A DNA stretch of 64,000 bases from Schizosaccharomyces osmophilus. Taxonomy: Eukaryota; Ascomycota; Schizosaccharomycetes; Schizosaccharomycetales; Schizosaccharomycetaceae. A program made the position numbers and the translations under genes. How positions within the stretch are numbered: position 1 is the first letter of the stretch; each line of letters starts with the position of its first letter. Location of the stretch: NCBI RefSeq assembly GCF_027921745.1, contig NC_079238.1:5270001-5334000 (forward strand), given 5' to 3'. Below, in pieces: positions 1 through 64,000 of the stretch. Below the pieces are notes generated by a model. It did not search any database and was not told where the DNA came from. It was given only the letters and a program-made list of their open reading frames with translations.

Positions 1-723
1 CATCATCATAGTCAGCAAATCAAGGAAAAGAAATCCGAAAAGAACGTGCCCGCATCCTCCACCACACAGCATGAACGCCTTGATCCTTCTTCTCATAAAT
101 TACGAAAACGCCGCAGCAATGACAATCATGCGACATTGAATGATGACACCCCAACACAAGTAGAAAAAAAGAACGAGGAAGCGAATGAATCAGCTTCTTC
201 CAACAAAACAATTGCCTACTTAAATCTATTTTCCGACTGTTTCCACAACTTTATGGATGGTTTGGCCATTACCACTTCGTTTTTCGCAAACACGTCCATT
301 GGCATTACCACGACCTGCGCCGTGTTTCTTCATGAAATTCCTGCCGAAGTTGGCGACTTGGCTATCCTATTGCGGAATGGGTATACAAAACTGCAGACGT
401 TTTCCTTTCAACTCATTACCATGTTTGCCGGCCTCTTGGGATCCATTACGAGTATATGGATTCATTCGGCTGCTCTCGCCTCTACTACAAAAGACGATGC
501 CACATCTTTGTTGCCCCAAAGCTCGATTGCCTCTTTCCTTTTACAATTGGAAGACAAACTTTTGCCCTTTTCGGCTGGATGCTTCTTGTACATTGCTTGT
601 CTAGGTGTTTTTCCCGAACTCCTTGAATTGAACCAAGAGCAAAGCAAATGTTCTCAGTTTTGCTATACAATTGCTTCTTCAATTTGTGTAGTTGTTGGAT
701 TCGTGTTTTTGGTCTATATTTAA
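1..723 (+). CDS. ZIP-family zinc transporter, C-terminal part (5' end outside the window)
   Basis: The frame is open from base 1 with no start codon, so the N-terminus lies upstream; the first in-frame residues are a short His run typical of the ZIP metal-binding loop. Two ZIP signature helices are visible: HNFMDGLAITTSF (metal site in TM4) and HEIPAEVGDLAILL (TM5, HEIPxE-GD form). More hydrophobic helices follow and the chain ends in a membrane segment. This HEIPAEVGD form belongs to the KE4/ZIP7/Yke4-like group, whose members move zinc across secretory-pathway membranes. It matches the position of the S. pombe ZIP gene beside hsp9. Family assignment is firm; substrate and location are inferred from the family. 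Confidence 0.9.
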   Translation, partial: HHHSQQIKEKKSEKNVPASSTTQHERLDPSSHKLRKRRSNDNHATLNDDTPTQVEKKNEEANESASSNKTIAYLNLFSDCFHNFMDGLAITTSFFANTSIGITTTCAVFLHEIPAEVGDLAILLRNGYTKLQTFSFQLITMFAGLLGSITSIWIHSAALASTTKDDATSLLPQSSIASFLLQLEDKLLPFSAGCFLYIACLGVFPELLELNQEQSKCSQFCYTIASSICVVVGFVFLVYI

Positions 724-1199
724 TCAAAATTTTTGTTCTATATATAAGTTTTATACAGCCATCACGATAATTTCTATTCTTTCTTTCTGATGATTTTGCG
801 GTACACTACTCGAGTTGCACACGATAAAAAGAAAAAAAGGCTAAAGAATATTGTTTGAATGAAGTATTTCCCGCAGCAGACTGCTACATGGAACAAGAAA
901 TCGCTAATGAAAAAACAGTACAGTCCCCAAAAATACACTAAAACTAACTAACTGCTCAAACTAGAGAACAGGATTTTTCCCAATTACAAATCTCAAAAGG
1001 ACAAAAGGATAAAACATTTTTTGTAAGGAATGAGAGAATATTATTCGTTAACTATCATTTCCATCATGAAAAGAGCTATGCTTATTCCATGAATTAAAGG
1101 AGGCATAAATCAGGTCAATCATCAGATTTATTGCATTTTAAGAGTTGTTGATGGCACACTCATAGAAGATATGACAATTGGAAGTAAGAGATATCCGTC
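724..1199. other. Convergent intergenic region, ZIP transporter / hsp9
   Basis: Both flanking genes end here. It is AT-rich 3'-UTR and terminator sequence. I see no further gene or convincing RNA. Confidence 0.6.
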
Positions 1200-1406
1200 T
1201 TACTTCTTGTCATCGACAAGACGACTGATCTTGTCGTGAGCATCTTGAGTAGAGCTTTTATTGTCATCAGAGGTAAAGTTCTTGGCGACCTTGTCGTAGG
1301 CACCAGTAAGTTGTTCCTTAGCCTTGTCGACAGTAGACTTGGAGGAGTCAGGAGTTACTTTCTCCTTGATTTGATCAGTGAAGGGCTTTCTTTCGGGATC
1401 AGACAT
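1200..1406 (-). CDS. hsp9: Hsp9/Hsp12-family small stress protein
   Basis: A 68-residue, highly charged protein starting MSDPERKPFTDQIKEKVTPD, which is the typical start of the yeast Hsp12 / fission yeast Hsp9 family. Proteins of this family are unfolded in solution, fold into amphipathic helices on membranes, and accumulate after heat, osmotic stress and in stationary phase. Repeated Lys/Asp-rich amphipathic stretches (KEQLTGAYDKVAKNF) are visible. It has one exon with an ATG start, and its position next to the ZIP gene and ski7 agrees with S. pombe. I did not see a clear heat-shock element in the promoter by eye. Confidence 0.93.
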   Translation of the reverse strand: MSDPERKPFTDQIKEKVTPDSSKSTVDKAKEQLTGAYDKVAKNFTSDDNKSSTQDAHDKISRLVDDKK

Positions 1407-1713
1407 TTTGTAATAGTTGTTTGTTGTTAATCAATTAATTCAATCGATGCTGAATATTAAGAATTCGCTCTTCCTTTTATAGCTTGGGATGTTTACGTTC
1501 GATGTAATTATGACAGACGCCTACCCACATGTCATGTTGATATCACCTTACATTACTACATTACTGATGAGCGTATCTTGCCTCTATATGATGTAAATAT
1601 ATGGGGCGCTCGGTTAGTGCGGGCTTCCTCTCCAATCTTTAGCGAATTCAAAGGCCTGATGGGGATTGTGCGTAAATGGGGGTTACGTATCCATATCTAA
1701 TCAGAATGGATCA

Positions 1714-1746
1714 AATGCAGTACACTGGGTTGCAATGCAGTATACT
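1714..1746. repeat. Short direct repeat in hsp9-ski7 promoter region
   Basis: AATGCAGTACACT at 1714-1726 and AATGCAGTATACT at 1734-1746 differ at one base and are spaced exactly 20 bp start to start, about two helical turns. This is consistent with paired protein-binding sites; function is unknown. Confidence 0.6.
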
Positions 1747-1782
1747 ATATTTGGAGTGCGTGGTGGGGTTCGTTACAACTGG

Positions 1783-1808
1783 ATACCGTTTTCAGTCTAC
1801 AACGGTAT
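1783..1808. repeat. Perfect inverted repeat, 8-bp arms
   Basis: ATACCGTT at 1783-1790 and AACGGTAT at 1801-1808 are exact reverse complements with a 10-bp spacer, giving a CCG-N14-CGG arrangement. Such paired triplets can be sites for dimeric Zn2Cys6 regulators; that role is inference only. Confidence 0.6.
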
Positions 1809-2292
1809 TGTCTTACGGGTTCGTAATAGGGTATATTGAAAGAAAGGTAAAAAAGACAAAATTCTCTATTGTTTTGTTTTTTTTTTTTTTGTTTCTTAGA
1901 AGATAGAAAAGAATTTAAAGTTTCAAAAGGAATTCAATTTGCTTTTCGAGCGGTTGTTTTGGGAGAAAAAGGAATCTTTATTGTCGGTGGATTGCAACAA
2001 ACGATCCCTCTTTTCTTAGGTAATTCAACTACTTTGATTCAATTTTCATTTCTATTTTTTAGACAGTCGCTTGCGATTACATTTACTCGCGCTCTCTCTT
2101 GACATAGCTTTCATTCATTCCCAAAGTTAGCATCATCAATCCTCTTTCGTCTTGACCGCTTACATTCTTCCTCAACACAAAGCTCCTTGGATTTTTTATT
2201 ACATTGCATCTTTCATAAAACTTTTCTAATTTTTCTTTTTCTCTTTTGGTTACGTCGAATTTCATGCATTTCTTACCATTTCAAACAAAACC

Positions 2293-4562
2293 ATGTCTAA
2301 GCTTTCTCAACTGCTAAATGCTAGACGAGCTAACCAACAGAATCCCTCTTTGTCAGAATCTTCTGGAAAATTAACTTCTCTTTTGAAATCTCCACCTTCT
2401 TCTGAACAAGAACATTCTACATCTGTGGATCCCGTGCATACAACATCCAATGCTACTGCAGAATCATCTGCTTCTACTTCGCGTATGTACCTATCCATAG
2501 AATCATCCGTAATTTGCAATCTTTCATGTATCATGCTAACCTTGCTAAGACCCTAATGGTCTTTCGAAATTAGCGGCATTGACTGCCCACAAAAAAAAGG
2601 TTGAAAACTTTGAAGACACTCCTAATAAGCGTTCCTTACCGTCTTCCTCTTCCTCTCAATCGGACTCTAATCCAAAGGATTCTTCTGACAAGGAACAATT
2701 GTTACAGCGATTCCGCAAAGTACGTATTGCAGAATCAAAAGAACCTAATGAGGAACCTCATCTTGTCCATCGTCAAGAATCACCGTCTTCTGTACAAAGT
2801 GAAAGACTAGAAGGCATTGAAGATGATCTTACTTCTTCTACGTCGGAAGTCCCGCCCATCCATCTTTCTTCATCGCATACACCTTTGCTAGCTGCCCCGT
2901 CCATCTTTGCTCGATGTCTGACAGGTGCTAAAAAGAAGGCTTCACAAAGTGAAATTAAAGTAAACCTGAAAAGAAGCTCCATTCTTGGCTTTAACACTCC
3001 GAGTCCTGATGACCTCGTTTTGATGGCCCAATCGAAATCCAAGGGTATGACTCAATGTCTTACAAATTCCATTCTAACGTTCTCTTTTTTTTTAGGTTTG
3101 CAAAGATACAGCAAAAAAGACAAGGCCCTGTTTGATTCTCTTGAGCAACTCAAGACTGACAGCCTTCAACAAACCTCGAATTCCATGACTTCGTCGACAG
3201 CAACTAAAGATGTGTTGGTTGATAAAAAGAAGCTTTTGGAAATCTCAAAAGAGATAAAACCGACAACCCGTATTTCAATTTTCGGTCCCCCGAGAGTCGG
3301 TAAGAAGACTCTTTTAGCTCGGCTTTTGTATCAAGTAGGAGCGCTCGACATCAAATTAATGCAAAGATGCACCCTTTTAAACTCTAGAAAAGAAAACATT
3401 TCCTCAGTTCTTGGTCGTAATGCTTCCGACCTTTATCAATTTGAAACGTTTTCGCATAATTACTTGTCTTCCCTTTTTGCCTTACCCCTTCACGACCTTG
3501 CATCGTTTGCACCATTCCTACAAATAACCGATATTGCCATCATTATTATTCATGCAAAATACCCATTAGATGAAATAGAAAGCATTGTTTGCCTGCTACG
3601 ATTATGTTACGGAGAAACCATCAGAAATGTTTTGTTTGTTGTAACTCAAATGGACCAAGTTTCTTGGCAAGAAGAGCAATATCAATCTGCTATTTCGTCT
3701 ATCACGACTTGTCTGAAGGATTTCCATGGCATTACTGTTCCTCCATCCTGTTTTGTGCCAGTTAGTGGATTCAAGGGAGACAATTTGACTACTCTTTCAT
3801 ATGGAACATTACAGTCATGGTACGGTTCTGAAACTTTATTGGGAAAAATTGACGAGCTGTCCGATAAGTCTATGAAAGAAAAGGTCCGTTTGCAACAACT
3901 GCCCTTGTCGTTGTCCATCTCGTCTTGGTCTTTACTCCCAGAAAACAAGATTAGCGCACAATTTGACGTACATTCTGGTATCGTTCAAGCACACCAAAAT
4001 ATTTACACCTCTGTCGGAAAGATTGAGACAAAAGTTCATGGTAAGTCATGTACAAATTCTGATTTATTAACTCATTAGGTCTCAAATTACACCAACATGC
4101 CAAGACGTGGTGTTTACCCGGTGAACATACAGAAATGCATCTATCTTCTCTACCAAATTTATTGTAAGTTGTCCATCTTTGTAGACTTTACTAATTACCA
4201 GGAATGGAACCCTTTGTGTCGATGAAGAAAATGCCTACCATTTATCCCGGAATGCTTATATAACTGCATTCATTTTTCATTCGTTTCTCAAGGAGCAGAG
4301 TCCTGTCCATGTGAATGCCTTCTTTGGTGCTTTCCGTATGAGTGGAAAAGCCTTTTTTTATTCTGAGGGAAAAGAAAATGGTATGGCGTTACAGGGATTG
4401 GACTTTCAGAATAAGAATCTTCTCTTACTTCGGCTAGAGTTGGATCAATCTATTCCCCTTGTAGAATTCAACAATGTACCTTCCCTAAGTCGACTTTTGT
4501 TGCTATCCAAAGAAGAGAATATTTTATTGGCCTCTGGAGTTGTCGTGTCTGTTCAAAAGTAA
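2293..4562 (+). CDS. ski7: Ski7-like protein (Hbs1/eRF3-family translational GTPase relative)
   Basis: Five exons: 2293-2482, 2574-3044, 3096-4040, 4079-4163 and 4202-4562, giving 683 aa; all junctions keep phase. The N-terminal ~250 residues are Ser/Glu-rich and low in complexity, as expected for the Ski-complex/exosome-binding part of Ski7. A G domain follows, with P-loop GPPRVGKKT at about residues 284-292. The usual DxxG motif is not recognisable, and the NKxD position reads TQMD (404-407). A C-terminal part resembling domains 2 and 3 of EF-Tu-like proteins follows. Ski7 links the cytoplasmic exosome to the Ski complex in mRNA decay. The gene sits where S. pombe has its Ski7 gene; Hbs1 is the alternative but should have intact G motifs. 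Confidence 0.82.
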
Positions 4563-4866
4563 GCTTTATCTTTCTGGTGAGCTTTTGCAATTAGACGAAC
4601 GGATCTGATCCAGTTGATTCCACTTCAGAGGATGTCTATAAAGCATTCATGTTTGATGATTAACTTTTTGTTTTTTTATTAATAAAAAGAAATGACTCTT
4701 ACTCAATGATTTTATTTACAATTTTATGTTTCGTTTAAAGATATGATTCTTTCAAGCGAACGACTGAGTACGGTATGCAGAATACCGTACTCGTTAAAGG
4801 TCGGTAAATTGGAAATCATAACATTCCAGGACGGTCATGAACACTATCCTTTTACCATTCATCACA
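4563..4866. promoter_or_regulatory. Intergenic region ski7 / U2AF23 gene
   Basis: It contains the ski7 terminator and U2AF23 gene promoter. The notable element is a long perfect palindrome at 4766-4792, listed separately. Confidence 0.5.
4766..4792. repeat. 27-bp palindrome upstream of U2AF23 start
   Basis: GAGTACGGTAT at 4766-4776 and ATACCGTACTC at 4782-4792 are perfect 11-bp reverse complements around a 5-nt centre. It ends 74 bp before the ATG at 4867, so it could be a dimer-binding site or, if transcribed, a strong leader hairpin. Confidence 0.75.
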
Positions 4867-5627
4867 ATGGCAAGTCGCTTGGCAAGTATTTACGGTACAG
4901 AGCAAGACAAAGTAAACTGTACGTTTTATTCAAAAATTGGTGCTTGTCGACACGGAGAACGATGCTCTCGTAAGCATGTGAAGCCAAATTTCAGTCAAAC
5001 GATTTTGTGCCCCAATTTGTATAAGAATCCAATCCACGAACCAGCAGGAAAGCGGATGTCTGATCGCGAATTGAATTTCCAATTTGACGCGTTTTATGAA
5101 GATATGTTTTGTGAATTTGCCAAATATGGTGAAGTGGAACAAATTGTTGTTTGTGACAACGTCGGAGACCGTAAGTTCGTGTGGGATATAGCCATTAGGA
5201 AACAACTGGACTTTTTTATTAAATTGGCTTGGCCCGTTGTTGCTTCTTTTGTTCAATAAACTAATAAATTCTAGATCTAATCGGAAACGTGTATGTGCGT
5301 TTTAAGTATGAAGATTCTGCACAAAAGGCTGTGGACGATTTGAATTCACGTTGGTATTCCCAAAAGCCAGTATATGCCGAGTTGTCTCCTGTTACCGACT
5401 TTCGTGAGGCCTGTTGCCGTCAGCACGAGACATCAGAATGTTTGCGCGGTGGCCTGTGTAACTTTATGCATGCCAGAAAGCCAGATCATCACTTAATGCG
5501 GGAGTTAAATACGTCTCAACGTAAATACTTTACTATGAATGCTTACGATGAGATGACAAAAAAAGCTTTGAATCCACAGGGCTCATCGGATAATTGGGTG
5601 GGCGCGTCGGTTGAGCAAAGAAGATAA
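4867..5627 (+). CDS. uaf2: U2AF small subunit (U2AF23), 3' splice-site factor
   Basis: Two exons, 4867-5170 and 5275-5627, give 218 aa; S. pombe U2AF23 is 216. It recognises the AG of 3' splice sites as a heterodimer with the large U2AF subunit in the nucleus. Visible parts: zinc finger 1 with C18-X8-C27-X5-C33-X3-H37; a U2AF-homology RRM whose RNP1-like strand reads GNVYVRFKYED; zinc finger 2 (CCRQHETSECLRGGLCNFMH); and a short polar tail without a long RS domain, as in fission yeast. The 104-nt intron begins GTAAGT, and its removal restores the conserved D-H-L-I-G-N-V-Y-V junction. I chose the ATG giving MASRLASIYGTEQDK, the family start. Confidence 0.96.
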
Positions 5628-6069
5628 TTTACTTTAGAGTCGTTATGTTTTTCCTTTTAAGGCGAGAATATTCTGGGTCTATGAGGTTTTTGGGATGTTT
5701 ATTTAATTATTCAAGAAATGGTATTCTAATAGACTTACACCATGTATATGGGTTTATGAAGAAAAAGCTAATTTAAATTGCTCTTATAAAAAAGCTCGAT
5801 CATATCGTAGAAATCACTGGGTTAACTTTCCACGTATCTTCATCTTCACAAATTGCCTAAGATTCTTTGATTTATCTTGTTAAATATGTGCATCATTTAC
5901 GCGTTTCATAGCCTTCGTTTCGTATTCATAGAAAATTGCCAAAGGAAATCATTACCAACAACACTACATAAAACCTTCAAACAAGCTACTTTTTCCAAAT
6001 GAATAAATTATACTCTGGCTACTAATTTTATAAACATTGTTAAACCAAAAATGAATTCCCAAAATATTT
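5628..6069. other. Convergent intergenic region, U2AF23 gene / DAHP synthase
   Basis: 3' ends of both genes. Nothing beyond AT-rich terminator-type sequence is evident. Confidence 0.55.
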
Positions 6070-7481
6070 TTAGTCCCTTGCGTTTTGACGGCGAGTACGA
6101 ACAGCCTCAGCAAGCCCTTCAAGCATAGGAACGGTTTGTTCCCAGCTGACACAAGCATCAGTGATACTAATACCATATTTAAGAGTCTCCTTGGTACCGG
6201 GCTTAATAGGAGCATCTTGGCGGCCTTCGTTGATATGAGACTCAATCATGACACCAATAATGGAGTCATCGCCATTACGAATTTGTTCAGAAATGGTTTC
6301 AGAGACAACAGGTTGATTGCGGTGGTTCTTGGTGGAGTTGCCATGAGAGCAGTCAACCATGATACGAGGGGGAAGGTTCGACTTGACTAATTGTTCGCGG
6401 ACAGCACGAACATTTTCAGCGTCATAGTTGGGGCCCTTCTTACCACCACGCAAAACGATGAAAGTGTCTTTGTTGCCCTTGCTCATGCAAATAGAGGCAA
6501 TACCTTGCTTGTTGACGCCAAGCATGGTGTGAGAGTGGGCGGTGGCACCGATGGCATCAACAGCAACGTTGATGGTACCGTCAGTACCGTTCTTGAAACC
6601 AACAGGGAAGGACAAGGCGGAGGCCAATTCACGGTGTAATTGAGACTCGGTAGTACGGGCACCGATAGCGCCAAAACTCAAAAGATCTCCAAAGAACTGA
6701 GGAGAAATGCTGTCAAGCATTTCGCTAGCCAAAGGCACACCAAAGTCGGTAACGTCACAGTACATCTTACGAGACATGTGAAGACCCTTGTTGATGGCAT
6801 AAGAACCGTCCAAGTTAGGGTCGTTTACCAAACCCTTCCATCCGACAGTGGTACGGGGCTTCTCCAAATAGCAACGCATGACGATGCAGAGAGAGTCCTT
6901 AAGTTCTTCGGCCTTGGGCTTCAAGAGCTTAGCATAGTCCATGGCCAACTTGGGGTCATGGATTGAGCAAGGACCAACAACAACGATGATACGATCATCA
7001 GCCTTGTTTAAAATAGCTTGAAGCTCGCGACGAGATTGCTTGACAGCATTACGAGAAGCCTCAGTTGCGGGCAATTCTTGTTGGAGCAATGCAGGTGAAA
7101 CCAAAGGGTTGTAGCCCATGATGCGGCTATCGTCGAGGGCTTCAGGGTCGTTGGTGGCACCGTTAGGAAGGAAAGCCTAATAACAAGTTAGCGTCAATTT
7201 TCTTTTTGCAATGATATGAGAATCAACTTCAAAATTTAAGAACATATAAAACTTCAAGTCTAGCCTAGCTTCAATATCAATTTTAATTTAGGAAAGGCAT
7301 AAGAAAATTTCCAACTTTTCCTCTTTCATCCTTCGTGATTCAGCTTTGGCGACTTAAATATCTCAACGTTTCAATTTTAATTGAAATGTCTTGGAAGGTA
7401 TATAGCTTCAAACATCACTTTCCGTTATAATGCTTTCAACATTCTTAATTTTTGATTCGCTTCTATACTTACAGGAGACAT
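6070..7481 (-). CDS. DAHP synthase (3-deoxy-D-arabino-heptulosonate 7-phosphate synthase)
   Basis: The enzyme condenses phosphoenolpyruvate with erythrose 4-phosphate, the first step of the shikimate pathway to aromatic amino acids. Type I AroF/G/H family motifs are clear: VVVGPCSIHDP, ASEMLDSISPQ, GARTTESQLHRELASALS, GFKNGTDG, MVDCSHGNSTK and IGVMIESHI. The main exon is 6070-7176. Upstream, a 296-nt intron (GTAAGT...TTAG) separates it from a 9-nt first exon, ATG TCT CCT (7473-7481), giving 371 aa. Without this microexon the reading frame would start at Met22 of the full product. The N-terminal extension is the part that carries feedback (Phe/Tyr) sensitivity in this family; which amino acid inhibits it cannot be told here. 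Confidence 0.95.
7369..7386. repeat. Inverted repeat inside DAHP synthase intron
   Basis: TTTCAATT and AATTGAAA are perfect 8-bp arms with a 2-nt centre, within the 296-nt intron. It may fold in the pre-mRNA; no known role. Confidence 0.5.
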
Positions 7482-8547
7482 TTTGTAATTAGACTCTTTA
7501 TGTGAATAAAATTGTTCTTCTAATATCTTTCTTTTGTTTTACCGGAAAGAAGGGATTCAATACTTCCTGACAATAATCACAGGTGTGTTTGGCTCTGTCT
7601 AAGTGATCGTCTCACTGATCATCAATACTACCTGGTGATGCTAGTTCGGTAAACGTCGAACAGAGAGACTGTAACGAGCAAACAGATGTATCATGATAAA
7701 CTACGACATTTACTAATACGTTGGTTCGAGAATGCTACCGCTAATGCGACACTTGACTTAATAAACCTTCAATATAACGAATGGACGAAAAAACTGTGAA
7801 ATCGCTTCTATCCAACAATGAAATGCTACAATCGTAAACTTGGATTACTATAATTAAAAAAATGTTTCTATTATACTTTTTTTTGGAGGATTCAAGCCCA
7901 ATTGGACGCTGCTAACATCTATTTGATCAGTCGTATGCAAAATAGGAACGTTCAAAACACCGTAAAAACAAACAAAACAGCAGACGACAAACAAATCGGA
8001 GATATACTAATTATTTAGGAATTGCTAGACAACGAAATCTTAAAAGTTGGGTTTGTTTTACCTCGTCATTTCACGGTAATTGTTTACACAATTTTCGCAA
8101 AAAATTTCGAAGTGACTGCGTTTTTTTTTTTTGCAGCAAGGGAAACTAACCAGCAGCAAGTAGTCGAGGTTTGAAGTAGATGCTAAAATGATACATTTCT
8201 TCTAAAATTCAAAAACACTAAAATATGTTTCTTTCCATAATCAAGTCCTTCCGCTTAACGTGGTATCGTACACCTTTCATTTGGTTCAATAACCTACGTG
8301 TACGATTGTATGATATTATAGTAAAATAAAATCATATTATTAATTTTTTCCTGTAAGCATATGCAATATATAGTAACATACTCAGTAGTCAGTGTAAGCA
8401 TATGCCTATATGATACTCTGTAGAGATCATTCGAATGCCGTATACAGTAAACAAATGCTTCATGACAACCGTTGCTAGGAGCCGTTTGTGTACGATCCTA
8501 GACATAAACGAAAGAAACTGAACTTGGAAATTCCACATCACCAAAAA
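7482..8547. promoter_or_regulatory. Divergent promoter region, DAHP synthase / cdc4
   Basis: About 1 kb between two divergent starts. It holds a 13-nt direct repeat near cdc4 and small hairpin-forming words such as GTGATCGTCTCAC. I found no tRNA or convincing snoRNA, and no ORF of note. Confidence 0.5.
8352..8405. repeat. 13-nt direct repeat in cdc4 promoter
   Basis: TGTAAGCATATGC occurs at 8352-8364 and again at 8393-8405, 41 bp apart and about 140-200 bp upstream of the cdc4 ATG. Each copy includes the palindrome GCATATGC. Likely a repeated factor-binding site. Confidence 0.6.
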
Positions 8548-9271
8548 ATGTCTACAGACGATTCTCCCTATAAGCAAGGTAAGAAGTTCGCAGATGAAAC
8601 GAAACACGTATGGACTGACATATTTTTAGCATTCTCTCTTTTTGACCGTCATGGAACTGGCAGCATTCCCAAAAGCTCGATCGGTGATTTATTGCGCGCC
8701 TGTGGTCAAAACCCTACTTTGGCTGAAATAACTGAAATTGAATCGACTCTTCCCGCCGAAGGTATGTGTGGTAATTTCAAGGACATAGCTGTTGTTTCAA
8801 GCTTGCTCACGAAGTGATGCTGCTACTGCTTCTGCTACAGTTTTGTTTTGCTGGTGATTATTTCTTTTTTCGTCCCTTTGCTTACTGTTTAGTTGGTATG
8901 GATCAATTTCTCCAAGTCTTAAATCGTCCCAATGGTTTTGATATGCCCGGTGATCCTGAGGAATTCGTCAAGGGATTCCAAGTATTCGACAAGGATGCCA
9001 CTGGCATGATTGGTGTTGGTGAATTGCGTTATGGTATGTGATTTACTTTGTATTCTTATAATATTTCAGTCACTAACTTTTTCAGTTTTAACTTCTTTGG
9101 GCGAAAAACTCACAAATGAGGAAATGGATGAGCTCTTAAAGGGTGTTCCAGTCAAAGAGGGAATGGTTAACTATCATGGTATGCTCAATTCTGAATTCTA
9201 CCAACCTTCTTTTTTTTCCTGATAATAACCAATAATTTACAGATTTTGTCCAAATGATTCTTGCCAATTAA
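8548..9271 (+). CDS. cdc4: Cdc4, EF-hand myosin-II essential light chain for cytokinesis
   Basis: Five exons (8548-8578, 8630-8761, 8893-9033, 9086-9178, 9243-9271) join in frame to 141 aa, the same length as S. pombe Cdc4. The product begins MSTDDSPYKQAFSLFDRHGT and ends DFVQMILAN. It is calmodulin-like with four EF-hand positions, mostly degenerate for calcium, as in essential light chains (for example the FDKDATGMIGVGELRY loop). It binds IQ motifs of the type II myosin heavy chain, and of other ring proteins, and is needed for contractile-ring assembly. The gene has short introns of 51, 131, 52 and 64 nt, and the same phase (codon position 1) is used at all four junctions. Confidence 0.97.
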
Positions 9272-9788
9272 ACTACCTAAGCTCATAATCGGTCTTGTCC
9301 GTTATACCCTTTTTATGCTCTGTTCTAGATTCACCTTCTTTTTAATCTCCTTTACCTTACTTCGCACTTGACTTTTTAGACGGTATAGCATAGTACGGCT
9401 AGCGCCTTTTCTTTTTCTTTCATCTAGAGTTTTTCCTAGTGAAATGTAATTTTTATGTCTACCAAATAATATGCATCTCTTGTCAGTTTCAAAAATATTC
9501 TTTGTACAAATTTCTTTCCTTCAAATTGTACAATATCTTTTGGAAGAGTTTTTCGTATTTATGGCCTTCGTAACTTTCAAGACATGGCGATTTATTTTTA
9601 AGTAGTTCCGCTCATTAATAAATTATCTAGCAGTGAAAAAGAAACGCTTTCATTACACGCCCATACATTTGCATTTTTGTCTTTTCCGCATAGCCTAATT
9701 CATTCAAATTCTTGTCAATCAATACATATAACAAAAGAACCTTTCAACTTGTATCCGAAAATGCAATTATCTATTTAAACCCGAAAAC
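9272..9788. other. Convergent intergenic region, cdc4 / paa1
   Basis: 3' ends of cdc4 and paa1. I see only T-rich and A-rich terminator-like sequence. Confidence 0.5.
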
Positions 9789-12009
9789 TTAGTCGGCTGT
9801 TTCTTCAAGTGCTTGATTTGCAAAAAATTGAACATCTTCGTCGCCGTCCTTTGTAAGGTGTTCTAAAATAGGCAAAATTTCTTGTTGATATACATCGCCT
9901 TTCCCGTCCGACTTTAGTACAGGGCTCAAAACTTTCAAGGACTTAGCAACATTAAAACGAATATTAGGAATAGCATCTTTAGCCAGATGCTGCAATATGG
10001 GAAGAATTTGAGTCTCAATTACGGTCGCATTCAGCACCGGTGCAAGTTCCTATAAATTAGTTAGAATTGACCAAGTTATACAGTAAAAGAAATATATGTA
10101 ACGGCACACTTACACTAATAGCGAATATGGTAGTCATACGATACAGATAATTAGGATGTCCACGCATAGCCAGGAATTTTGGTATAATGGTTTTTGTAGC
10201 CCATTGTAAACCAAAAACCTCAGTAAGCTGCCGCAAGTTTTTAATGGCAGCTTCACGGATAGAATACACATGATCTTCAAGCCAAGCCATGCACAGATTT
10301 CCCATTTTCTCATTAAAAAATTCCACGCCTAACTGACGAGCTAACAATGGAATATATTCGATAATTGCAAGACGAACACGCCATTGCTTATCCTCGGCAA
10401 GGGTAACGATGGCAGGCAAAAGTGATTGAGACAATAATTCAATTCCGACAACTATATGATACGTTAACAAATAGGCCTAATTTTTGAATTTCCCTACCTT
10501 TATTGACAACTTCCAACTTTGAGATAATATTAAGACGAACTTCTGGGTTTTCATCCTTTAACAATTCCAAAAACATTGGTAAGAGACATTCAATTGTTCT
10601 AAACAAAGAAAAAATAGTTAGCATACGGACTAATGGTGTAAGGGTTGCATACTTTTCTTTTCCTAACTGAGGTGCGAGAGCACCAATATTCATTCCGAGA
10701 GCAGCACGGACGTGTTGCGCGGGGTCATTGATTAGATCTTGAAGAACAGGAATTATATCATCAAGAACTGTTTGTCGGTCTAAAAGTTCACAAATTCCAG
10801 GAATCTGAGTTGCAATGGCACGACGAACTTCTTGTTCGCTGTCTTTCATGAGTAGGATAAAGGGTTGGATAAGTTCATCTTTTATAATGTCGGGACCGAC
10901 AACCTTCGCAAGCTTCACAAAATTAGCAGCTACCATATAACGAGTTCTCCAGCTGCTGTCAGGGACAAACGACCTTAAAGGTTGAATCAAGTAGTGACGA
11001 ATATCGGAGTCGTCTTCCAACACCTTGGCCAGGGAAATCAGGATATCAAATGAAAGAAGACGGACGGAGTCTTGATCATCGTTAGAAAGAGAGTTGAAAA
11101 GTGGGATAAATTCATCAATGGCCTCCTGTTTTGAAATGAGAAGGATAAAATTTGCGCAGTTTGTGGCAGCAGGACGGCGAACCATAGGTGCTTCATCATG
11201 GCACAAGTGACTGAAGCTTTGACGGAGAGATACTTTAACAGCGGGGTTTTGAGATTGTGAATATGCTGCGCAATACAAACCAGCAGAAGAAGCACGGGAA
11301 GTAAACCATTCAGCTGTAGATAAGCGTTGTACTAAAGGCACAAAGTATTGCTCCAATTGTTCTTGAGACAAGTATTTGCAGACGTTATTTAAGGCCTCCA
11401 CAGACTTTTCACGCACAAGAGTTTCTTCGGTTGCAGCAAGGTTTTCCAAAGGTGATAGTAACACATGAGCATATTCAGGTCCTCCGACAAAGTCCACAAA
11501 ATTGCCTAATTGACCTGCTAAAGCAGATAAAACTTCATCTTCATCATCGATCGACTCTAATCAAAGGCATTAGTTTTCCTTCCAATTCAAATGTATTATT
11601 GTCTTATTTTTTTTGGAAAAGGAAAGAAAACAAGACAAAGATGTAAAGGGTCCCAGCATCTTTTCTTGCGGTTCCGAACACATCCTTCCATCAAGTCATC
11701 TTCCCAATTCCGACCAAAATTTCGTACAATTCAAGCATAAAACATACCGTCTAAAAATGGGATCAACTCATCGCGTGTACGTTCTGGTCCCAAAGCCAAA
11801 GCAATTGTTGATAACCGATTTAAGGCATTCAATCTGTAGGTAATTTCATCATGCTTTTCCATTGATTAACATCGTTTCACAAATATGTGTCAAATACCTT
11901 TAATTCATCAATTAAGACAGCAATGGGGTACAAATCGTTTCCTTGCTATTATCATTACCGTTAGTTCAGCAGCTCAAGAATCCCAATTTCTTACATCTTC
12001 TGTTTGCAT
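9789..12009 (-). CDS. paa1: Paa1, scaffold (A) subunit of protein phosphatase 2A
   Basis: Seven exons read on the minus strand: 12009-11995, 11945-11898, 11853-11748, 11556-10653, 10598-10498, 10451-10114 and 10049-9789. They give 590 aa, equal to the length I recall for S. pombe. The whole chain consists of HEAT repeats, e.g. [17 protein letters not shown] and [17 protein letters not shown], forming the scaffold that holds the catalytic and regulatory PP2A subunits. Exon 1 encodes only MQTED. Intron 4 (10652-10599, 54 nt) has no stop and keeps frame, so retention would insert 18 residues. The introns range from 44 to 191 nt. Assignment is certain from near-identity with the family. Confidence 0.97.
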
Positions 12010-13364
12010 TTTTAAGAAAGAAACAAACCGTCCTTTACAAGCCGGTAAATGAAGCGGTTAAAAGCAATTTTTCTCTTTTTAAAAGTTGAAGAGGGAAGAA
12101 GGTACGTTTGGTCCAAGACAGAGAAATCAAGAGCATGATGAAAACAAAAAGATAAACGAAATTTGGAAACATGAATATATAAAGAAAAATGTAATTTCAT
12201 AAAATCGACTGCATTAAATAATGTTGATGTATAAAAGAAGGAACTGTCGAAGCAAAGGTATTTGTTCTGAAAGCTAAGCAGAAACCATGTTCATTCTGAC
12301 TATAAGTTTAGTTTTCATGGATAGAATATGAAGAAAAAAAAATAAAAAAATCCTTGAAATGTCTTTGTCTTTTTTCCAATGACTGAAAGGGATGCCAGGG
12401 TGACAAGGTGAATCCAAGCTTCGCGAGTGTCTCCCTTCATTTTTCAATTGCTTTTCTTGGCTTATACATTTTTGAAAAAACAATTACATCTGTTTTTATG
12501 ATCAGGAAAAGCCGTTTCACTTTCCTTACCTGAAAAACCTAATTTTCTAATCTTCCAAGATGATAATATAATATTTGATACTCCTTGTTACTTTTTTGAA
12601 TGTAGTTTCACGACAAAGTTGAATTCGCAAGGCTCTAAGATGAATAAATAATGTTGAAACAAACGAAATCAGAACGAAGAGTTCTTTGGAAGAAAGAAAA
12701 ATGTCTCGCTTTCGCTCTGAAATGGTTCAGAACGCTCAAAGAATTTCTACTTACCTTTTGAGACAAACAGCAATGCATATGAAAACGAGCGTTCAACTTA
12801 TTTAAAAGGGGTTCTATTATCCAATTGTGAGTAAAAAAACATTTCTATTCTTTTCTTTTCTTTTCAACCAAAAAATCCCTTGCAAGACGTCGCACAGAAT
12901 TCAACCCATACAAGAGGAAGCGGCCTACCTGTAGAGCTGGGCTCAAAGGGACTAATTTTAAAGAGCATAAAAAGAGACAATAACTTTAGTAAGTAGTTTT
13001 CTTGATTGGATTCGCTATTGAATTTCCAAAAGCATCGTTCCATGTCCATGCACTCACCATATGAATCTTCCATTCCTAGACCACTCTCATACATCCCATA
13101 CTCGCATCGTTCCTTCCATTTGGAGACAGACGAAAGCATGAAGAACGTCTTTTCCATCTTTTTCAAGCAGAAATAACCATATCCAGTAACTTTGTTTACC
13201 TTATAGTGAAATTCATTCGACCACACTATCCTAATAGTTCCTGCATTACTGACTTGACTTTTGCCAAAAAATCGTTTGCTTGCAGTCTAGCAATTCTTGA
13301 CTGAATTGGGTGCCTTGAAAAGAAAAGGAAAGAGAACTTTTTTCAATTTGGTTAAGTCTTAGAC
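12010..13364. promoter_or_regulatory. Long divergent intergenic region, paa1 / PRELI-domain gene
   Basis: 1.36 kb with T/C-rich tracts. A minus-strand frame at 12864-13226 is open but lacks a good start and resembles nothing I know. An ATGATGA word near 12133 has no matching D box or stem. I see no supported gene. Confidence 0.5.
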
Positions 13365-13936
13365 ATGTCTGTTTGTAAAGATGAAAGCGAGTTTGATGCC
13401 CCTTGGGAAAAAGTTTCGTCGGCATGGTTGCGAAGGTACCCAAAGTATGTGCATGAAAATTGAAATTAGAAGATTTTCCGATCCGTATTAACGGCTTTAT
13501 TAGTCCTTATAGCTCTCACGTAGTGTCTTCCGATGTCTTAGAGCGATACATCGATGAAAAAGGCCGATTGCATACCGAACGACTTTTAGTTAAGCAAGGG
13601 AGAGTACCTCGATGGGCTTCGGAGTTCTTAAACGTGAGCAGATCTTACATTTTGGAAAGGTCCATAATCGACGCAAACAAGCGTGAACTCTTGAGTGAAA
13701 CCTTTAATATTGACCATCTCAAACTCCTGAAGGCCATGGAGTATAATCGATACCAACCTTCTGAAGAAGATAGCTCAAAAACTTCCATAACAACTTTAGC
13801 TCAATTTGCTTCTCCTTTACGGCTGGGTTTGGGGCGTCGGGTCCAAAAATATTGTCTGAAGCGCTTTCCAGAACAGCTGATCGGCTCCCGACGTGGTGTA
13901 TTATACGTTTTACAAAAACAAAAATCTATTTCTTAA
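13365..13936 (+). CDS. PRELI/MSF1 (Ups1/Ups2-like) mitochondrial lipid-transfer protein
   Basis: Two exons, 13365-13444 and 13504-13936, give 170 aa, and the 59-nt intron has a TATTAAC branch site. The spliced junction restores the family motif RYPN-PYSSHVVSSDVL, comparable with KYPNEISTHVIAVDVL of yeast Ups2. Other family hallmarks are RLHTERLLVKQGRVPRWA and a Trp/Tyr-rich first strand (APWEKVSSAWLRRY). PRELI-domain proteins work with a small Mdm35-type partner in the intermembrane space to carry phosphatidic acid or phosphatidylserine between mitochondrial membranes. Which lipid this one carries cannot be decided from sequence alone. There is no classical presequence, as is usual for the family. 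Confidence 0.88.
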
Positions 13937-14186
13937 AGCTCGCATATTCTTCTTCCTAATTTTTTGAGATATTTTGTCTTTACGCACCTTTTTCTTTTAA
14001 TGCCCATTGCTTGCAACTTATCCTAATCCATCAAGTACAAATTTCCCTTAATTTACGCTATACGACCGATTGTAAGCAACGAATTGAGGCATTGCAAATA
14101 ATCATATTCAAAGTTCACGCTAGACTTTCTTTTGGTACCATACATTTCACGTTCAGTTGACTTAATAAAATTAATTTAAGCATACA

Positions 14187-15530
14187 TTACAAGCTTTTCA
14201 TTTTGGTATACGCATCTGCCATACACCTCAAAAGAATGTCCATTCCTTGTCTTTGAGTAGCACTTATAGGTATAACACGTATCGATTGTCGTTTTTTCGA
14301 TACCACGTCTTTTAGGCTTTCGAGTTGTTTTTCGGCAGAAATATCTGCTTTGTTTGCGATTACTACTGACAATCTCTCCACAAGCTCGGGATTGTATTCT
14401 TCAAGTTCTTTCCAAAGCTGCTGAAATGCTTCAGTGCATGAAATCCTTGCTTTTGGAGATATGTCTATTACCATGCAAAGAAGTTTGGCCCTTTCGATGT
14501 GACGTAGAAACTCAAACCCAAGTCCACGGCCATCGCTAGCTCCCTCAATGAGTCCTGGAATATCTGCCAAACGGAAGCTCACAGGAATATGATTATCAGA
14601 GATTACACGGACCGTTCCCAAATGTGGTTGCAGCGTTGTAAATTCATAATCTCCTACAGTAGAGCTTGCCCTTGTCAAAGAATTCAATAAAGTACTTTTT
14701 CCTGCATTTGGAAGCCCTACCAAGCCAATATCACACAAAGTTTTCAGCTCCAATTCAAAAACCTTCGACTGTCCCTTCAGTCCTTTAGTTGCAAACTTGG
14801 GAGATCGATTTTTTTCGCTCAAAAAATGTACATTTCCAAAGCCGCCAATGCCGCCTTGGCATAGAATTCTCGGTTTACCATCATCATCCATCAAATTATA
14901 TTTTATCGGGTACGTATTTATAGGAGGAGACTTACTATAAAAAAGCTCTTGTGCTTGCCTTTCGGCTTCATCTTCAAAAGATGGACCATCCAAGGCTAGT
15001 TTAGGTAATCTTTCATTACCTGGTCGCTGGACCCATTGAACTGGATAATTATGACTCTGTTCTTCTTCTTCATTCAAATTTTGGATTTCTTTAACAATAG
15101 TTCCTGGTGGAACATAGATAATTGAAGAGGACCCTAAGCTACCATGGCAATTTCCTCCTTTGCCATTCGTTCCAGCAGTCGCCTTATAATGGCTCAATAA
15201 ATGTGATAAATTATTAAAAGTTCCTGGCCTGGTAGCAATGTACACTGATCCTCCATCACCTCCATTCCCTCCGTCAGCTGGCCCATATGGTACAAACTTT
15301 TCCCGACCAAATGAAGAGCATCCAGCACCGCCGGTGCCACCTTTCACTTTGATTATAACTTTGTCTTTAAATTTCTGAGTTACAATTAGTCATCTAGATT
15401 CATGAAGTTCTGCTGTTCCACCTTTGGGTGGCCGTACCTGCTGTGTAGCAAATGCTCGAGCCCATGATTGCAATCCGCCCAGATTAATGAGCCTTCGTCC
15501 ATGAATGAACATTAAGTTTCCAAAAATCAT
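14187..15530 (-). CDS. mtg2: Obg/CgtA-family mitochondrial GTPase (Mtg2-like)
   Basis: Two exons (15530-15438 and 15374-14187; 63-nt intron) give 426 aa. Exon 1 encodes a short Arg-rich, acid-free N-terminus (MIFGNLMFIHGRRLINLGG), a likely mitochondrial presequence. The Gly-rich Obg fold follows (KGGTGGAGCSSFGREKF, YGPADGGNGGDGG). The G domain then shows the P-loop GLPNAGKST, DIPGLIEGASDGRG (G3) and ANKADIS (NKxD). Obg proteins assist assembly of the large ribosomal subunit, and the yeast Mtg2 does this in mitochondria. The Obg domain carries an acidic insert around residues 100-170 that is not part of the core fold. Mitochondrial location is inferred. Confidence 0.92.
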
Positions 15531-15858
15531 TATTATCAGGTCTAGATATTTCGTATTTTAATATTCCAAACCCATTATACTTCCACCTGGTTGTGAGTAG
15601 ACAGTATAAAATCAAGGGTTGATGGTGTATTCATTCTTATTATTCATGGAGCTCTCTTTGAACGTTCTCTTCAGCTTTGTAAACAATAAAAACAATTCTA
15701 CTAAGTTTTTATTTTGAATATATAATTTTGGTTGCTCATATTTAAAATCCTACATGAGATTATCTACGACTGGTCTTCAGACAGCATTCTTTTACAGTAT
15801 GAGATGAAAATATAAAGGTGTTATCGAGATTTAAAGCTAAGTAATTCTTCCCTTCTGC
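15531..15858. other. Intergenic region, tpp2 end / mtg2 start
   Basis: Promoter of the mtg2-like gene and terminator of tpp2, both on the minus strand. Nothing else is evident. Confidence 0.5.
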
Positions 15859-18800
15859 TTAAAATAATTCATAACCGTAAGGAGGAATTCTTTTTACGGA
15901 ATTAACTTTCGATACATCGAGCCAGAATGTCCAGCCCAATTTCTGCAACAAGTCTTTTTCTTCGTCAAAAAGCTTAGCAATGTCTGACTTTCCAGAATTG
16001 CCGTTCTCATTAATTTGTTTCATTAAAGCCTTCAAGGCTAAACCATATTGAGGCAAGCTCTTATAATAGTCCTTTTTAATTACTGCAACACGAGAATCAG
16101 AATCTTCTAACCAATTCAACAACAATTGATAAGACTTGCAATAACCATCTGCGTCTTTGCTAGGTTGCTTAGCATATAAAGAACACTTCACTTCAAGAGC
16201 TTTGATGAAGGCATCCTTTTGCATGGCGGTGCTCTTTTCCAAAATAGTGTCCTTTGGAATAGTGTCATCAACCTTCTTTTGACTGCTGTAATAACGGGAA
16301 AGCGCCTCTTGATCAATAAGGGACAAAATGGATTCAGCAACGGATAGACGTTCATTGTCTTCCTTGGCAGTATCCAATCTTGCAAGTTGAACTTCCAAGC
16401 TGTTCTTATAAGTAGATTGGAGGTATTTCAAGTGCTTATCTTTATCGGTACCTTCCAATTTAGATAGGAGGTCGACTTGCAACTGAACCAAATTAGGAGT
16501 CTCCTTGGTAGAGGAAGGCTTCTCAATGGGCTTTGAAGAAGGAATTAAGGATACAGGAACGGATGCTTTATCACAGTCATTAAATTTCAGAGTACCAGTA
16601 AGCACGGACTTGTCGTTAATTTCAGAAGGATATTCTTCAATCTCTGTACCAACAACAAAGCTCTTTACGATATTGGCTTCAACAACTGCTCGATCAAAAC
16701 TTTCCTTTTTATTGTCACAAAAGTCTATGTGGTCAGAGTAAAGTGGAAGAGTGATCGATTTTTTCAACTTTTTAGTTAATTTCATAGTCAAGTTTTTGAA
16801 TCTTTCTAGCTTGATTGGGTCCACGCTTAATAATTGTATTTTATACACATATTCACCTTTTTCAAGGGAATGGGATGATGCGTACATATCACCATAGTGA
16901 ACTCTTTGCTTCTGAGAATCGAAAATCATGAAAAATATTCCATTAAAACCATTGTCGTACATGTTATGTGGAACAGAAAAATCTGCTGTCAAATCAAGCT
17001 TATCCTCCACTGTCAATGGATAGGTGTTAATCAATTCAAACAACTGCTGATTATCTGGAAGTATATCTCGTTCACCAAGAGGTTGTATTACAGATTCAGT
17101 TGGCTTGTAAGATTCGGTAAATTTATCAAGAGAAATCTCAGGCTTAAACTTCTCTCGACGAACGCTGATGCAATCAAGGCGTTCAAGTCCTTTATTGCCA
17201 TGAAGTGTAATTTCACTTCCGTTCAAAATTTGAATACCATGGAAATTAACATCAATATCCAAAGTCATAGGTTCCAAAGAAGACCACCATTGTGCCATGC
17301 AAAGCTCAAGGGTATGTGTATCGTGAATGGGTACTAGTTTATTAGTCACTTCATTATCCGATACGGACATTATAAGTTCTGTGGATGCATCCTTGAGTTT
17401 TGTCTGTGGCAGAGTCTGATTGGTACTAATCCAAAGCATATTGGAGGACTCTAAAGGTGAAACGGCCTTGACGCGAATTTCAGCATAAGTAGCTCCCTTA
17501 GGGGGTACAAGGAAATTACGACGAATCAATGTTGGCTCGAAGGAGACATCACGAAGAGAAAAGTTTGCATTTACTACTGTAGATGGTTTCATGACCGTTA
17601 CAGGAATTTCAAACAAACAACGTCGAGAAGCTTTAGTAGCTTCAAAAGCCTTCACTTTACCGAAATGGAAGCCAGTAGTTAAAACGGTAGGATCGACACG
17701 TACAGAAATAGCTCTTCCTGTTCCAGCCATCATCACGTACTCTGGAGCTTGAATCCAAGGTTGCGTTGTCGCAAGAGAAATTTGTACTTCAAATTGAGAT
17801 TTAGCTGCTTCTTCTCCTTCTTCGAACTTGGGAGCAACAGTAAATGTGTGACGGGAAGGACTAGCAAGGTCAGCCATCTCACGAAGATAAACACCACGTT
17901 TGCTATTCCCAAAATTTCCTTTAATTGTGAATGAGCGCGAAGAAGCAGCTTCTGCATCAGACTCCGTCAAGTAACTATAGGCGGTATCGACTTGTAACAT
18001 TCCAGCCTCAAATTCATCTCGCACATCCTTCGATGTGTACATGACCGCTTTCTTAACACCAGAAGCAGTGTATGCAATATTTTGAGCCTTAAGTGCTGAC
18101 AAAATTAACGCAATACCACCACATGCTGAAGGAGAAGACATACTAGTTCCATTCATTAACTGGCTGTTTTGTAAGGAATAAGGAGGGACAGACGTAATGG
18201 CGCCGCCAGGTGCATAGATAGATACGCCAGTATCACCGTCTAGAGTAGGACCACGGGAACACCAGGTATATGGAGTATCACGCACATTTGAAAGAAGACT
18301 GTATTGGGCTTGCATCATGCTTCCAGTGACATATGCGCCTACTGAAATAACATCGGTCGTAGTTCCACCAGGGGCGCCGACAGTGGTATAAGCAGGTCCA
18401 TTATTACCAGCAGAAGAGACAATTATGACATTCCTTTTGCCAGAAAGCTCATCGCGAAGAAGCTCAACAACTCTTCCCTTATCACAAACACCAGCATCTT
18501 CTCCAAAACTAATGTTAATGATATCAACTTCGTTTTTTACAATTTCCGTGCATGCACGAGAAAAAGCATGACTTGTTTCTAAAGAATCTAATCTTCCATC
18601 ACCAATCATTAGTGAGACAAGTCGACATCCAGGTGCGGCACCATTCAGATCTGGCTTTTCAGGATGATGAGCACCAATGATACCACCAACATGAGTCCCA
18701 TGAGTTCCGCTAACAGCGACTAAGGAAGTAACATTACCATTGTCATAAACATGAACACCGTAGCTTAGTAAATCTTTGGATCCAAAAGTGTTCCATTCCT

Positions 18801-19686
18801 GAGCAACCGAGAACGGACGAAGAGGTTTTTGCTCAGTCAAATCACCGGACTGACTTGCGTCCACGACAACATGCCAGTGCTCGCCATCATGAAACGTAAC
18901 GATATCATAAAGAGGACCATTCTTTTCAAACTTTTCACCAAATTCCTTTAGGCATTCGATGCGAGCTTCTAGCTCTTTCAATTTCAATAATTTGTCTTTG
19001 TCGGTAGGAATTTCGGGGGTTTCAGCTTTAAACTTTGCATATTCTTCAGTAGTTTCTTGTAAAAGTTTTCGATTGTTCTTGTTCATATCTTCCGTCTCCA
19101 ATCCTTGAAGACGCTTTCGTAAATCACTAGGGAAAAAGTCATAACCAAATTTGCATCCAACCCTCCATTTCTTGCTAGGGTTCTTCCATTTTTTTGAAAG
19201 TTTCAATGTTCTTCCAGAACGTCCTTGAACACTAATATATTCATTAGATGTACCATTATCAAGGGATTCCACTTCAAGTGATGTATCAACATCTCCTGCT
19301 CCGGTGCAATCAACGACATTTTTAAATTTGGCTTCTCCGGTACTCGTGAGGGAAAGCCCAGGCGCACCAGGATCCACACCTGTATCTAAGATACCCACAG
19401 TAACGCCTCGTCCATCATACTCTGGGTACTTCTTCAAGAACTCAAAAGCCTGAGTTTCATGCTTAGGTACTACACCATCAAAGGGAAAATAGTTACCAGA
19501 AAAATCTGAAGGGATCATAGATGTATTGTATTGTCGAGAAAAGTAAAAACTCCGCGGTTTACAGGGTCGGAAGAATGATATGGTAGAAGAGAAGATGGTC
19601 TGAGGTGCATTTTTTATATGTAATCTTATCTCCCAAAAACCCCTTGAAGCAACAAAAAATGGGTTTGCAATTCTAGAAAATTGCAT
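15859..19686 (-). CDS. tpp2: Tripeptidyl-peptidase II (giant subtilisin-type serine protease)
   Basis: A single exon of 1275 aa, close to usual TPP2 length. TPP II removes tripeptides from the N-termini of peptides made by the proteasome. The subtilase triad is complete: Asp101 in [13 protein letters not shown], His329 in [10 protein letters not shown], Ser515 in [13 protein letters not shown]; the oxyanion Asn is near 428 (SAGNNGPA). A ~200-residue insert between Asp and His (about 120-320) is normal for TPP2. The conserved human-like start ([18 protein letters not shown]) begins near residue 67; before it lie ~56 residues rich in Arg, Ser and aromatics with few acids, and a Met at 57. This extension looks like a targeting sequence and is discussed as a finding. 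Confidence 0.95.
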
Positions 19687-20059
19687 CTATAAAGATTACT
19701 TGCTCTGCACTTAAAAGAGGGTATATTCACCAGGGACCGATCGTAGTCGTTGGTAAGAATCCACACTCTGACTACAACTGGGTGTGTCGGGAATCGAGAT
19801 TAAACGCTTTTTCTTTTTGATTTTTTTATAACTATTATTACTAACTATAACGGCTTACAATGTTCAGAATGCCTTCTACGTTTGACGCCATGAAAGAACG
19901 GACAATGCAATGGAATATCTTGCAAAATGTAAATGTTGAGCTAAAATAATTTAATTACGTTTAAATTAATATGTATCTAGTAAAAACAAAACGAGGCCAA
20001 AATAAAAGTCTAATTGCTTCTTCCTTCTTGTATTATTTATTGTAGACCCATAAACCAAC
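19687..20059. other. Intergenic region, Gid4-domain gene end / tpp2 start
   Basis: tpp2 promoter and terminator of the next minus-strand gene. A 29-codon ATG frame on the plus strand (19860-19949) is present but unsupported. Confidence 0.45.
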
Positions 20060-21652
20060 TTAAAGAAATGTACAGGCGGGAGAAAAGCTACAGTTCTTCG
20101 GATACAAATCGAGCGGTTGCGAACATGCAGTATTATGTGGGTCATAATAGTATCCTTGGACGTTGCCAGTTGCTCTTGACAAACAACAAAAGTAGAAGCC
20201 CGAGATTTTGTAGTTAGAGCGATCCACTTGATTTCCCAAGTATAATATATCTTTCCATCTCATAAAAATATACTTGTCACAAACTTTAGATAACTTTTTA
20301 CCATCGGTGATAATATCAAGGAACATATCTGTATCCATGCTTTGAAAGGGAGATAGTTTGCGCCAAAAACAAATATCAACCTCTAAGGGAGCGCCCCATT
20401 TTTCTGTAGCAAAATTCTTATTTTCAGAAAAATCGAGTATTTCACCACTCCAGGCTGTAGAAATCGAAGAAGAACGACTCTCCGGATTTTGCGGATAAGC
20501 ATCTAATTGACCTTCAAGTTGCATCTTTTTGTAGTCCACCAAATGAATAGATACATCGACAATCCAGCGATCCTTTGGATTGGTGGTCGAAGGCAGTCCA
20601 CTGATAGAGTGACATCCTTCTAGTTGAGTGCCTTGGAAAACAGAACCACTGCGGAGCCACCAAGAAGGAGAAAGAAATCTGACCCGTTTCTTCGTCCGCC
20701 GAGATTTACGCAGTAGATGCAATCGTTTGTGCCTGGAAAAGAGAGAATTTAAAGAGTTTTTTCTTGGAACGTTATTTCTGGAAATAGATCGCGAGGAATT
20801 ACCGCTTCCACTAAACTCGCGACCTGCCAAGCTGTTCAGATATGATAGCGCTGAATTCTGCAACGAATTACGGAAATTCTCTAGCGGATGAGCTTGAGAA
20901 GCTGTTTCATTTGACGAAGAACTACCACTGCTCAGAGAGTTGTGTTCGGAACGGTGTCCAACCGTATGCTGATGTTGATTATTAATGAGAGAAAAAGAGC
21001 GATGAGGGGAAATAGGACGTGAATTGTTTTCATGTGAAAAGAAAGACTGTGATGATTCATTACGCTCGGAGGGAAGAGGGGGAGTAGGGGAAATCGAAAA
21101 TGGTGGCCTTAAAGTCACTGGCTCAGCTCTTTGATCTCTGGGGGATATAGACGATAAACCTAAACTGGCATCCCGATGATCGTTAGCTTGCAGATATCGA
21201 TTCAACCGTAAGACACGATCAACTAGTCTTTCCGTGTGTGAAGAAAAAAGGGCAGGTAAAGGCAATGCTTCGTCGTAATTCATTTCAGTGAGCATTTCAA
21301 TCCATTCAGGAAGATTTCTTCTTGAAATTCGAGTGGCATTGCTTCGAGAGAGACCTACCGACCTTCGAGATTGTCTATGACTTGGATGAGGGAACGACGA
21401 AAAATTGGATGAAGCTCCATCTGGTCGTGGCAAAGATTGAGAATTCAATGAATCTTGTGAAGATGGTCTAGTATTCAGCATCGATGCTGATGATATGTGA
21501 TTGTTAGAATTTCGCCGACTCCGTTGATTTAAGGAAGGATGACCTCGATGAAAAAACTGTGAATTATACCAATCGGGATTGGAGTCATAGAAACTTGGCT
21601 CATGCGTAAAGGAAGCGACACTTTCAGGTAAATTAGACAGAGGACGCGGCAT
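20060..21652 (-). CDS. Vid24/Gid4-domain protein, likely GID E3 ligase substrate receptor
   Basis: I start the gene at the first ATG (21652), giving 530 aa; the open frame continues 21 codons upstream but only from a TTG. The N-terminal ~320 residues are Ser/Arg/His-rich and disordered. The C-terminal part is a Vid24/Gid4 beta-barrel: GSVFQGTQLEGCHSISG corresponds to the family's GSRFVGTQQSG strand, followed by VDVSIHLVDYKKMQLEGQLDAY, FSGEILDF-type (WSGEILDFSENKNF), YIFMRWKDIL and SGFYFCCLSRATGNVQGYYY. Gid4 proteins recognise N-terminal proline degrons for the GID/CTLH ubiquitin ligase. The long disordered N-terminus is unlike budding-yeast Gid4. Substrates here are unknown. Confidence 0.85.
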   Translation of the reverse strand: MPRPLSNLPESVASFTHEPSFYDSNPDWYNSQFFHRGHPSLNQRSRRNSNNHISSASMLNTRPSSQDSLNSQSLPRPDGASSNFSSFPHPSHRQSRRSVGLSRSNATRISRRNLPEWIEMLTEMNYDEALPLPALFSSHTERLVDRVLRLNRYLQANDHRDASLGLSSISPRDQRAEPVTLRPPFSISPTPPLPSERNESSQSFFSHENNSRPISPHRSFSLINNQHQHTVGHRSEHNSLSSGSSSSNETASQAHPLENFRNSLQNSALSYLNSLAGREFSGSGNSSRSISRNNVPRKNSLNSLFSRHKRLHLLRKSRRTKKRVRFLSPSWWLRSGSVFQGTQLEGCHSISGLPSTTNPKDRWIVDVSIHLVDYKKMQLEGQLDAYPQNPESRSSSISTAWSGEILDFSENKNFATEKWGAPLEVDICFWRKLSPFQSMDTDMFLDIITDGKKLSKVCDKYIFMRWKDILYLGNQVDRSNYKISGFYFCCLSRATGNVQGYYYDPHNTACSQPLDLYPKNCSFSPACTFL

Positions 21653-22601
21653 GAAGATAAACGAAACGAATGCAATAAGGAGATGTACTGGTAGCAGCGA
21701 CCGTAAATTAAACAATTAGGGTATTAACTTAATAAATAGAAAGGAAAATATTTTTCCTTTGGCGAATTGCGCTTGATCGTAGAAGAACGGCAATAAAAAA
21801 CTAATATACAGATTTAAAGAAACGAAAAAGTACAAATTGACCTTGAAGCAAGGAAAAAGATTAATAGAGCGTTATCAATAATCTCAAATTTGTAAAGAAT
21901 AGGAACAAATAATGCTCTTGATTTGTAACAATTCAAACTGATTATTTCTGGTGCCCGACAAATAGTTCTTCTCAAAATGTACTTCGCGGACAACAAACAC
22001 AAAAAGCAAACCTTTACGATGTAATAATACGAACAATTAACCCTTCTTTCTATATTCAATAACCGTCAATACTATATTGAGAACGCAAAACCTATAAGTT
22101 TTCTTCTTCAGCCGAAGGCAAATTTTTCACTAGCAGCAATAAAAGTCCAGTTTTAAAACATTTAAATGATTATTTTTTGTAGTAAAAAACCAGAAAAACT
22201 TTTTAAAGCTCCTTCTAGCCACGAATTGGCCGACAATTGTAAAATAAGATTTATGGCCCAAGTTGGTTTAGGTAGAGTCGGTTACTGTGAAAGTCCAAAA
22301 TTTCACTAGGCAGACGAAATATTAGAGAAACGATTCACATATTCAGAAATACAAGTTGAAAGGATAACAGTAAGGCGGTATGAATTCCAGTACATTGTCG
22401 GTTTTTTAACAGAAAAAAATAAGTTAGAAGCAATGCCAAAGTATACAAGTAGGAAATACCAGCAACATAATTGAAGTTATATTTTATATCGTATATAGTT
22501 CTTAGCCTTAATTAATGTACAGAAATTGTTTTATCATAATTATGAACAGCAACCATCTGCTGTTGATGTTTCACCAAAAAACCAGGCCCATTCGCTTTAC
22601 C
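21653..22601. other. Intergenic region, Gid4-domain gene promoter / sls1 end
   Basis: About 950 bp on the upstream side of the Gid4-domain gene. It is AT-rich with no recognisable RNA gene, repeat or coding gene. Confidence 0.45.
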
Positions 22602-24620
22602 TTAATTTGGAACTTCGTAAAGATCCACAAGTTTCCAAATATCTCTTAAAAAGTCTTCAATAGAAGAATCTCCTTCTACTTCCAAAACTGTTCCAGTAAA
22701 ATATGGCGACATAACGTAGGAACATAGTAACTCTGAAGTCCCCCATTTGAATTTTTTGCATTCGCGCTTTTCATAAGTTTGCAAGTAAAAATCCTGCTGC
22801 AAATCCCCCTGGGGAGATGAAAAGAGAAATCGCTTGGGACATTTATGGAATTGTTTCGTACTTAAGTATGGAAAACATTGGGCAGCATAGTCGTCAAACG
22901 AGCCTTCCCAAGGGATTGTTTGACGACTGCAGGAACTCATTAATAGGTCAACAAAGTGCATTGGTAAAAGAATCTGGCTTTTATGATCATTTCCCATAAC
23001 CAAGTGTTTTTCCTGCCTTTCTAAACCATCATCTTTATTTGGAGATGTGAACGCCATTTCTAAACATCGGTGATTATTAAGGTGATTCGATTCGGCGGTT
23101 GGAAGAAATACTAATTTTCTATTGTAAAAGGTCTCGCAGTGAAGCAACTCTTCTTTAGATAATGTATGGAAAAGTGTCGATAAGAGATTGGGTATACCGG
23201 GAATAAAAATGTTATAAGCATTTCCATTAGTCCCTTTTGAAACGGCTAACGAATGCAATCCGCTTTCTTTCGAGGAAACGTATTTGCTATGGAATAAAGA
23301 GTGTCCAAATGTTGCTTTTAAGGAATAGTCAATAGGCATATTATTCGTATTAGAAAAAGATTGTTTTTGCATTTCTTTTTCCAACAAAAAATTACCTTCA
23401 TACTCTTTTATATAAGAACTGATTGGTACGTATTCGTTGTTTTTTTGAGCAATCAGAGGAGTAATCAAGGTATCATCAAAAGGTGTGGTCGCAGGAGTAG
23501 ATGCGAAAGTTGGAAGAATTGTTGAGAAGTTTTCAAAAGAATCGCTTCTTTGAATACTCGTATTCCATGAATATCCAATATCTTTCATCCACCTCTTCCA
23601 AGTATTGTTATTTTTTGTAAACCATGGCATAGAAAATGCATTGTTCCTAGGGCTAACATTATTATTCAACTTGTTCGACGGAACCATAGAATAAAACCTA
23701 TCTCCACAAAAAAATCCATTCACCAATGCATATAACGTCCTCTTAATATCTTCAAAAGTTCTTCCGTCTTCAAGAATGGAACTGATTTTCAATTCACTTT
23801 TGTTCCGAGGTTCAAGAAAGGCGTTGGTTTTTTGAGAAAATTCCTTAAGGTTTTCTTTGACCAACGATACTAAAACTTCCGGAAACTGGAAGGAAGCCGC
23901 TTGTATTTGGTTCAGGCGATTAAAAACATTATCCTTCATACTTTCGGCAGCTTTCTTCTTTCCCTGAATGCGAATACGGTAATCTGAAACGTTGAAGAAA
24001 ACATGACAATCATGCACCATTGACAGGTTTTTGACATCGGCTGCCTTATCTAATAGCAAGAAAAACATGCCAACTGGGCTGACCTGTAAATCCAATTCTT
24101 TCACTAAATCATCCTCAATTGATGTCTTAACTTCGAGCTTCCAGTGATCTTGTAGAAAGTACTTGATTAATGATATTTTATTTCGTTTTCCCACTCCCTT
24201 AAGCGTTATAGATTCAACAAGTTTTCGAAGCTGCTGCACTCGAAATGACTTATCCAAGACTTTTTCAAGTTGAGAAAATCTAGCCAACGATATTTCTTTT
24301 TCTTTTGGTTTTAAAGACTCCAAAGCTCGGCGTAATTCAGTTATAGACTCTTCGTTCCCTGGTTCTCTTAAAAGTTCTGATGCCATCGATTCAACAAACT
24401 TATGAGTCACTGAAGGAACATCTCCACGTTTTTTGGAAGAAACTCTTTCCCGCTTAGGTTCTAAAATGATAAAACGATCGTTCTCCTTGTTTTCTTTTGT
24501 TACTGAACCGCTATGAAAGCCCTTAGCAAAAGCAAACCCTTGAGGCTCAGGACCTCTTAAAAGTCTCGTAAAGTACGGATAATTTTTAATATTTTTAATT
24601 TTGATGCCATTTTTTAACAT
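22602..24620 (-). CDS. sls1: Sls1-like mitochondrial inner-membrane translation protein
   Basis: A single exon of 672 aa. The basic, acid-poor start (MLKNGIKIKNIKNYPYFTRLL) looks like a mitochondrial presequence. The region around residues 175-240 (LQVSPVGMFFLLLDKAADV then VFFNVSDYRIRIQGKKK) matches the KH-like segment of the Sls1 family, where a 'SP..LFLL' strand is followed by a 'NYRIRI.G' strand. Yeast Sls1 is an inner-membrane protein that couples mitochondrial transcription and translation to insertion of Cox subunits. The remainder is poorly conserved, and I cannot see a clear transmembrane helix by eye. Gene order next to the Gid4-domain and Sec7 genes supports the assignment. Confidence 0.78.
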   Translation of the reverse strand: MLKNGIKIKNIKNYPYFTRLLRGPEPQGFAFAKGFHSGSVTKENKENDRFIILEPKRERVSSKKRGDVPSVTHKFVESMASELLREPGNEESITELRRALESLKPKEKEISLARFSQLEKVLDKSFRVQQLRKLVESITLKGVGKRNKISLIKYFLQDHWKLEVKTSIEDDLVKELDLQVSPVGMFFLLLDKAADVKNLSMVHDCHVFFNVSDYRIRIQGKKKAAESMKDNVFNRLNQIQAASFQFPEVLVSLVKENLKEFSQKTNAFLEPRNKSELKISSILEDGRTFEDIKRTLYALVNGFFCGDRFYSMVPSNKLNNNVSPRNNAFSMPWFTKNNNTWKRWMKDIGYSWNTSIQRSDSFENFSTILPTFASTPATTPFDDTLITPLIAQKNNEYVPISSYIKEYEGNFLLEKEMQKQSFSNTNNMPIDYSLKATFGHSLFHSKYVSSKESGLHSLAVSKGTNGNAYNIFIPGIPNLLSTLFHTLSKEELLHCETFYNRKLVFLPTAESNHLNNHRCLEMAFTSPNKDDGLERQEKHLVMGNDHKSQILLPMHFVDLLMSSCSRQTIPWEGSFDDYAAQCFPYLSTKQFHKCPKRFLFSSPQGDLQQDFYLQTYEKRECKKFKWGTSELLCSYVMSPYFTGTVLEVEGDSSIEDFLRDIWKLVDLYEVPN

Positions 24621-24989
24621 TTCCTATAACAGATGCATTAATTATGCTGCACACGTTGAGTAGGTAATCTTACGGTTGGTGTCGAGCTGTAAGGCTTGGT
24701 CAAATCTTTTTGGATATGTCAACTGTCAGGAGGGAAAATCAAAAAGCCTATAGCAAGTAAGGTGATTATCAAATATTTAGTATCTTCCTTTCTAAATACA
24801 GGAGGATTTGTTTTTGATTGAGAACATGGTATATGAATCAGACAGTAGTTATCTCAATAAGTGAAAAGTCCAGCAGAATAATGTAGTATTTAATCTAATT
24901 AATATATAGAGCTATAGATAGATTCATGATGGAGTATTAGAAAATCGTAACGTTAAATCATTAGACCGGATATCTTGCGATATAGATGT
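24621..24989. other. Intergenic region, sec71 end / sls1 start
   Basis: sls1 promoter and sec71 terminator. Nothing further seen. Confidence 0.5.
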
Positions 24990-27900
24990 TTATTGCTCGA
25001 ATTCAGCATATCGCTTAAAGAACTTACTCATTGAGGTTCCTAATGCTCTATCAATATGTCCGCAAGCAAGGATATTACAGAAAAGATCGTAAAATTCCTT
25101 GCGCCCTCGTATAAACTGAGTGTCTTCTAAAGATATTATATACTCAACTAAACCAGTGATGACGGGCTGGAACGCGGCAACACCCTTCACAGGATTGTCA
25201 AAAATAACTCTCTGAAATCCACGGATGATTAATTTAGAAGCATCTGAAATCTTCTGTTGGAAGGCATTACTAAACTTTTCAAAGTCAGGTTCGTTGTCAC
25301 TAGATTTCCTCAAGGAGGAAATACATTGGAAGCTAATATATAAAAACAATTTTGCACAGGAGGCTTCTTGGCTTAGAAGGTTCGGCATATGGTCCACTAT
25401 CCCGGATGACAGAATCTTTGCACGAATTCCAATATCTGAATTGAATGATTCTGCGAACTTCCATGATTCACCCAGCAGATCCAAAAGTACCAAAACTTTG
25501 TCCTTTGGTATATCTGAAAGAATGTTGTCGAAATGCGCAAGCTCCCACAAACAGTTTATCATTAGCAATTGTAATGTACACTTAACAACGATGTTCTTTA
25601 ATTGTTGTTTTTTCGATTTCCCCTGCTTGTTTATATTGCTGAGTTCGCCAGAAAATACGGAGTTGGTTTCAGCTTCTTCATCGGTTGATTCAGTACCTGT
25701 CTGTGGATACAAAGAATGATCTTGGAGTTCGACTGGCAATGTACGTTTAAATAAATCGCTGATGCAGCGCACGACTTCATCCCAATCTGTCCCATTAAAT
25801 TGCTTTCGGTTTTTCTGAATCAACTGCAAGCAACAACTAATCCCAACCTTAGATAGCATGTTGTTTTCTTGGCATATACATTTCTGAAGTAAGGAAAGGA
25901 CATTCGGCAGCTGACTACGAAGTCTTTCCATATGCCTTGTGAAAATTTCAATGAAAGCTCGCAAGGCTTCTACCATAGTTGTAAGGATCCATACATCTGT
26001 TTCCTCGGTATTTTTTGCCATATATAACCTTTGAAAATTTGAGATTGAAACGATCGAAAATATGGATAAAACAATATCCAAGGACAACTTATTTAGAAAT
26101 TCAGTATCAAAATCGGCTACGTGTCGATCCAGACAGTTGAATATAAGCTTGACGGCTCTTGAGCGCACTTCCAGATCTGGAGCTTCTTTAATAATGTCTC
26201 TATATGCAAGTAGTAAAGGGAACCAATAAAGCTTTTCAGATTTCGAAGAAAACACGGGCACATTCTCACTCTCACAATTCTCTATAACATGTCCCTCCAA
26301 ATTTTTCAGCATGTCGAGGCTAACTAAGCAGAATTTCTGATTACCACCCAACAACGAAAATTTAGAAAGACACGCAACCATTTCAGAATAAGCACCTTGT
26401 GAAAACACACATCTTGAATGGTCATTATAGATAGAGGATACAATAGATAATGCATATTGTAAAACAGACGCGTTATGAATTTTACTGGCGGATGCTAATA
26501 TTTGAAAAATAGGGCCCCAACCAGATTTTATGTTTTGATAACGAGCTTTAACCATCTGATCGACGCAGCGTAAGACAAGATCGTTGATTTTTAAATCTTG
26601 GCAATTATCCATTGCATGCTTAAATGGCTGCAAAAAATCCTTCTGAAACTTAAAGTGGGAAAGTTCTTCAATCTCCAAAAATTGCATGGAAAATTGACGA
26701 AGCGAATCCAAAGCAAAGGATGCAATTATTGAATTTTCGTGACAGCTTACTTGAGTAAAGTAATTTCCTAACAGTGACCAAATGCTAGACCACTCCATAC
26801 GAATACGGCCCATGTTATAATATGAAATTTCCACGAGCTTTTGTAAACTAAAAAGTCTTGGGGTCGCCAACTCTAGCGAGCATTCTATTTCTTCCCATGA
26901 GACTCCAATAAGGGCTTTTACGAAATCATAGATACCTTCACTTCCTAAAGCACGTGTATTTGAGAACACCATATCGACAGCCATTACCACCTCACGGGAA
27001 CTGTACTCCTTGGCGACTTCCAGAGAAGGTGGTTTAACAGAAGCGGTTGAATTTGATCTATGAGGAATGCTACCACTTCGTAAAGAACGGTGTCCTTTAT
27101 CAATAGAACGAGGCCTAAATTTCGTTAAATTTATATCAGGGATTGAGTTTTTATCCACTCCAGCTGTTATTAGCTGAACTCGTTCAAGTTGACTTATACA
27201 AAGCAGAATATCCTTCCAAGAATCTTTTAATTGATTTCCATGTGTTAAAGATATGTCGAGCAAAGCCCTCAATGCATCCATGTTTGTTCGCTGAAGTTCT
27301 GAAATATTGTTGAGATGAGTGAATTTTGTGAGAGTTTGTATAAAAGCATTCCTGGGTAAGTCCATGGAAAAGACGCAAATAATATCCACTGCACGTCTAA
27401 AACCCTCAAGAGATAACTGAATTAATGTAGCATCAGAAGATAATTGCACGGACTCAGATAATGCTGCCAAAATAGGCATCCAAACAGCTTCAAACATAGG
27501 ACCGACATGTTCAAAATGCCTTGCGGTGTAATAAATATCATTGGCTGTAAGTTTACCTTTCTGCTTTTGTTCCTTTATTAAATCCTTGAATAATGCTTCA
27601 GTTTTATTAGCCATCTCATTTGATGCCATATAGTAAGCCTCTCTCTGTAAATCTCGACCGACAGTAGCTAAAGCATTACTAATGTTTGCAGCAAACCCAA
27701 CACTAGCATGGGTAGGGAAGTAATTGTAAATAGAAGCTCCCTGCTCGTCCTTCATTACAATTTCATTTTTTTGAATATCATCATACACGTCGACCAAAAA
27801 CTCATCACTTAAGTTTGCGCCATCATCAACACCTCTATTATTCCGAATGAAATCTTGACAAGTCATACGCTGTTTAACTTGCGGAGAATGTTGGTCTGTG

Positions 27901-30677
27901 TTGAGCATAATGATAGAATAAGCCAGCACATAAGCCGTATCAGCATTCCTAAACGTACCCAAGTTATCGTCAACGTATCGTTCCGCGAACTTTAACATAA
28001 AGCGATCTATTTTTTGCGCTTCTCCAGGAAGGCGAAATTTTTGAAGAAATGAGCGAAGAGCATTTACAAATCCTACATCTTTGAAGCTCATTTTATCAAC
28101 AAATGCGTGCATGATAGCAACATTCTCCTCATTTCCTTCTCCCAAATATTCACCAACGGCAGCCTTGTTCAGGCCTTCGGTATCCAAGAGGAAACTAGCG
28201 ATATTGCTTGCAGAGTCGGATTCAATTAAGTGTCTTGAAAGCAAGAACCTCATTCCTTGCTTCGGTTTGTAATTAAACTTTTGTATCCCTTCTTGTAATA
28301 GCTTTTTATGATGCTTCAAGCTTTCAAATTGGGAGGGATCATCAATCGCTAAAGTTGTAGCAGACGTATCGAAGTTCTCTGTTGATGTGTCATTATTTCG
28401 AACAGAAGAGACATCAGAAGTGCTTCTTTGACTTTCATCTAATCTAGTAGGTGTAAGGTTATCTGTATTATAATGATTTGAAGAATCACTCGAGTCGAAA
28501 TTTTGGTTACACCAGCCGTATAGGGAAGAAAGTGCGGAATTGAGGCACTTGTATGATTTCAATTTAATCTGATAATCAAAGAAAGGAGGATCATGGAGAT
28601 GGGAATAAACTCCTATAAAAGAAATACTTAGTTGCGGAAGATCCTTCAAGTCGTTATACACGAATCCCACCCTGTCGATAACAGCATGCTCCGGTTTAAA
28701 GCTAAATCCAGAAGGAGGTGCAACAGTTTTCTGGCTCGCAATTCTCGCTAACGTGACGATGATACGCTCATATATATTTTCAGAGTTTCCACTAATACAA
28801 TCGTAATTTAAGTATAACTCGATAAGAGTTTGCGGTTCTTTGCAAATTCGATGAAAAACATTTAACAGAACAATCTTCTGCTGATTACTGGAAGATCTCA
28901 TCTCAAGAATGGGAAAAAATATTTCAGTAAAGAAAACTTCTAATTCAGCTTTCATTATGTTCTTTAGGTCAGATAAAACAAGCCAGAAAATTTCGCATGA
29001 AATCTCGAAAACCGGAAGAACATGACTGACAACATTTTTTGCTAAAGACAGACAGATATATTGCTTAACAGCTTGTATTAATGGTGTAGAAGGAGACGAA
29101 GGAGATTTTATCATTATACTCGAATTCGAGAAAATGTCCATGTGATTATGGAGGATGCGGTAAATTAAGTGAAGACTCATCAACTTAGAACGCATCGAGT
29201 GTGATTTCAAATCATAGTCATTTTCATAAGGAACGGGCTTAATTGACAGTTTACAAAGAGCGCGAATAATCAAAAAGGCATCTCTTAAAAGTTGCTGTTC
29301 CAGGGTTTCTTCCTCCAATGGTGCTTCTTCTCTTACTTGATCGAAACTTTTACGCTGTTCGAAGGACTCCAATGTGAGTTTGCTTTCAGGAGGATCAGCG
29401 GTTAAGACATCATTCGGTTCTGGAACAGCTAATTGCTCAACTGTAGTTTTAGAAGGAGTCGCTGCATCGACTTCTTCCTGTTGATGAAGCTCGCCGGATA
29501 GTCGACTAAAAACAGAATCCACCATCTGCATTATAGCAACCTGGGCTGTGGCTTGTATGGTAGGGTTTTTACATAAAAGAAAAATATTATACGTCTGTCT
29601 CACTGCCAAAAGTAAAGATGAATGGCGAATTAAAGTTCGCTGAGAAGTTACAGCTGCAAGCAAAGCCTTAATAATTTGTAATTGAACTTTTTCGGGAGTA
29701 GAGTCACCAAAAAAACATGAAGCGATGGTATTAACAACTCGTTCCATCAGTGACATCTCTGGAGAATTAACAGCAGGGGTATCAAAATAGTTGTAGTCAA
29801 TTAATTTCGCAAAGCAATCCAAAGTTATTGTTAGCAGGGTAGCGCTATTTGTTTCGCAAGCCATTACAAGTGGGTCAAGGATAGTTTCAGGGAGTAAAAA
29901 GGGTTGTTTTTGCAGTTCAGTTTGCACATTATCGATAGATTCGCGGAGTTTTCTGTGTTTCTTCAAAGATTTAGCTTTGGACATTTGCTTAAATGCGTCT
30001 ATAATAAAGAGGTGTGGATTGAGTTTTCCTGAATTCTGGAACGTTGGCCGGGTTACCTCTTCAGGACGTTCGTGTCGTTCACTATCGGCAGTCGATTTCC
30101 TGGCTAAATGGCTGGCCACCTCACTTTGTGATTCAGACTCTTCTTCGTCAACCTTTACATCCGGTGTTTTGGCTGGATGCCTGGCATTTGGTTGAATATC
30201 TACTTTGGGTTCATGTATGGGAATATCTTCAGTTGCATCAGCGTTATCTGTCTCAAATTGGGATTGTTCTTCGACATCGTTTGAAGCGGAAGGTTTTGGG
30301 TTGACATCCTCAGACGCTACATTGTAATCACCAGAAATTTTCTCTTTTTCTGATTCGGTGTTATGATTTGTTTTCTCTGCTTCATTGACTGAGTCATTGA
30401 GCCCTGTCTTCGACTGATCCTTCTCATTCCTTGTGTTGTCATCATTACCGACTCCACGGGTATTCATTTCCTTAGTTTCCTTTGAAAAGTCTCCTAATGT
30501 TTTCTCATTAGAAGCAGTTTCGTTTTTACGTTCGTTTTCTGAAGGATCTGACGACCTGTCATTTTTCGTCTCTTTCGTCAAAGTAGCATTCTGTTCTTTT
30601 CCTTGAATATGAACTTCTATATCATTTTCTAGGTTATGAGAAGCTATCGCGGCTGCTTCTTGACCAGAATCTACCAT
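24990..30677 (-). CDS. sec71: Sec71, large BIG/Sec7-family ARF guanine nucleotide exchange factor
   Basis: A single exon of 1895 aa. The N-terminal ~200 residues are acidic and low complexity (many E/D/K/N/S). A DCB/HUS-type helical region follows, including the ISFIGVYSHLHDPPF-type area. The catalytic Sec7 domain spans roughly residues 800-1000: MRFLLSRHL, then the catalytic Glu886 in RLPGEAQKIDR, then AYSIIMLNTDQHSPQV. HDS repeats form the C-terminal half. Such proteins activate Arf GTPases at the trans-Golgi for vesicle formation. S. pombe has two paralogues, Sec71 and Sec72. I call this Sec71 because it lies between sls1 and the GDPD gene, the order I recall for Sec71; an alignment against both would settle it. 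Confidence 0.9.
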   Translation of the reverse strand: MVDSGQEAAAIASHNLENDIEVHIQGKEQNATLTKETKNDRSSDPSENERKNETASNEKTLGDFSKETKEMNTRGVGNDDNTRNEKDQSKTGLNDSVNEAEKTNHNTESEKEKISGDYNVASEDVNPKPSASNDVEEQSQFETDNADATEDIPIHEPKVDIQPNARHPAKTPDVKVDEEESESQSEVASHLARKSTADSERHERPEEVTRPTFQNSGKLNPHLFIIDAFKQMSKAKSLKKHRKLRESIDNVQTELQKQPFLLPETILDPLVMACETNSATLLTITLDCFAKLIDYNYFDTPAVNSPEMSLMERVVNTIASCFFGDSTPEKVQLQIIKALLAAVTSQRTLIRHSSLLLAVRQTYNIFLLCKNPTIQATAQVAIMQMVDSVFSRLSGELHQQEEVDAATPSKTTVEQLAVPEPNDVLTADPPESKLTLESFEQRKSFDQVREEAPLEEETLEQQLLRDAFLIIRALCKLSIKPVPYENDYDLKSHSMRSKLMSLHLIYRILHNHMDIFSNSSIMIKSPSSPSTPLIQAVKQYICLSLAKNVVSHVLPVFEISCEIFWLVLSDLKNIMKAELEVFFTEIFFPILEMRSSSNQQKIVLLNVFHRICKEPQTLIELYLNYDCISGNSENIYERIIVTLARIASQKTVAPPSGFSFKPEHAVIDRVGFVYNDLKDLPQLSISFIGVYSHLHDPPFFDYQIKLKSYKCLNSALSSLYGWCNQNFDSSDSSNHYNTDNLTPTRLDESQRSTSDVSSVRNNDTSTENFDTSATTLAIDDPSQFESLKHHKKLLQEGIQKFNYKPKQGMRFLLSRHLIESDSASNIASFLLDTEGLNKAAVGEYLGEGNEENVAIMHAFVDKMSFKDVGFVNALRSFLQKFRLPGEAQKIDRFMLKFAERYVDDNLGTFRNADTAYVLAYSIIMLNTDQHSPQVKQRMTCQDFIRNNRGVDDGANLSDEFLVDVYDDIQKNEIVMKDEQGASIYNYFPTHASVGFAANISNALATVGRDLQREAYYMASNEMANKTEALFKDLIKEQKQKGKLTANDIYYTARHFEHVGPMFEAVWMPILAALSESVQLSSDATLIQLSLEGFRRAVDIICVFSMDLPRNAFIQTLTKFTHLNNISELQRTNMDALRALLDISLTHGNQLKDSWKDILLCISQLERVQLITAGVDKNSIPDINLTKFRPRSIDKGHRSLRSGSIPHRSNSTASVKPPSLEVAKEYSSREVVMAVDMVFSNTRALGSEGIYDFVKALIGVSWEEIECSLELATPRLFSLQKLVEISYYNMGRIRMEWSSIWSLLGNYFTQVSCHENSIIASFALDSLRQFSMQFLEIEELSHFKFQKDFLQPFKHAMDNCQDLKINDLVLRCVDQMVKARYQNIKSGWGPIFQILASASKIHNASVLQYALSIVSSIYNDHSRCVFSQGAYSEMVACLSKFSLLGGNQKFCLVSLDMLKNLEGHVIENCESENVPVFSSKSEKLYWFPLLLAYRDIIKEAPDLEVRSRAVKLIFNCLDRHVADFDTEFLNKLSLDIVLSIFSIVSISNFQRLYMAKNTEETDVWILTTMVEALRAFIEIFTRHMERLRSQLPNVLSLLQKCICQENNMLSKVGISCCLQLIQKNRKQFNGTDWDEVVRCISDLFKRTLPVELQDHSLYPQTGTESTDEEAETNSVFSGELSNINKQGKSKKQQLKNIVVKCTLQLLMINCLWELAHFDNILSDIPKDKVLVLLDLLGESWKFAESFNSDIGIRAKILSSGIVDHMPNLLSQEASCAKLFLYISFQCISSLRKSSDNEPDFEKFSNAFQQKISDASKLIIRGFQRVIFDNPVKGVAAFQPVITGLVEYIISLEDTQFIRGRKEFYDLFCNILACGHIDRALGTSMSKFFKRYAEFEQ

Positions 30678-31333
30678 TTTAATTCATTCGAACGTCTTGC
30701 TGGTAGAATACAGACACCCACTACAGTAAAAATGGTTTGCCTATAGTAAAATCCTTTTTAGCTATAAATTATAGATAAATGAAAGTGTTTTTTCCTTTAC
30801 AAATAGCTTAATTCTTAAGACACGCAGGCAATTCATAGTTTGCATACAGACTAAATATCAAATTAGTGTCAACAACTTCAAGAGTTCAAACTAGAGACGA
30901 ACCAATTTTTATGGTATTTCACATAATCAGAAATGAAATAAAAAAAACTGAAAAATGAAAGGTATTATTATTGCTTATAACCGACATCTACTAAACCGTA
31001 CGCACTAAGAGTACCATTCGTGATTTGAGACAGGAAAAGAGTAAATTAAAATAAAAACAACAAAATATAATCAAACTGTATACGCATGGTCAAAAAGTCT
31101 AAATGGATACTCGATGAACTCCAGACTTCAATTTAATTTGTAAAAGACACATTTTAGACTAGAAAGAAAAGAACAGAACAGAACGGAGGCACAAGCTTGA
31201 ACCAAAGATTACCAACTTATACAGCAGAAAGAAAAGCTATGAAGCCAGAATAACCACGCAACTGACGTTCCCATAGAATTTTCAAACCATGCCGGAAAAA
31301 TTAACATAAGCATAAAACAAGAAGACAGAGAAA
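30678..31333. other. Intergenic region, GDPD gene end / sec71 start
   Basis: sec71 promoter and terminator of the phosphodiesterase gene, both minus strand. AT-rich; no other gene seen. Confidence 0.5.
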
Positions 31334-32490
31334 TCATAGAAATAGGTTTCTAATAAGGTAATAAATGATATTTACACGAATAAATCCGATAAGAAGGAGG
31401 ATCCACTCTTTATAGTCAAACCAATACCAGTTTCTTGTAAGGATGGGGCCATTACAAAGTGCCTTTCCTATAACGGGATCATCAGTAATAACACCATCAC
31501 AGTCTCTCTTTAAAGAAAGGTAGAAAGCAGCGGTAGTATTCACAGACCATGTGAAAACTTTCTTGTTTAGAGCGTGTACCATATCAATAAAATCCTGTGA
31601 AGAAGGAAGCAAAAGCGTAGCTACGGCTATACTCACTCCTATGACTCGAGGATGCATCACAAAATATTGTTGAGCATAAGAAAAGTTAAATCCAAGATGG
31701 CAAATTCTGATCGTAGGAGCGTATTTGTCACAAGCCGGAAGAAAACGACGGGACCAAATACAAAAGATCACTTTATCTTCCCAAAAGTTTAAATCAAGGT
31801 TGATGTCTAACATAGTGTCAACCAGTTTTTGGATAATGAAAATGTCAAGGTCGGGCTTTATGTCAATATATAATTGAACCCCAGGATACTTTAGCAATTC
31901 TTTTAAGAACATATGGAGTGTTGGTAAAGGCTCATAAGGTTCTCGAAGGGTTCGAAAATGACCATTTTCACGTTCATAATCAACGTCAAATGTGCTTACA
32001 TCTACTCCATACATACGCTTCAAACTTCGGTCGTGAGAAATACAAACAACTTCATCTTTAGTAAGTCGAACATCGGTTTCGATATGCTTTATGCCAGCGT
32101 TTGCTGCTTCTCGAAATGCAGCAAGTGTATTCTCTGGCTGCTTGGCACTATATCTGTCCGTTGGTTAGCATACATGTATGAAGAAAGATGAAAGAATCAA
32201 GTAATGCAATTTACAAATGCACAACACCAGTCGTCATAAAAGCTGGTTTGGCCGGTCTAAAAAGATCCGAACGCATCGCCATTCATAGTCGGAAACACAA
32301 AGCTAGTGTTGAGTACTTTGAAAGGTGTAGCTGGAATTACAAGAAAGTAAATGATAGGAATGACTTACCCTCTGTGAGCAATAACTATTTTAGTTTCTTT
32401 CTGATTTTCATTTTGGACCAACGAGTTTTCTGATGATGCATCAGAAAGCACCTGGTACTTTCCATGATCATGTAAATCCAGCTTGCTCAT
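31334..32490 (-). CDS. pgc1: GDPD-family phospholipase (Pgc1-like phosphatidylglycerol phospholipase C)
   Basis: Two exons, 32490-32369 and 32153-31334, give 313 aa. Removing the 215-nt intron joins VIAHRG to YSAKQPENTLAAF, the standard GDPD signature HRG...PENT with His39 as the first catalytic His. KHIETDVRLTKDEVVCISHD supplies the acidic metal ligands and second His, and VQLYIDIKPD the third acidic site. A 30-odd residue polar N-terminal extension precedes the domain. The C-terminus (EWILLLIGFIRVNIIYYLI) is a membrane anchor. Yeast Pgc1 removes excess phosphatidylglycerol at mitochondria or lipid droplets; that substrate is inferred from the family and tail, and other GDPD activities are possible. 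Confidence 0.85.
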
Positions 32491-32782
32491 TTTTAATAAT
32501 TAATTTCAAATTCGGAAATTTGATATAGGTAAATGGTTGAGGATAAGGTCAAGAATGAAGTAGATTTGGAATGGTGAAGATGATATCACCTATAAGTACC
32601 AAAGATAGATATTGACATAGAACAAATTTGTAAATTAAGAAATGCCGATTTTCCCTATTTTTTTAAATTCGATCTTAAAAGTACACACATCAAGACTAAA
32701 ACATCATTCCTCTTATGTGAATCTCGATGAAAAGATAGAAACTTCAATTCACGGCCATCGGCCATCAAGCGAGTCTTCAGGA

Positions 32783-33088
32783 TTAGCTTAAAAGTTGATC
32801 CCACTCAAGTAATGCTTCTGATGATAGAGGTTGCACAGAATCGTCTTTCTCAAAGCTACGAACAGCATCCGACATGATACTGTATACACGGTGTTCAGCT
32901 TCTTCGGGATGTGACGAGGTTATGGAAGAAGAAGAAGAAGAATCTTTTAAAAGGAATAGAGTTCCAGACACTGGATCTATATTCCAAAGGAAGCCTTCTA
33001 CAGGGATTTGGTCATTGCGAAAGAGGACGCGAAAAAGCCTACCGCGATTTTCCTCAATGAGCTTTGGCTTCGTTTTATAAGAATCCAT
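32783..33088 (-). CDS. Gemin6-like Sm-fold protein (candidate SMN-complex subunit)
   Basis: A 101-residue single-exon protein. Residues ~16-50 (GRLFRVLFRNDQIPVEGFLWNIDPVSGTLFLL) line up with the first Sm-fold half of Gemin6, where human Gemin6 has RGWVLTTDPVSANIVLV. After a Ser-rich loop (SSSSSSITSS), HRVYSIMSDAVRSFEK resembles the 'V.GIMGHAVQTVE' strand and helix. Gemin6 pairs with Gemin7 in the SMN complex that loads Sm rings onto snRNAs. The match rests on short motifs recognised by eye; an Lsm-like protein of another complex is the alternative. A single ACGCGT word lies at 33183-33188, about 95 bp upstream. Confidence 0.6.
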   Translation of the reverse strand: MDSYKTKPKLIEENRGRLFRVLFRNDQIPVEGFLWNIDPVSGTLFLLKDSSSSSSITSSHPEEAEHRVYSIMSDAVRSFEKDDSVQPLSSEALLEWDQLLS

Positions 33089-34524
33089 GGTTAGTTATAA
33101 TGTGGATTTGGACGTACTTTTCAAGTAAAACGTTTTATGGATCCAGTGGAAGTGTTGTGCTAAGGAAAGGTTCCTGTAAACAACGCGTAAATAAAGAAGC
33201 AAGAAAGAAGAAACGCGATTTCATTTTTTAGTTGTGAAGTTTCCGATGGGGTAGTAACAATTATTCAAAAAGTTTATTAAAAGATGCGAAATATCGAGAT
33301 ACGCGCTCTTGGTTTGATGATTGGACTCTTTCGTAACTACTTGAGCATGCAATGCGTCTCTGTTAAATCTTTGATCTTTGATTTAGTTCTCGCTTTTTCT
33401 TTTTCTTTTTTTTTTTTTAAATGAGTCGCTTTCGATCTCCGTTCAAGGTTATTGTATCACCTTTCCAGCATCACTAGATTTCTTTACAATCTTGGAGACA
33501 CGGCGAAGCTTTTTATTTTATGAAAATCGTCGTTAAACTAATTTAGATCGCAAATGAATGAAAGGTAAAGCTTCCTCCCGTGAAACAATTGATGGAGCGA
33601 AAAAGCTCATCCAGGTGAAATGAAAAATCATAGCAATCATCTTAAAGGTCGCGTTTCACACCAATTTTTGAATACTTACCTTTAATTGCTAATCCAATTA
33701 TTTCTTGATGTCCTTTTCTATTTGTTCTTTTTTCTGGTTAAGCCTTCAGTGAGTCTGTTTGTGGAAAAAACTCATTCCACATATATTGCAACGTGAGCTG
33801 TTAAGACACCTCAACTAACGATTTATCCTTCATTTCAATTATTTATCTTTAATCATATGCTGGTCCTAGTACTGTAAGCTGACAACTTTTCATTTGAAAA
33901 TAAGTACAGCCCATGTTTGACAATTGCATTCACCACTAGAAATCAATTTCATTATCTTTTTTGTAATCCTTTTATGAGTTACACTTCTAGAATTCTCTTC
34001 TAAATGGAATGAAGTTGACTAACAAAACAGTGTCTTGATCGGCCTTTTTCTTAATATTACTTTCAGCTTCTTCTTCTTCAAAAATAATATTTATTATATA
34101 TTTAACTCATATTTCCTTGTTAATTCTTCTGAAAACTTCGTTCTGACTAGCCTGGGATCTCAAACATCCTGGCACACTACGTTGCTCCATTCGTACTGGG
34201 CAATTTGACAATGCATTTTTTGACTAGGAATTAGGATTGTCGAGGTTTTATTTCTTAAAAAAGACATAACAAAACTCATTTTCTCCATTTTATTGTCCTT
34301 GGTTTCTTTTCGACTGTTGTTTTTTATCATTAATTCTTCAGATAGTCCTTTACCTGTAAAGAGAACACTTTTTGATCGATTTAATACTCTCAGACTTTGT
34401 GTTCCATTTACAAACCATTTTTCTAGTTATACGTTATTCGCTACGAAACTGTATATGAATCCTTAATATTGTGTTCGTCTTTCATTTCAGTCATACTCCT
34501 TTTAAATACTTTGCTGCCTTTCTT
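33089..34524. promoter_or_regulatory. Long divergent region, Gemin6-like gene / pop2 leader
   Basis: 1.4 kb with strong polypyrimidine tracts (for example 33390-33418). There are several short ATG frames, but no longer ORF, tRNA or snoRNA that I can support. Part of it is probably a long pop2 5' leader. Confidence 0.5.
33421..33477 (+). other. Possible upstream ORF in the pop2 leader (18 codons)
   Basis: An ATG directly after a long T tract opens an 18-codon frame beginning MSRFRSPFK and closing at TAG. Further short ATG frames follow before pop2. It matters only if the pop2 transcript starts upstream of it, which the sequence cannot show. Confidence 0.3.
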
Positions 34525-36579
34525 ATGTCTTCTAATTATTTCTCCGAAAGTTCTTCTTCTAATATTAATGATTCTTTGATGAACAGCAATCCAGCAACTC
34601 CTCCAGAGCCCTCCGACACCTCAGCCCTTTCAGAAAGATATCAGGATTATTTTATCGCCTCTGCCCAAAGAAAAAACCAAAGTAGGTATGATCATTATCC
34701 CCTGAGTAAGTCGGCCCTCCCGGAGTCCTTAAAGCAATTCAATGTCAATTCTGGAAATGTATCTTATCGTTTCTATGACATGGCTTCTTCAGAAGATGTT
34801 AGAGAATTCGATCTTTCTCTAGTTCCACAGAAAAATTCTCTTGTATCTCAGCCTTCTTCTCTATCAGAAAGAGTAAGTGTTCGTCATCGTAAGCGGATTT
34901 GCAGGAGAAACGATGTTTCCTCTATATCGAATTCATATGCCATTCCTCCTTCTCCAAAAGTGGAAGCACCATTAACTCCTATTAGCCAGAGGGGATCTCC
35001 TTTCTGTTCTTCTTCCCAGACTGAACCACTGAGTTTGACGTCAATTGCTGAAAAGTATCAATCATTGCCTGAAAACGTTCAAGCATATACCTTTTTTCAA
35101 ATGCTACGTTCTTGTGAACGGAGGAGCATGCGGCCGCTCATGAACAAATGTGAGCTTTTGTTGAAGAAGGATTTACTGGCACATTTACCTAATTTCATTG
35201 TTCGCAAAATACTGGGATATTTGGATTTCCCGTCCTTTTTAACAGTAGCTCTTGTACATAAAAAATGGAGGGATATAATTTCGTCATTTACTTGGTATTG
35301 GAGACTACAATTTGAAAATTCGGGATTCTCCGTTGACTTGCAAGATTGGAATTATGCTTATCCTTTGAAACCTCCACCACCGTTTCTACATAATAATCAT
35401 GTTGCTGATGAATATTTTTACGATATTTTTAAAAGACATTACTTAAAAAAGCAACGCTGGATTTCTCCAGCTATACCGCCATCTCATCTGTCTTTTCCTG
35501 TACACGATTCGGACCGTATGGTAACTTTCTTAAGGATACATAAAGACAAAATAGTAATAAGTTCAGAGTCTGGAAGTATCCAGATTCATAGTGCCATAAC
35601 AGGAGCTTTGGAAGCCCGCTTGGAAGGTCATAAAGATGGCGTTTGGGCTGTCCAGATACATGGCAACACTCTTGTTTCTGGATCTCTGGATAAAACAATT
35701 CGTGTATGGAATATAAAAACCGGAGAATGTACACATATTTTTCGAGGTCATACGTCTACAATCCGCTGTCTCGAAATATTGAGTCCGAAAAGAGTCTTTC
35801 GTGATGGAAGAATTGTTATCGAGCCCTCGCGACCTTATATAGTTAGTGGTTCTCGGGATCATACTCTTCGAGTATGGAAATTTCCTGAGGAAAATGATCC
35901 TCGTTATCTACCAAGTGAGTCTACATCTATTGAGCAATGGGAAAAGAATCCATATTATGTTCATACGCTCATGGGACATACTGAATCAGTTCGATGCATT
36001 TCAGGATACGGAGATATATTGGTCAGCGGAAGCTACGATTATTCCATAAGAGTCTGGCGTATTTCTACCGGCGATTGCTTATGCCACTTGCGTGGGCATA
36101 CTCTTAGAGTATACAGCGTTCTCTACGAACCGGAGAAGAATCTTTGTATCAGCAGCAGTATGGACAAAACTGTGAAAGTATGGGATTTACGAACGCGAGC
36201 TTGCTTACACACCTTGGAAGGACATTCGCTACCGGTTACATTACTCAATGTTGTACAAGATAAGCTCATTTCTGGCTCTGCTGATTCAACGATACGAATA
36301 TGGGATCTCAGCAGTGGTACTCAGCAAATGGTAATGTACGCGAACGGTGGATATATACGAACTTTGCAAGGCGATGAACATAAAATTGTTAGTAGCAATG
36401 ACGGATCTTTAAAACTATGGGACATAAAGACGGGAAAGCTACTGAAGTATCTATTGACAGATGTTTCAGGTATTTGGCAGGTCCATTATGATGAAAATCG
36501 TTGTGTTGCAGCTGTGCAAAGGGACAATCAGGCATACTTGGAAGTTTTTAATTTTTTTGGTCGTGATTCAAAAATGTGA
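34525..36579 (+). CDS. pop2: Pop2, F-box/WD40 substrate receptor of SCF ubiquitin ligase
   Basis: A single exon of 684 aa from the first ATG (MSSNYFSESSSS); the frame is open 18 codons further upstream but only from GTG. The N-terminal ~190 residues are Ser/Pro-rich. The F-box is at about residues 216-260 (LAHLPNFIVRKILGYLDFPSFLTVALVHKKWRDI). WD40 repeats run from about residue 360 to the end, with GH...D-x-T-x-x-VW signatures such as SGSLDKTIRVWNIKTGECTH and SGSADSTIRIWDLSSG. Cdc4-type receptors bind phosphorylated targets; in S. pombe Pop1 and Pop2 act together on Rum1 and Cdc18. Neighbouring cis-prenyltransferase and sum1 genes agree with the Pop2 locus rather than Pop1. Confidence 0.93.
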   Translation: MSSNYFSESSSSNINDSLMNSNPATPPEPSDTSALSERYQDYFIASAQRKNQSRYDHYPLSKSALPESLKQFNVNSGNVSYRFYDMASSEDVREFDLSLVPQKNSLVSQPSSLSERVSVRHRKRICRRNDVSSISNSYAIPPSPKVEAPLTPISQRGSPFCSSSQTEPLSLTSIAEKYQSLPENVQAYTFFQMLRSCERRSMRPLMNKCELLLKKDLLAHLPNFIVRKILGYLDFPSFLTVALVHKKWRDIISSFTWYWRLQFENSGFSVDLQDWNYAYPLKPPPPFLHNNHVADEYFYDIFKRHYLKKQRWISPAIPPSHLSFPVHDSDRMVTFLRIHKDKIVISSESGSIQIHSAITGALEARLEGHKDGVWAVQIHGNTLVSGSLDKTIRVWNIKTGECTHIFRGHTSTIRCLEILSPKRVFRDGRIVIEPSRPYIVSGSRDHTLRVWKFPEENDPRYLPSESTSIEQWEKNPYYVHTLMGHTESVRCISGYGDILVSGSYDYSIRVWRISTGDCLCHLRGHTLRVYSVLYEPEKNLCISSSMDKTVKVWDLRTRACLHTLEGHSLPVTLLNVVQDKLISGSADSTIRIWDLSSGTQQMVMYANGGYIRTLQGDEHKIVSSNDGSLKLWDIKTGKLLKYLLTDVSGIWQVHYDENRCVAAVQRDNQAYLEVFNFFGRDSKM

Positions 36580-36727
36580 AATTTAAACAAGCCGCATTTT
36601 TTTACTCTCTGTCAGATGTCAAACTTTGAAATACTATCATTAATAGATTATTATTTATTAATTCATGGTTAAAAGAAAGAAAATAAAGTGATGAGTAGAT
36701 TACATAAACGTAAACTCATAGAATATC

Positions 36728-37728
36728 TTATGCATCCTGTTGACTTTCAAGTTGAAAACGGATGAGCATTGGAAAGAAACGCCAAATAGAAAAATCGGGC
36801 CAATAATTGTCTATAAAGCTGATTTGGGAATCCTCATGGACCTTAAATTGATTAGTAAAGTAAATAAAAAAAGGCTTGATAGACATTCATACCTGCCACA
36901 TTAAAAAGTCCGATAGACGTTCAACACCACTGGTACGAATTAACCAATCGAGAGGAAGACTGTCGTTCAAAAGAAGATTCTTTTCAAACAATGCTTCATC
37001 AATATCTTCTGGCACAATTTTTTCATCCTCGGCTAAGTGAACAATGCTTTGCACAGAGTTGGATATTTCGTGACGCGACGTATATGGAAAGCAAACGTTT
37101 AAAGTAGCTCTATAACACTAGTCAGAATAAAGAAAACTCGGGTAGAAAAGCTTACCTGGTATTATTCTTTGTTGATTCAACGACGTTGACGACAGTTTCA
37201 TAAACGTCCGGTTTCAAACGGGCAAGATCACCAACAATACGAATTCGAATGCCATATTGATCGACCATATCTCTAAAAAGAACGTTGTTAATACGAATAG
37301 GAACCAAGAAGCAATAAAACGTACCCATGAGCGGTAATTTGAGTGAGACTGTTTTTGGCAATATCCATGAGTGTATCAACTTCGTGTTTTGAACGCTTAA
37401 AGTTTTCTATAGAAAAGGCAAATGCCGATACTTCCTTTACGCCCATCTTAAGGCAGACTCGAAGAAGCTAAAGAACTTCGTTAGTAAAAGCAAGTGACAT
37501 TACAAAACAGACGGTGCCTACATTCTTCAAAGCCTCAAAGCCTAAGCTATGACCTTCAATCGTTTCTACACGGTGCTCGCGAGCCCACCGGCGATTTCCA
37601 TCCATGACAAATGCAACGTGTTGAGGAACTTTCCCATGTTGAAGCGCACGAATCACAATTTCTTCTACGTGTTCCAAACCCCATAGTAAAGGAGGAAAAT
37701 GAGCCAACCAGTCCAACAAGCTACCCAT
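36728..37728 (-). CDS. cis-Prenyltransferase (dehydrodolichyl diphosphate synthase type)
   Basis: Five exons on the minus strand (37728-37522, 37467-37325, 37272-37156, 37109-36893, 36841-36728) with introns of 54, 52, 46 and 51 nt give 265 aa. The enzyme adds isopentenyl units in cis to farnesyl diphosphate, making the long dolichol precursor used in protein glycosylation at the ER. UPP-synthase motifs are complete: HVAFVMDGNRRWA with the catalytic Asp, EGHSLGFEALKN, VSAFAFSIENFKRS, and LIRTSGVERLSDFLMWQ for diphosphate binding. The first 25 residues are hydrophobic (LLDWLAHFPPLLWGLEHV), probably membrane-associated. This is the catalytic subunit type; a Nus1-like partner would be encoded elsewhere. 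Confidence 0.94.
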
Positions 37729-38252
37729 GGTAAATAGACTTAAATAACAGCAATTGTGAAAGATGTAATAAACGAATGAACGTATATTTTAAAAGGATGA
37801 TAGAATTCAATGGTATCTGATCCTCTTTAGTATATTTTTGCCAGCAATTCTCTTTCAAATCGTAGACTTTTTCTTTGTGACACTTCAAGCAAGCCAATTC
37901 TAAGAAACTCGTAACAATCTCAAAGAAATACCAGAAGAAATTCTTATATTAATAAATAATAAAGCAAAGGACACGAACACAGTAAAAATTATCCAATTTC
38001 GAAGGAGATAGACAAAACGAAAGAGGTGGTTGTTCTTGTTTACTTTTCCATCCTCCAAACGTAAGTCTCCAATCATTTAAGTATATACGTTCATCTACCT
38101 AAAGCCGTTTACGGAGGTCTAATGCACCAGCTTACAATATACTACGCACTTTTAAATGAAACTTATAGAGAAATAGCGAATAATCGGTAAATGTAAGGAA
38201 AGACTACATTCATGGTGAATTCGTTTTCATCCTTTACCAGACACGACTCAGG
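37729..38252. promoter_or_regulatory. Divergent promoter region, cis-prenyltransferase / sum1
   Basis: A 524-bp gap between divergent starts. Nothing specific beyond promoter-type AT-rich sequence. Confidence 0.5.
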
Positions 38253-39532
38253 ATGAGACCCATCATCTTACAAGGGCATGAGCGTCCTTTGACACAAATT
38301 AAATATAATCACGATGTACGTTCGTTGATGAATTGGTGACTACGGAGAGGAATAAATGTGCTAATGCGTCTGTAGGGTGATTTGTTATTTTCATGTGCCA
38401 AAGACAAAGTAATTAACGTTTGGTTCTCCCATAACGGAGAACGTTTGGGAACTTACGAGGGACATACTGGTGCCATCTGGACCTGTGATATTAGCAGTAA
38501 GTAAAATTTTTGCAAGGAAATTCCTTGAGAGCGTGACGCGCGATCCATACACGGGAACTTGGCGTCAGGTCATATTTGGTTTATAAAAATAAGGAAGAGG
38601 GACTTGTTGAAATTAAGACAAAAAAGTTGGGCTGACGCGCGGTTTTGGGCTCCCATTTGGATGGTCGCGGCTCATGAGAAGATTTCTGAGATGCTGTGAT
38701 TGAAGACGTTACTAATGACTGATGTGTAGAAAATAGTGGTTTAATGGCTAGTGGTGCTGCCGATAACACAATGCGCCTTTGGGATGTTAAGACCGGAAAA
38801 CAACTGTTCAAATGGGACTTCCCCACTGCTGTGAAGCGTGTAGAATTCAATGAGGATGACTCCCGGATTCTTGCCGTCACGGAACAACGTATGGGTTTTT
38901 CTGGTACTGTCACTGTTTTCCGCGTTCCTTCTTCTGAAAACGACGTTGCCGCCGAAACTCCCTTGTATGTCATCACAACTCGTGAATCTAAGGCTACCGT
39001 TGCTGGCTGGTCTTATTTAAGCAAGTATCTTATTACTAGTCACGATGACGGCTCCGTTTCTCGTTATGATGCTTATACCGGTGAGTTTTTGGAGTCCAAG
39101 CAAGTTCACAACATTGGTGCTAGCATCACCGACTTGCAATTCTCCCCTGATCGTACATACTTCGTTACTGCTTGCAAAGATACCACCGCCAAGCTCACCG
39201 ATGTTGACTCTTTCGATGTTATTAAAACCTATCTCACCGACACTCCTTTGAACACTTCAAGCATTACCCCAGTCCAAGACTTTATTGTTCTTGGTGGTGG
39301 TCAAGAAGCTAGAGATGTCACTACAACTGCCACTAGACAGGGTAAATTCGAAACCCGTTTCTACCATGCTATCTTAGAAGAAGAATTGGGTCGTGTCAAG
39401 GGTCATTTTGGTCCCATCAACACAATCGCCGTTCATCCTAAGGGCACTGGTTATGCTAGTGGAGGAGAAGATGGTTACGTTCGTGTTCATGCATTCGACA
39501 AAAACTACTTTGACTTTAAGTACACTTTGTAA
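38253..39532 (+). CDS. sum1: Sum1, translation initiation factor eIF3 subunit i
   Basis: Three exons (38253-38315, 38376-38496, 38730-39532) give 328 aa, the length I recall for S. pombe Sum1. It begins [19 protein letters not shown] and is a seven-bladed WD40 propeller, e.g. [39 protein letters not shown] and [20 protein letters not shown] at the end. eIF3i is a peripheral eIF3 subunit in translation initiation; S. pombe Sum1 was also found as a mitotic suppressor linked to stress signalling. Intron 1 is 60 nt. Intron 2 is 233 nt and unusually GC-rich with inverted repeats, described separately. Confidence 0.96.
38514..38673 (+). other. Structured GC-rich segment inside sum1 intron 2
   Basis: The intron holds CAAGGAA-A-TTCCTTG (38514-38527 region), a TGACGC (38534-38539) / GCGTCA (38562-38567) pair, and a second hairpin in which GGGC (38629-38632) and CGCG (38636-38639) pair with CGCG and GCTC (38666-38673). 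The word TGACGCGC occurs twice. The two-hairpin layout with an A-rich hinge recalls an H/ACA snoRNA, but I cannot find a proper ACA box. Confidence 0.35.
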
Positions 39533-39700
39533 AGATAATATTAAAATAAACCTTTTTGATGGTTCTTAGTAACAGTAATAGAATTGATTAACCTCGAACT
39601 TTGTAAACCAAGCAAGTGATAAAAGATTACGAATATTCAATTCATTGAAATCTTTCATTCAAAAACTCATCAAACCAAAACAATATTAGATGAATAAATC

Positions 39701-40683
39701 TCAGTGTTTAAAATATTTTGCAAAAATTAAACCTCCGGCCAAAAGAACAGTGGTTGCCCAAACGTAGTTCTCAAGAACGTTGGGTGGTGCACTCGTCAAT
39801 TCCTTGAATGTAGGGACGGAAGACGGAAAATGGCACAACAATTTGCCCATTTGCTCTTCTTTTAGAGATCCCAGTTCATTCAAGGACCATTTTTCACAAA
39901 GGCGAATCATCCACCTCATGCGTTTTCTTCCCTGTTCCGGCGTAGGTGCTATTTCTCTGAGCTTTTGTCTTAAAAGTCCGGTCTGAGTAATAGCGGCGGA
40001 TACATCGTTTGGAAGAGTGTTTCGAATATGATCTCGGATGATAGTAGCAAGCTTAGGCCCTTTTCCATTTGTGCTAACCATGATTTGAAGGGGTCCTTCT
40101 CGAATTTCTGCGCCAAAATAGAAGTCGCATTCTGGTGGAATATCAGCTGCATTGATGGGTACTCGTTTCGACTGGCATAACTTATAAATTTGAGTAGACA
40201 GAGAAGGATCATCAACCGCCGATAAAACCATAGCTATATCCTCTGTAATGTCATCTGGAGAGAATTCTCGATTTCTCCATTCCACCTGTTTTTCATGGAT
40301 GCGAAACGCTACTTCTTTACAGAGACCGCTCTCAGGACTGACAACAATTGGGATTCCATCAGCGTTTAAAACATGATTAATTCTGCCAGAAGCAACCACG
40401 CCGCCGCCAATTACTAAGACCTTTTTACCTTGTATACGCCAAGCTAGAATCAATGACCTTTATAAAAGTTAGTGTAACTGCCAAGAAAAGGAAAAACGTA
40501 ATAAATACTACAACGAATTGAAAAACAGAGTATCGTGGATAGTATTTTATTGAAGAAAGTTTGGAAGATTGTTACCAGAATGAAGGTTCCCTGAGAAGCA
40601 AGCAACGTTTGAATTCCTTCAAAATCTTCCAAATAGTTCTATACATACCCTCCGGGCTGAATTGCTGGGAATTCAGAAGACAT
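39701..40683 (-). CDS. met8: Siroheme synthase Met8 (precorrin-2 dehydrogenase / ferrochelatase)
   Basis: Two exons, 40683-40649 and 40457-39701 (191-nt intron), give 263 aa. Met8 oxidises precorrin-2 with NAD and inserts iron to make siroheme, the cofactor of sulphite reductase. The nucleotide-binding motif KVLVIGGGVVASGRI follows the short first exon (MSSEFPAIQPGG). INAADIPPECDFYFGA contains the bifunctional catalytic Asp (117 here). The C-terminal helical domain shows LLRQKLREIAPTPEQGRKRMRWM. The last ~22 residues (YVWATTVLLAGGLIFAKYFKH) form a clear hydrophobic helix with a basic end, a tail anchor I do not associate with soluble yeast Met8. An ACGCGT word lies at 40724-40729, about 40 bp upstream of the start codon. 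Confidence 0.93.
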
Positions 40684-40979
40684 CCTGAGGAAATGAACAG
40701 GTAAGTATTGGGTAGGTAGTGATACGCGTAATAAAGATACTGGGTCACTGGAAGTTGGGCGTAAAAATAATTATGTTTTAATAGCTGCTAGTTCTTCTAT
40801 AATCTAAGTTAAGAGATAAAAGAGGCTTTAAATATATGGTATGCGTATCAGTTATAAAAGATTAAAGAGAATGCAAAAACACTGCATTCAGGAAGAAACA
40901 AAAACGGGCATTAAGCATCTCATGAAGTTTTCAAATTATGAAAAAGGTGTAGAAATAGTAAAAGAAAGGTATTGAATTT

Positions 40980-42791
40980 TTATAGGTTTGCTTCCTTTCC
41001 ATGAACGCCAACATGGTACAAGCAAAGAGAGTCGGATAGTTCTTTAGATGAAGATGCTTGTATGACAAAGCTTTTATAATATAGTTGAGTTATTCGATCT
41101 GGGTTCTCAGAATAATCAGATAGGTGAAACACCGTTGAAATGGTTGATAACATTGAAGGAATTGGTATTTCTCCAAGTAGTAGAAGAGATTCTTGGTTTT
41201 TCAATGTTTCATTGGCATTGGTGTGTTTATCCAGTAGTCCAAATATTCGCAACTTTTCAGGGAACTTTGAAAAGTCTCCATGGACAGGCTGTAACAAAGA
41301 GATATGACTGATATGTATAGGCTTTGAAACTTCGATAGCAACTTGTACAAGGGATCCAGTCGAACACCAGCAACTGTCAATATTATCGGTTAATAACACA
41401 GCAGGTACATTTGTTGTTTTGCTCCAGTATTCTTTAAAAATCTCGGAAATTGTTGGTTTCGGAAATGTCCATGCATAATCGATGCATGCTCCCACAGCTT
41501 TCAAGGCGAAGTTTGGTTGACTGGCCATTGAACTTCTTAAGCGGTTGAGTGTTTGTTCTGCATATCTTCTTGACAGATCCTTCCGATGCTCGAAAGAATT
41601 ATTTAGTGAAATAGATTCAAAGGTTTTTATTATGTCTTTTCGAGCGTCATCCAAATCTTTCGTAAGGTTTGTTAGATCGTCATGAGAAACGAATTTCGTA
41701 AGAGTGGATGGCTGATTCTCCAAATGATTGCTTTTATTATGTTCCTTAGGCTTTGTCGAATGATGCTCAAACTCAGCTTCTGATGCTGTTGCTATCCCCT
41801 TAGGATATACCAGGCCTAGTAGTACATGTTGAGTATTTAATATATCTGGCAATAGACGCGTATAGTTTAAAATTAAGGAAACAAAGTCCAGCTCTACGTC
41901 TCTTAATATCAGAGTATGATAGATCGTGTCGTATGGCTCAAAGTTGTTCACATAAAGTGCCATATCATTGACCATCCTTGAACACTGATGCAAAGAAGAT
42001 ACTTTTTGATAAAGCGCTTGAGTATTGGCTTCCAACAAGTCCAATTTGGAATTTCCCAAACTTAAAACATCTTTCGCGCATAGAAGGTTGTAATTGCTCT
42101 CTAGCTCTGTTGTATTTTGAACAATCGCTTTGAAAAGTAAAGAAAAATCTTCAAACCTTGGGTCAACCGAGCCGCCGTCAAGTCGACTAAAGTTATTAAC
42201 TAATGCATCAATTGGTTGGAGAAATAAGGGAAAAGAAATAGCCGTACATAGCAGTTTATGTAGTTTTGGGTAATCACGGTACATATTATAAGAGATAATC
42301 ACAGATTCTTTCGAAAACGGAGAACCAGGAGGCTGAAAGCCGGGCTTCCATATAGCAGTAAACCGATGAGTATAATCAATAATCAAGTGGATGATCCGGA
42401 GTCGTATAGGTTCGTAATCTTGCGTCAGAAAAAGAAATGGAAATATTAAAAACAGAAAAGTGATGAAAGTGATCCGTTTACGATAGAGGACCAAGAATCT
42501 AAAAATCAAGTAACTTCTCCATAGCGCCCATCCAAGGAGGCGAAGATAATAAATGCAATGAAAAAAGGCATTTCGAAGGAGAGTTTCATTCACCGTATGC
42601 TCATATCTTTTTCCTCTTATTCTTCGCTTTGCTGTTCTCCCATTTTGTTTGTGGGACCTAACAAATGGTTTCCTGGAGTTACCATTTGAATGATCGGATG
42701 CATCATTATGCAAATAGTTTCCAATTATTTCATGACCTCCATCCGAGACAGGCTTAGTGGTTTCTGAAACAGGTATAGAGGTTTTGCTCAT
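40980..42791 (-). CDS. SUN-domain membrane protein (non-Sad1 type)
   Basis: A single exon of 603 aa. The N-terminal ~65 residues are basic and polar (RTAKRRIRGKR at 52-62). A hydrophobic amphipathic stretch (74-102) and a clear transmembrane helix (RITFITFLFLIFPFLFLTQ, ~107-124) follow. The middle is helical, and the C-terminus from about residue 430 reads as a SUN domain: AVLLTDNIDSCWCSTGSLVQVAIEV (like 'DCWAFKGSGQVVIQL'), then PIHISHISLLQPVHGD, LRIFGL and finally SSKELSDSLCLYHVGVHG (like 'CLYRFRVHG'). SUN proteins sit in the inner nuclear or ER membrane with the domain in the lumen. The partner and role are unknown. It is distinct from the better known S. pombe SUN protein Sad1. Confidence 0.8.
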   Translation of the reverse strand: MSKTSIPVSETTKPVSDGGHEIIGNYLHNDASDHSNGNSRKPFVRSHKQNGRTAKRRIRGKRYEHTVNETLLRNAFFHCIYYLRLLGWALWRSYLIFRFLVLYRKRITFITFLFLIFPFLFLTQDYEPIRLRIIHLIIDYTHRFTAIWKPGFQPPGSPFSKESVIISYNMYRDYPKLHKLLCTAISFPLFLQPIDALVNNFSRLDGGSVDPRFEDFSLLFKAIVQNTTELESNYNLLCAKDVLSLGNSKLDLLEANTQALYQKVSSLHQCSRMVNDMALYVNNFEPYDTIYHTLILRDVELDFVSLILNYTRLLPDILNTQHVLLGLVYPKGIATASEAEFEHHSTKPKEHNKSNHLENQPSTLTKFVSHDDLTNLTKDLDDARKDIIKTFESISLNNSFEHRKDLSRRYAEQTLNRLRSSMASQPNFALKAVGACIDYAWTFPKPTISEIFKEYWSKTTNVPAVLLTDNIDSCWCSTGSLVQVAIEVSKPIHISHISLLQPVHGDFSKFPEKLRIFGLLDKHTNANETLKNQESLLLLGEIPIPSMLSTISTVFHLSDYSENPDRITQLYYKSFVIQASSSKELSDSLCLYHVGVHGKEANL

Positions 42792-43380
42792 AATCTTCGT
42801 TGAAAACTTACCTAAGCACTTAATTCCTGCTAATCAAGGTACACTAACTGAAAATGAAAGTCCAAAACTTTTTAGTAATTGAAGTATTTGTTATTAAGCC
42901 ATAGAAAAACCTTTGTACACTTAGAGTCAGAAGTATGCTTCAAAACGAAATGCCAGACAAAGTTCGAGATTAGAAATCGACTAGCTTTGTCTCATATCAT
43001 GGACTGTTGGTTACACGGTTTTATAATAGAAAAAAATATGAAACGAAATGACTCGGGACTTTAACAACATAAAACAGCCAACAGCTGCAGTCTTATATTA
43101 CAGTGAGTAAGAAAATACGTCTAACAGCCTCGTATTAGCAAGTCGAATGGTCATACATTATATTATTTAAATAATCTTTATTTCAAGCATTAATATTAAA
43201 AAATTATAAAATCAAAATTATAAAACGAGGGAGCGTTAAAAAATTATGGAAACTCTTGAGCATTAGCTGCTTAAATTCTAAATATGTCGATAAGTATAAT
43301 AGAGGGGATTTAAGCAAGTGAGGTCCAATATTAAGAGAATCCGTTATCTAAAGGTATCCAAAAAATGGGTTTTTTAAAAA
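42792..43380. other. Intergenic region, SUN-protein promoter / ade4 end
   Basis: 589 bp, minus-strand tandem genes on both sides. No feature found apart from AT-rich sequence. Confidence 0.5.
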
Positions 43381-44976
43381 TTAGTTAAGGGAAGCATCAG
43401 AATGCGTGTTATGCAAGGAAATGTCGTCAGGGGCTTCGCGCTCTTCATCTTCAGCAAAACTGTTCTTGCGAGCGCGGTTGTTGACCATACGCATATGTTC
43501 AAGATGAACAAGGTACTCTGTACTGGCGCCGGTAGTATATTCACCAGTGAATAAACCAAGTTCAAAGTCTGAAACATTCTCTGTAGTACAGGAAGCCACC
43601 AAATCTTCCAAAGATTGGTAAATAACACCATCAGCCCCAATGGACTCGGCAACTTCGGATTCGGTCTTTCCATAGGCAATCAAGTCTTTGCAATCAGCGA
43701 GATCAATGCCATACACGTGAGGATGAGTGATCATGGGTGCGCAACTGGCGAGGTATACATTCTTAGCACCAGATTCACGAGCCATTTGAACAATTTCTCG
43801 GGAGGTGGTTCCTCGAACGATACTATCGTCTATAATCAAAACATTTTTGTTGAAGAATTCCTGAAGCTGAACGTTCAATTTACGGCGCACGGATTTGCGA
43901 CGAATTTGCTGGCCGGGCATAATAAAAGTACGTCCAATATAGCGGTTTTTAATGAATGCTTCAACATAGGGCAGCTCCGCTGTTTGTGCAAGTTGCAAAG
44001 CACTGGTACGAGCGGAATCGGGTACAGGAATGACAGCATCAATCTTGCTAGCATAATCTTCGCCAAAGCGCTTCATAATGTTGTAGGCCAACTTCTCACC
44101 CATGTTAAGTCGAGATTGATAAACGGAAAGGCCATCAATGACAGAGTCCGGACGAGAGAAATAGACGTATTCAAAGATATCAGGTCGGAAGCGCTTGCAT
44201 GGGACAATTTGACGACTAAAGAGAGTAGGACCTCTTTGACCCGACAAAAGGTCATCGCGATCAGGGCGACGAATGAAAACACATTCGCCAGGACGAATGT
44301 CACGAAAATTGCGGAATCCAAATTGAGTCAAAACAACGCTTTCGCTAGCAAGCATATAGTCTTTCCCATGAGGGGTATCGCGTTCGCCGATAACCAAAGG
44401 ACGAATACCATTAGGATCCCGGAAACCAAGAACGCCAAAACCGGCAATCATGGCAACACATGCATAGCCACCATTCACTCTATCGTAGACGTTACGAAGA
44501 GCTTCAAATATATCATTTTCATTAATACGATATTTATCCATACGTTGAAGCTCGTAGGCAAACATGTTCAACAAAAGCTCGGAATCTGAATCTGTATTGA
44601 CGTGGCGATGAGCTTCCTTGTCCAAGAAACGGCGTAAATCGGGTCCGTTAATCAGATTACCGTTATGACCCATAACTATACCGTAAGGAGAGTTCACGTA
44701 AAATGGTTGGGCTTCAGAATTGGCACAGCTTCCAGCAGTCGGGTAACGCACATGACCGATACCCATACTACCGACGAGCTGACGAAGCTGTGATTGATGG
44801 AACACATCGGAAACCATGCCCGATCCCTTACATTGATAAAGACGACCCTTATTACCAGCAGTAACTATACCAGCGGCATCTTGACCACGATGCTGCAAAC
44901 TGTAAAGACCCTCATAGATTTCAGGACAAGCCTGACCATGTCGGTCAGCCAACATTAAGGCTAAAATACCGCACAT
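43381..44976 (-). CDS. ade4: Ade4, amidophosphoribosyltransferase (purine biosynthesis)
   Basis: It transfers the glutamine amide to PRPP, the first committed step of de novo purine synthesis. I start at ATG 44976 so that the product begins MCGILALM; the Cys after the initiator Met must be N-terminal because it is the glutaminase nucleophile. An ATG nine codons upstream in the same frame would block this. The product has 531 aa. The class II glutamine amidotransferase part shows SLQHRGQDAAGIVT, GHVRYPTAGS and GHNGNLIN. The phosphoribosyltransferase part shows VIPVPDSARTSAL and the PRPP loop VLIIDDSIVRGTTS. The leader seems to contain an intron carrying a C/D snoRNA (45085-45386). Confidence 0.96.
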   Translation of the reverse strand: MCGILALMLADRHGQACPEIYEGLYSLQHRGQDAAGIVTAGNKGRLYQCKGSGMVSDVFHQSQLRQLVGSMGIGHVRYPTAGSCANSEAQPFYVNSPYGIVMGHNGNLINGPDLRRFLDKEAHRHVNTDSDSELLLNMFAYELQRMDKYRINENDIFEALRNVYDRVNGGYACVAMIAGFGVLGFRDPNGIRPLVIGERDTPHGKDYMLASESVVLTQFGFRNFRDIRPGECVFIRRPDRDDLLSGQRGPTLFSRQIVPCKRFRPDIFEYVYFSRPDSVIDGLSVYQSRLNMGEKLAYNIMKRFGEDYASKIDAVIPVPDSARTSALQLAQTAELPYVEAFIKNRYIGRTFIMPGQQIRRKSVRRKLNVQLQEFFNKNVLIIDDSIVRGTTSREIVQMARESGAKNVYLASCAPMITHPHVYGIDLADCKDLIAYGKTESEVAESIGADGVIYQSLEDLVASCTTENVSDFELGLFTGEYTTGASTEYLVHLEHMRMVNNRARKNSFAEDEEREAPDDISLHNTHSDASLN

Positions 44977-45084
44977 TTTGACTAAAAATATGGTTAGACA
45001 CATTCATAAAAGACGATAAATTGAAGCAAGCAAACGTTCACTTAATCACGAGAAGGTGTCAGAGAACATGGGGCAAACCCTGAA

Positions 45085-45386
45085 CTGTAGAGTTAAGTGT
45101 GTCCATAAAAAAAAGAGATAATAAAAATGTAGAATTCTATCGCCATTCATCGCCCTCTTCACCTAATATGAAAGGGATGAACACGAAACGAAATTCCTCT
45201 TTTCAGATATTCATGAAACAAAAATATCAATCCCAGTTTACCTCAGAAAGTCCAAGTGCTACATGATATGAATTTCAGAAGTCTAGCATCTAAAATTAAG
45301 TGGAAATCATCATAGGCAAACATTCTCTTGGCACACAAGAAAGGCTCCTCGCTTTCGTTTGATTATTCGCTTTTTTTTTTACTTAC
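45085..45386 (-). other. Probable intron in the ade4 5' leader
   Basis: On the minus strand a consensus donor GTAAGT starts at 45386, and CTTAACTCTACAG (branch site and acceptor) ends at 45085, 108 bp before the ade4 ATG. The 302-nt interval encloses a well-formed C/D snoRNA. Splicing is predicted by eye only. Confidence 0.5.
45236..45321 (-). ncRNA. C/D-box snoRNA upstream of ade4
   Basis: 86 nt. On the minus strand: terminal stem GTTTGCC (45321-45315), C box ATGATGA (45313-45307), D' box CTGA (45278-45275), D box CTGA (45246-45243), then GGTAAAC (45242-45236), which pairs with the 5' arm over 7 bp with one G-U. Guide candidates are ATGCTAGACTT before D' and GCACTTGGACTTT before D. I could not match either guide to an rRNA or snRNA site from memory. 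The exact boxes plus stem make chance unlikely. Confidence 0.78.
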
Positions 45387-45395
45387 ATTAGAGTA

Positions 45396-45530
45396 CTATA
45401 AAGGACAAATTGTCTTTACAGCTTTCACTGGTTTAACCTCCTTACTTTGGTGTTTGGTTAAGGGTAAGTTAAAATTTGCCAGTACCGAAATAAGTAACTT
45501 TTCGCGCTGAGAGACATTTTTATCAGACAT
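45396..45530 (-). CDS. Small 44-codon ORF in the ade4 leader (uORF or microprotein)
   Basis: An ATG frame beginning MSDKNVSQREKLLISVLANF and ending at TAG 45396-45398, ten bases before the predicted leader-intron donor. The product is basic and polar, and I do not recognise it. If the ade4 transcript starts upstream it would be an upstream ORF able to limit ade4 translation. It could also be a chance frame. Confidence 0.3.
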   Translation of the reverse strand: MSDKNVSQREKLLISVLANFNLPLTKHQSKEVKPVKAVKTICPL

Positions 45531-46464
45531 TATCTCGTTGTCACGAGTACAGATGAAGAAGATAAAATGAAAGAAATAAAAATAAAAAAGGAAGAAAAAT
45601 TTGTAGAATTTGTTGTAAGACCTATAGAACGAACCCCAGAATAATTTCTAAACATTGTACTATGAAGATCAGCATTCATTAAATCAAAGATATATAAAAA
45701 AGTATATACGTATTGAAGTAGGTACGATCATGATGAACATAGCAAAAGGTCGTCTCTCAGGCTGGTTTCGATTGTGATGGATAAAATAGAAGAAAAAATA
45801 TGTTCCTTCAATATTAACTCTCGCCGACTAAAGATTCGTTGAATGAGTCATCTGTTTCTATGCCTTATTGAGCTGTGTACGAATCTAATCTGCTGCAATG
45901 TTTGTTTCTTGGACATAAAAGAAGCAAATTTTCATTGGGCCAATCGAGCTGAAACTATGCGAGTCGTTTGAAAATAGAATGCTTCAGTTCTTGCCTCCTG
46001 TTGTGTCTTGTTCCATCCCAAGTCTTCTTGCTCCCCTTGCCGTGTGGAATTTCCAGCTGTACTAGGTTTGTGTTGTCAATTTGCAGACTTCTTCATGCAT
46101 GTATACCAAGCCATTGTATCGAAAAGCATTATTATATTTATGGGGTAGAATCAACCAAATGAATGTATTTCAAAACAAATCAAAGAGTGAATAGACCTCC
46201 ATTCTCGTTGCTTTTGCAAAATGGGTTTGTTTATCAACGATACGGTTCCAGCATGCTAAAGTATTTACGGAAGTGGGTTCTTGGACACTATTTACTTACC
46301 ATAGGCAGAGTGCTTTAAGACACAGCATTTCTCTATATTATTGTTGAATTCGGCAAGTTTCTTTTTTTTTAATTCATATTTTTCTCTTTTTGTCTTTTTC
46401 AGAATTTGCGTTTCCCTGGGTTCCATAGGATAAATTTTCTTGGCAAAAAAAAGACTTGACCACG

Positions 46465-48085
46465 ATGTCAATATTGTATGAACCGACCGCATTGCCTCTA
46501 GCAAACACTCCTACAATGTTTAATACTGTTCCCGGAAGCAAAGCTCGTCCAAGCTCTCAATCGCAGTCGATTCCAGTGGAATTTCAAGCAGTGCTCTTTG
46601 CTGGCTTTGGTAACAGGTGGGTATATAAACCAACAAAAGAAGGGACTTTCTTTCAAATCTTAAATAACTGATACTAACGGACGGTTTTAGTTTATATCCA
46701 TTGACCGGCAATGATTCCTTGCCAAAAGCTCTACTTCCTGTTGGCAATAAGCCCATGCTTCATTATCCCTTGTACTGGTTAGAAGCAGCTGGGTTCAGCT
46801 CTGTTATCATCATTTGCATGGAAGAAGCCGAGGCTCACATCAGCTCTTGGTTACGCTCTGGTTACGACGGCCATTTAAGAGTGCATGTGGAAGCTCCTAC
46901 TGTGATGGACGACTCCATGGGTTCTGCCGATGCTCTTCGTGCTGTGTCCCATTTGATCAAGGTATATACTTTTATTTCTCTTTTTGCAAGCCATTATTAA
47001 CATTTGATTGAAGACTGATTTCGTTTGTCTAAGTTGCGACAGCATCACTGATTTGCAACCTTATATGGTTTTAGATCGCTTTCGTTTGAATGACCCTTCT
47101 GCGCTCATCGTGTATAGCCATGTATTAAAGCATGAACACATTACAAACCAATCTAAGGAGATTACTGAGAAGCATTTAATTGGCGTTGAAGAATCGTCCC
47201 AGAGATTGTTATATGCCAAAAGCTCAGCTGATATTGGAGGAGATTTGTCCCTTCGAATGTCCTTATTATGGAAGCATCCTAATATTACCCTTCACACAAA
47301 CCTCGGTGACTCTCATATATATGTTTTCAAACATTGGATCATTGATCTCATCCGGGAAAAGGAAAACATTTCCTCCATTAGCAGTGATTTAATTCCTTAT
47401 TTGGTGAAATGCCAATACCAAAGACCGTTTGCCATCCGGGAAGATATTAACAAATGTAAGTTTCCATATTCGTGTTGACCCCTTTTTTTCATGATCATGA
47501 TATTAACGGTTTAGACTTGCAAAACTCTGCAGATGAAGATTATGAAGATATTTCTAATGAGTTACTTATCAATACCTTTATTGCAAAGGAAGAATATCTT
47601 TGCGCTCGTGCAAATAATTTGCCCAATTACTTCGAACTCAACAGATGCGTATGTAAATTAAAATACTCCGTCTATACGACAGAAGGAAGCTTAGACTGAC
47701 CGATTTTTAGATTGCTAAATTGACGCCTGATCCTCGTCTCATCGATGTCAATGTTTCTGAAAGAGCTCTCGTCGGAGCTGATTGCATGGTCAATGAGGGT
47801 ACTGCCATCTGCGATAATAGCAACATTAAAAAGAGTATCATCGGAAGAAATTGTTCCATTGGTAAAGGCGTTGTCGTCAGCAATTCCATTCTTATGGACA
47901 ACATTGTCGTGGAGGACGGTGTTCGCTTAGATTGTTGTATTGTTGCTTCTGGAGCCAGCATCGGTCAACGATCCAAGCTTCGAGAATGCGAAATTGGCGT
48001 CAATCATAATGTCGAGGCCAAACGTACCGCTAGAGGTGAACGGTTAGTAGACATGGAAAAGATTGAAACGGACGACGACAAATAA
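46465..48085 (+). CDS. tif223: eIF2B gamma subunit (guanine exchange factor for eIF2)
   Basis: Five exons (46465-46616, 46691-46961, 47014-47455, 47515-47648, 47711-48085) give 457 aa. It is a subunit of the eIF2B catalytic subcomplex, which recharges eIF2 with GTP during translation initiation and is the target of stress control. The N-terminal nucleotidyltransferase-like fold reads FQAVLFAGFGNSLYPLTG and NDSLPKALLPVGNKPMLHYPLYWLEAAG. The C-terminal part is a left-handed beta-helix of hexapeptides (DCMVNEGTAICDNSNIKKSI, IGKGVVVSNSILMDNIVVED). The start ATG precedes MSILYEPTALPL; a TTG three codons upstream is in frame but not used. The position after ade4 fits the S. pombe order. Confidence 0.95.
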
Positions 48086-48412
48086 AATGGCAATATGGTA
48101 GATATTAATTGGGTTTACTTTTTTGGGTGTTACTTTTATTCTATTGATCAACCTAGTCGAAAGTCAATAAAATATAGTTTCAAGTACTAAGCGCTAGAAA
48201 GCTTCCATTTTCCTTTCCCTTTTTTACACAATTTATCTTTCTCAATTCAATTTTGCACTGTAACGCGGTTCATTCATTCATCTGACCTACTGTATCCTAC
48301 TCCATTCTATTCTTCTCTCTTCTAATCCCAATTTTATACCCTACATGCTCTAAATTTAGGTTAGCAAATCATTCCGAATAAATAAGAAAATGAAAAAGCA
48401 TTGACAATTCAA

Positions 48413-48490
48413 GAAACACTCAGAGATCTTGGTGTATTAGCAAAAAAATCATAAACAAATTCATGAGCAAATATTTCATCACCATGTTCC
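48413..48490 (-). ncRNA. snoU24: snoRNA U24 (C/D box; guides 2'-O-methylation of large-subunit rRNA)
   Basis: 78 nt. Terminal stem GGAACAU / GUGUUUC pairs over all 7 positions with two G-U pairs. The C box GTGATGA is at 48482-48476 and D box CTGA at 48423-48420. The guide before D reads ACACCAAGATCT, as in yeast and human U24 (CACCAAGATC), and the second conserved element AATATTTGCT follows the C box, also as in U24. Both elements together identify the RNA. U24 directs methylation of neighbouring nucleotides in 25S rRNA. Confidence 0.9.
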
Positions 48491-48642
48491 GAAATCGCAA
48501 ACTACTTTTTCATCAAGCAATAAAAAACATACACCTTGAAACCAGTAAAGAAACAGAAGCCGATTCATATATACATCCTGAGCGATGTCGTCCTAAAAGA
48601 GACAGTTAATACATATTCTTTTTTATAAAGAAAGAAATCACT

Positions 48643-48749
48643 GAAAATATCAGAAGAGTATTGCTCGCATGTCGATGGAGCCCATTGGGATCAGGCGAGA
48701 TCCCGAGCTTACCCACCTCTCAATCGCAAATTATTTCATCACAATATTC
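48643..48749 (-). ncRNA. C/D-box snoRNA, unassigned, in intron A of the host unit
   Basis: 107 nt. C box GTGATGA at 48742-48736; D box CTGA at 48653-48650; flanking arms GAAUAUU and UAUUUUC pair at five of seven positions. An internal CTGA is preceded by a hairpin (GGGATC / GATCCC around TCGCCT), so the D' guide may be masked. The guide before D is GCGAGCAATACTCTT. I do not recognise the target. Confidence 0.7.
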
Positions 48750-48890
48750 CAGCAATTTAGAATTCAATAAAATAAAAAAACATACCTCTTAAAAGAGAAT
48801 CCAATTCTCAGACCCTGGACTGAATCATATTTTCCTATTCTTTACACTAGTGAATGGTTGAGAGAAAAAGGGAAGCGCTCGATTGGAAAA

Positions 48891-48896
48891 TTTATA
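48891..48896 (-). promoter_or_regulatory. TATA box of the snoRNA host unit
   Basis: TATAAA on the minus strand, ~110 nt upstream of the first host intron and ~130 nt downstream of the spt20 stop codon. Role inferred from position. Confidence 0.45.
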
Positions 48897-49023
48897 GCAC
48901 AAAATCATCATAAAGATATATACATTCATTATTTTGTAGGCTAAAATTAAAATATATACAATTAAATACAAATTAATTTTTGTGTATTTTCTTCGTAGAG
49001 CATGGAAATCGCTAAACAGCATG

Positions 49024-50701
49024 TCATGGTCGTTCAGCTTTCATTTGCTGCTGCTGTTGTTGCTGTAATTGAAGTTGTTGTAGGTGTATGTTCCTAGCAA
49101 CTGTCATTATAGTGGGTAAATCAGTTCCAGCTACAGCTGCCTGCTGATTCAGTAATTCTGTGATTTGTTCGCGACTCATTCCCCGTGCCTTCATTTGAGC
49201 AGCTTTTTGCTGAAAGAGAATAGCTAACTGTCGAATACGATTCATATCCATGACTTGCTCCCGCTTGACGGCAGGAGGATCTGCTGGTGTTGGACCAGTG
49301 GAAGAAGGAAAGGGGCCTAAACGAAAATTCATTAGCGATTTCGAAAAGAAAAAAGAGAAACATACCAGTAGGTGCTTTTTGTGTCATCGAGGGAGGAATA
49401 GTCGCTGGAAGCGCTTGCTTTGGCATGGATGGCTGAACAGGAGGAATATGTATATTAGGGGGAGGTGCTTGACGCTGAGTTTTCGGCGTTGATCTTCTCT
49501 GTTTCAATTGTTGTTGTAGTTGTTGCTGCTGTTGCTGTTGTTGCAACTGCTGTCTAGCAAGCTGAGATGTAGGGGCTTCCTGTCGCGTCGCTTGTTGCTG
49601 TTGCTGCTGCAATTGCTGACGTTGCTGCAGAATGGCACGCTTTCTGCGGACATTTTCTATGAATTGTAGTCTTTGGAAAGTAGGTTGGAAATCGTGATTC
49701 CTTTGGTCATCCATAAGCAAAAGCAAGTTTTCTTTTTCAAGTCGTTCGGCTTCTTCGCCGGCAAGTTGAGCAGATCCTTGCTGGCGCTTTCTTTTCAATG
49801 GTGGAGGAGCATCAGCCAGCTCATTTAATACATGGATCATTTGTGGCTTCGAGGCAGCTGGAGTTAAAATCAGTGGCGGCTCGGAAGCAACCAAGATTTT
49901 GGACTCCAGATCCAGAATGTTATCATCTGATAACTGTCCAGCCAAACTTTCGTTCAGCAAGCACAAATCCTGGTAAAGTGTCTCCGGTGTAGGACGCAGC
50001 ACGGTGTAATGGACTGGTGGAGACGAGGATGCTTGTGTGGAAGCAGGCATGGCAGGCTGCATAGCTGTTTCTGCATTTGTTGCATTTTTTGGTAGGTAAG
50101 AAGGAGAAGGCGGAGGAGGCGGAGCTTTTAAAGATGAGGCTGTGGTGGAAGATTGTGATTGACTCGAATCGTTGGAGGTGCTATGTCGATGATCGACGAT
50201 TCGAACAGTTAAGCAACCATCGTAAAACTTTATATTTGAGTTTTGAAACACTTCAAGACAATCCGGTGGTATCAATTCCATTCGTATGTAATGTAGGATA
50301 GTCTTCACCGGCCCATTGTACGTGAATGCTCCATCTTGTTGTTCAAACCGAAAATGATACTTGTGAATATGCAATACCAAACTTGGTTCTTCATTTTGAT
50401 ATTTTTTTCTAATTTCTTCGGATTTTCTGGGAACTAGGTTTATTCGCATCAGTAATTGCCATTGTGGTTTCAATTGTGTTCACGTCCAACCAAAACAATT
50501 CGACAGATATCATCGTTTATTTTGGTTGTTTATCTCATTATACTTACCATTCAATGAATCCAAATAAGGTGTCAACTTAGTTAAAGGCTCAATTTCTGAG
50601 GATCTTTCCTTTTGTTTATCATACGTCTTCAATTCTTCATCTCCGTATTCGTGACCCTGAAACCTATACCAAAATTGTTTTCCCTTCTTTTCTTCATCCA
50701 T
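49024..50701 (-). CDS. spt20: Spt20, SAGA complex structural subunit
   Basis: Three exons (50701-50548, 50433-49366, 49316-49024) give 504 aa. Spt20 holds the SAGA co-activator together and binds transcription factors. The N-terminal conserved region contains WYRFQGHEYGDEELKTYDKQ, a Spt20-type PSLVLHIHKYHFRFEQQDG block, MELIPPDCLEVFQNSNIKFY and YDGCLTVRIVDHR. The rest is Pro/Ser-rich, then Gln-rich with runs near residues 320-380 and again at the very end. For intron 1 (114 nt) the only AG that keeps phase is CCTAG at 50434, giving the junction SLN-VPRK; an open frame runs back about 15 codons past this point but lacks an acceptor. Neighbours agree with the S. pombe locus. Confidence 0.9.
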
Positions 50702-51428
50702 TGCCTTCACATAAAATTACTTTACAAGAACAACCGGCGAAGTATCCTCATGCCAAAGAATTTGGCAAACAGCAACACTACATCTGCTTGGTACTACCTG
50801 GGATATAGTGAAGTAAACCGTGGGGAGTTATTCCAAAGTAACGTGGTAGTATATACTCGCGTATATTACTATAACGCGTCCTTACACACTGCGTATATTA
50901 TTGCACCGAACTGGTACACAAACTTTTTATCCTTTCTTTTAATGTATTCAAGTGACATACGGTAAAGTACATAAACGATTATGCTCCGCCTTCTCAAAAT
51001 GCCTGTCCTTGGCATTAGTGTAAGATAAAAACATTGCAAATGCCAATTGTCTGTCAAAAAGCCAATGAATTGAGTATATAAAAGTTGCTTTAATAGGTGA
51101 TAGTAGAGCTTTTTGTGGATCTACATAAACTTTTCTTACCGGCTTGTCGGATTCGTAAAGGAGAGATTGATCAAGTTTGCACCTTGGCTCGCAGAATTTA
51201 TTGAGACGATTGAGACGCATCAAAGGTGTTGCTAAATACTAGTAGTCCAAGATTGGTGGCTGCTTTATCTTTGGAATCGTTTAGTGCAATCGGTGGATTT
51301 GGGAATTGTACTTTATTTGAGCATTCTATCAATTGCTGTTGTTGTTACTAGTTTCTCTTTGTAGAATTGCAATTTTTGAAGACCTTTTTCGTTGCAAGTG
51401 CGCGGAGACAGACGGATTCTTTATAAAG
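50702..51428. promoter_or_regulatory. Divergent promoter region, spt20 / dsc4
   Basis: 727 bp. It contains an imperfect palindrome near 50850-50870 (AGTATATAC / GTATATTACT) directly followed by an ACGCGT word (50874-50879), the MluI cell-cycle box bound by MBF. One such word alone is weak evidence of MBF control. Confidence 0.45.
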
Positions 51429-52403
51429 ATGAATACGATCGTGCTTGACCATCGGGGAGAGTTTCTAAGCTTCTTTCGATGTCTCGATATGCTTTGCTAT
51501 GCTATCATAATTCAGCAGTATTATCAAGAGTAAGTACTTTTCCGTCAAGAATTCTCAAAAATGAGACTATTAGTAATTCAAGAATGACCAGCTACTTACA
51601 CGATCAGTCCTGTAATCTTCCTCTTACTATTTAAAATATTTGTGCAACTGGTATGTATTGGACCAACGACTTAGGTCGCTATGAATTTTTTTTCCCTTAC
51701 TAATGATTTTTAGAGTTACCTAACTCCAAAACCATTTTTGCAATTTTCGTCGTTTCCTCTGTTTTACCCTTTATTGATCAGTTTTGCCATATCGTTATTC
51801 TCCCGATTCCTCTTTAGTCTTCCTATTCCTGGGGAAAGTTTAGATGGGTACTTGTATGGAGGCTCAATTATTAATTTCATTGGAGAGAAGGCTGTTTCTT
51901 CTTATTCTTCCTTGATTTTATCTGACTTCTTTTTATTTCTCCTTCAAATATTTATGGCCCTAGCATTGGTATCTGTAAACCAAAAGGATCTCAGGGCCTT
52001 CCTTAACCGAAATTCAGATGGAACAGACCGGCCACCATTAGGGCAAGCTCCTTCTGTAGAACGCGACAGCGACCGGAATGAACAGCAATCTCTGGACGAT
52101 GGACAAAGACATACACTGTTACGGAATCAAACCGAGGTGGAACGCCAGCAGTTATTTACTAGATTTTCTCAATCGATTCGCAGTCTGCGAAACGGAATGT
52201 CCGCTTATCCTTTTGCAAACTCGATTCCGTTAGCTAGGTCGAGTGCTGGTTGTTCTATAGTTCCTACCATCGAAATAAAAAAGAGTGACTGGAAGCATTT
52301 ATTTTGGAAGGTAGACCCTCTTTCAGAATTTTCTTCCTTGAACGCCTCTCAAGGAAACGACTCAGCCCATCTAGCCTCGTTCCCTTCTGCAAGCAACTCT
52401 TGA
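51429..52403 (+). CDS. dsc4: Dsc4, Golgi Dsc E3 ligase complex subunit
   Basis: Three exons (51429-51529, 51608-51650, 51714-52403) give 277 aa. The acceptor at 51607 was chosen because it alone puts exon 2 into the frame encoding PVIFLLLFKIFVQL, a membrane helix. Other helices: CLDMLCYAIIIQQYY, FYPLLISFAISLFSRFLF, and FFLFLLQIFMALALVSV. The C-terminal ~100 residues are polar and Ser-rich. Dsc4 belongs to the Golgi Dsc ubiquitin ligase, which is needed for proteolytic activation of the SREBP homologue Sre1 in low oxygen. I identify it by membrane topology, length and position between spt20 and fet5; the family is weakly conserved in sequence. Confidence 0.78.
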
Positions 52404-53092
52404 TGCTAAATCATGTGTATTAGAAAATCTTGACTTAGAGTCTATGTTGTCGAACGATGTAAACTTTGCGTTATGAACCGTATTTTTCCGTACAGCTTTA
52501 AAGTCATGACCTGGTATAATCTTTATAGACATTTTATGAGACAATAGAAAAAGTTTACTACCTGGTACTAAGAAGATGATAGAATAATAAACGTAATTGA
52601 CAGAAGATAAAAAATTACTGTTAATTTGCCGTTTGTCAATTACAACTTTTAAAACCGCCAACAAGTATAAAAATCAGTCCCAAATATAACAGAACCAAAT
52701 TGAAGCCGGTGCGAATGAAATAATATGTGAAATTTGATGCTTTCTCGATTCTATCCGATTTATTGCTTGGCATGAATCTGGATTCCTTGGAACAAACTGT
52801 CAGATACACCCTTAGGATGCATTGAACGGCTTTTACGGGATCAAATAGTATGGCATTTTCCTTTGTTTTTCAATGCAATGAGACTTCTTGTGCGATGCCT
52901 TTTGCATGTAATCATCAACGTTAAGAAAACATGCTAGTTTAATAGCACCAATTGTTAGTCCCCAAGCATGAGCAGAGAGATAAAAAGAAAGAAGCTCATC
53001 TTTACTGACTGCCGACTCTTGTCTCTTTCTTTCGAACGTAAAGCATACGCTGTCGTTTTCGTCCAAACAAATGGGTTTCGTCCTTATCAAAA
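52404..53092. other. Convergent region, dsc4 / small myristoyl-type gene
   Basis: 689 bp. A minus-strand frame (about 52833-53090) is open for 85 codons but has no ATG near its start and cannot be joined to the neighbouring exon in phase. Otherwise nothing is seen. Confidence 0.45.
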
Positions 53093-53407
53093 CTAATAAA
53101 ACGTAGTCTTAGGAAGGCGTGTTTTCGTTTTTTCTTTGTGGATTTCACTTCTTTTCTAATGTTTATGTTAGCAAGCAATGACTATCTATCAACATACTTC
53201 TGCTGCTAACCTAGCAGCCTCGGCAGGTGGTAAATCAGCAGTATTAGAGACAACGGGTGATTCTGCTAATTTACTTCCAGAATTCGTTATAGCTCTAGGT
53301 GGTTTTTGCACATGGCTATGTATTGGTTTCTCTAATCTCGAGGGTTGCTGAACCTCTACGCCTGGTTTTTTAGGTTCCTTTTGGCAAATCGACAAAATTT
53401 GACCCAT
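53093..53407 (-). CDS. Small N-myristoyl/palmitoyl-type protein with VIM-like C-terminal motif
   Basis: Two exons, 53407-53198 and 53155-53093 (42-nt intron with a GCTAAC branch site), give 90 aa. The start MGQILSICQKEPKK has Gly2, Ser6 and Cys8, fitting N-myristoylation with nearby palmitoylation. The centre is Pro/Ser-rich. The intron splits the motif LPPAEAARLAA-E|KRSEIHKEK, whose AAxxR core is shared with VIM motifs that bind Cdc48/p97, as in the small p97-interacting protein SVIP, also myristoylated and basic at its end. The full R-x5-AA-x2-R consensus is not met because the first Arg is missing. The longer frame upstream of MGQ is probably leader. No gene name recognised. Confidence 0.6.
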
Positions 53408-53767
53408 TTTTGAATTGCAATGGCTTTTTTTTGTAATTACTATGCTGCTTGCGGACAAAACGTTGGTGAAGTGATATATTCGTTTGTTTACCCGAAAGAG
53501 AACCTGGCGTAAAAACATTTTTTCACAAAAAGAACGATAGCTCTATCAGTGTAAACCCGGTAAGAATACAAATGCTTAATTTAAATTTCCCTTTTTTGAA
53601 GATACAATTTTACAATCAAAAGGGAAACAACAAACTTTCAAGTTCAGAAATGGACCAAGCTACAACTCTCACTTGAAGAAATAAACAAAAAAGAAAAACC
53701 ATTACATTTATATAAGTAGCAAAAAAACAATTCCTAAACCCAATTGAACCCATTTTTATCAACTCTC
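53408..53767. other. Intergenic region, fet5 end / small myristoyl-type gene promoter
   Basis: 360 bp on the minus strand. The upstream frame continues open to 53518 without a better start. Nothing else is visible. Confidence 0.4.
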
Positions 53768-54616
53768 CTATTCATCATCCATGCCTGCTGTCCCTGGTTC
53801 AATATCGTCTGGTTCAATTCCATCGGGATCACGAGGCTCTTGATCCTCATGCCATTGCGTAGCATCGTCAATATAACTAAGAACTTTTTCTACACTTTCC
53901 TCATTATGGCTTTCTAAGGGGATAAAGTTTACCATATTAAAGTCATCAATCAACTGCACGATACATTGATTCAACTCGTGAAATTTGGGATTCATTTTTT
54001 CATTAATTTCACCAACCAACAAGAGAGGATCCGTATTCAAAAACCGTTTCAGGTCAGCACGGCTAATACTGCTATTGTCCTTTAGTAAATCCATTTTACT
54101 GAGCAAGTTGAGGTGGGGAATTTCGAGCATAACCATAGCACTCATAGCACTAAGGACACCGGCGAAAAATTTGGCTCGGTCAACTAGGAACTGACTTTCC
54201 AGCAGATACAGTGCACATGGTCGATAATTCAAGGTCATTTGTAAGTGTCTTATCAATGTCGGCAAAATAGGTACATGAGTGTACAATTCAATTTGTCCCG
54301 GCATATCAAAAATTAAATAGTCCTCATCATAGTCACCCAGCTCTTCGTTCAACCAATCCAAATTTTCCATCAAGAATTCAAAGCAGTAAATCAAACCACC
54401 GTTAGGTCCGTAGTCCAATTCATCCATTACATCTTCCAAACTAATCAAGTCGCGAATGTCGACTGTAGGCTCCCAGTCAAAGTTTTCTGCAGCTGGATCC
54501 AGATTCACCAAATGACACGACCGTCCGATGCTTTTCATATACGAGATCAGAGACCCGCAAAACGTACTTTTTCCGCTACTCGCCACACCACACGCAAAAG
54601 CAGCTACTTTAACCAT
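53768..54616 (-). CDS. fet5: Fet5, GPN-loop GTPase (Gpn3 type)
   Basis: A single exon of 282 aa. GPN-loop GTPases assemble RNA polymerase II and help bring it into the nucleus. Visible motifs: P-loop GVASSGKST (residues ~10-18), [20 protein letters not shown] (G2 area), the defining Gly-Pro-Asn loop in [27 protein letters not shown] (G3), and [10 protein letters not shown] for the NKxD site, here with Ser-Lys-Met-Asp. The C-terminus is acidic. The position between spt20/dsc4 and prp40 matches S. pombe fet5, which I recall as the Gpn3 orthologue. Confidence 0.93.
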
Positions 54617-55344
54617 TCTTCCTATTTAGCTGTCGAATGTTGGAAAAATACGCGCTTCCAACTTTTCGCATCTGAGAAGGTCATAACCCATAACCTAATT
54701 GTCGTTGCAGTGCGGTATTTACGTTACTGCAGTTTAATTCACTTCGGGCGCCTTTAAAAGGAGAAAGAACAAAGTAAACCGAGTTTGGTCTCTCTTGAGT
54801 GTGCATAAAAAAAGGAATAAAAGATTCCTTAAGCTTTCTTTTTCTTCTTTTCATCTTCTGTTTGTGAACCTTTTAAAGAGCTTCCCTAAGGATATCACGT
54901 ATTTTACGCTTGTAATATGATATCGTTAATAAATATCATAGTAATAACTCCTAGAAGGGATTACAAGAAAAGAGCAAATCGAACGAACAGGACCCTTTTT
55001 AGATCCAAAGTATATTTCATTTGATGAATTCTTCTCCTTTAGCATCTTTTGCTGGTCTTATGATAGTCTTTCGGTGGACGACTTATCTGTACTTAGTAGA
55101 GTGTTAAAGTGTTACGAAAGAGAGATGTTTCCTTTTGGCAATCTAAACGCGTTCTTTTAGATAAAGACTTTATTATTTTCTAATTTGCACTATTAATTTC
55201 TTTCAATTCAACAATTGACTTATTACAAGGAAAGACAATCCAATGCCGTTTAACGCACTTTAGTGTGCATGAACATTGACTACACCCTCACTTCCTTACC
55301 AGACCCAACTTCCCTGAAAAAGGGAATTGCTTGTTAAAAGGAAA
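54617..55344. promoter_or_regulatory. Divergent promoter region, fet5 / prp40
   Basis: 728 bp. An ACGCGT word lies at 55147-55152, about 200 bp upstream of the prp40 start. No other element is evident. Confidence 0.45.
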
Positions 55345-57411
55345 ATGTCTGCTCCTCCCTGGCAACAAGTATCGCAAGATGAAGAAGAAGGATCAATAGA
55401 GTATTCGACAAAGTCGCAGGAGGCGACGGAGCCGGTTTCTGACTGGCATGAAGTGAAAACCGAGGATGGTCGTGTATACTATTATGACTCAATATCTAGG
55501 AAGAGTGTATGGGAAAAGCCAGAGGAACTCATGAACGAGTTTGAACGAAAACTGTCAAAATTGGCTTGGAAAGAGTACACCACGGCTGATGGAAAGCAGT
55601 ATTGGTATAATGTAAATACTCGTGAATCTGTCTGGGAAATTCCCGAAGAATTTAGAAAAGCGATCGCCGAGGAGACACTTCCAAAAACTAAACAGACTTT
55701 GCCTCCGGCTCATCATAAACAAGAAGCACGTCCTGAACCGTATCCAGAGTCCGAGGCCCAGTCAGCGAGACCTGACAGAGAACAGGCAACACCTTCCAAA
55801 GATGCAAGTTCTCGAAAGCGTGCTCCAAATTTTGTACCTTCTAAAGAAAAGCGTCAACGACGTGGAGATCACCGTGAAGAGGATTTTGATACCTATGAGG
55901 CCGCTGAGCGAGCTTTTTTCAGATTTCTGGATTCGTTCAATGTTACCCCGAGCTGGACTTGGGAGAAAGCAGTTCATGAATTATGTACTGAAAAAGGATA
56001 TTATGTGATTAAAAACCCTTGGGAACGGAAATGCGCTTTTGATGCTTATATTATGAATTATTTGACGGAGCAGAGTGATAGAGAAAAAAATCGAATTTTG
56101 ACACTTCGAAAAGACTTTTTTGGTCTTTTGAAATCAAGAAATGACATCCGCTCATACACTTTTTGGAGAACCGTTAAATCGCTGTTGGCTGATCAACCTG
56201 CTTTTTTGGCTGCTCCCACCGAGTTTGAGCGACAGTTGTTGTTTTTCGAATACAGACAAAAGTTAAAGGAAGATGATGAAAAGCAACAAAAAGATAATAG
56301 AAAAGCAGCTTTCGATGATTTTTGTGTCCTTTTGAGCAAGTTGGAATTGGATCCTTACACGAGGTGGAACACGGCTCAAGAAAAGTTTGAAAGTGATCCC
56401 CGCTATCAAAAGAATCCAAATATGAAAAATTTATCACATTTAGAAGCTCTCACGGCTTATGAGAGTCACATAAAACAGCTTGAACGCCAGTACATTATGG
56501 AAAAGCAAAGACTAAAGAAAGAGAAGTATAGAACTGAAAGGAAGAATCGTGATGCTTTCCGAATCCTTTTGCTTCGTCTTCGTCAGGAAAAGAAGATAAA
56601 CTTACGCACGAAATGGAAAGAAATATTCCCCCTTTTTAAAGATGATCCTAGATATCTGAATATGCTTGGCCAGCCTGGATCCACTCCTTTAGACCTTTTT
56701 TGGGACAATATTATTGAGTTGGAAAATGATTTCCGGGAAAAGCGAAATGTTGTTTTGGATTGTCTTCAGCTATTGAAACTAAAAGTTGAAGAAGATTCTG
56801 ATATTTCATTATTTGTCCAACGTGTTATGCAAGGCTTAAAAGAAAACAATATGGATGAGTCTGTTACAGAAGATATTGTTCTGGAGGTTATTTTTCGTAT
56901 AAAAGAAAAGATTGCACATCGTAAAGCTGATGAAAAGAAAGCTGACGAGCGTCGGATTCGACGGAAAATTGATAACCTTCGAAGTGCCATCAAATATATA
57001 GAACCCCCTGTTCCTCTCACTGCTACGTATGAAGAAATGAGGCCTGTTTTGTCTGCATTGCCTGAATTTTCTGCCATAGACTCGGAAGAATATCGTGCTG
57101 CCGCCTTTGATAAATACATTCGTAGGCAAAGAGAAAAAACAACATCAGAAAAGCCGATTAGAGCAAGGAGAGGCTATTATGATGAAGCTGAAGATGGTAC
57201 ACGTGGTGGCTACTCGTCTGGGGCTCGCGTGTATGAGACGAAGCCGTCCTTAGACTATGACGAGGATTACCCAATGAAGTCTGACCAACACGTTGGGCCT
57301 TCTGGCCCGGTTCAGCCTTCGAGTCGGAATGATTTTAACTTCTTACAGTCAAATGCTCCTCCTGCGTCTGGCATGGATGGAGAATCAAGTGAGGAAGGTG
57401 AAATCCACTAA
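55345..57411 (+). CDS. usp104: Prp40-like U1 snRNP protein (WW and FF domains)
   Basis: A single exon of 688 aa from MSAPPWQQVSQDEEE; a TTG six codons upstream is in frame but unlikely. Two WW domains: W34/W56/P59 (DWHEVKTEDGRVYYYD...VWEKP) and W75/W97/P100 (AWKEYTTADGKQYWYN...VWEIP). Several FF domains follow from about residue 190 (FRFLDSFNVTPSWTWEKAVHEL, FFGLLKSRNDIRSYTFWRTV, FCVLLSKLELDPYTRWNTA, FRILLLRLRQEKKINLRTKW). A charged tail ends SSEEGEIH. Prp40 bridges the 5' splice site (U1 snRNP) and branch-site factors during early spliceosome assembly. Confidence 0.94.
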   Translation: MSAPPWQQVSQDEEEGSIEYSTKSQEATEPVSDWHEVKTEDGRVYYYDSISRKSVWEKPEELMNEFERKLSKLAWKEYTTADGKQYWYNVNTRESVWEIPEEFRKAIAEETLPKTKQTLPPAHHKQEARPEPYPESEAQSARPDREQATPSKDASSRKRAPNFVPSKEKRQRRGDHREEDFDTYEAAERAFFRFLDSFNVTPSWTWEKAVHELCTEKGYYVIKNPWERKCAFDAYIMNYLTEQSDREKNRILTLRKDFFGLLKSRNDIRSYTFWRTVKSLLADQPAFLAAPTEFERQLLFFEYRQKLKEDDEKQQKDNRKAAFDDFCVLLSKLELDPYTRWNTAQEKFESDPRYQKNPNMKNLSHLEALTAYESHIKQLERQYIMEKQRLKKEKYRTERKNRDAFRILLLRLRQEKKINLRTKWKEIFPLFKDDPRYLNMLGQPGSTPLDLFWDNIIELENDFREKRNVVLDCLQLLKLKVEEDSDISLFVQRVMQGLKENNMDESVTEDIVLEVIFRIKEKIAHRKADEKKADERRIRRKIDNLRSAIKYIEPPVPLTATYEEMRPVLSALPEFSAIDSEEYRAAAFDKYIRRQREKTTSEKPIRARRGYYDEAEDGTRGGYSSGARVYETKPSLDYDEDYPMKSDQHVGPSGPVQPSSRNDFNFLQSNAPPASGMDGESSEEGEIH

Positions 57412-57885
57412 TTATGAGTTTGTATTATAGTCCTGACGCATATAAAATCATATTTCATCAATAATTTAATAAACCTCCTCCTTATAGTAACCGTTCTGTA
57501 GTGTGAACTCTTCGCTAGCAGTCGTAATTTCGCCTACCCTTCACCAAGCACCTACAAAAATTGTTTTCACTAGAAAACAGCTTAAGGCTCTATAGTAGCT
57601 ATTCTACTACTATAGGTGGTTGAATTTAAAACGTGTATGTTAATAAATTATTTTATCTTGGAGATTCTGTCTGTTGTTCTTCTTTTTGTTTCGTCGATCG
57701 CCATACTATGAAAACACCGAATTCAATTGCAATTTACCGTATAATAAGACAATTTGACTACAAGAATTTGAATCTATGAGTTGGCAATTATCTTATTTGC
57801 ATAAAAGTATTGCATTAAGCTATGCTGATACTTGCTATCGACTACCCTTGAGCTTAAAGGCTGCTGGTCTTTAAGAGAGTCAGAC
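57412..57885. other. Intergenic region, prp40 end / small membrane protein gene
   Basis: 474 bp. Contains a perfect 9-bp hairpin (57590-57615) and, closer to the small gene, TATTTGCATAAAAG-type promoter sequence (near 57795-57810). Confidence 0.45.
57590..57615. repeat. Perfect 9-bp inverted repeat
   Basis: CTATAGTAG (57590-57598) and CTACTATAG (57607-57615) with an 8-nt loop. It could be a hairpin in RNA or a binding site. It is not followed by a T tract, so it is not a Pol III-like terminator. Confidence 0.55.
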
Positions 57886-58035
57886 ATGTCGCCTCTCGAT
57901 AGCATGTATCCTGTGAAGTGTTTTGTATACCTCTTTTGGGCTTCGATGCTTCTTTTTTTTATTCTTGGTTTTTTGGTTTGCGCGATTGTCGAAAACTTAA
58001 AAAGCGTGCGTACTCGTACGCTTCTGCAAAGATAG
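57886..58035 (+). CDS. Small single-pass membrane protein, 49 aa, unknown
   Basis: ATG frame beginning MSPLDSMYPVKCFVYLF with one strong transmembrane helix (VYLFWASMLLFFILGFLVC) and a basic end (VRTRTLLQR), the pattern of a small ER or mitochondrial membrane subunit. The open frame extends 18 codons upstream but without an ATG closer than the one chosen. It sits between prp40 and hrp3 on the same strand. I do not recognise the family; conservation in related species would decide whether it is a real gene. Confidence 0.45.
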   Translation: MSPLDSMYPVKCFVYLFWASMLLFFILGFLVCAIVENLKSVRTRTLLQR

Positions 58036-58192
58036 TATTGAACTGACGTATCTTTTTTGTTAAAAAAAAAAATCTATAATCTCTGTTGCTTAACCAAACT
58101 AACTAAGCATATAGCTGTTATGAGACAAAGTGCCTGAGCACTCCAAACTAGATTGAGGTTTTTGGCCACTTCGTAAGTCATATTTAATAGAC

Positions 58193-61100
58193 ATGTCGGA
58201 AATTATACCCGGAGATGTCTCGTCTAAGCGAAAGCTAGACTCTGACGAAAGTTTTGATCCCGAACTTTACGGTCTTCGACGATCTGTAAGTATTTACGAG
58301 ATTTTTCGTGGTTTAGTGTTAACTTAATAAATAGGGACGTACTCGTATAAATCCAGGAAAGTATATAGATGCTGAATTAGATGAGGAATTACCCTCAAGA
58401 CAGCGTCATGGTACGAGAAATGGGACTCATCGCCAAAGAAATATTAGTGATGACGATGATGATGATGATGAGAACGCTGAATCCTTGTCTTCATCAGGGG
58501 ATGAGGACAGCGGTGGCAGTTCTTATGGTGATAATGCTCGTAGGAGCTCCAGAAGAAGGAAACCAACACCTGACGACGCTCTAGATGAAGTAAGGTTTTC
58601 CTCGCGTAATTCTAAAGGCGTAAACTATAATGAAGATGCCTATTTTGAATCAATTGAAGATGAAGAGCAACTCGGTGATGGCTATGATTATGATGCAGAG
58701 GCTCCAGAGGAGCCTGAAGAAACAAAAGCTATAGACTGTGTTTTAGATCACAGGCTTATAGAAGGACGTGATGGATCAAAAATTACAGAAGATTACGAAT
58801 ACCTTATAAAATGGATGAATATGTCCCACTTACATTGCAGCTGGGAAACTTACGCTAATTTGGTTGGTTTCCGAGGAGCAAAAAAAGTTGATAATCATAC
58901 CAAGCAGGTTATTATGTTGGAACGTGAAATACGTGAAGATCCAACTACAACCAGGGAGGACATTGAAGCGATGGAGATTGACATAGAGCGCAAACGGGAT
59001 AGTTACGAAGAATACAAGCAGGTTGATCGCATTGTCTATCAGTACAGGAATCCCGAAGGTTCTTTGGAATACTTGGTTAAATGGAAGCATCTCTCATATG
59101 ATTTCTGCACATGGGAATCTGCTGACACAATTGAGCCTATAGCCCCTGAACAAATACAATCTTTCCATGAAAGAGAGCATAGCCCATTGATGCCATCTCG
59201 TGGCACTAACTATGGTCATACCCGTCCCAAGTATCGCAAACTAGAGCAGCAGCCTTCTTATATTATAGGTGGTGAATTACGTGACTTCCAATTGACAGGT
59301 GTTAATTGGATGGCCTATCTTTGGCACAAGGATGAAAATGGTATTTTGGCAGACGAAATGGGTTTAGGTAAAACTGTACAAACTGTGGCTTTTCTTTCTT
59401 ATTTGGCCCATTCTTTAAGGCAGCACGGACCGTTTATTGTGATAGTACCGTTGTCCACGGTCCCTTCATGGCAAGAAACTTTTGATCTTTGGGCTCCGGA
59501 TATGAACTGCATCAGTTACCTTGGTAATACCGCTTCTAGACAGGTTCTACGAGATTATGAGTTTTACGTCGAAGGAACTCAAAAATTAAAGTTCAATTTG
59601 CTGCTTACTACTTATGAATATGTTCTAAAAGATCGTTCGGTTTTAGGTAATATCAAGTGGCAGTACATGGCAATTGATGAAGCCCACCGTTTGAAAAACA
59701 GTGAATCCTCCCTTTATGAAACATTATCCCAATTCAAAAATTCTAACAGATTGCTTATTACGGGTACTCCACTTCAAAATAACATTAAAGAGCTTGCAGC
59801 TCTAGTCGATTTTTTGATGCCCGGAAAATTTGATATACGGGAGGAAATCAATTTGGAAGCTCCGGATCAGGAACAAGAGACCTATATTCGAAATCTGCAA
59901 CAACATTTACAGCCTTATATTTTAAGAAGATTGAAGAAGGACGTTGAAAAGTCCTTGCCTTCTAAATCAGAACGTATCCTGCGAGTTGAATTGTCTGATT
60001 TGCAAACCTATTGGTACAAGAATATTTTAAGCCGTAACTATCGAGTTCTGACTCAAAGTATAATGTCTGGTAGCCAGATTTCACTTTTGAATATCGTGAT
60101 AGAATTGAAGAAAGCAAGTAATCATCCATATTTGTACGACGGAGTTGAAGAATCGTGGATGCAGAAAATTGGTTCTCAAGGACGACGAGAAGAAGTACTT
60201 AAAGGCTTGATTATGAACAGCGGGAAAATGGTTTTACTTGATAAGTTACTCTCCAGGCTACGCCGAGACGGGCATCGTGTCCTAATTTTCAGTCAAATGG
60301 TTCGTATGCTAGATATACTTGGTGATTATATGGCATTAAGAGGCTATCCTTATCAGCGGTTGGATGGTACTGTTCCTGCATCTGTTCGAAGAGTTTCCAT
60401 TGACCATTATAATGCTCCCGGAAGTCCTGATTTCGTTTTCTTGCTTTCAACTCGAGCTGGTGGTCTAGGTATTAATCTGATGACAGCTGACACTGTTATT
60501 ATTTTTGATTCCGATTGGAACCCACAGGCCGATTTGCAAGCCATGGCTCGTGCCCATAGAATTGGTCAAAAGAACCATGTTATGGTTTATCGTCTTCTAT
60601 CAAAAGACACAATTGAGGAAGATGTGTTGGAAAGAGCCAGAAGGAAAATGATTTTAGAATACGCAATTATTTCTCTTGGTGTCACTGACAAACAAAAGGA
60701 TGCCAAAAGTGACAAGTATTCGGCGGAAGAGCTCAGTGCGATTCTTAAATTTGGAGCTTCCAATATGTTCAAAGCAGAGGACAATCAAAAGAAGCTGGAA
60801 GATATGAATTTGGATGAAATATTGGAGCATGCTGAAGATCATGACACATCGAATGATGTTGGTGGTGCCAGTATGGGTGGTGAAGATTTTTTGAAGCAAT
60901 TCGAGGTTACAGACTACAAGGCCGACGTTTCTTGGGATGATATTATTCCGCTAAATGAAAGACAAAGGTATGAAGAGGAGGATCGACGAAAAGAACAAGA
61001 AGCCCTCAAACGGGAGATTGAGTTAAATAATAGGCGTGGAAACAGACCGTACCCAATTGAAATGACTGCCTCTTCTCCTAGTAATTCAGTGGCTTCTGAG

Positions 61101-62300
61101 AAAAAGACAAAGAAACAAAAGTTGAGGGATGAGGTGTTGTTAGAAAAAGAGATTCGATTGTTATATCGTGCGATGATCCGGTATGGTCGTCTTCAACATC
61201 GATATAACGACATTGTTAAATACGCAGATCTATCGACCCAAGATGCTCATTTAGTTAAAAAGGTAGCTTCCGACTTGGAAGCGGTATGTCAAAGAGCCAT
61301 CAATGCTGCCGAAAAAGAGGCCAACGCTGAGCAGGCAAACCAAAAGTCTCGAAAAGCACTGTTGATAACTTTTAGGGGAGTAAAAAACATTAATGCTGAA
61401 ACTTTGATTCAACGTTTAAATGATCTTGATGTCTTATATGAAGCAATGCCATCATCAGGATATTCCTCTTTTGAGGTTCCTGTGCATCTTCGGTCTGTCC
61501 ACGGTTGGTCATGTGAATGGGGAAAGCGCGAAGACTCCATGCTACTAGCGGGTATTTGTAAACATGGGTTCGGAGCTTGGCTAGAGATTCGTGATGATCC
61601 TGAATTAAAAATGAAAGACAAGATCTTTTTAGATGATAATAAAGTTGATAATCCCGGAGAGAAGGATAAAGAAAAAGAGAAAAAGGTTCCTTCTTCAGTA
61701 CATTTGGTACGACGAGGCGAATATCTTTTGAGTGCTTTACGAGAATATCACCGTAAGGTTGAAGAAGGCGTTGAAACTCCAAAGCCCGCTCCGAAAAGGC
61801 AGGCCCAAAACAAGAAAGCAGCGAACAAATCAAATAAGAATGGTCAACGCAGTGAAAGTGTAACTCGGACTCCCTCTCCGACGGTTTCTGAATCGCGAAA
61901 GAAACATGTTACTAAAGAAGTGAAATCAGAAGCACTTCATAGAGAGTCGCCTCGCACTTCTGTTGAACCATCCATCAAACAGGAAGAATCTGACCAACCC
62001 GAAGGTGATGGATTGACTAGTGAACAAAAGGCAAGATGCAAGGAGCTGATGTATCCTGTTCGTAAGCATATGAAAAAGCTTCGAAAGGGTTCCACTGGTT
62101 TGGAAAGAACACAACTGGTGAAGCTATTTACGGAGTGTTTAACGACGATAGGAGGACATATAGACGCTACCGTTACAAAACTCCCTGACAATGAAAAGGA
62201 AGCTGTTCGTAAGGATTTGTGGATGTTTGTTTGTTACTTTTGGCCCAAAGATGAAGTCAAATACACTAGTTTGATAACCATGTACCAAAAGATGAAGTGA
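58193..62300 (+). CDS. hrp3: Hrp3, CHD1-type chromatin remodelling ATPase
   Basis: Two exons, 58193-58285 and 58335-62300 (49-nt intron), give 1352 aa. CHD1-type remodellers space nucleosomes over transcribed genes. In order: an acidic N-terminus with an Asp run ([13 protein letters not shown]); two chromodomains at about residues 165-300 ([34 protein letters not shown]); a SNF2 ATPase with [11 protein letters not shown] (~371-381), DEAH box AIDEAHRLK, and [26 protein letters not shown] in the helicase C part; then a SANT/SLIDE-like DNA-binding region and the C-terminal CHD helical domain ([15 protein letters not shown]). S. pombe has Hrp1 and Hrp3; position after prp40 indicates Hrp3. Confidence 0.95.
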
Positions 62301-62835
62301 GATTTAAAGGATGTCTTTATCCTGAAGAATAGTCGGTGCTGTACATGATTCCTTATTTCTACCATATCATGCTTTTCGTTTACTTTTTATATTTTTTGAT
62401 ACCGATATCCAGCTCGATTGTTCATATTTTCCCTTCGTTTACAGCGCTCATAATAATAGATAAATGGACGAGCTAGTGTTTAAATCGCAGCAATCTTAAA
62501 TTTTGTACATGTAATTGATTATTTCTTAATTAATAAAAAAGTCTTGCATTTGTGATGAAATCATTTGAGGAATATGATCTTTCCAGTAGAGATTTCTTGA
62601 CTCCTTTGTTCATAGATTCGAATAAAATTTTTGTCGAAACAGGAAAGCTTCCCTCGTCCATTGGATTACAAGCATACAATAGCTAACGGATAGAAAAGTA
62701 TTTCAAAGTTTGATATTTTTGTTTGTTTATTAAGGATCTTGTCTTGGGGTACACTATTCTACTGAAGGCAGCTACTTTCTAGAAGTTGAAACCTGCAAAC
62801 TTGACCAGTGCAATTACCTACGTTTCTATCAAAAA
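62301..62835. promoter_or_regulatory. Intergenic region, hrp3 end / rpn15 promoter
   Basis: 535 bp. A GTGATGA word near 62552 resembles a C box but has no D box at suitable distance. No other gene seen. Confidence 0.45.
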
Positions 62836-63209
62836 ATGTCGCGCACCGTATTGCCAAGCTTAGAAAGTAAGTGTTTGTGAATCAAGGCCGTAATTGATGT
62901 TTATGTAATCTGTTAGTTCGATCGGCATTGATCCAGTCGTTATAAGAGGATTCCAACTAACGATCTGTGTAGATTTGGAAGATGATGATGAATTTGAAGA
63001 TTTCGCTACAGAAAGTAAGAATTCAGAATGTAAATTGAATTTGAAATGGAGCTAACAATGTGAAAGACTGGCCTATGAAAGATACAGAACTCGACACTGG
63101 CGATGATACCCTGTGGGAGAACAATTGGGATGATGAGGACGTTGGCGATGATGATTTTTCTGCTCAGCTTCAAGCTGAATTAAAAAAGAAGGCAGTCACT
63201 ACGAATTAA
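62836..63209 (+). CDS. rpn15: Rpn15/Dss1 (Sem1), acidic proteasome lid subunit
   Basis: Three exons (62836-62866, 62974-63015, 63067-63209; introns of 107 and 51 nt) give 71 aa, the S. pombe length. The protein starts MSRTVLPSLE and is extremely acidic with spaced aromatics: NLEDDDEFEDFATE, then NWPMKDTELD and LWENNWDDEDVGDDDFS, ending in a helix (QLQAELKKKAV). Dss1/Sem1 is a mostly unfolded subunit of the 19S proteasome lid, a ubiquitin binder, and a member of TREX-2 mRNA export and other PCI complexes. Both introns interrupt codons after position 1. The assignment is beyond doubt from the motif pattern. Confidence 0.96.
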
Positions 63210-63774
63210 AAGTTGTCATGAGGAAACCGAAGAGAATTACACAGCCTCTTTGGCTGAAAAGCCCATATTGTACAATGGACTAGAATGCATCCAGCAGGAC
63301 TTTCTGATTTGTATGAATTTTGAGGATTCCTATGAGGAAGCGAGTGTACTCTTTGAAGAAATGAGCACAAAGTTTGATGATGTGTTTATGCGTTCACATT
63401 AGAAATACATTACGATTGAAAGCCAAGTTTCCGAGGTTGGTCTGTAGCTGTAAGTATTACTGTAGAGGTGGAGAAGAGTATACTAGCATTCTTGAAAGAG
63501 AGTACGACATGTAAGTTTGTGGATGAATATTATGGAGTGTTTGCTATGACAAACCTGTTTTCAACTGTACAGAAAAAGAAATAAAAAGAAAACAAAAACA
63601 CGAGAGGAAATGGAGAAGCACAAAGGTAAAACACGGATTAGAACCGGTTCCAGAAAGTGGTACAATCATAATCAGCATACAGCATAATACAGAAAAAAAG
63701 AGCAAAAGAAGGGCAACATCTCATGACACCTAGGAATTAAGGGAAAAAAAGAAGAAAAACAAGTCTCGTAGACC
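63210..63774. other. Convergent region, rpn15 / Maf-like gene
   Basis: 565 bp of 3' flanks. A plus-strand frame (63184-63402) is open but lacks an ATG near its start. A-rich in the right half. No gene supported. Confidence 0.45.
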
Positions 63775-64000
63775 TTAGTAATTCTCTGCATTTCCTTGGT
63801 CAAGTGCTTCTTCCAAAAGACGGTATGTAGCACGCAAAGGAAGTCCAACAATATTGGTATAATCACCTTGAATGGATTCTACCAAAAGAGCACCAAATCC
63901 CTAAATTGTTAGCAGTCTATGAAGAGAGAACAATCGAAATATCTTACCTGAATACCATAGCCACCAGCCTTATCAAGACCCTCGCCGCAACGAACGTAGG
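63775..64000 (-). CDS. Maf-like nucleoside-triphosphate pyrophosphatase, C-terminal part
   Basis: Partial: the gene continues beyond 64000. Exons 64000-63948 and 63900-63775 are separated by a 47-nt intron (GTAAGA donor, GCTAACAATTTAG end). The peptide reads [35 protein letters not shown], the C-terminal signature of Maf/ASMTL proteins (DKAG.Y.IQG.G...V..I.GDY.NVVGLP). Maf proteins hydrolyse dTTP, UTP and modified nucleotides to monophosphates, a house-cleaning function. It lies after rpn15 as in S. pombe. Catalytic N-terminal residues are outside the window. Confidence 0.9.

Follow-up and report, generated by a model that had tools for sequence, protein, structure and literature searches.

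Gene model in the tif223-spt20 gap

The 64-kb stretch of DNA that was analysed as a whole (the window) contains a gap between tif223 and spt20 in which the minus strand carries two consensus introns (48785-48593 and 48532-48350) that flank an exon of 60 nt. The 3' end of tif223 is similar but not identical to the eIF2B gamma of PDB 5b04 (E-value of 1.1e-58), which we take to be an S. pombe entry; the window would hence derive from a relative of S. pombe and not from this species. At the other side, spt20 matches the Spt20 SEP domain (E-value of 2.3e-45) and lies on the same strand as the putative host gene, with a distance of 127 nt from its stop codon to a TATAAAT box (48890-48896, minus strand). 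This box, beginning at 48896, corresponds to the minus-strand TATA box that an earlier note on this DNA had reported, and is probably the host promoter; no HomolD/HomolE-type box was found. All further elements of the gene model are located on the minus strand as well. Exon 1 (48786-48865) ends at the donor at 48785, while its 5' end is a guess of approximately 25-40 nt past the TATA box. Intron 1 (48593-48785; 193 nt) comprises a GTATGT donor, a TTAAC branch site (48609-48605, branch A at 48606) and a TAG acceptor. Exon 2 (48533-48592) is delimited by the splice signals and is followed by intron 2 (48350-48532; 183 nt), with again a GTATGT donor, a CTAAC branch site (48364-48360, branch A at 48361) and a TAG acceptor. 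Finally, exon 3 (48131-48349), of which the 3' end is putative, carries three signals of the poly(A) type, namely AATGAA twice (48278, 48274) and AATAAAAGTA once (48140). The exon ends proposed earlier (48786/48592 and 48533/48349) are exact according to these splice signals.

Both introns, previously described as having consensus donor, branch and acceptor, were recovered by a strict scan for GTATGT, [CT]TAAC and [CT]AG, which yields only five candidate introns over both strands of the window. An independent scan for C/D snoRNAs (RTGATGA, then CTGA at 50-115 nt, and a terminal stem of 5 bp or more) gives three candidates on both strands, two of which are inside introns 1 and 2. The chance level of the latter scan is a mean of 0.6 candidates (range 0-2) in 20 first-order random sequences, or about 0.0009 per 190-nt intron. 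The two kinds of signals, scanned independently, thus coincide twice. Each intronic snoRNA has a C box (RUGAUGA), a D box (CUGA) and a terminal stem. In intron 1, the snoRNA match ends (48643) at a distance of 37 nt from the branch A; in intron 2, the terminal stem of the snoRNA ends (48413) at a distance of 52 nt, or 54 nt if counted from the Rfam end (48415), in line with the one C/D snoRNA per intron at 37-52 nt from the branch point that had been noted before.

The exons appear to have no coding potential. When the spliced model (48860 to 48090) is read in all three frames, the longest ATG-started open reading frame found has 14 amino acids, which agrees with the middle exon having been called non-coding. 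One could argue that a small functional peptide is translated from the spliced RNA, with the snoRNAs as mere passengers; the 14-aa frame is what such a reading would have to build on, and as the three frames hold no longer ATG-started one, we deem it highly improbable. A longer frame of 65 amino acids on the same strand (49022-48825) starts just past the spt20 stop codon and ends in exon 1. It would be absent from the host RNA because its start precedes the TATA box.

The proximity of spt20 brings in a second reading, in which both introns are situated in a long 3' UTR of spt20 and the host is the spt20 mRNA, a protein-coding transcript read through to approximately 48140-48270. The shared strand and the distance of only 127 nt between stop codon and TATA box are in its favour. 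Introns so far beyond a stop codon would, however, be expected to destabilise an mRNA, which argues against this reading. Moreover, a likely poly(A) signal of spt20, AATGAATGTA (48921-48930, minus strand), is present upstream of the host promoter, and the minus strand has no other AAT[AG]AA in the 127 nt from the spt20 stop codon to this box. The signal has the composition described for fission yeast poly(A) signals, being AAU[A/G]AA followed by GUA (PMC6195540). Together with the poly(A)-type signals of the host itself, its position ahead of the TATA box favours a separate gene, and a long spt20 3' UTR is considered unlikely.

Intronic C/D snoRNAs and their predicted rRNA guides

At gathering scores, Rfam returns no match in the whole 64-kb window. 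Both intronic snoRNAs score below the gathering cut-offs of their families, so a routine scan reports nothing, and these sub-gathering scores illustrate how such genes may be missed. Folding energies of the snoRNAs alone are not distinctive (z-scores of -1.23 and -0.56). To assign guide targets, rRNA was retrieved from contigs of prokaryote genomes with an 18S fragment as query, which gave nine records. Three of these were submitted to Rfam and all three contain eukaryotic SSU rRNA, including a complete 18S of 1800 nt (L089). For the large subunit, a fragment from another eukaryote was available (L001), which Rfam identifies as LSU_rRNA_eukarya over 389 nt. As a control for the guide matches, this 18S and the L001 contig together were shuffled 60 times; the target covers 389 nt of LSU rRNA, a minor part of 25S.

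Intron 2 contains U24 (SNORD24; 48415-48488, minus strand), with its C box at 48482-48476, its D box at 48423-48420 and a terminal stem of 7 bp. The match to Rfam SNORD24 (RF00069) covers the full length with 39.8 bits (gathering score of 41) and an E-value of 6.4e-5 in 1501 nt. The guide upstream of the D box, CACCAAGATCT (48424-48434, minus strand), pairs over 11 bp with LSU rRNA such that position 5 faces a C taken as 25S C1437. The D+5 register for the C1437 equivalent was read on the 389-nt fragment, where the numbering was derived from the distance of 12 nt to A1449. None of the 60 shuffles gave an anchored match as long. A second element, AATATTTGCT (48466-48475, minus strand), pairs over 10 bp with the A1449/G1450 region, a length equalled in one of 60 shuffles. 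U24 is known to target Cm1437, Am1449 and Gm1450 (PMC5199042, PMC8817022). The present snoRNA shares with U24 the C/D boxes and the two antisense elements that are conserved. The difference lies in the D' box, which is out of register here for Am1449/Gm1450: the nearest D'-like box, ATGA (48464-48461), would point to A1452. A role of U24 as a double guide is therefore not supported by the sequence, which does not lower the case for C1437 as its target. Note that a non-canonical C'/D' motif has been described for yeast U24 (PMC5389607) and that U24 and U24b of S. pombe are reported as separate guides (PMC2780460). As judged from these matches, the U24 assignment appears firm. A longer intron 2 snoRNA, beginning at the first C-like box (TTGATGA, 48516), was considered and rejected, as the D' TTGA of snR87 reads TTTC there; its predicted fold is also a little weaker than that of the average shuffle (z-score of 0.45).

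The snoRNA of intron 1 (48643-48750, minus strand) is of the snR87/U16 type, with a C box at 48742-48736, a D' box TTGA at 48723-48720, a D box at 48653-48650 and a terminal stem of 6 bp. It matches Rfam snR87 (RF01216) over the full length with 25.7 bits (gathering score of 37) and an E-value of 0.077 in 1501 nt, or 0.0099 when only the 193 nt of intron 1 are scanned. A second match in intron 1 is Afu_514 of A. fumigatus (RF01515; 20.1 bits, E-value of 0.06); its consensus and the intron 1 snoRNA share the guide TAATTTGCG, the TTGA box and the sequence CTCGCC. This guide (48725-48733, minus strand) pairs over 9 bp with 18S 433-441 and puts A436 opposite the base five positions upstream of the D' box, a D'+5 register that is exact on the full-length 1800-nt 18S. 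In S. cerevisiae, snR87 is the guide for Am436, and U16 is that for the equivalent human site (PMC5199042, PMC8817022). Anchored matches of this length turn up in 13 of the 60 shuffles, and the guide assignment is accordingly not firm by length alone; it rests on the register, the family match and a hairpin. The latter is an internal hairpin, GGGATC-TCGCCT-GATCCC (48687-48704, minus strand, as predicted by folding), that corresponds to GAACA-CCGCCA-TGTTC in the Rfam consensus of snR87, with the loop core CGCC kept and a different stem. The same GAACA-CCGCCA-TGTTC hairpin is contained in a probe sequence for S. cerevisiae snR87 (PMC5389607). In sum of its likeness to snR87/U16, this snoRNA has the A436 guide beside the C box, the CGCC-loop hairpin and a nearly identical length (108 versus 109), while the stem of the hairpin and a large part of the 3' half are different and the score remains below gathering. 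It represents a candidate 18S-Am436 guide in a fission yeast. A second guide-like element in this snoRNA, CGAGCAATAC (48667-48658, minus strand), forms 10 bp with 18S 778-787 in a D+5 register; six of 60 shuffles match as long, and this pairing is taken as chance level.

Proposed release of the snoRNAs and possible origin of the two introns

The explanation that we hold to be quite probable is a non-coding snoRNA host gene of the UHG type, with its own TATA box, that is spliced twice and whose introns are trimmed to the snR87/U16 relative (18S-Am436) and U24 (25S-Cm1437). RNA polymerase II would transcribe this short minus-strand gene, downstream of spt20 and convergent with tif223, from its own TATA box. 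The host transcript would be spliced twice and its exons thrown away, upon which the excised introns may be debranched and trimmed to C/D snoRNAs that are shielded by their terminal stem and by snoRNP proteins. Intronic snoRNAs are indeed described to depend on lariat debranching (PMC9606315). The snR87/U16 relative would then guide methylation at 18S-Am436 and U24 at 25S-Cm1437. The earlier proposal that the introns and not the exons are the product gains support from the snoRNA families with their rRNA guides, the short open reading frames and the poly(A)-type signal of spt20 ahead of the TATA box.

An alternative route would release the snoRNAs without splicing, either because RNase III (Pac1) cuts stems in the flanks or because U24 is transcribed from a TATA sequence in exon 2, the splice signals being secondary. 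Exon 2 does contain a TATATA (48573-48568) that could serve U24 alone. Both introns are also predicted to fold into long stems, interrupted by loops and bulges, that continue the terminal stems of the snoRNAs. In intron 1, the predicted 5' arm (48747-48784, minus strand) covers the donor and faces a 3' arm at 48612-48646; in intron 2, the 5' leader (48484-48514, minus strand) is one arm of an external stem that extends the terminal stem of U24, with the 3' arm at 48389-48419. The flank duplexes count 30 and 36 pairs, and dinucleotide shuffles are as strong in 5 and 8 out of 1000 cases, respectively. Pac1 is reported to cut stems of at least 20 bp with small bulges (PMC12508059), which would suit such duplexes. 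Against this, flank duplexes as strong are found in 40 of 299 real window frames of 193 nt and in 14 of 299 of 183 nt, and whole-intron shuffles fold as well in 18 of 300 (intron 1) and 111 of 300 (intron 2). The long external stems, as modelled, are suggestive only. With complete splice signals in both introns, release without splicing seems improbable, and splicing of a non-coding host stays the favoured route.

The two introns resemble each other in a further respect. The earlier note had pointed to their similar start, GTATG followed by a T run. This start is present, but it is that of an ordinary donor and proves little, so that it was discarded as evidence; a stretch further downstream is more telling. 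The leader of intron 2 and the start of the snR87 relative have TATTG..TGATGAAA..TARTTTGCGATT in common. A likeness of this level is reached in 6 of 5000 cases with the leader shuffled and in none of 5000 with both shuffled. Among 18,274 window frames of 42 nt, 29 score as high, of which 19 overlap the snR87 relative itself, six the leader of intron 2 or the beginning of U24, and four a single other place near 62,550 on the plus strand. The start of U24 likewise resembles that of the snR87 relative (5/2000 for whole introns), in part because both have a C box and AT-rich guides. The resemblance of the intron 2 leader to the snR87 start is suggestive only, and to regard this leader as a possible relic of an intron duplication that is now a stem arm is a guess from sequence. 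A fuller version can be formulated, in which the two-intron host arose by duplication of an intron bearing snR87. Intron 2 would then keep a decayed 5' end of snR87 upstream of U24, with the C box and the A436 guide but without the D' box, and this relic would have been re-used as an arm of the external stem. Both stems would act as splice-independent release sites for Pac1 (RNase III), backing up splicing and masking the donor of intron 1. We regard this scenario as unlikely. A further sequence similar to the beginning of the snR87 relative is TGTGATGAAATCATTTGAGGAATATGA on the plus strand (62550-62580); Rfam gives no match at an E-value of 1 in 62300-62900.

Relation to known snoRNA hosts

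The locus appears real by its sequence and is well explained, and its layout is itself known from fungi and animals. In animal UHG and GAS5 genes, the product stems from the introns and the exons are non-coding. The present gene has the same organisation with two introns only, and common descent is not claimed. The comparison with these animal genes is also made in the fungal literature: in N. crassa, five non-coding snoRNA clusters are described as most like animal UHG genes, which are cited there (PMC2780460). Across fungi, 323 of the 460 analysed snoRNAs of clusters I-III are predicted to lie in introns, and the species covered include S. pombe, S. japonicus, S. octosporus and S. cryophilus; in S. 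cerevisiae and species closely related to it, these clusters remain unspliced (PMC3596301). The idea that this layout is uncommon in yeasts, as voiced in the earlier note, finds no support in these two reports. The fungal clusters (I-III, and I-V in N. crassa) share with the present locus mostly one C/D snoRNA per intron, non-coding exons and canonical splice signals, but they are described with another content, namely snR72-78, snR57-55-61 and snR41-70-51, and a U14 cluster in N. crassa (PMC3596301, PMC2780460). The snR87-U24 pair would join the known fungal non-coding snoRNA hosts. No snR87-U24 host was found in the texts consulted on fungal snoRNA hosts, which is a weak negative, as the 2018 fungal snoRNA survey was outside this search and the flanking gene names tif223 and spt20 were not queried.

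Within fission yeasts, a close described case is the mamRNA/snR107/snoU14 locus of S. pombe, likewise a previously unannotated long non-coding RNA with an intronic C/D snoRNA released via splicing (PMC11971394, PMC12508059). That locus has one intron, with snoU14 in the following exon and a Pac1 hairpin across the exon-exon junction, whereas both snoRNAs are intronic here. A comparable exon-exon hairpin was not found by folding, the longest helix of the spliced model being 12 bp. Fission yeast snoRNA lists are incomplete, as eight expressed C/D candidates of S. pombe were newly found with SnoBIRD (PMC12309372). Sources also disagree on the genomic context of these genes: most C/D snoRNAs of fission yeast are intron-encoded according to PMC2780460, while 81% of all fission yeast snoRNAs are non-intronic according to PMC12508059. 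Unannotated hosts such as the snR87-U24 gene could explain part of this disagreement.

The third candidate of the C/D scan is situated elsewhere in the window (45321-45236, minus strand), upstream of an open reading frame with glutamine amidotransferase and phosphoribosyltransferase matches (purF/ade4-like). It has a C box at 45313, a D box at 45243 and a 7-bp stem (GTTTGCC/GGTAAAC), and a GTAAGT donor at 45386 is present that is not followed by a good branch site. Rfam matches it to snoR64/Z200 with 30.5 bits (gathering score of 45; E-value of 7e-4 in 501 nt). The D' guide of this candidate can form 13 pairs, one of them G-U, with positions 2576-2588 of another contig (L086), a stretch unconfirmed as rRNA.

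Scans of viral contigs with an 18S fragment returned nothing in one case and 79 loci in another, none of the 79 in an 18S context. Three prokaryote genome records (L089, BMQD01000062.1; L082; L088) have eukaryotic rRNA inside. L089 is labelled Planomonospora and holds the full 1800-nt 18S, a 5.8S and an opposite-strand 5S, an arrangement known from Saccharomyces. The LSU fragment, in turn, originates from an IMG/VR 'viral' contig (L001), where eukaryotic LSU rRNA occupies positions 4115-4503 at the contig end.
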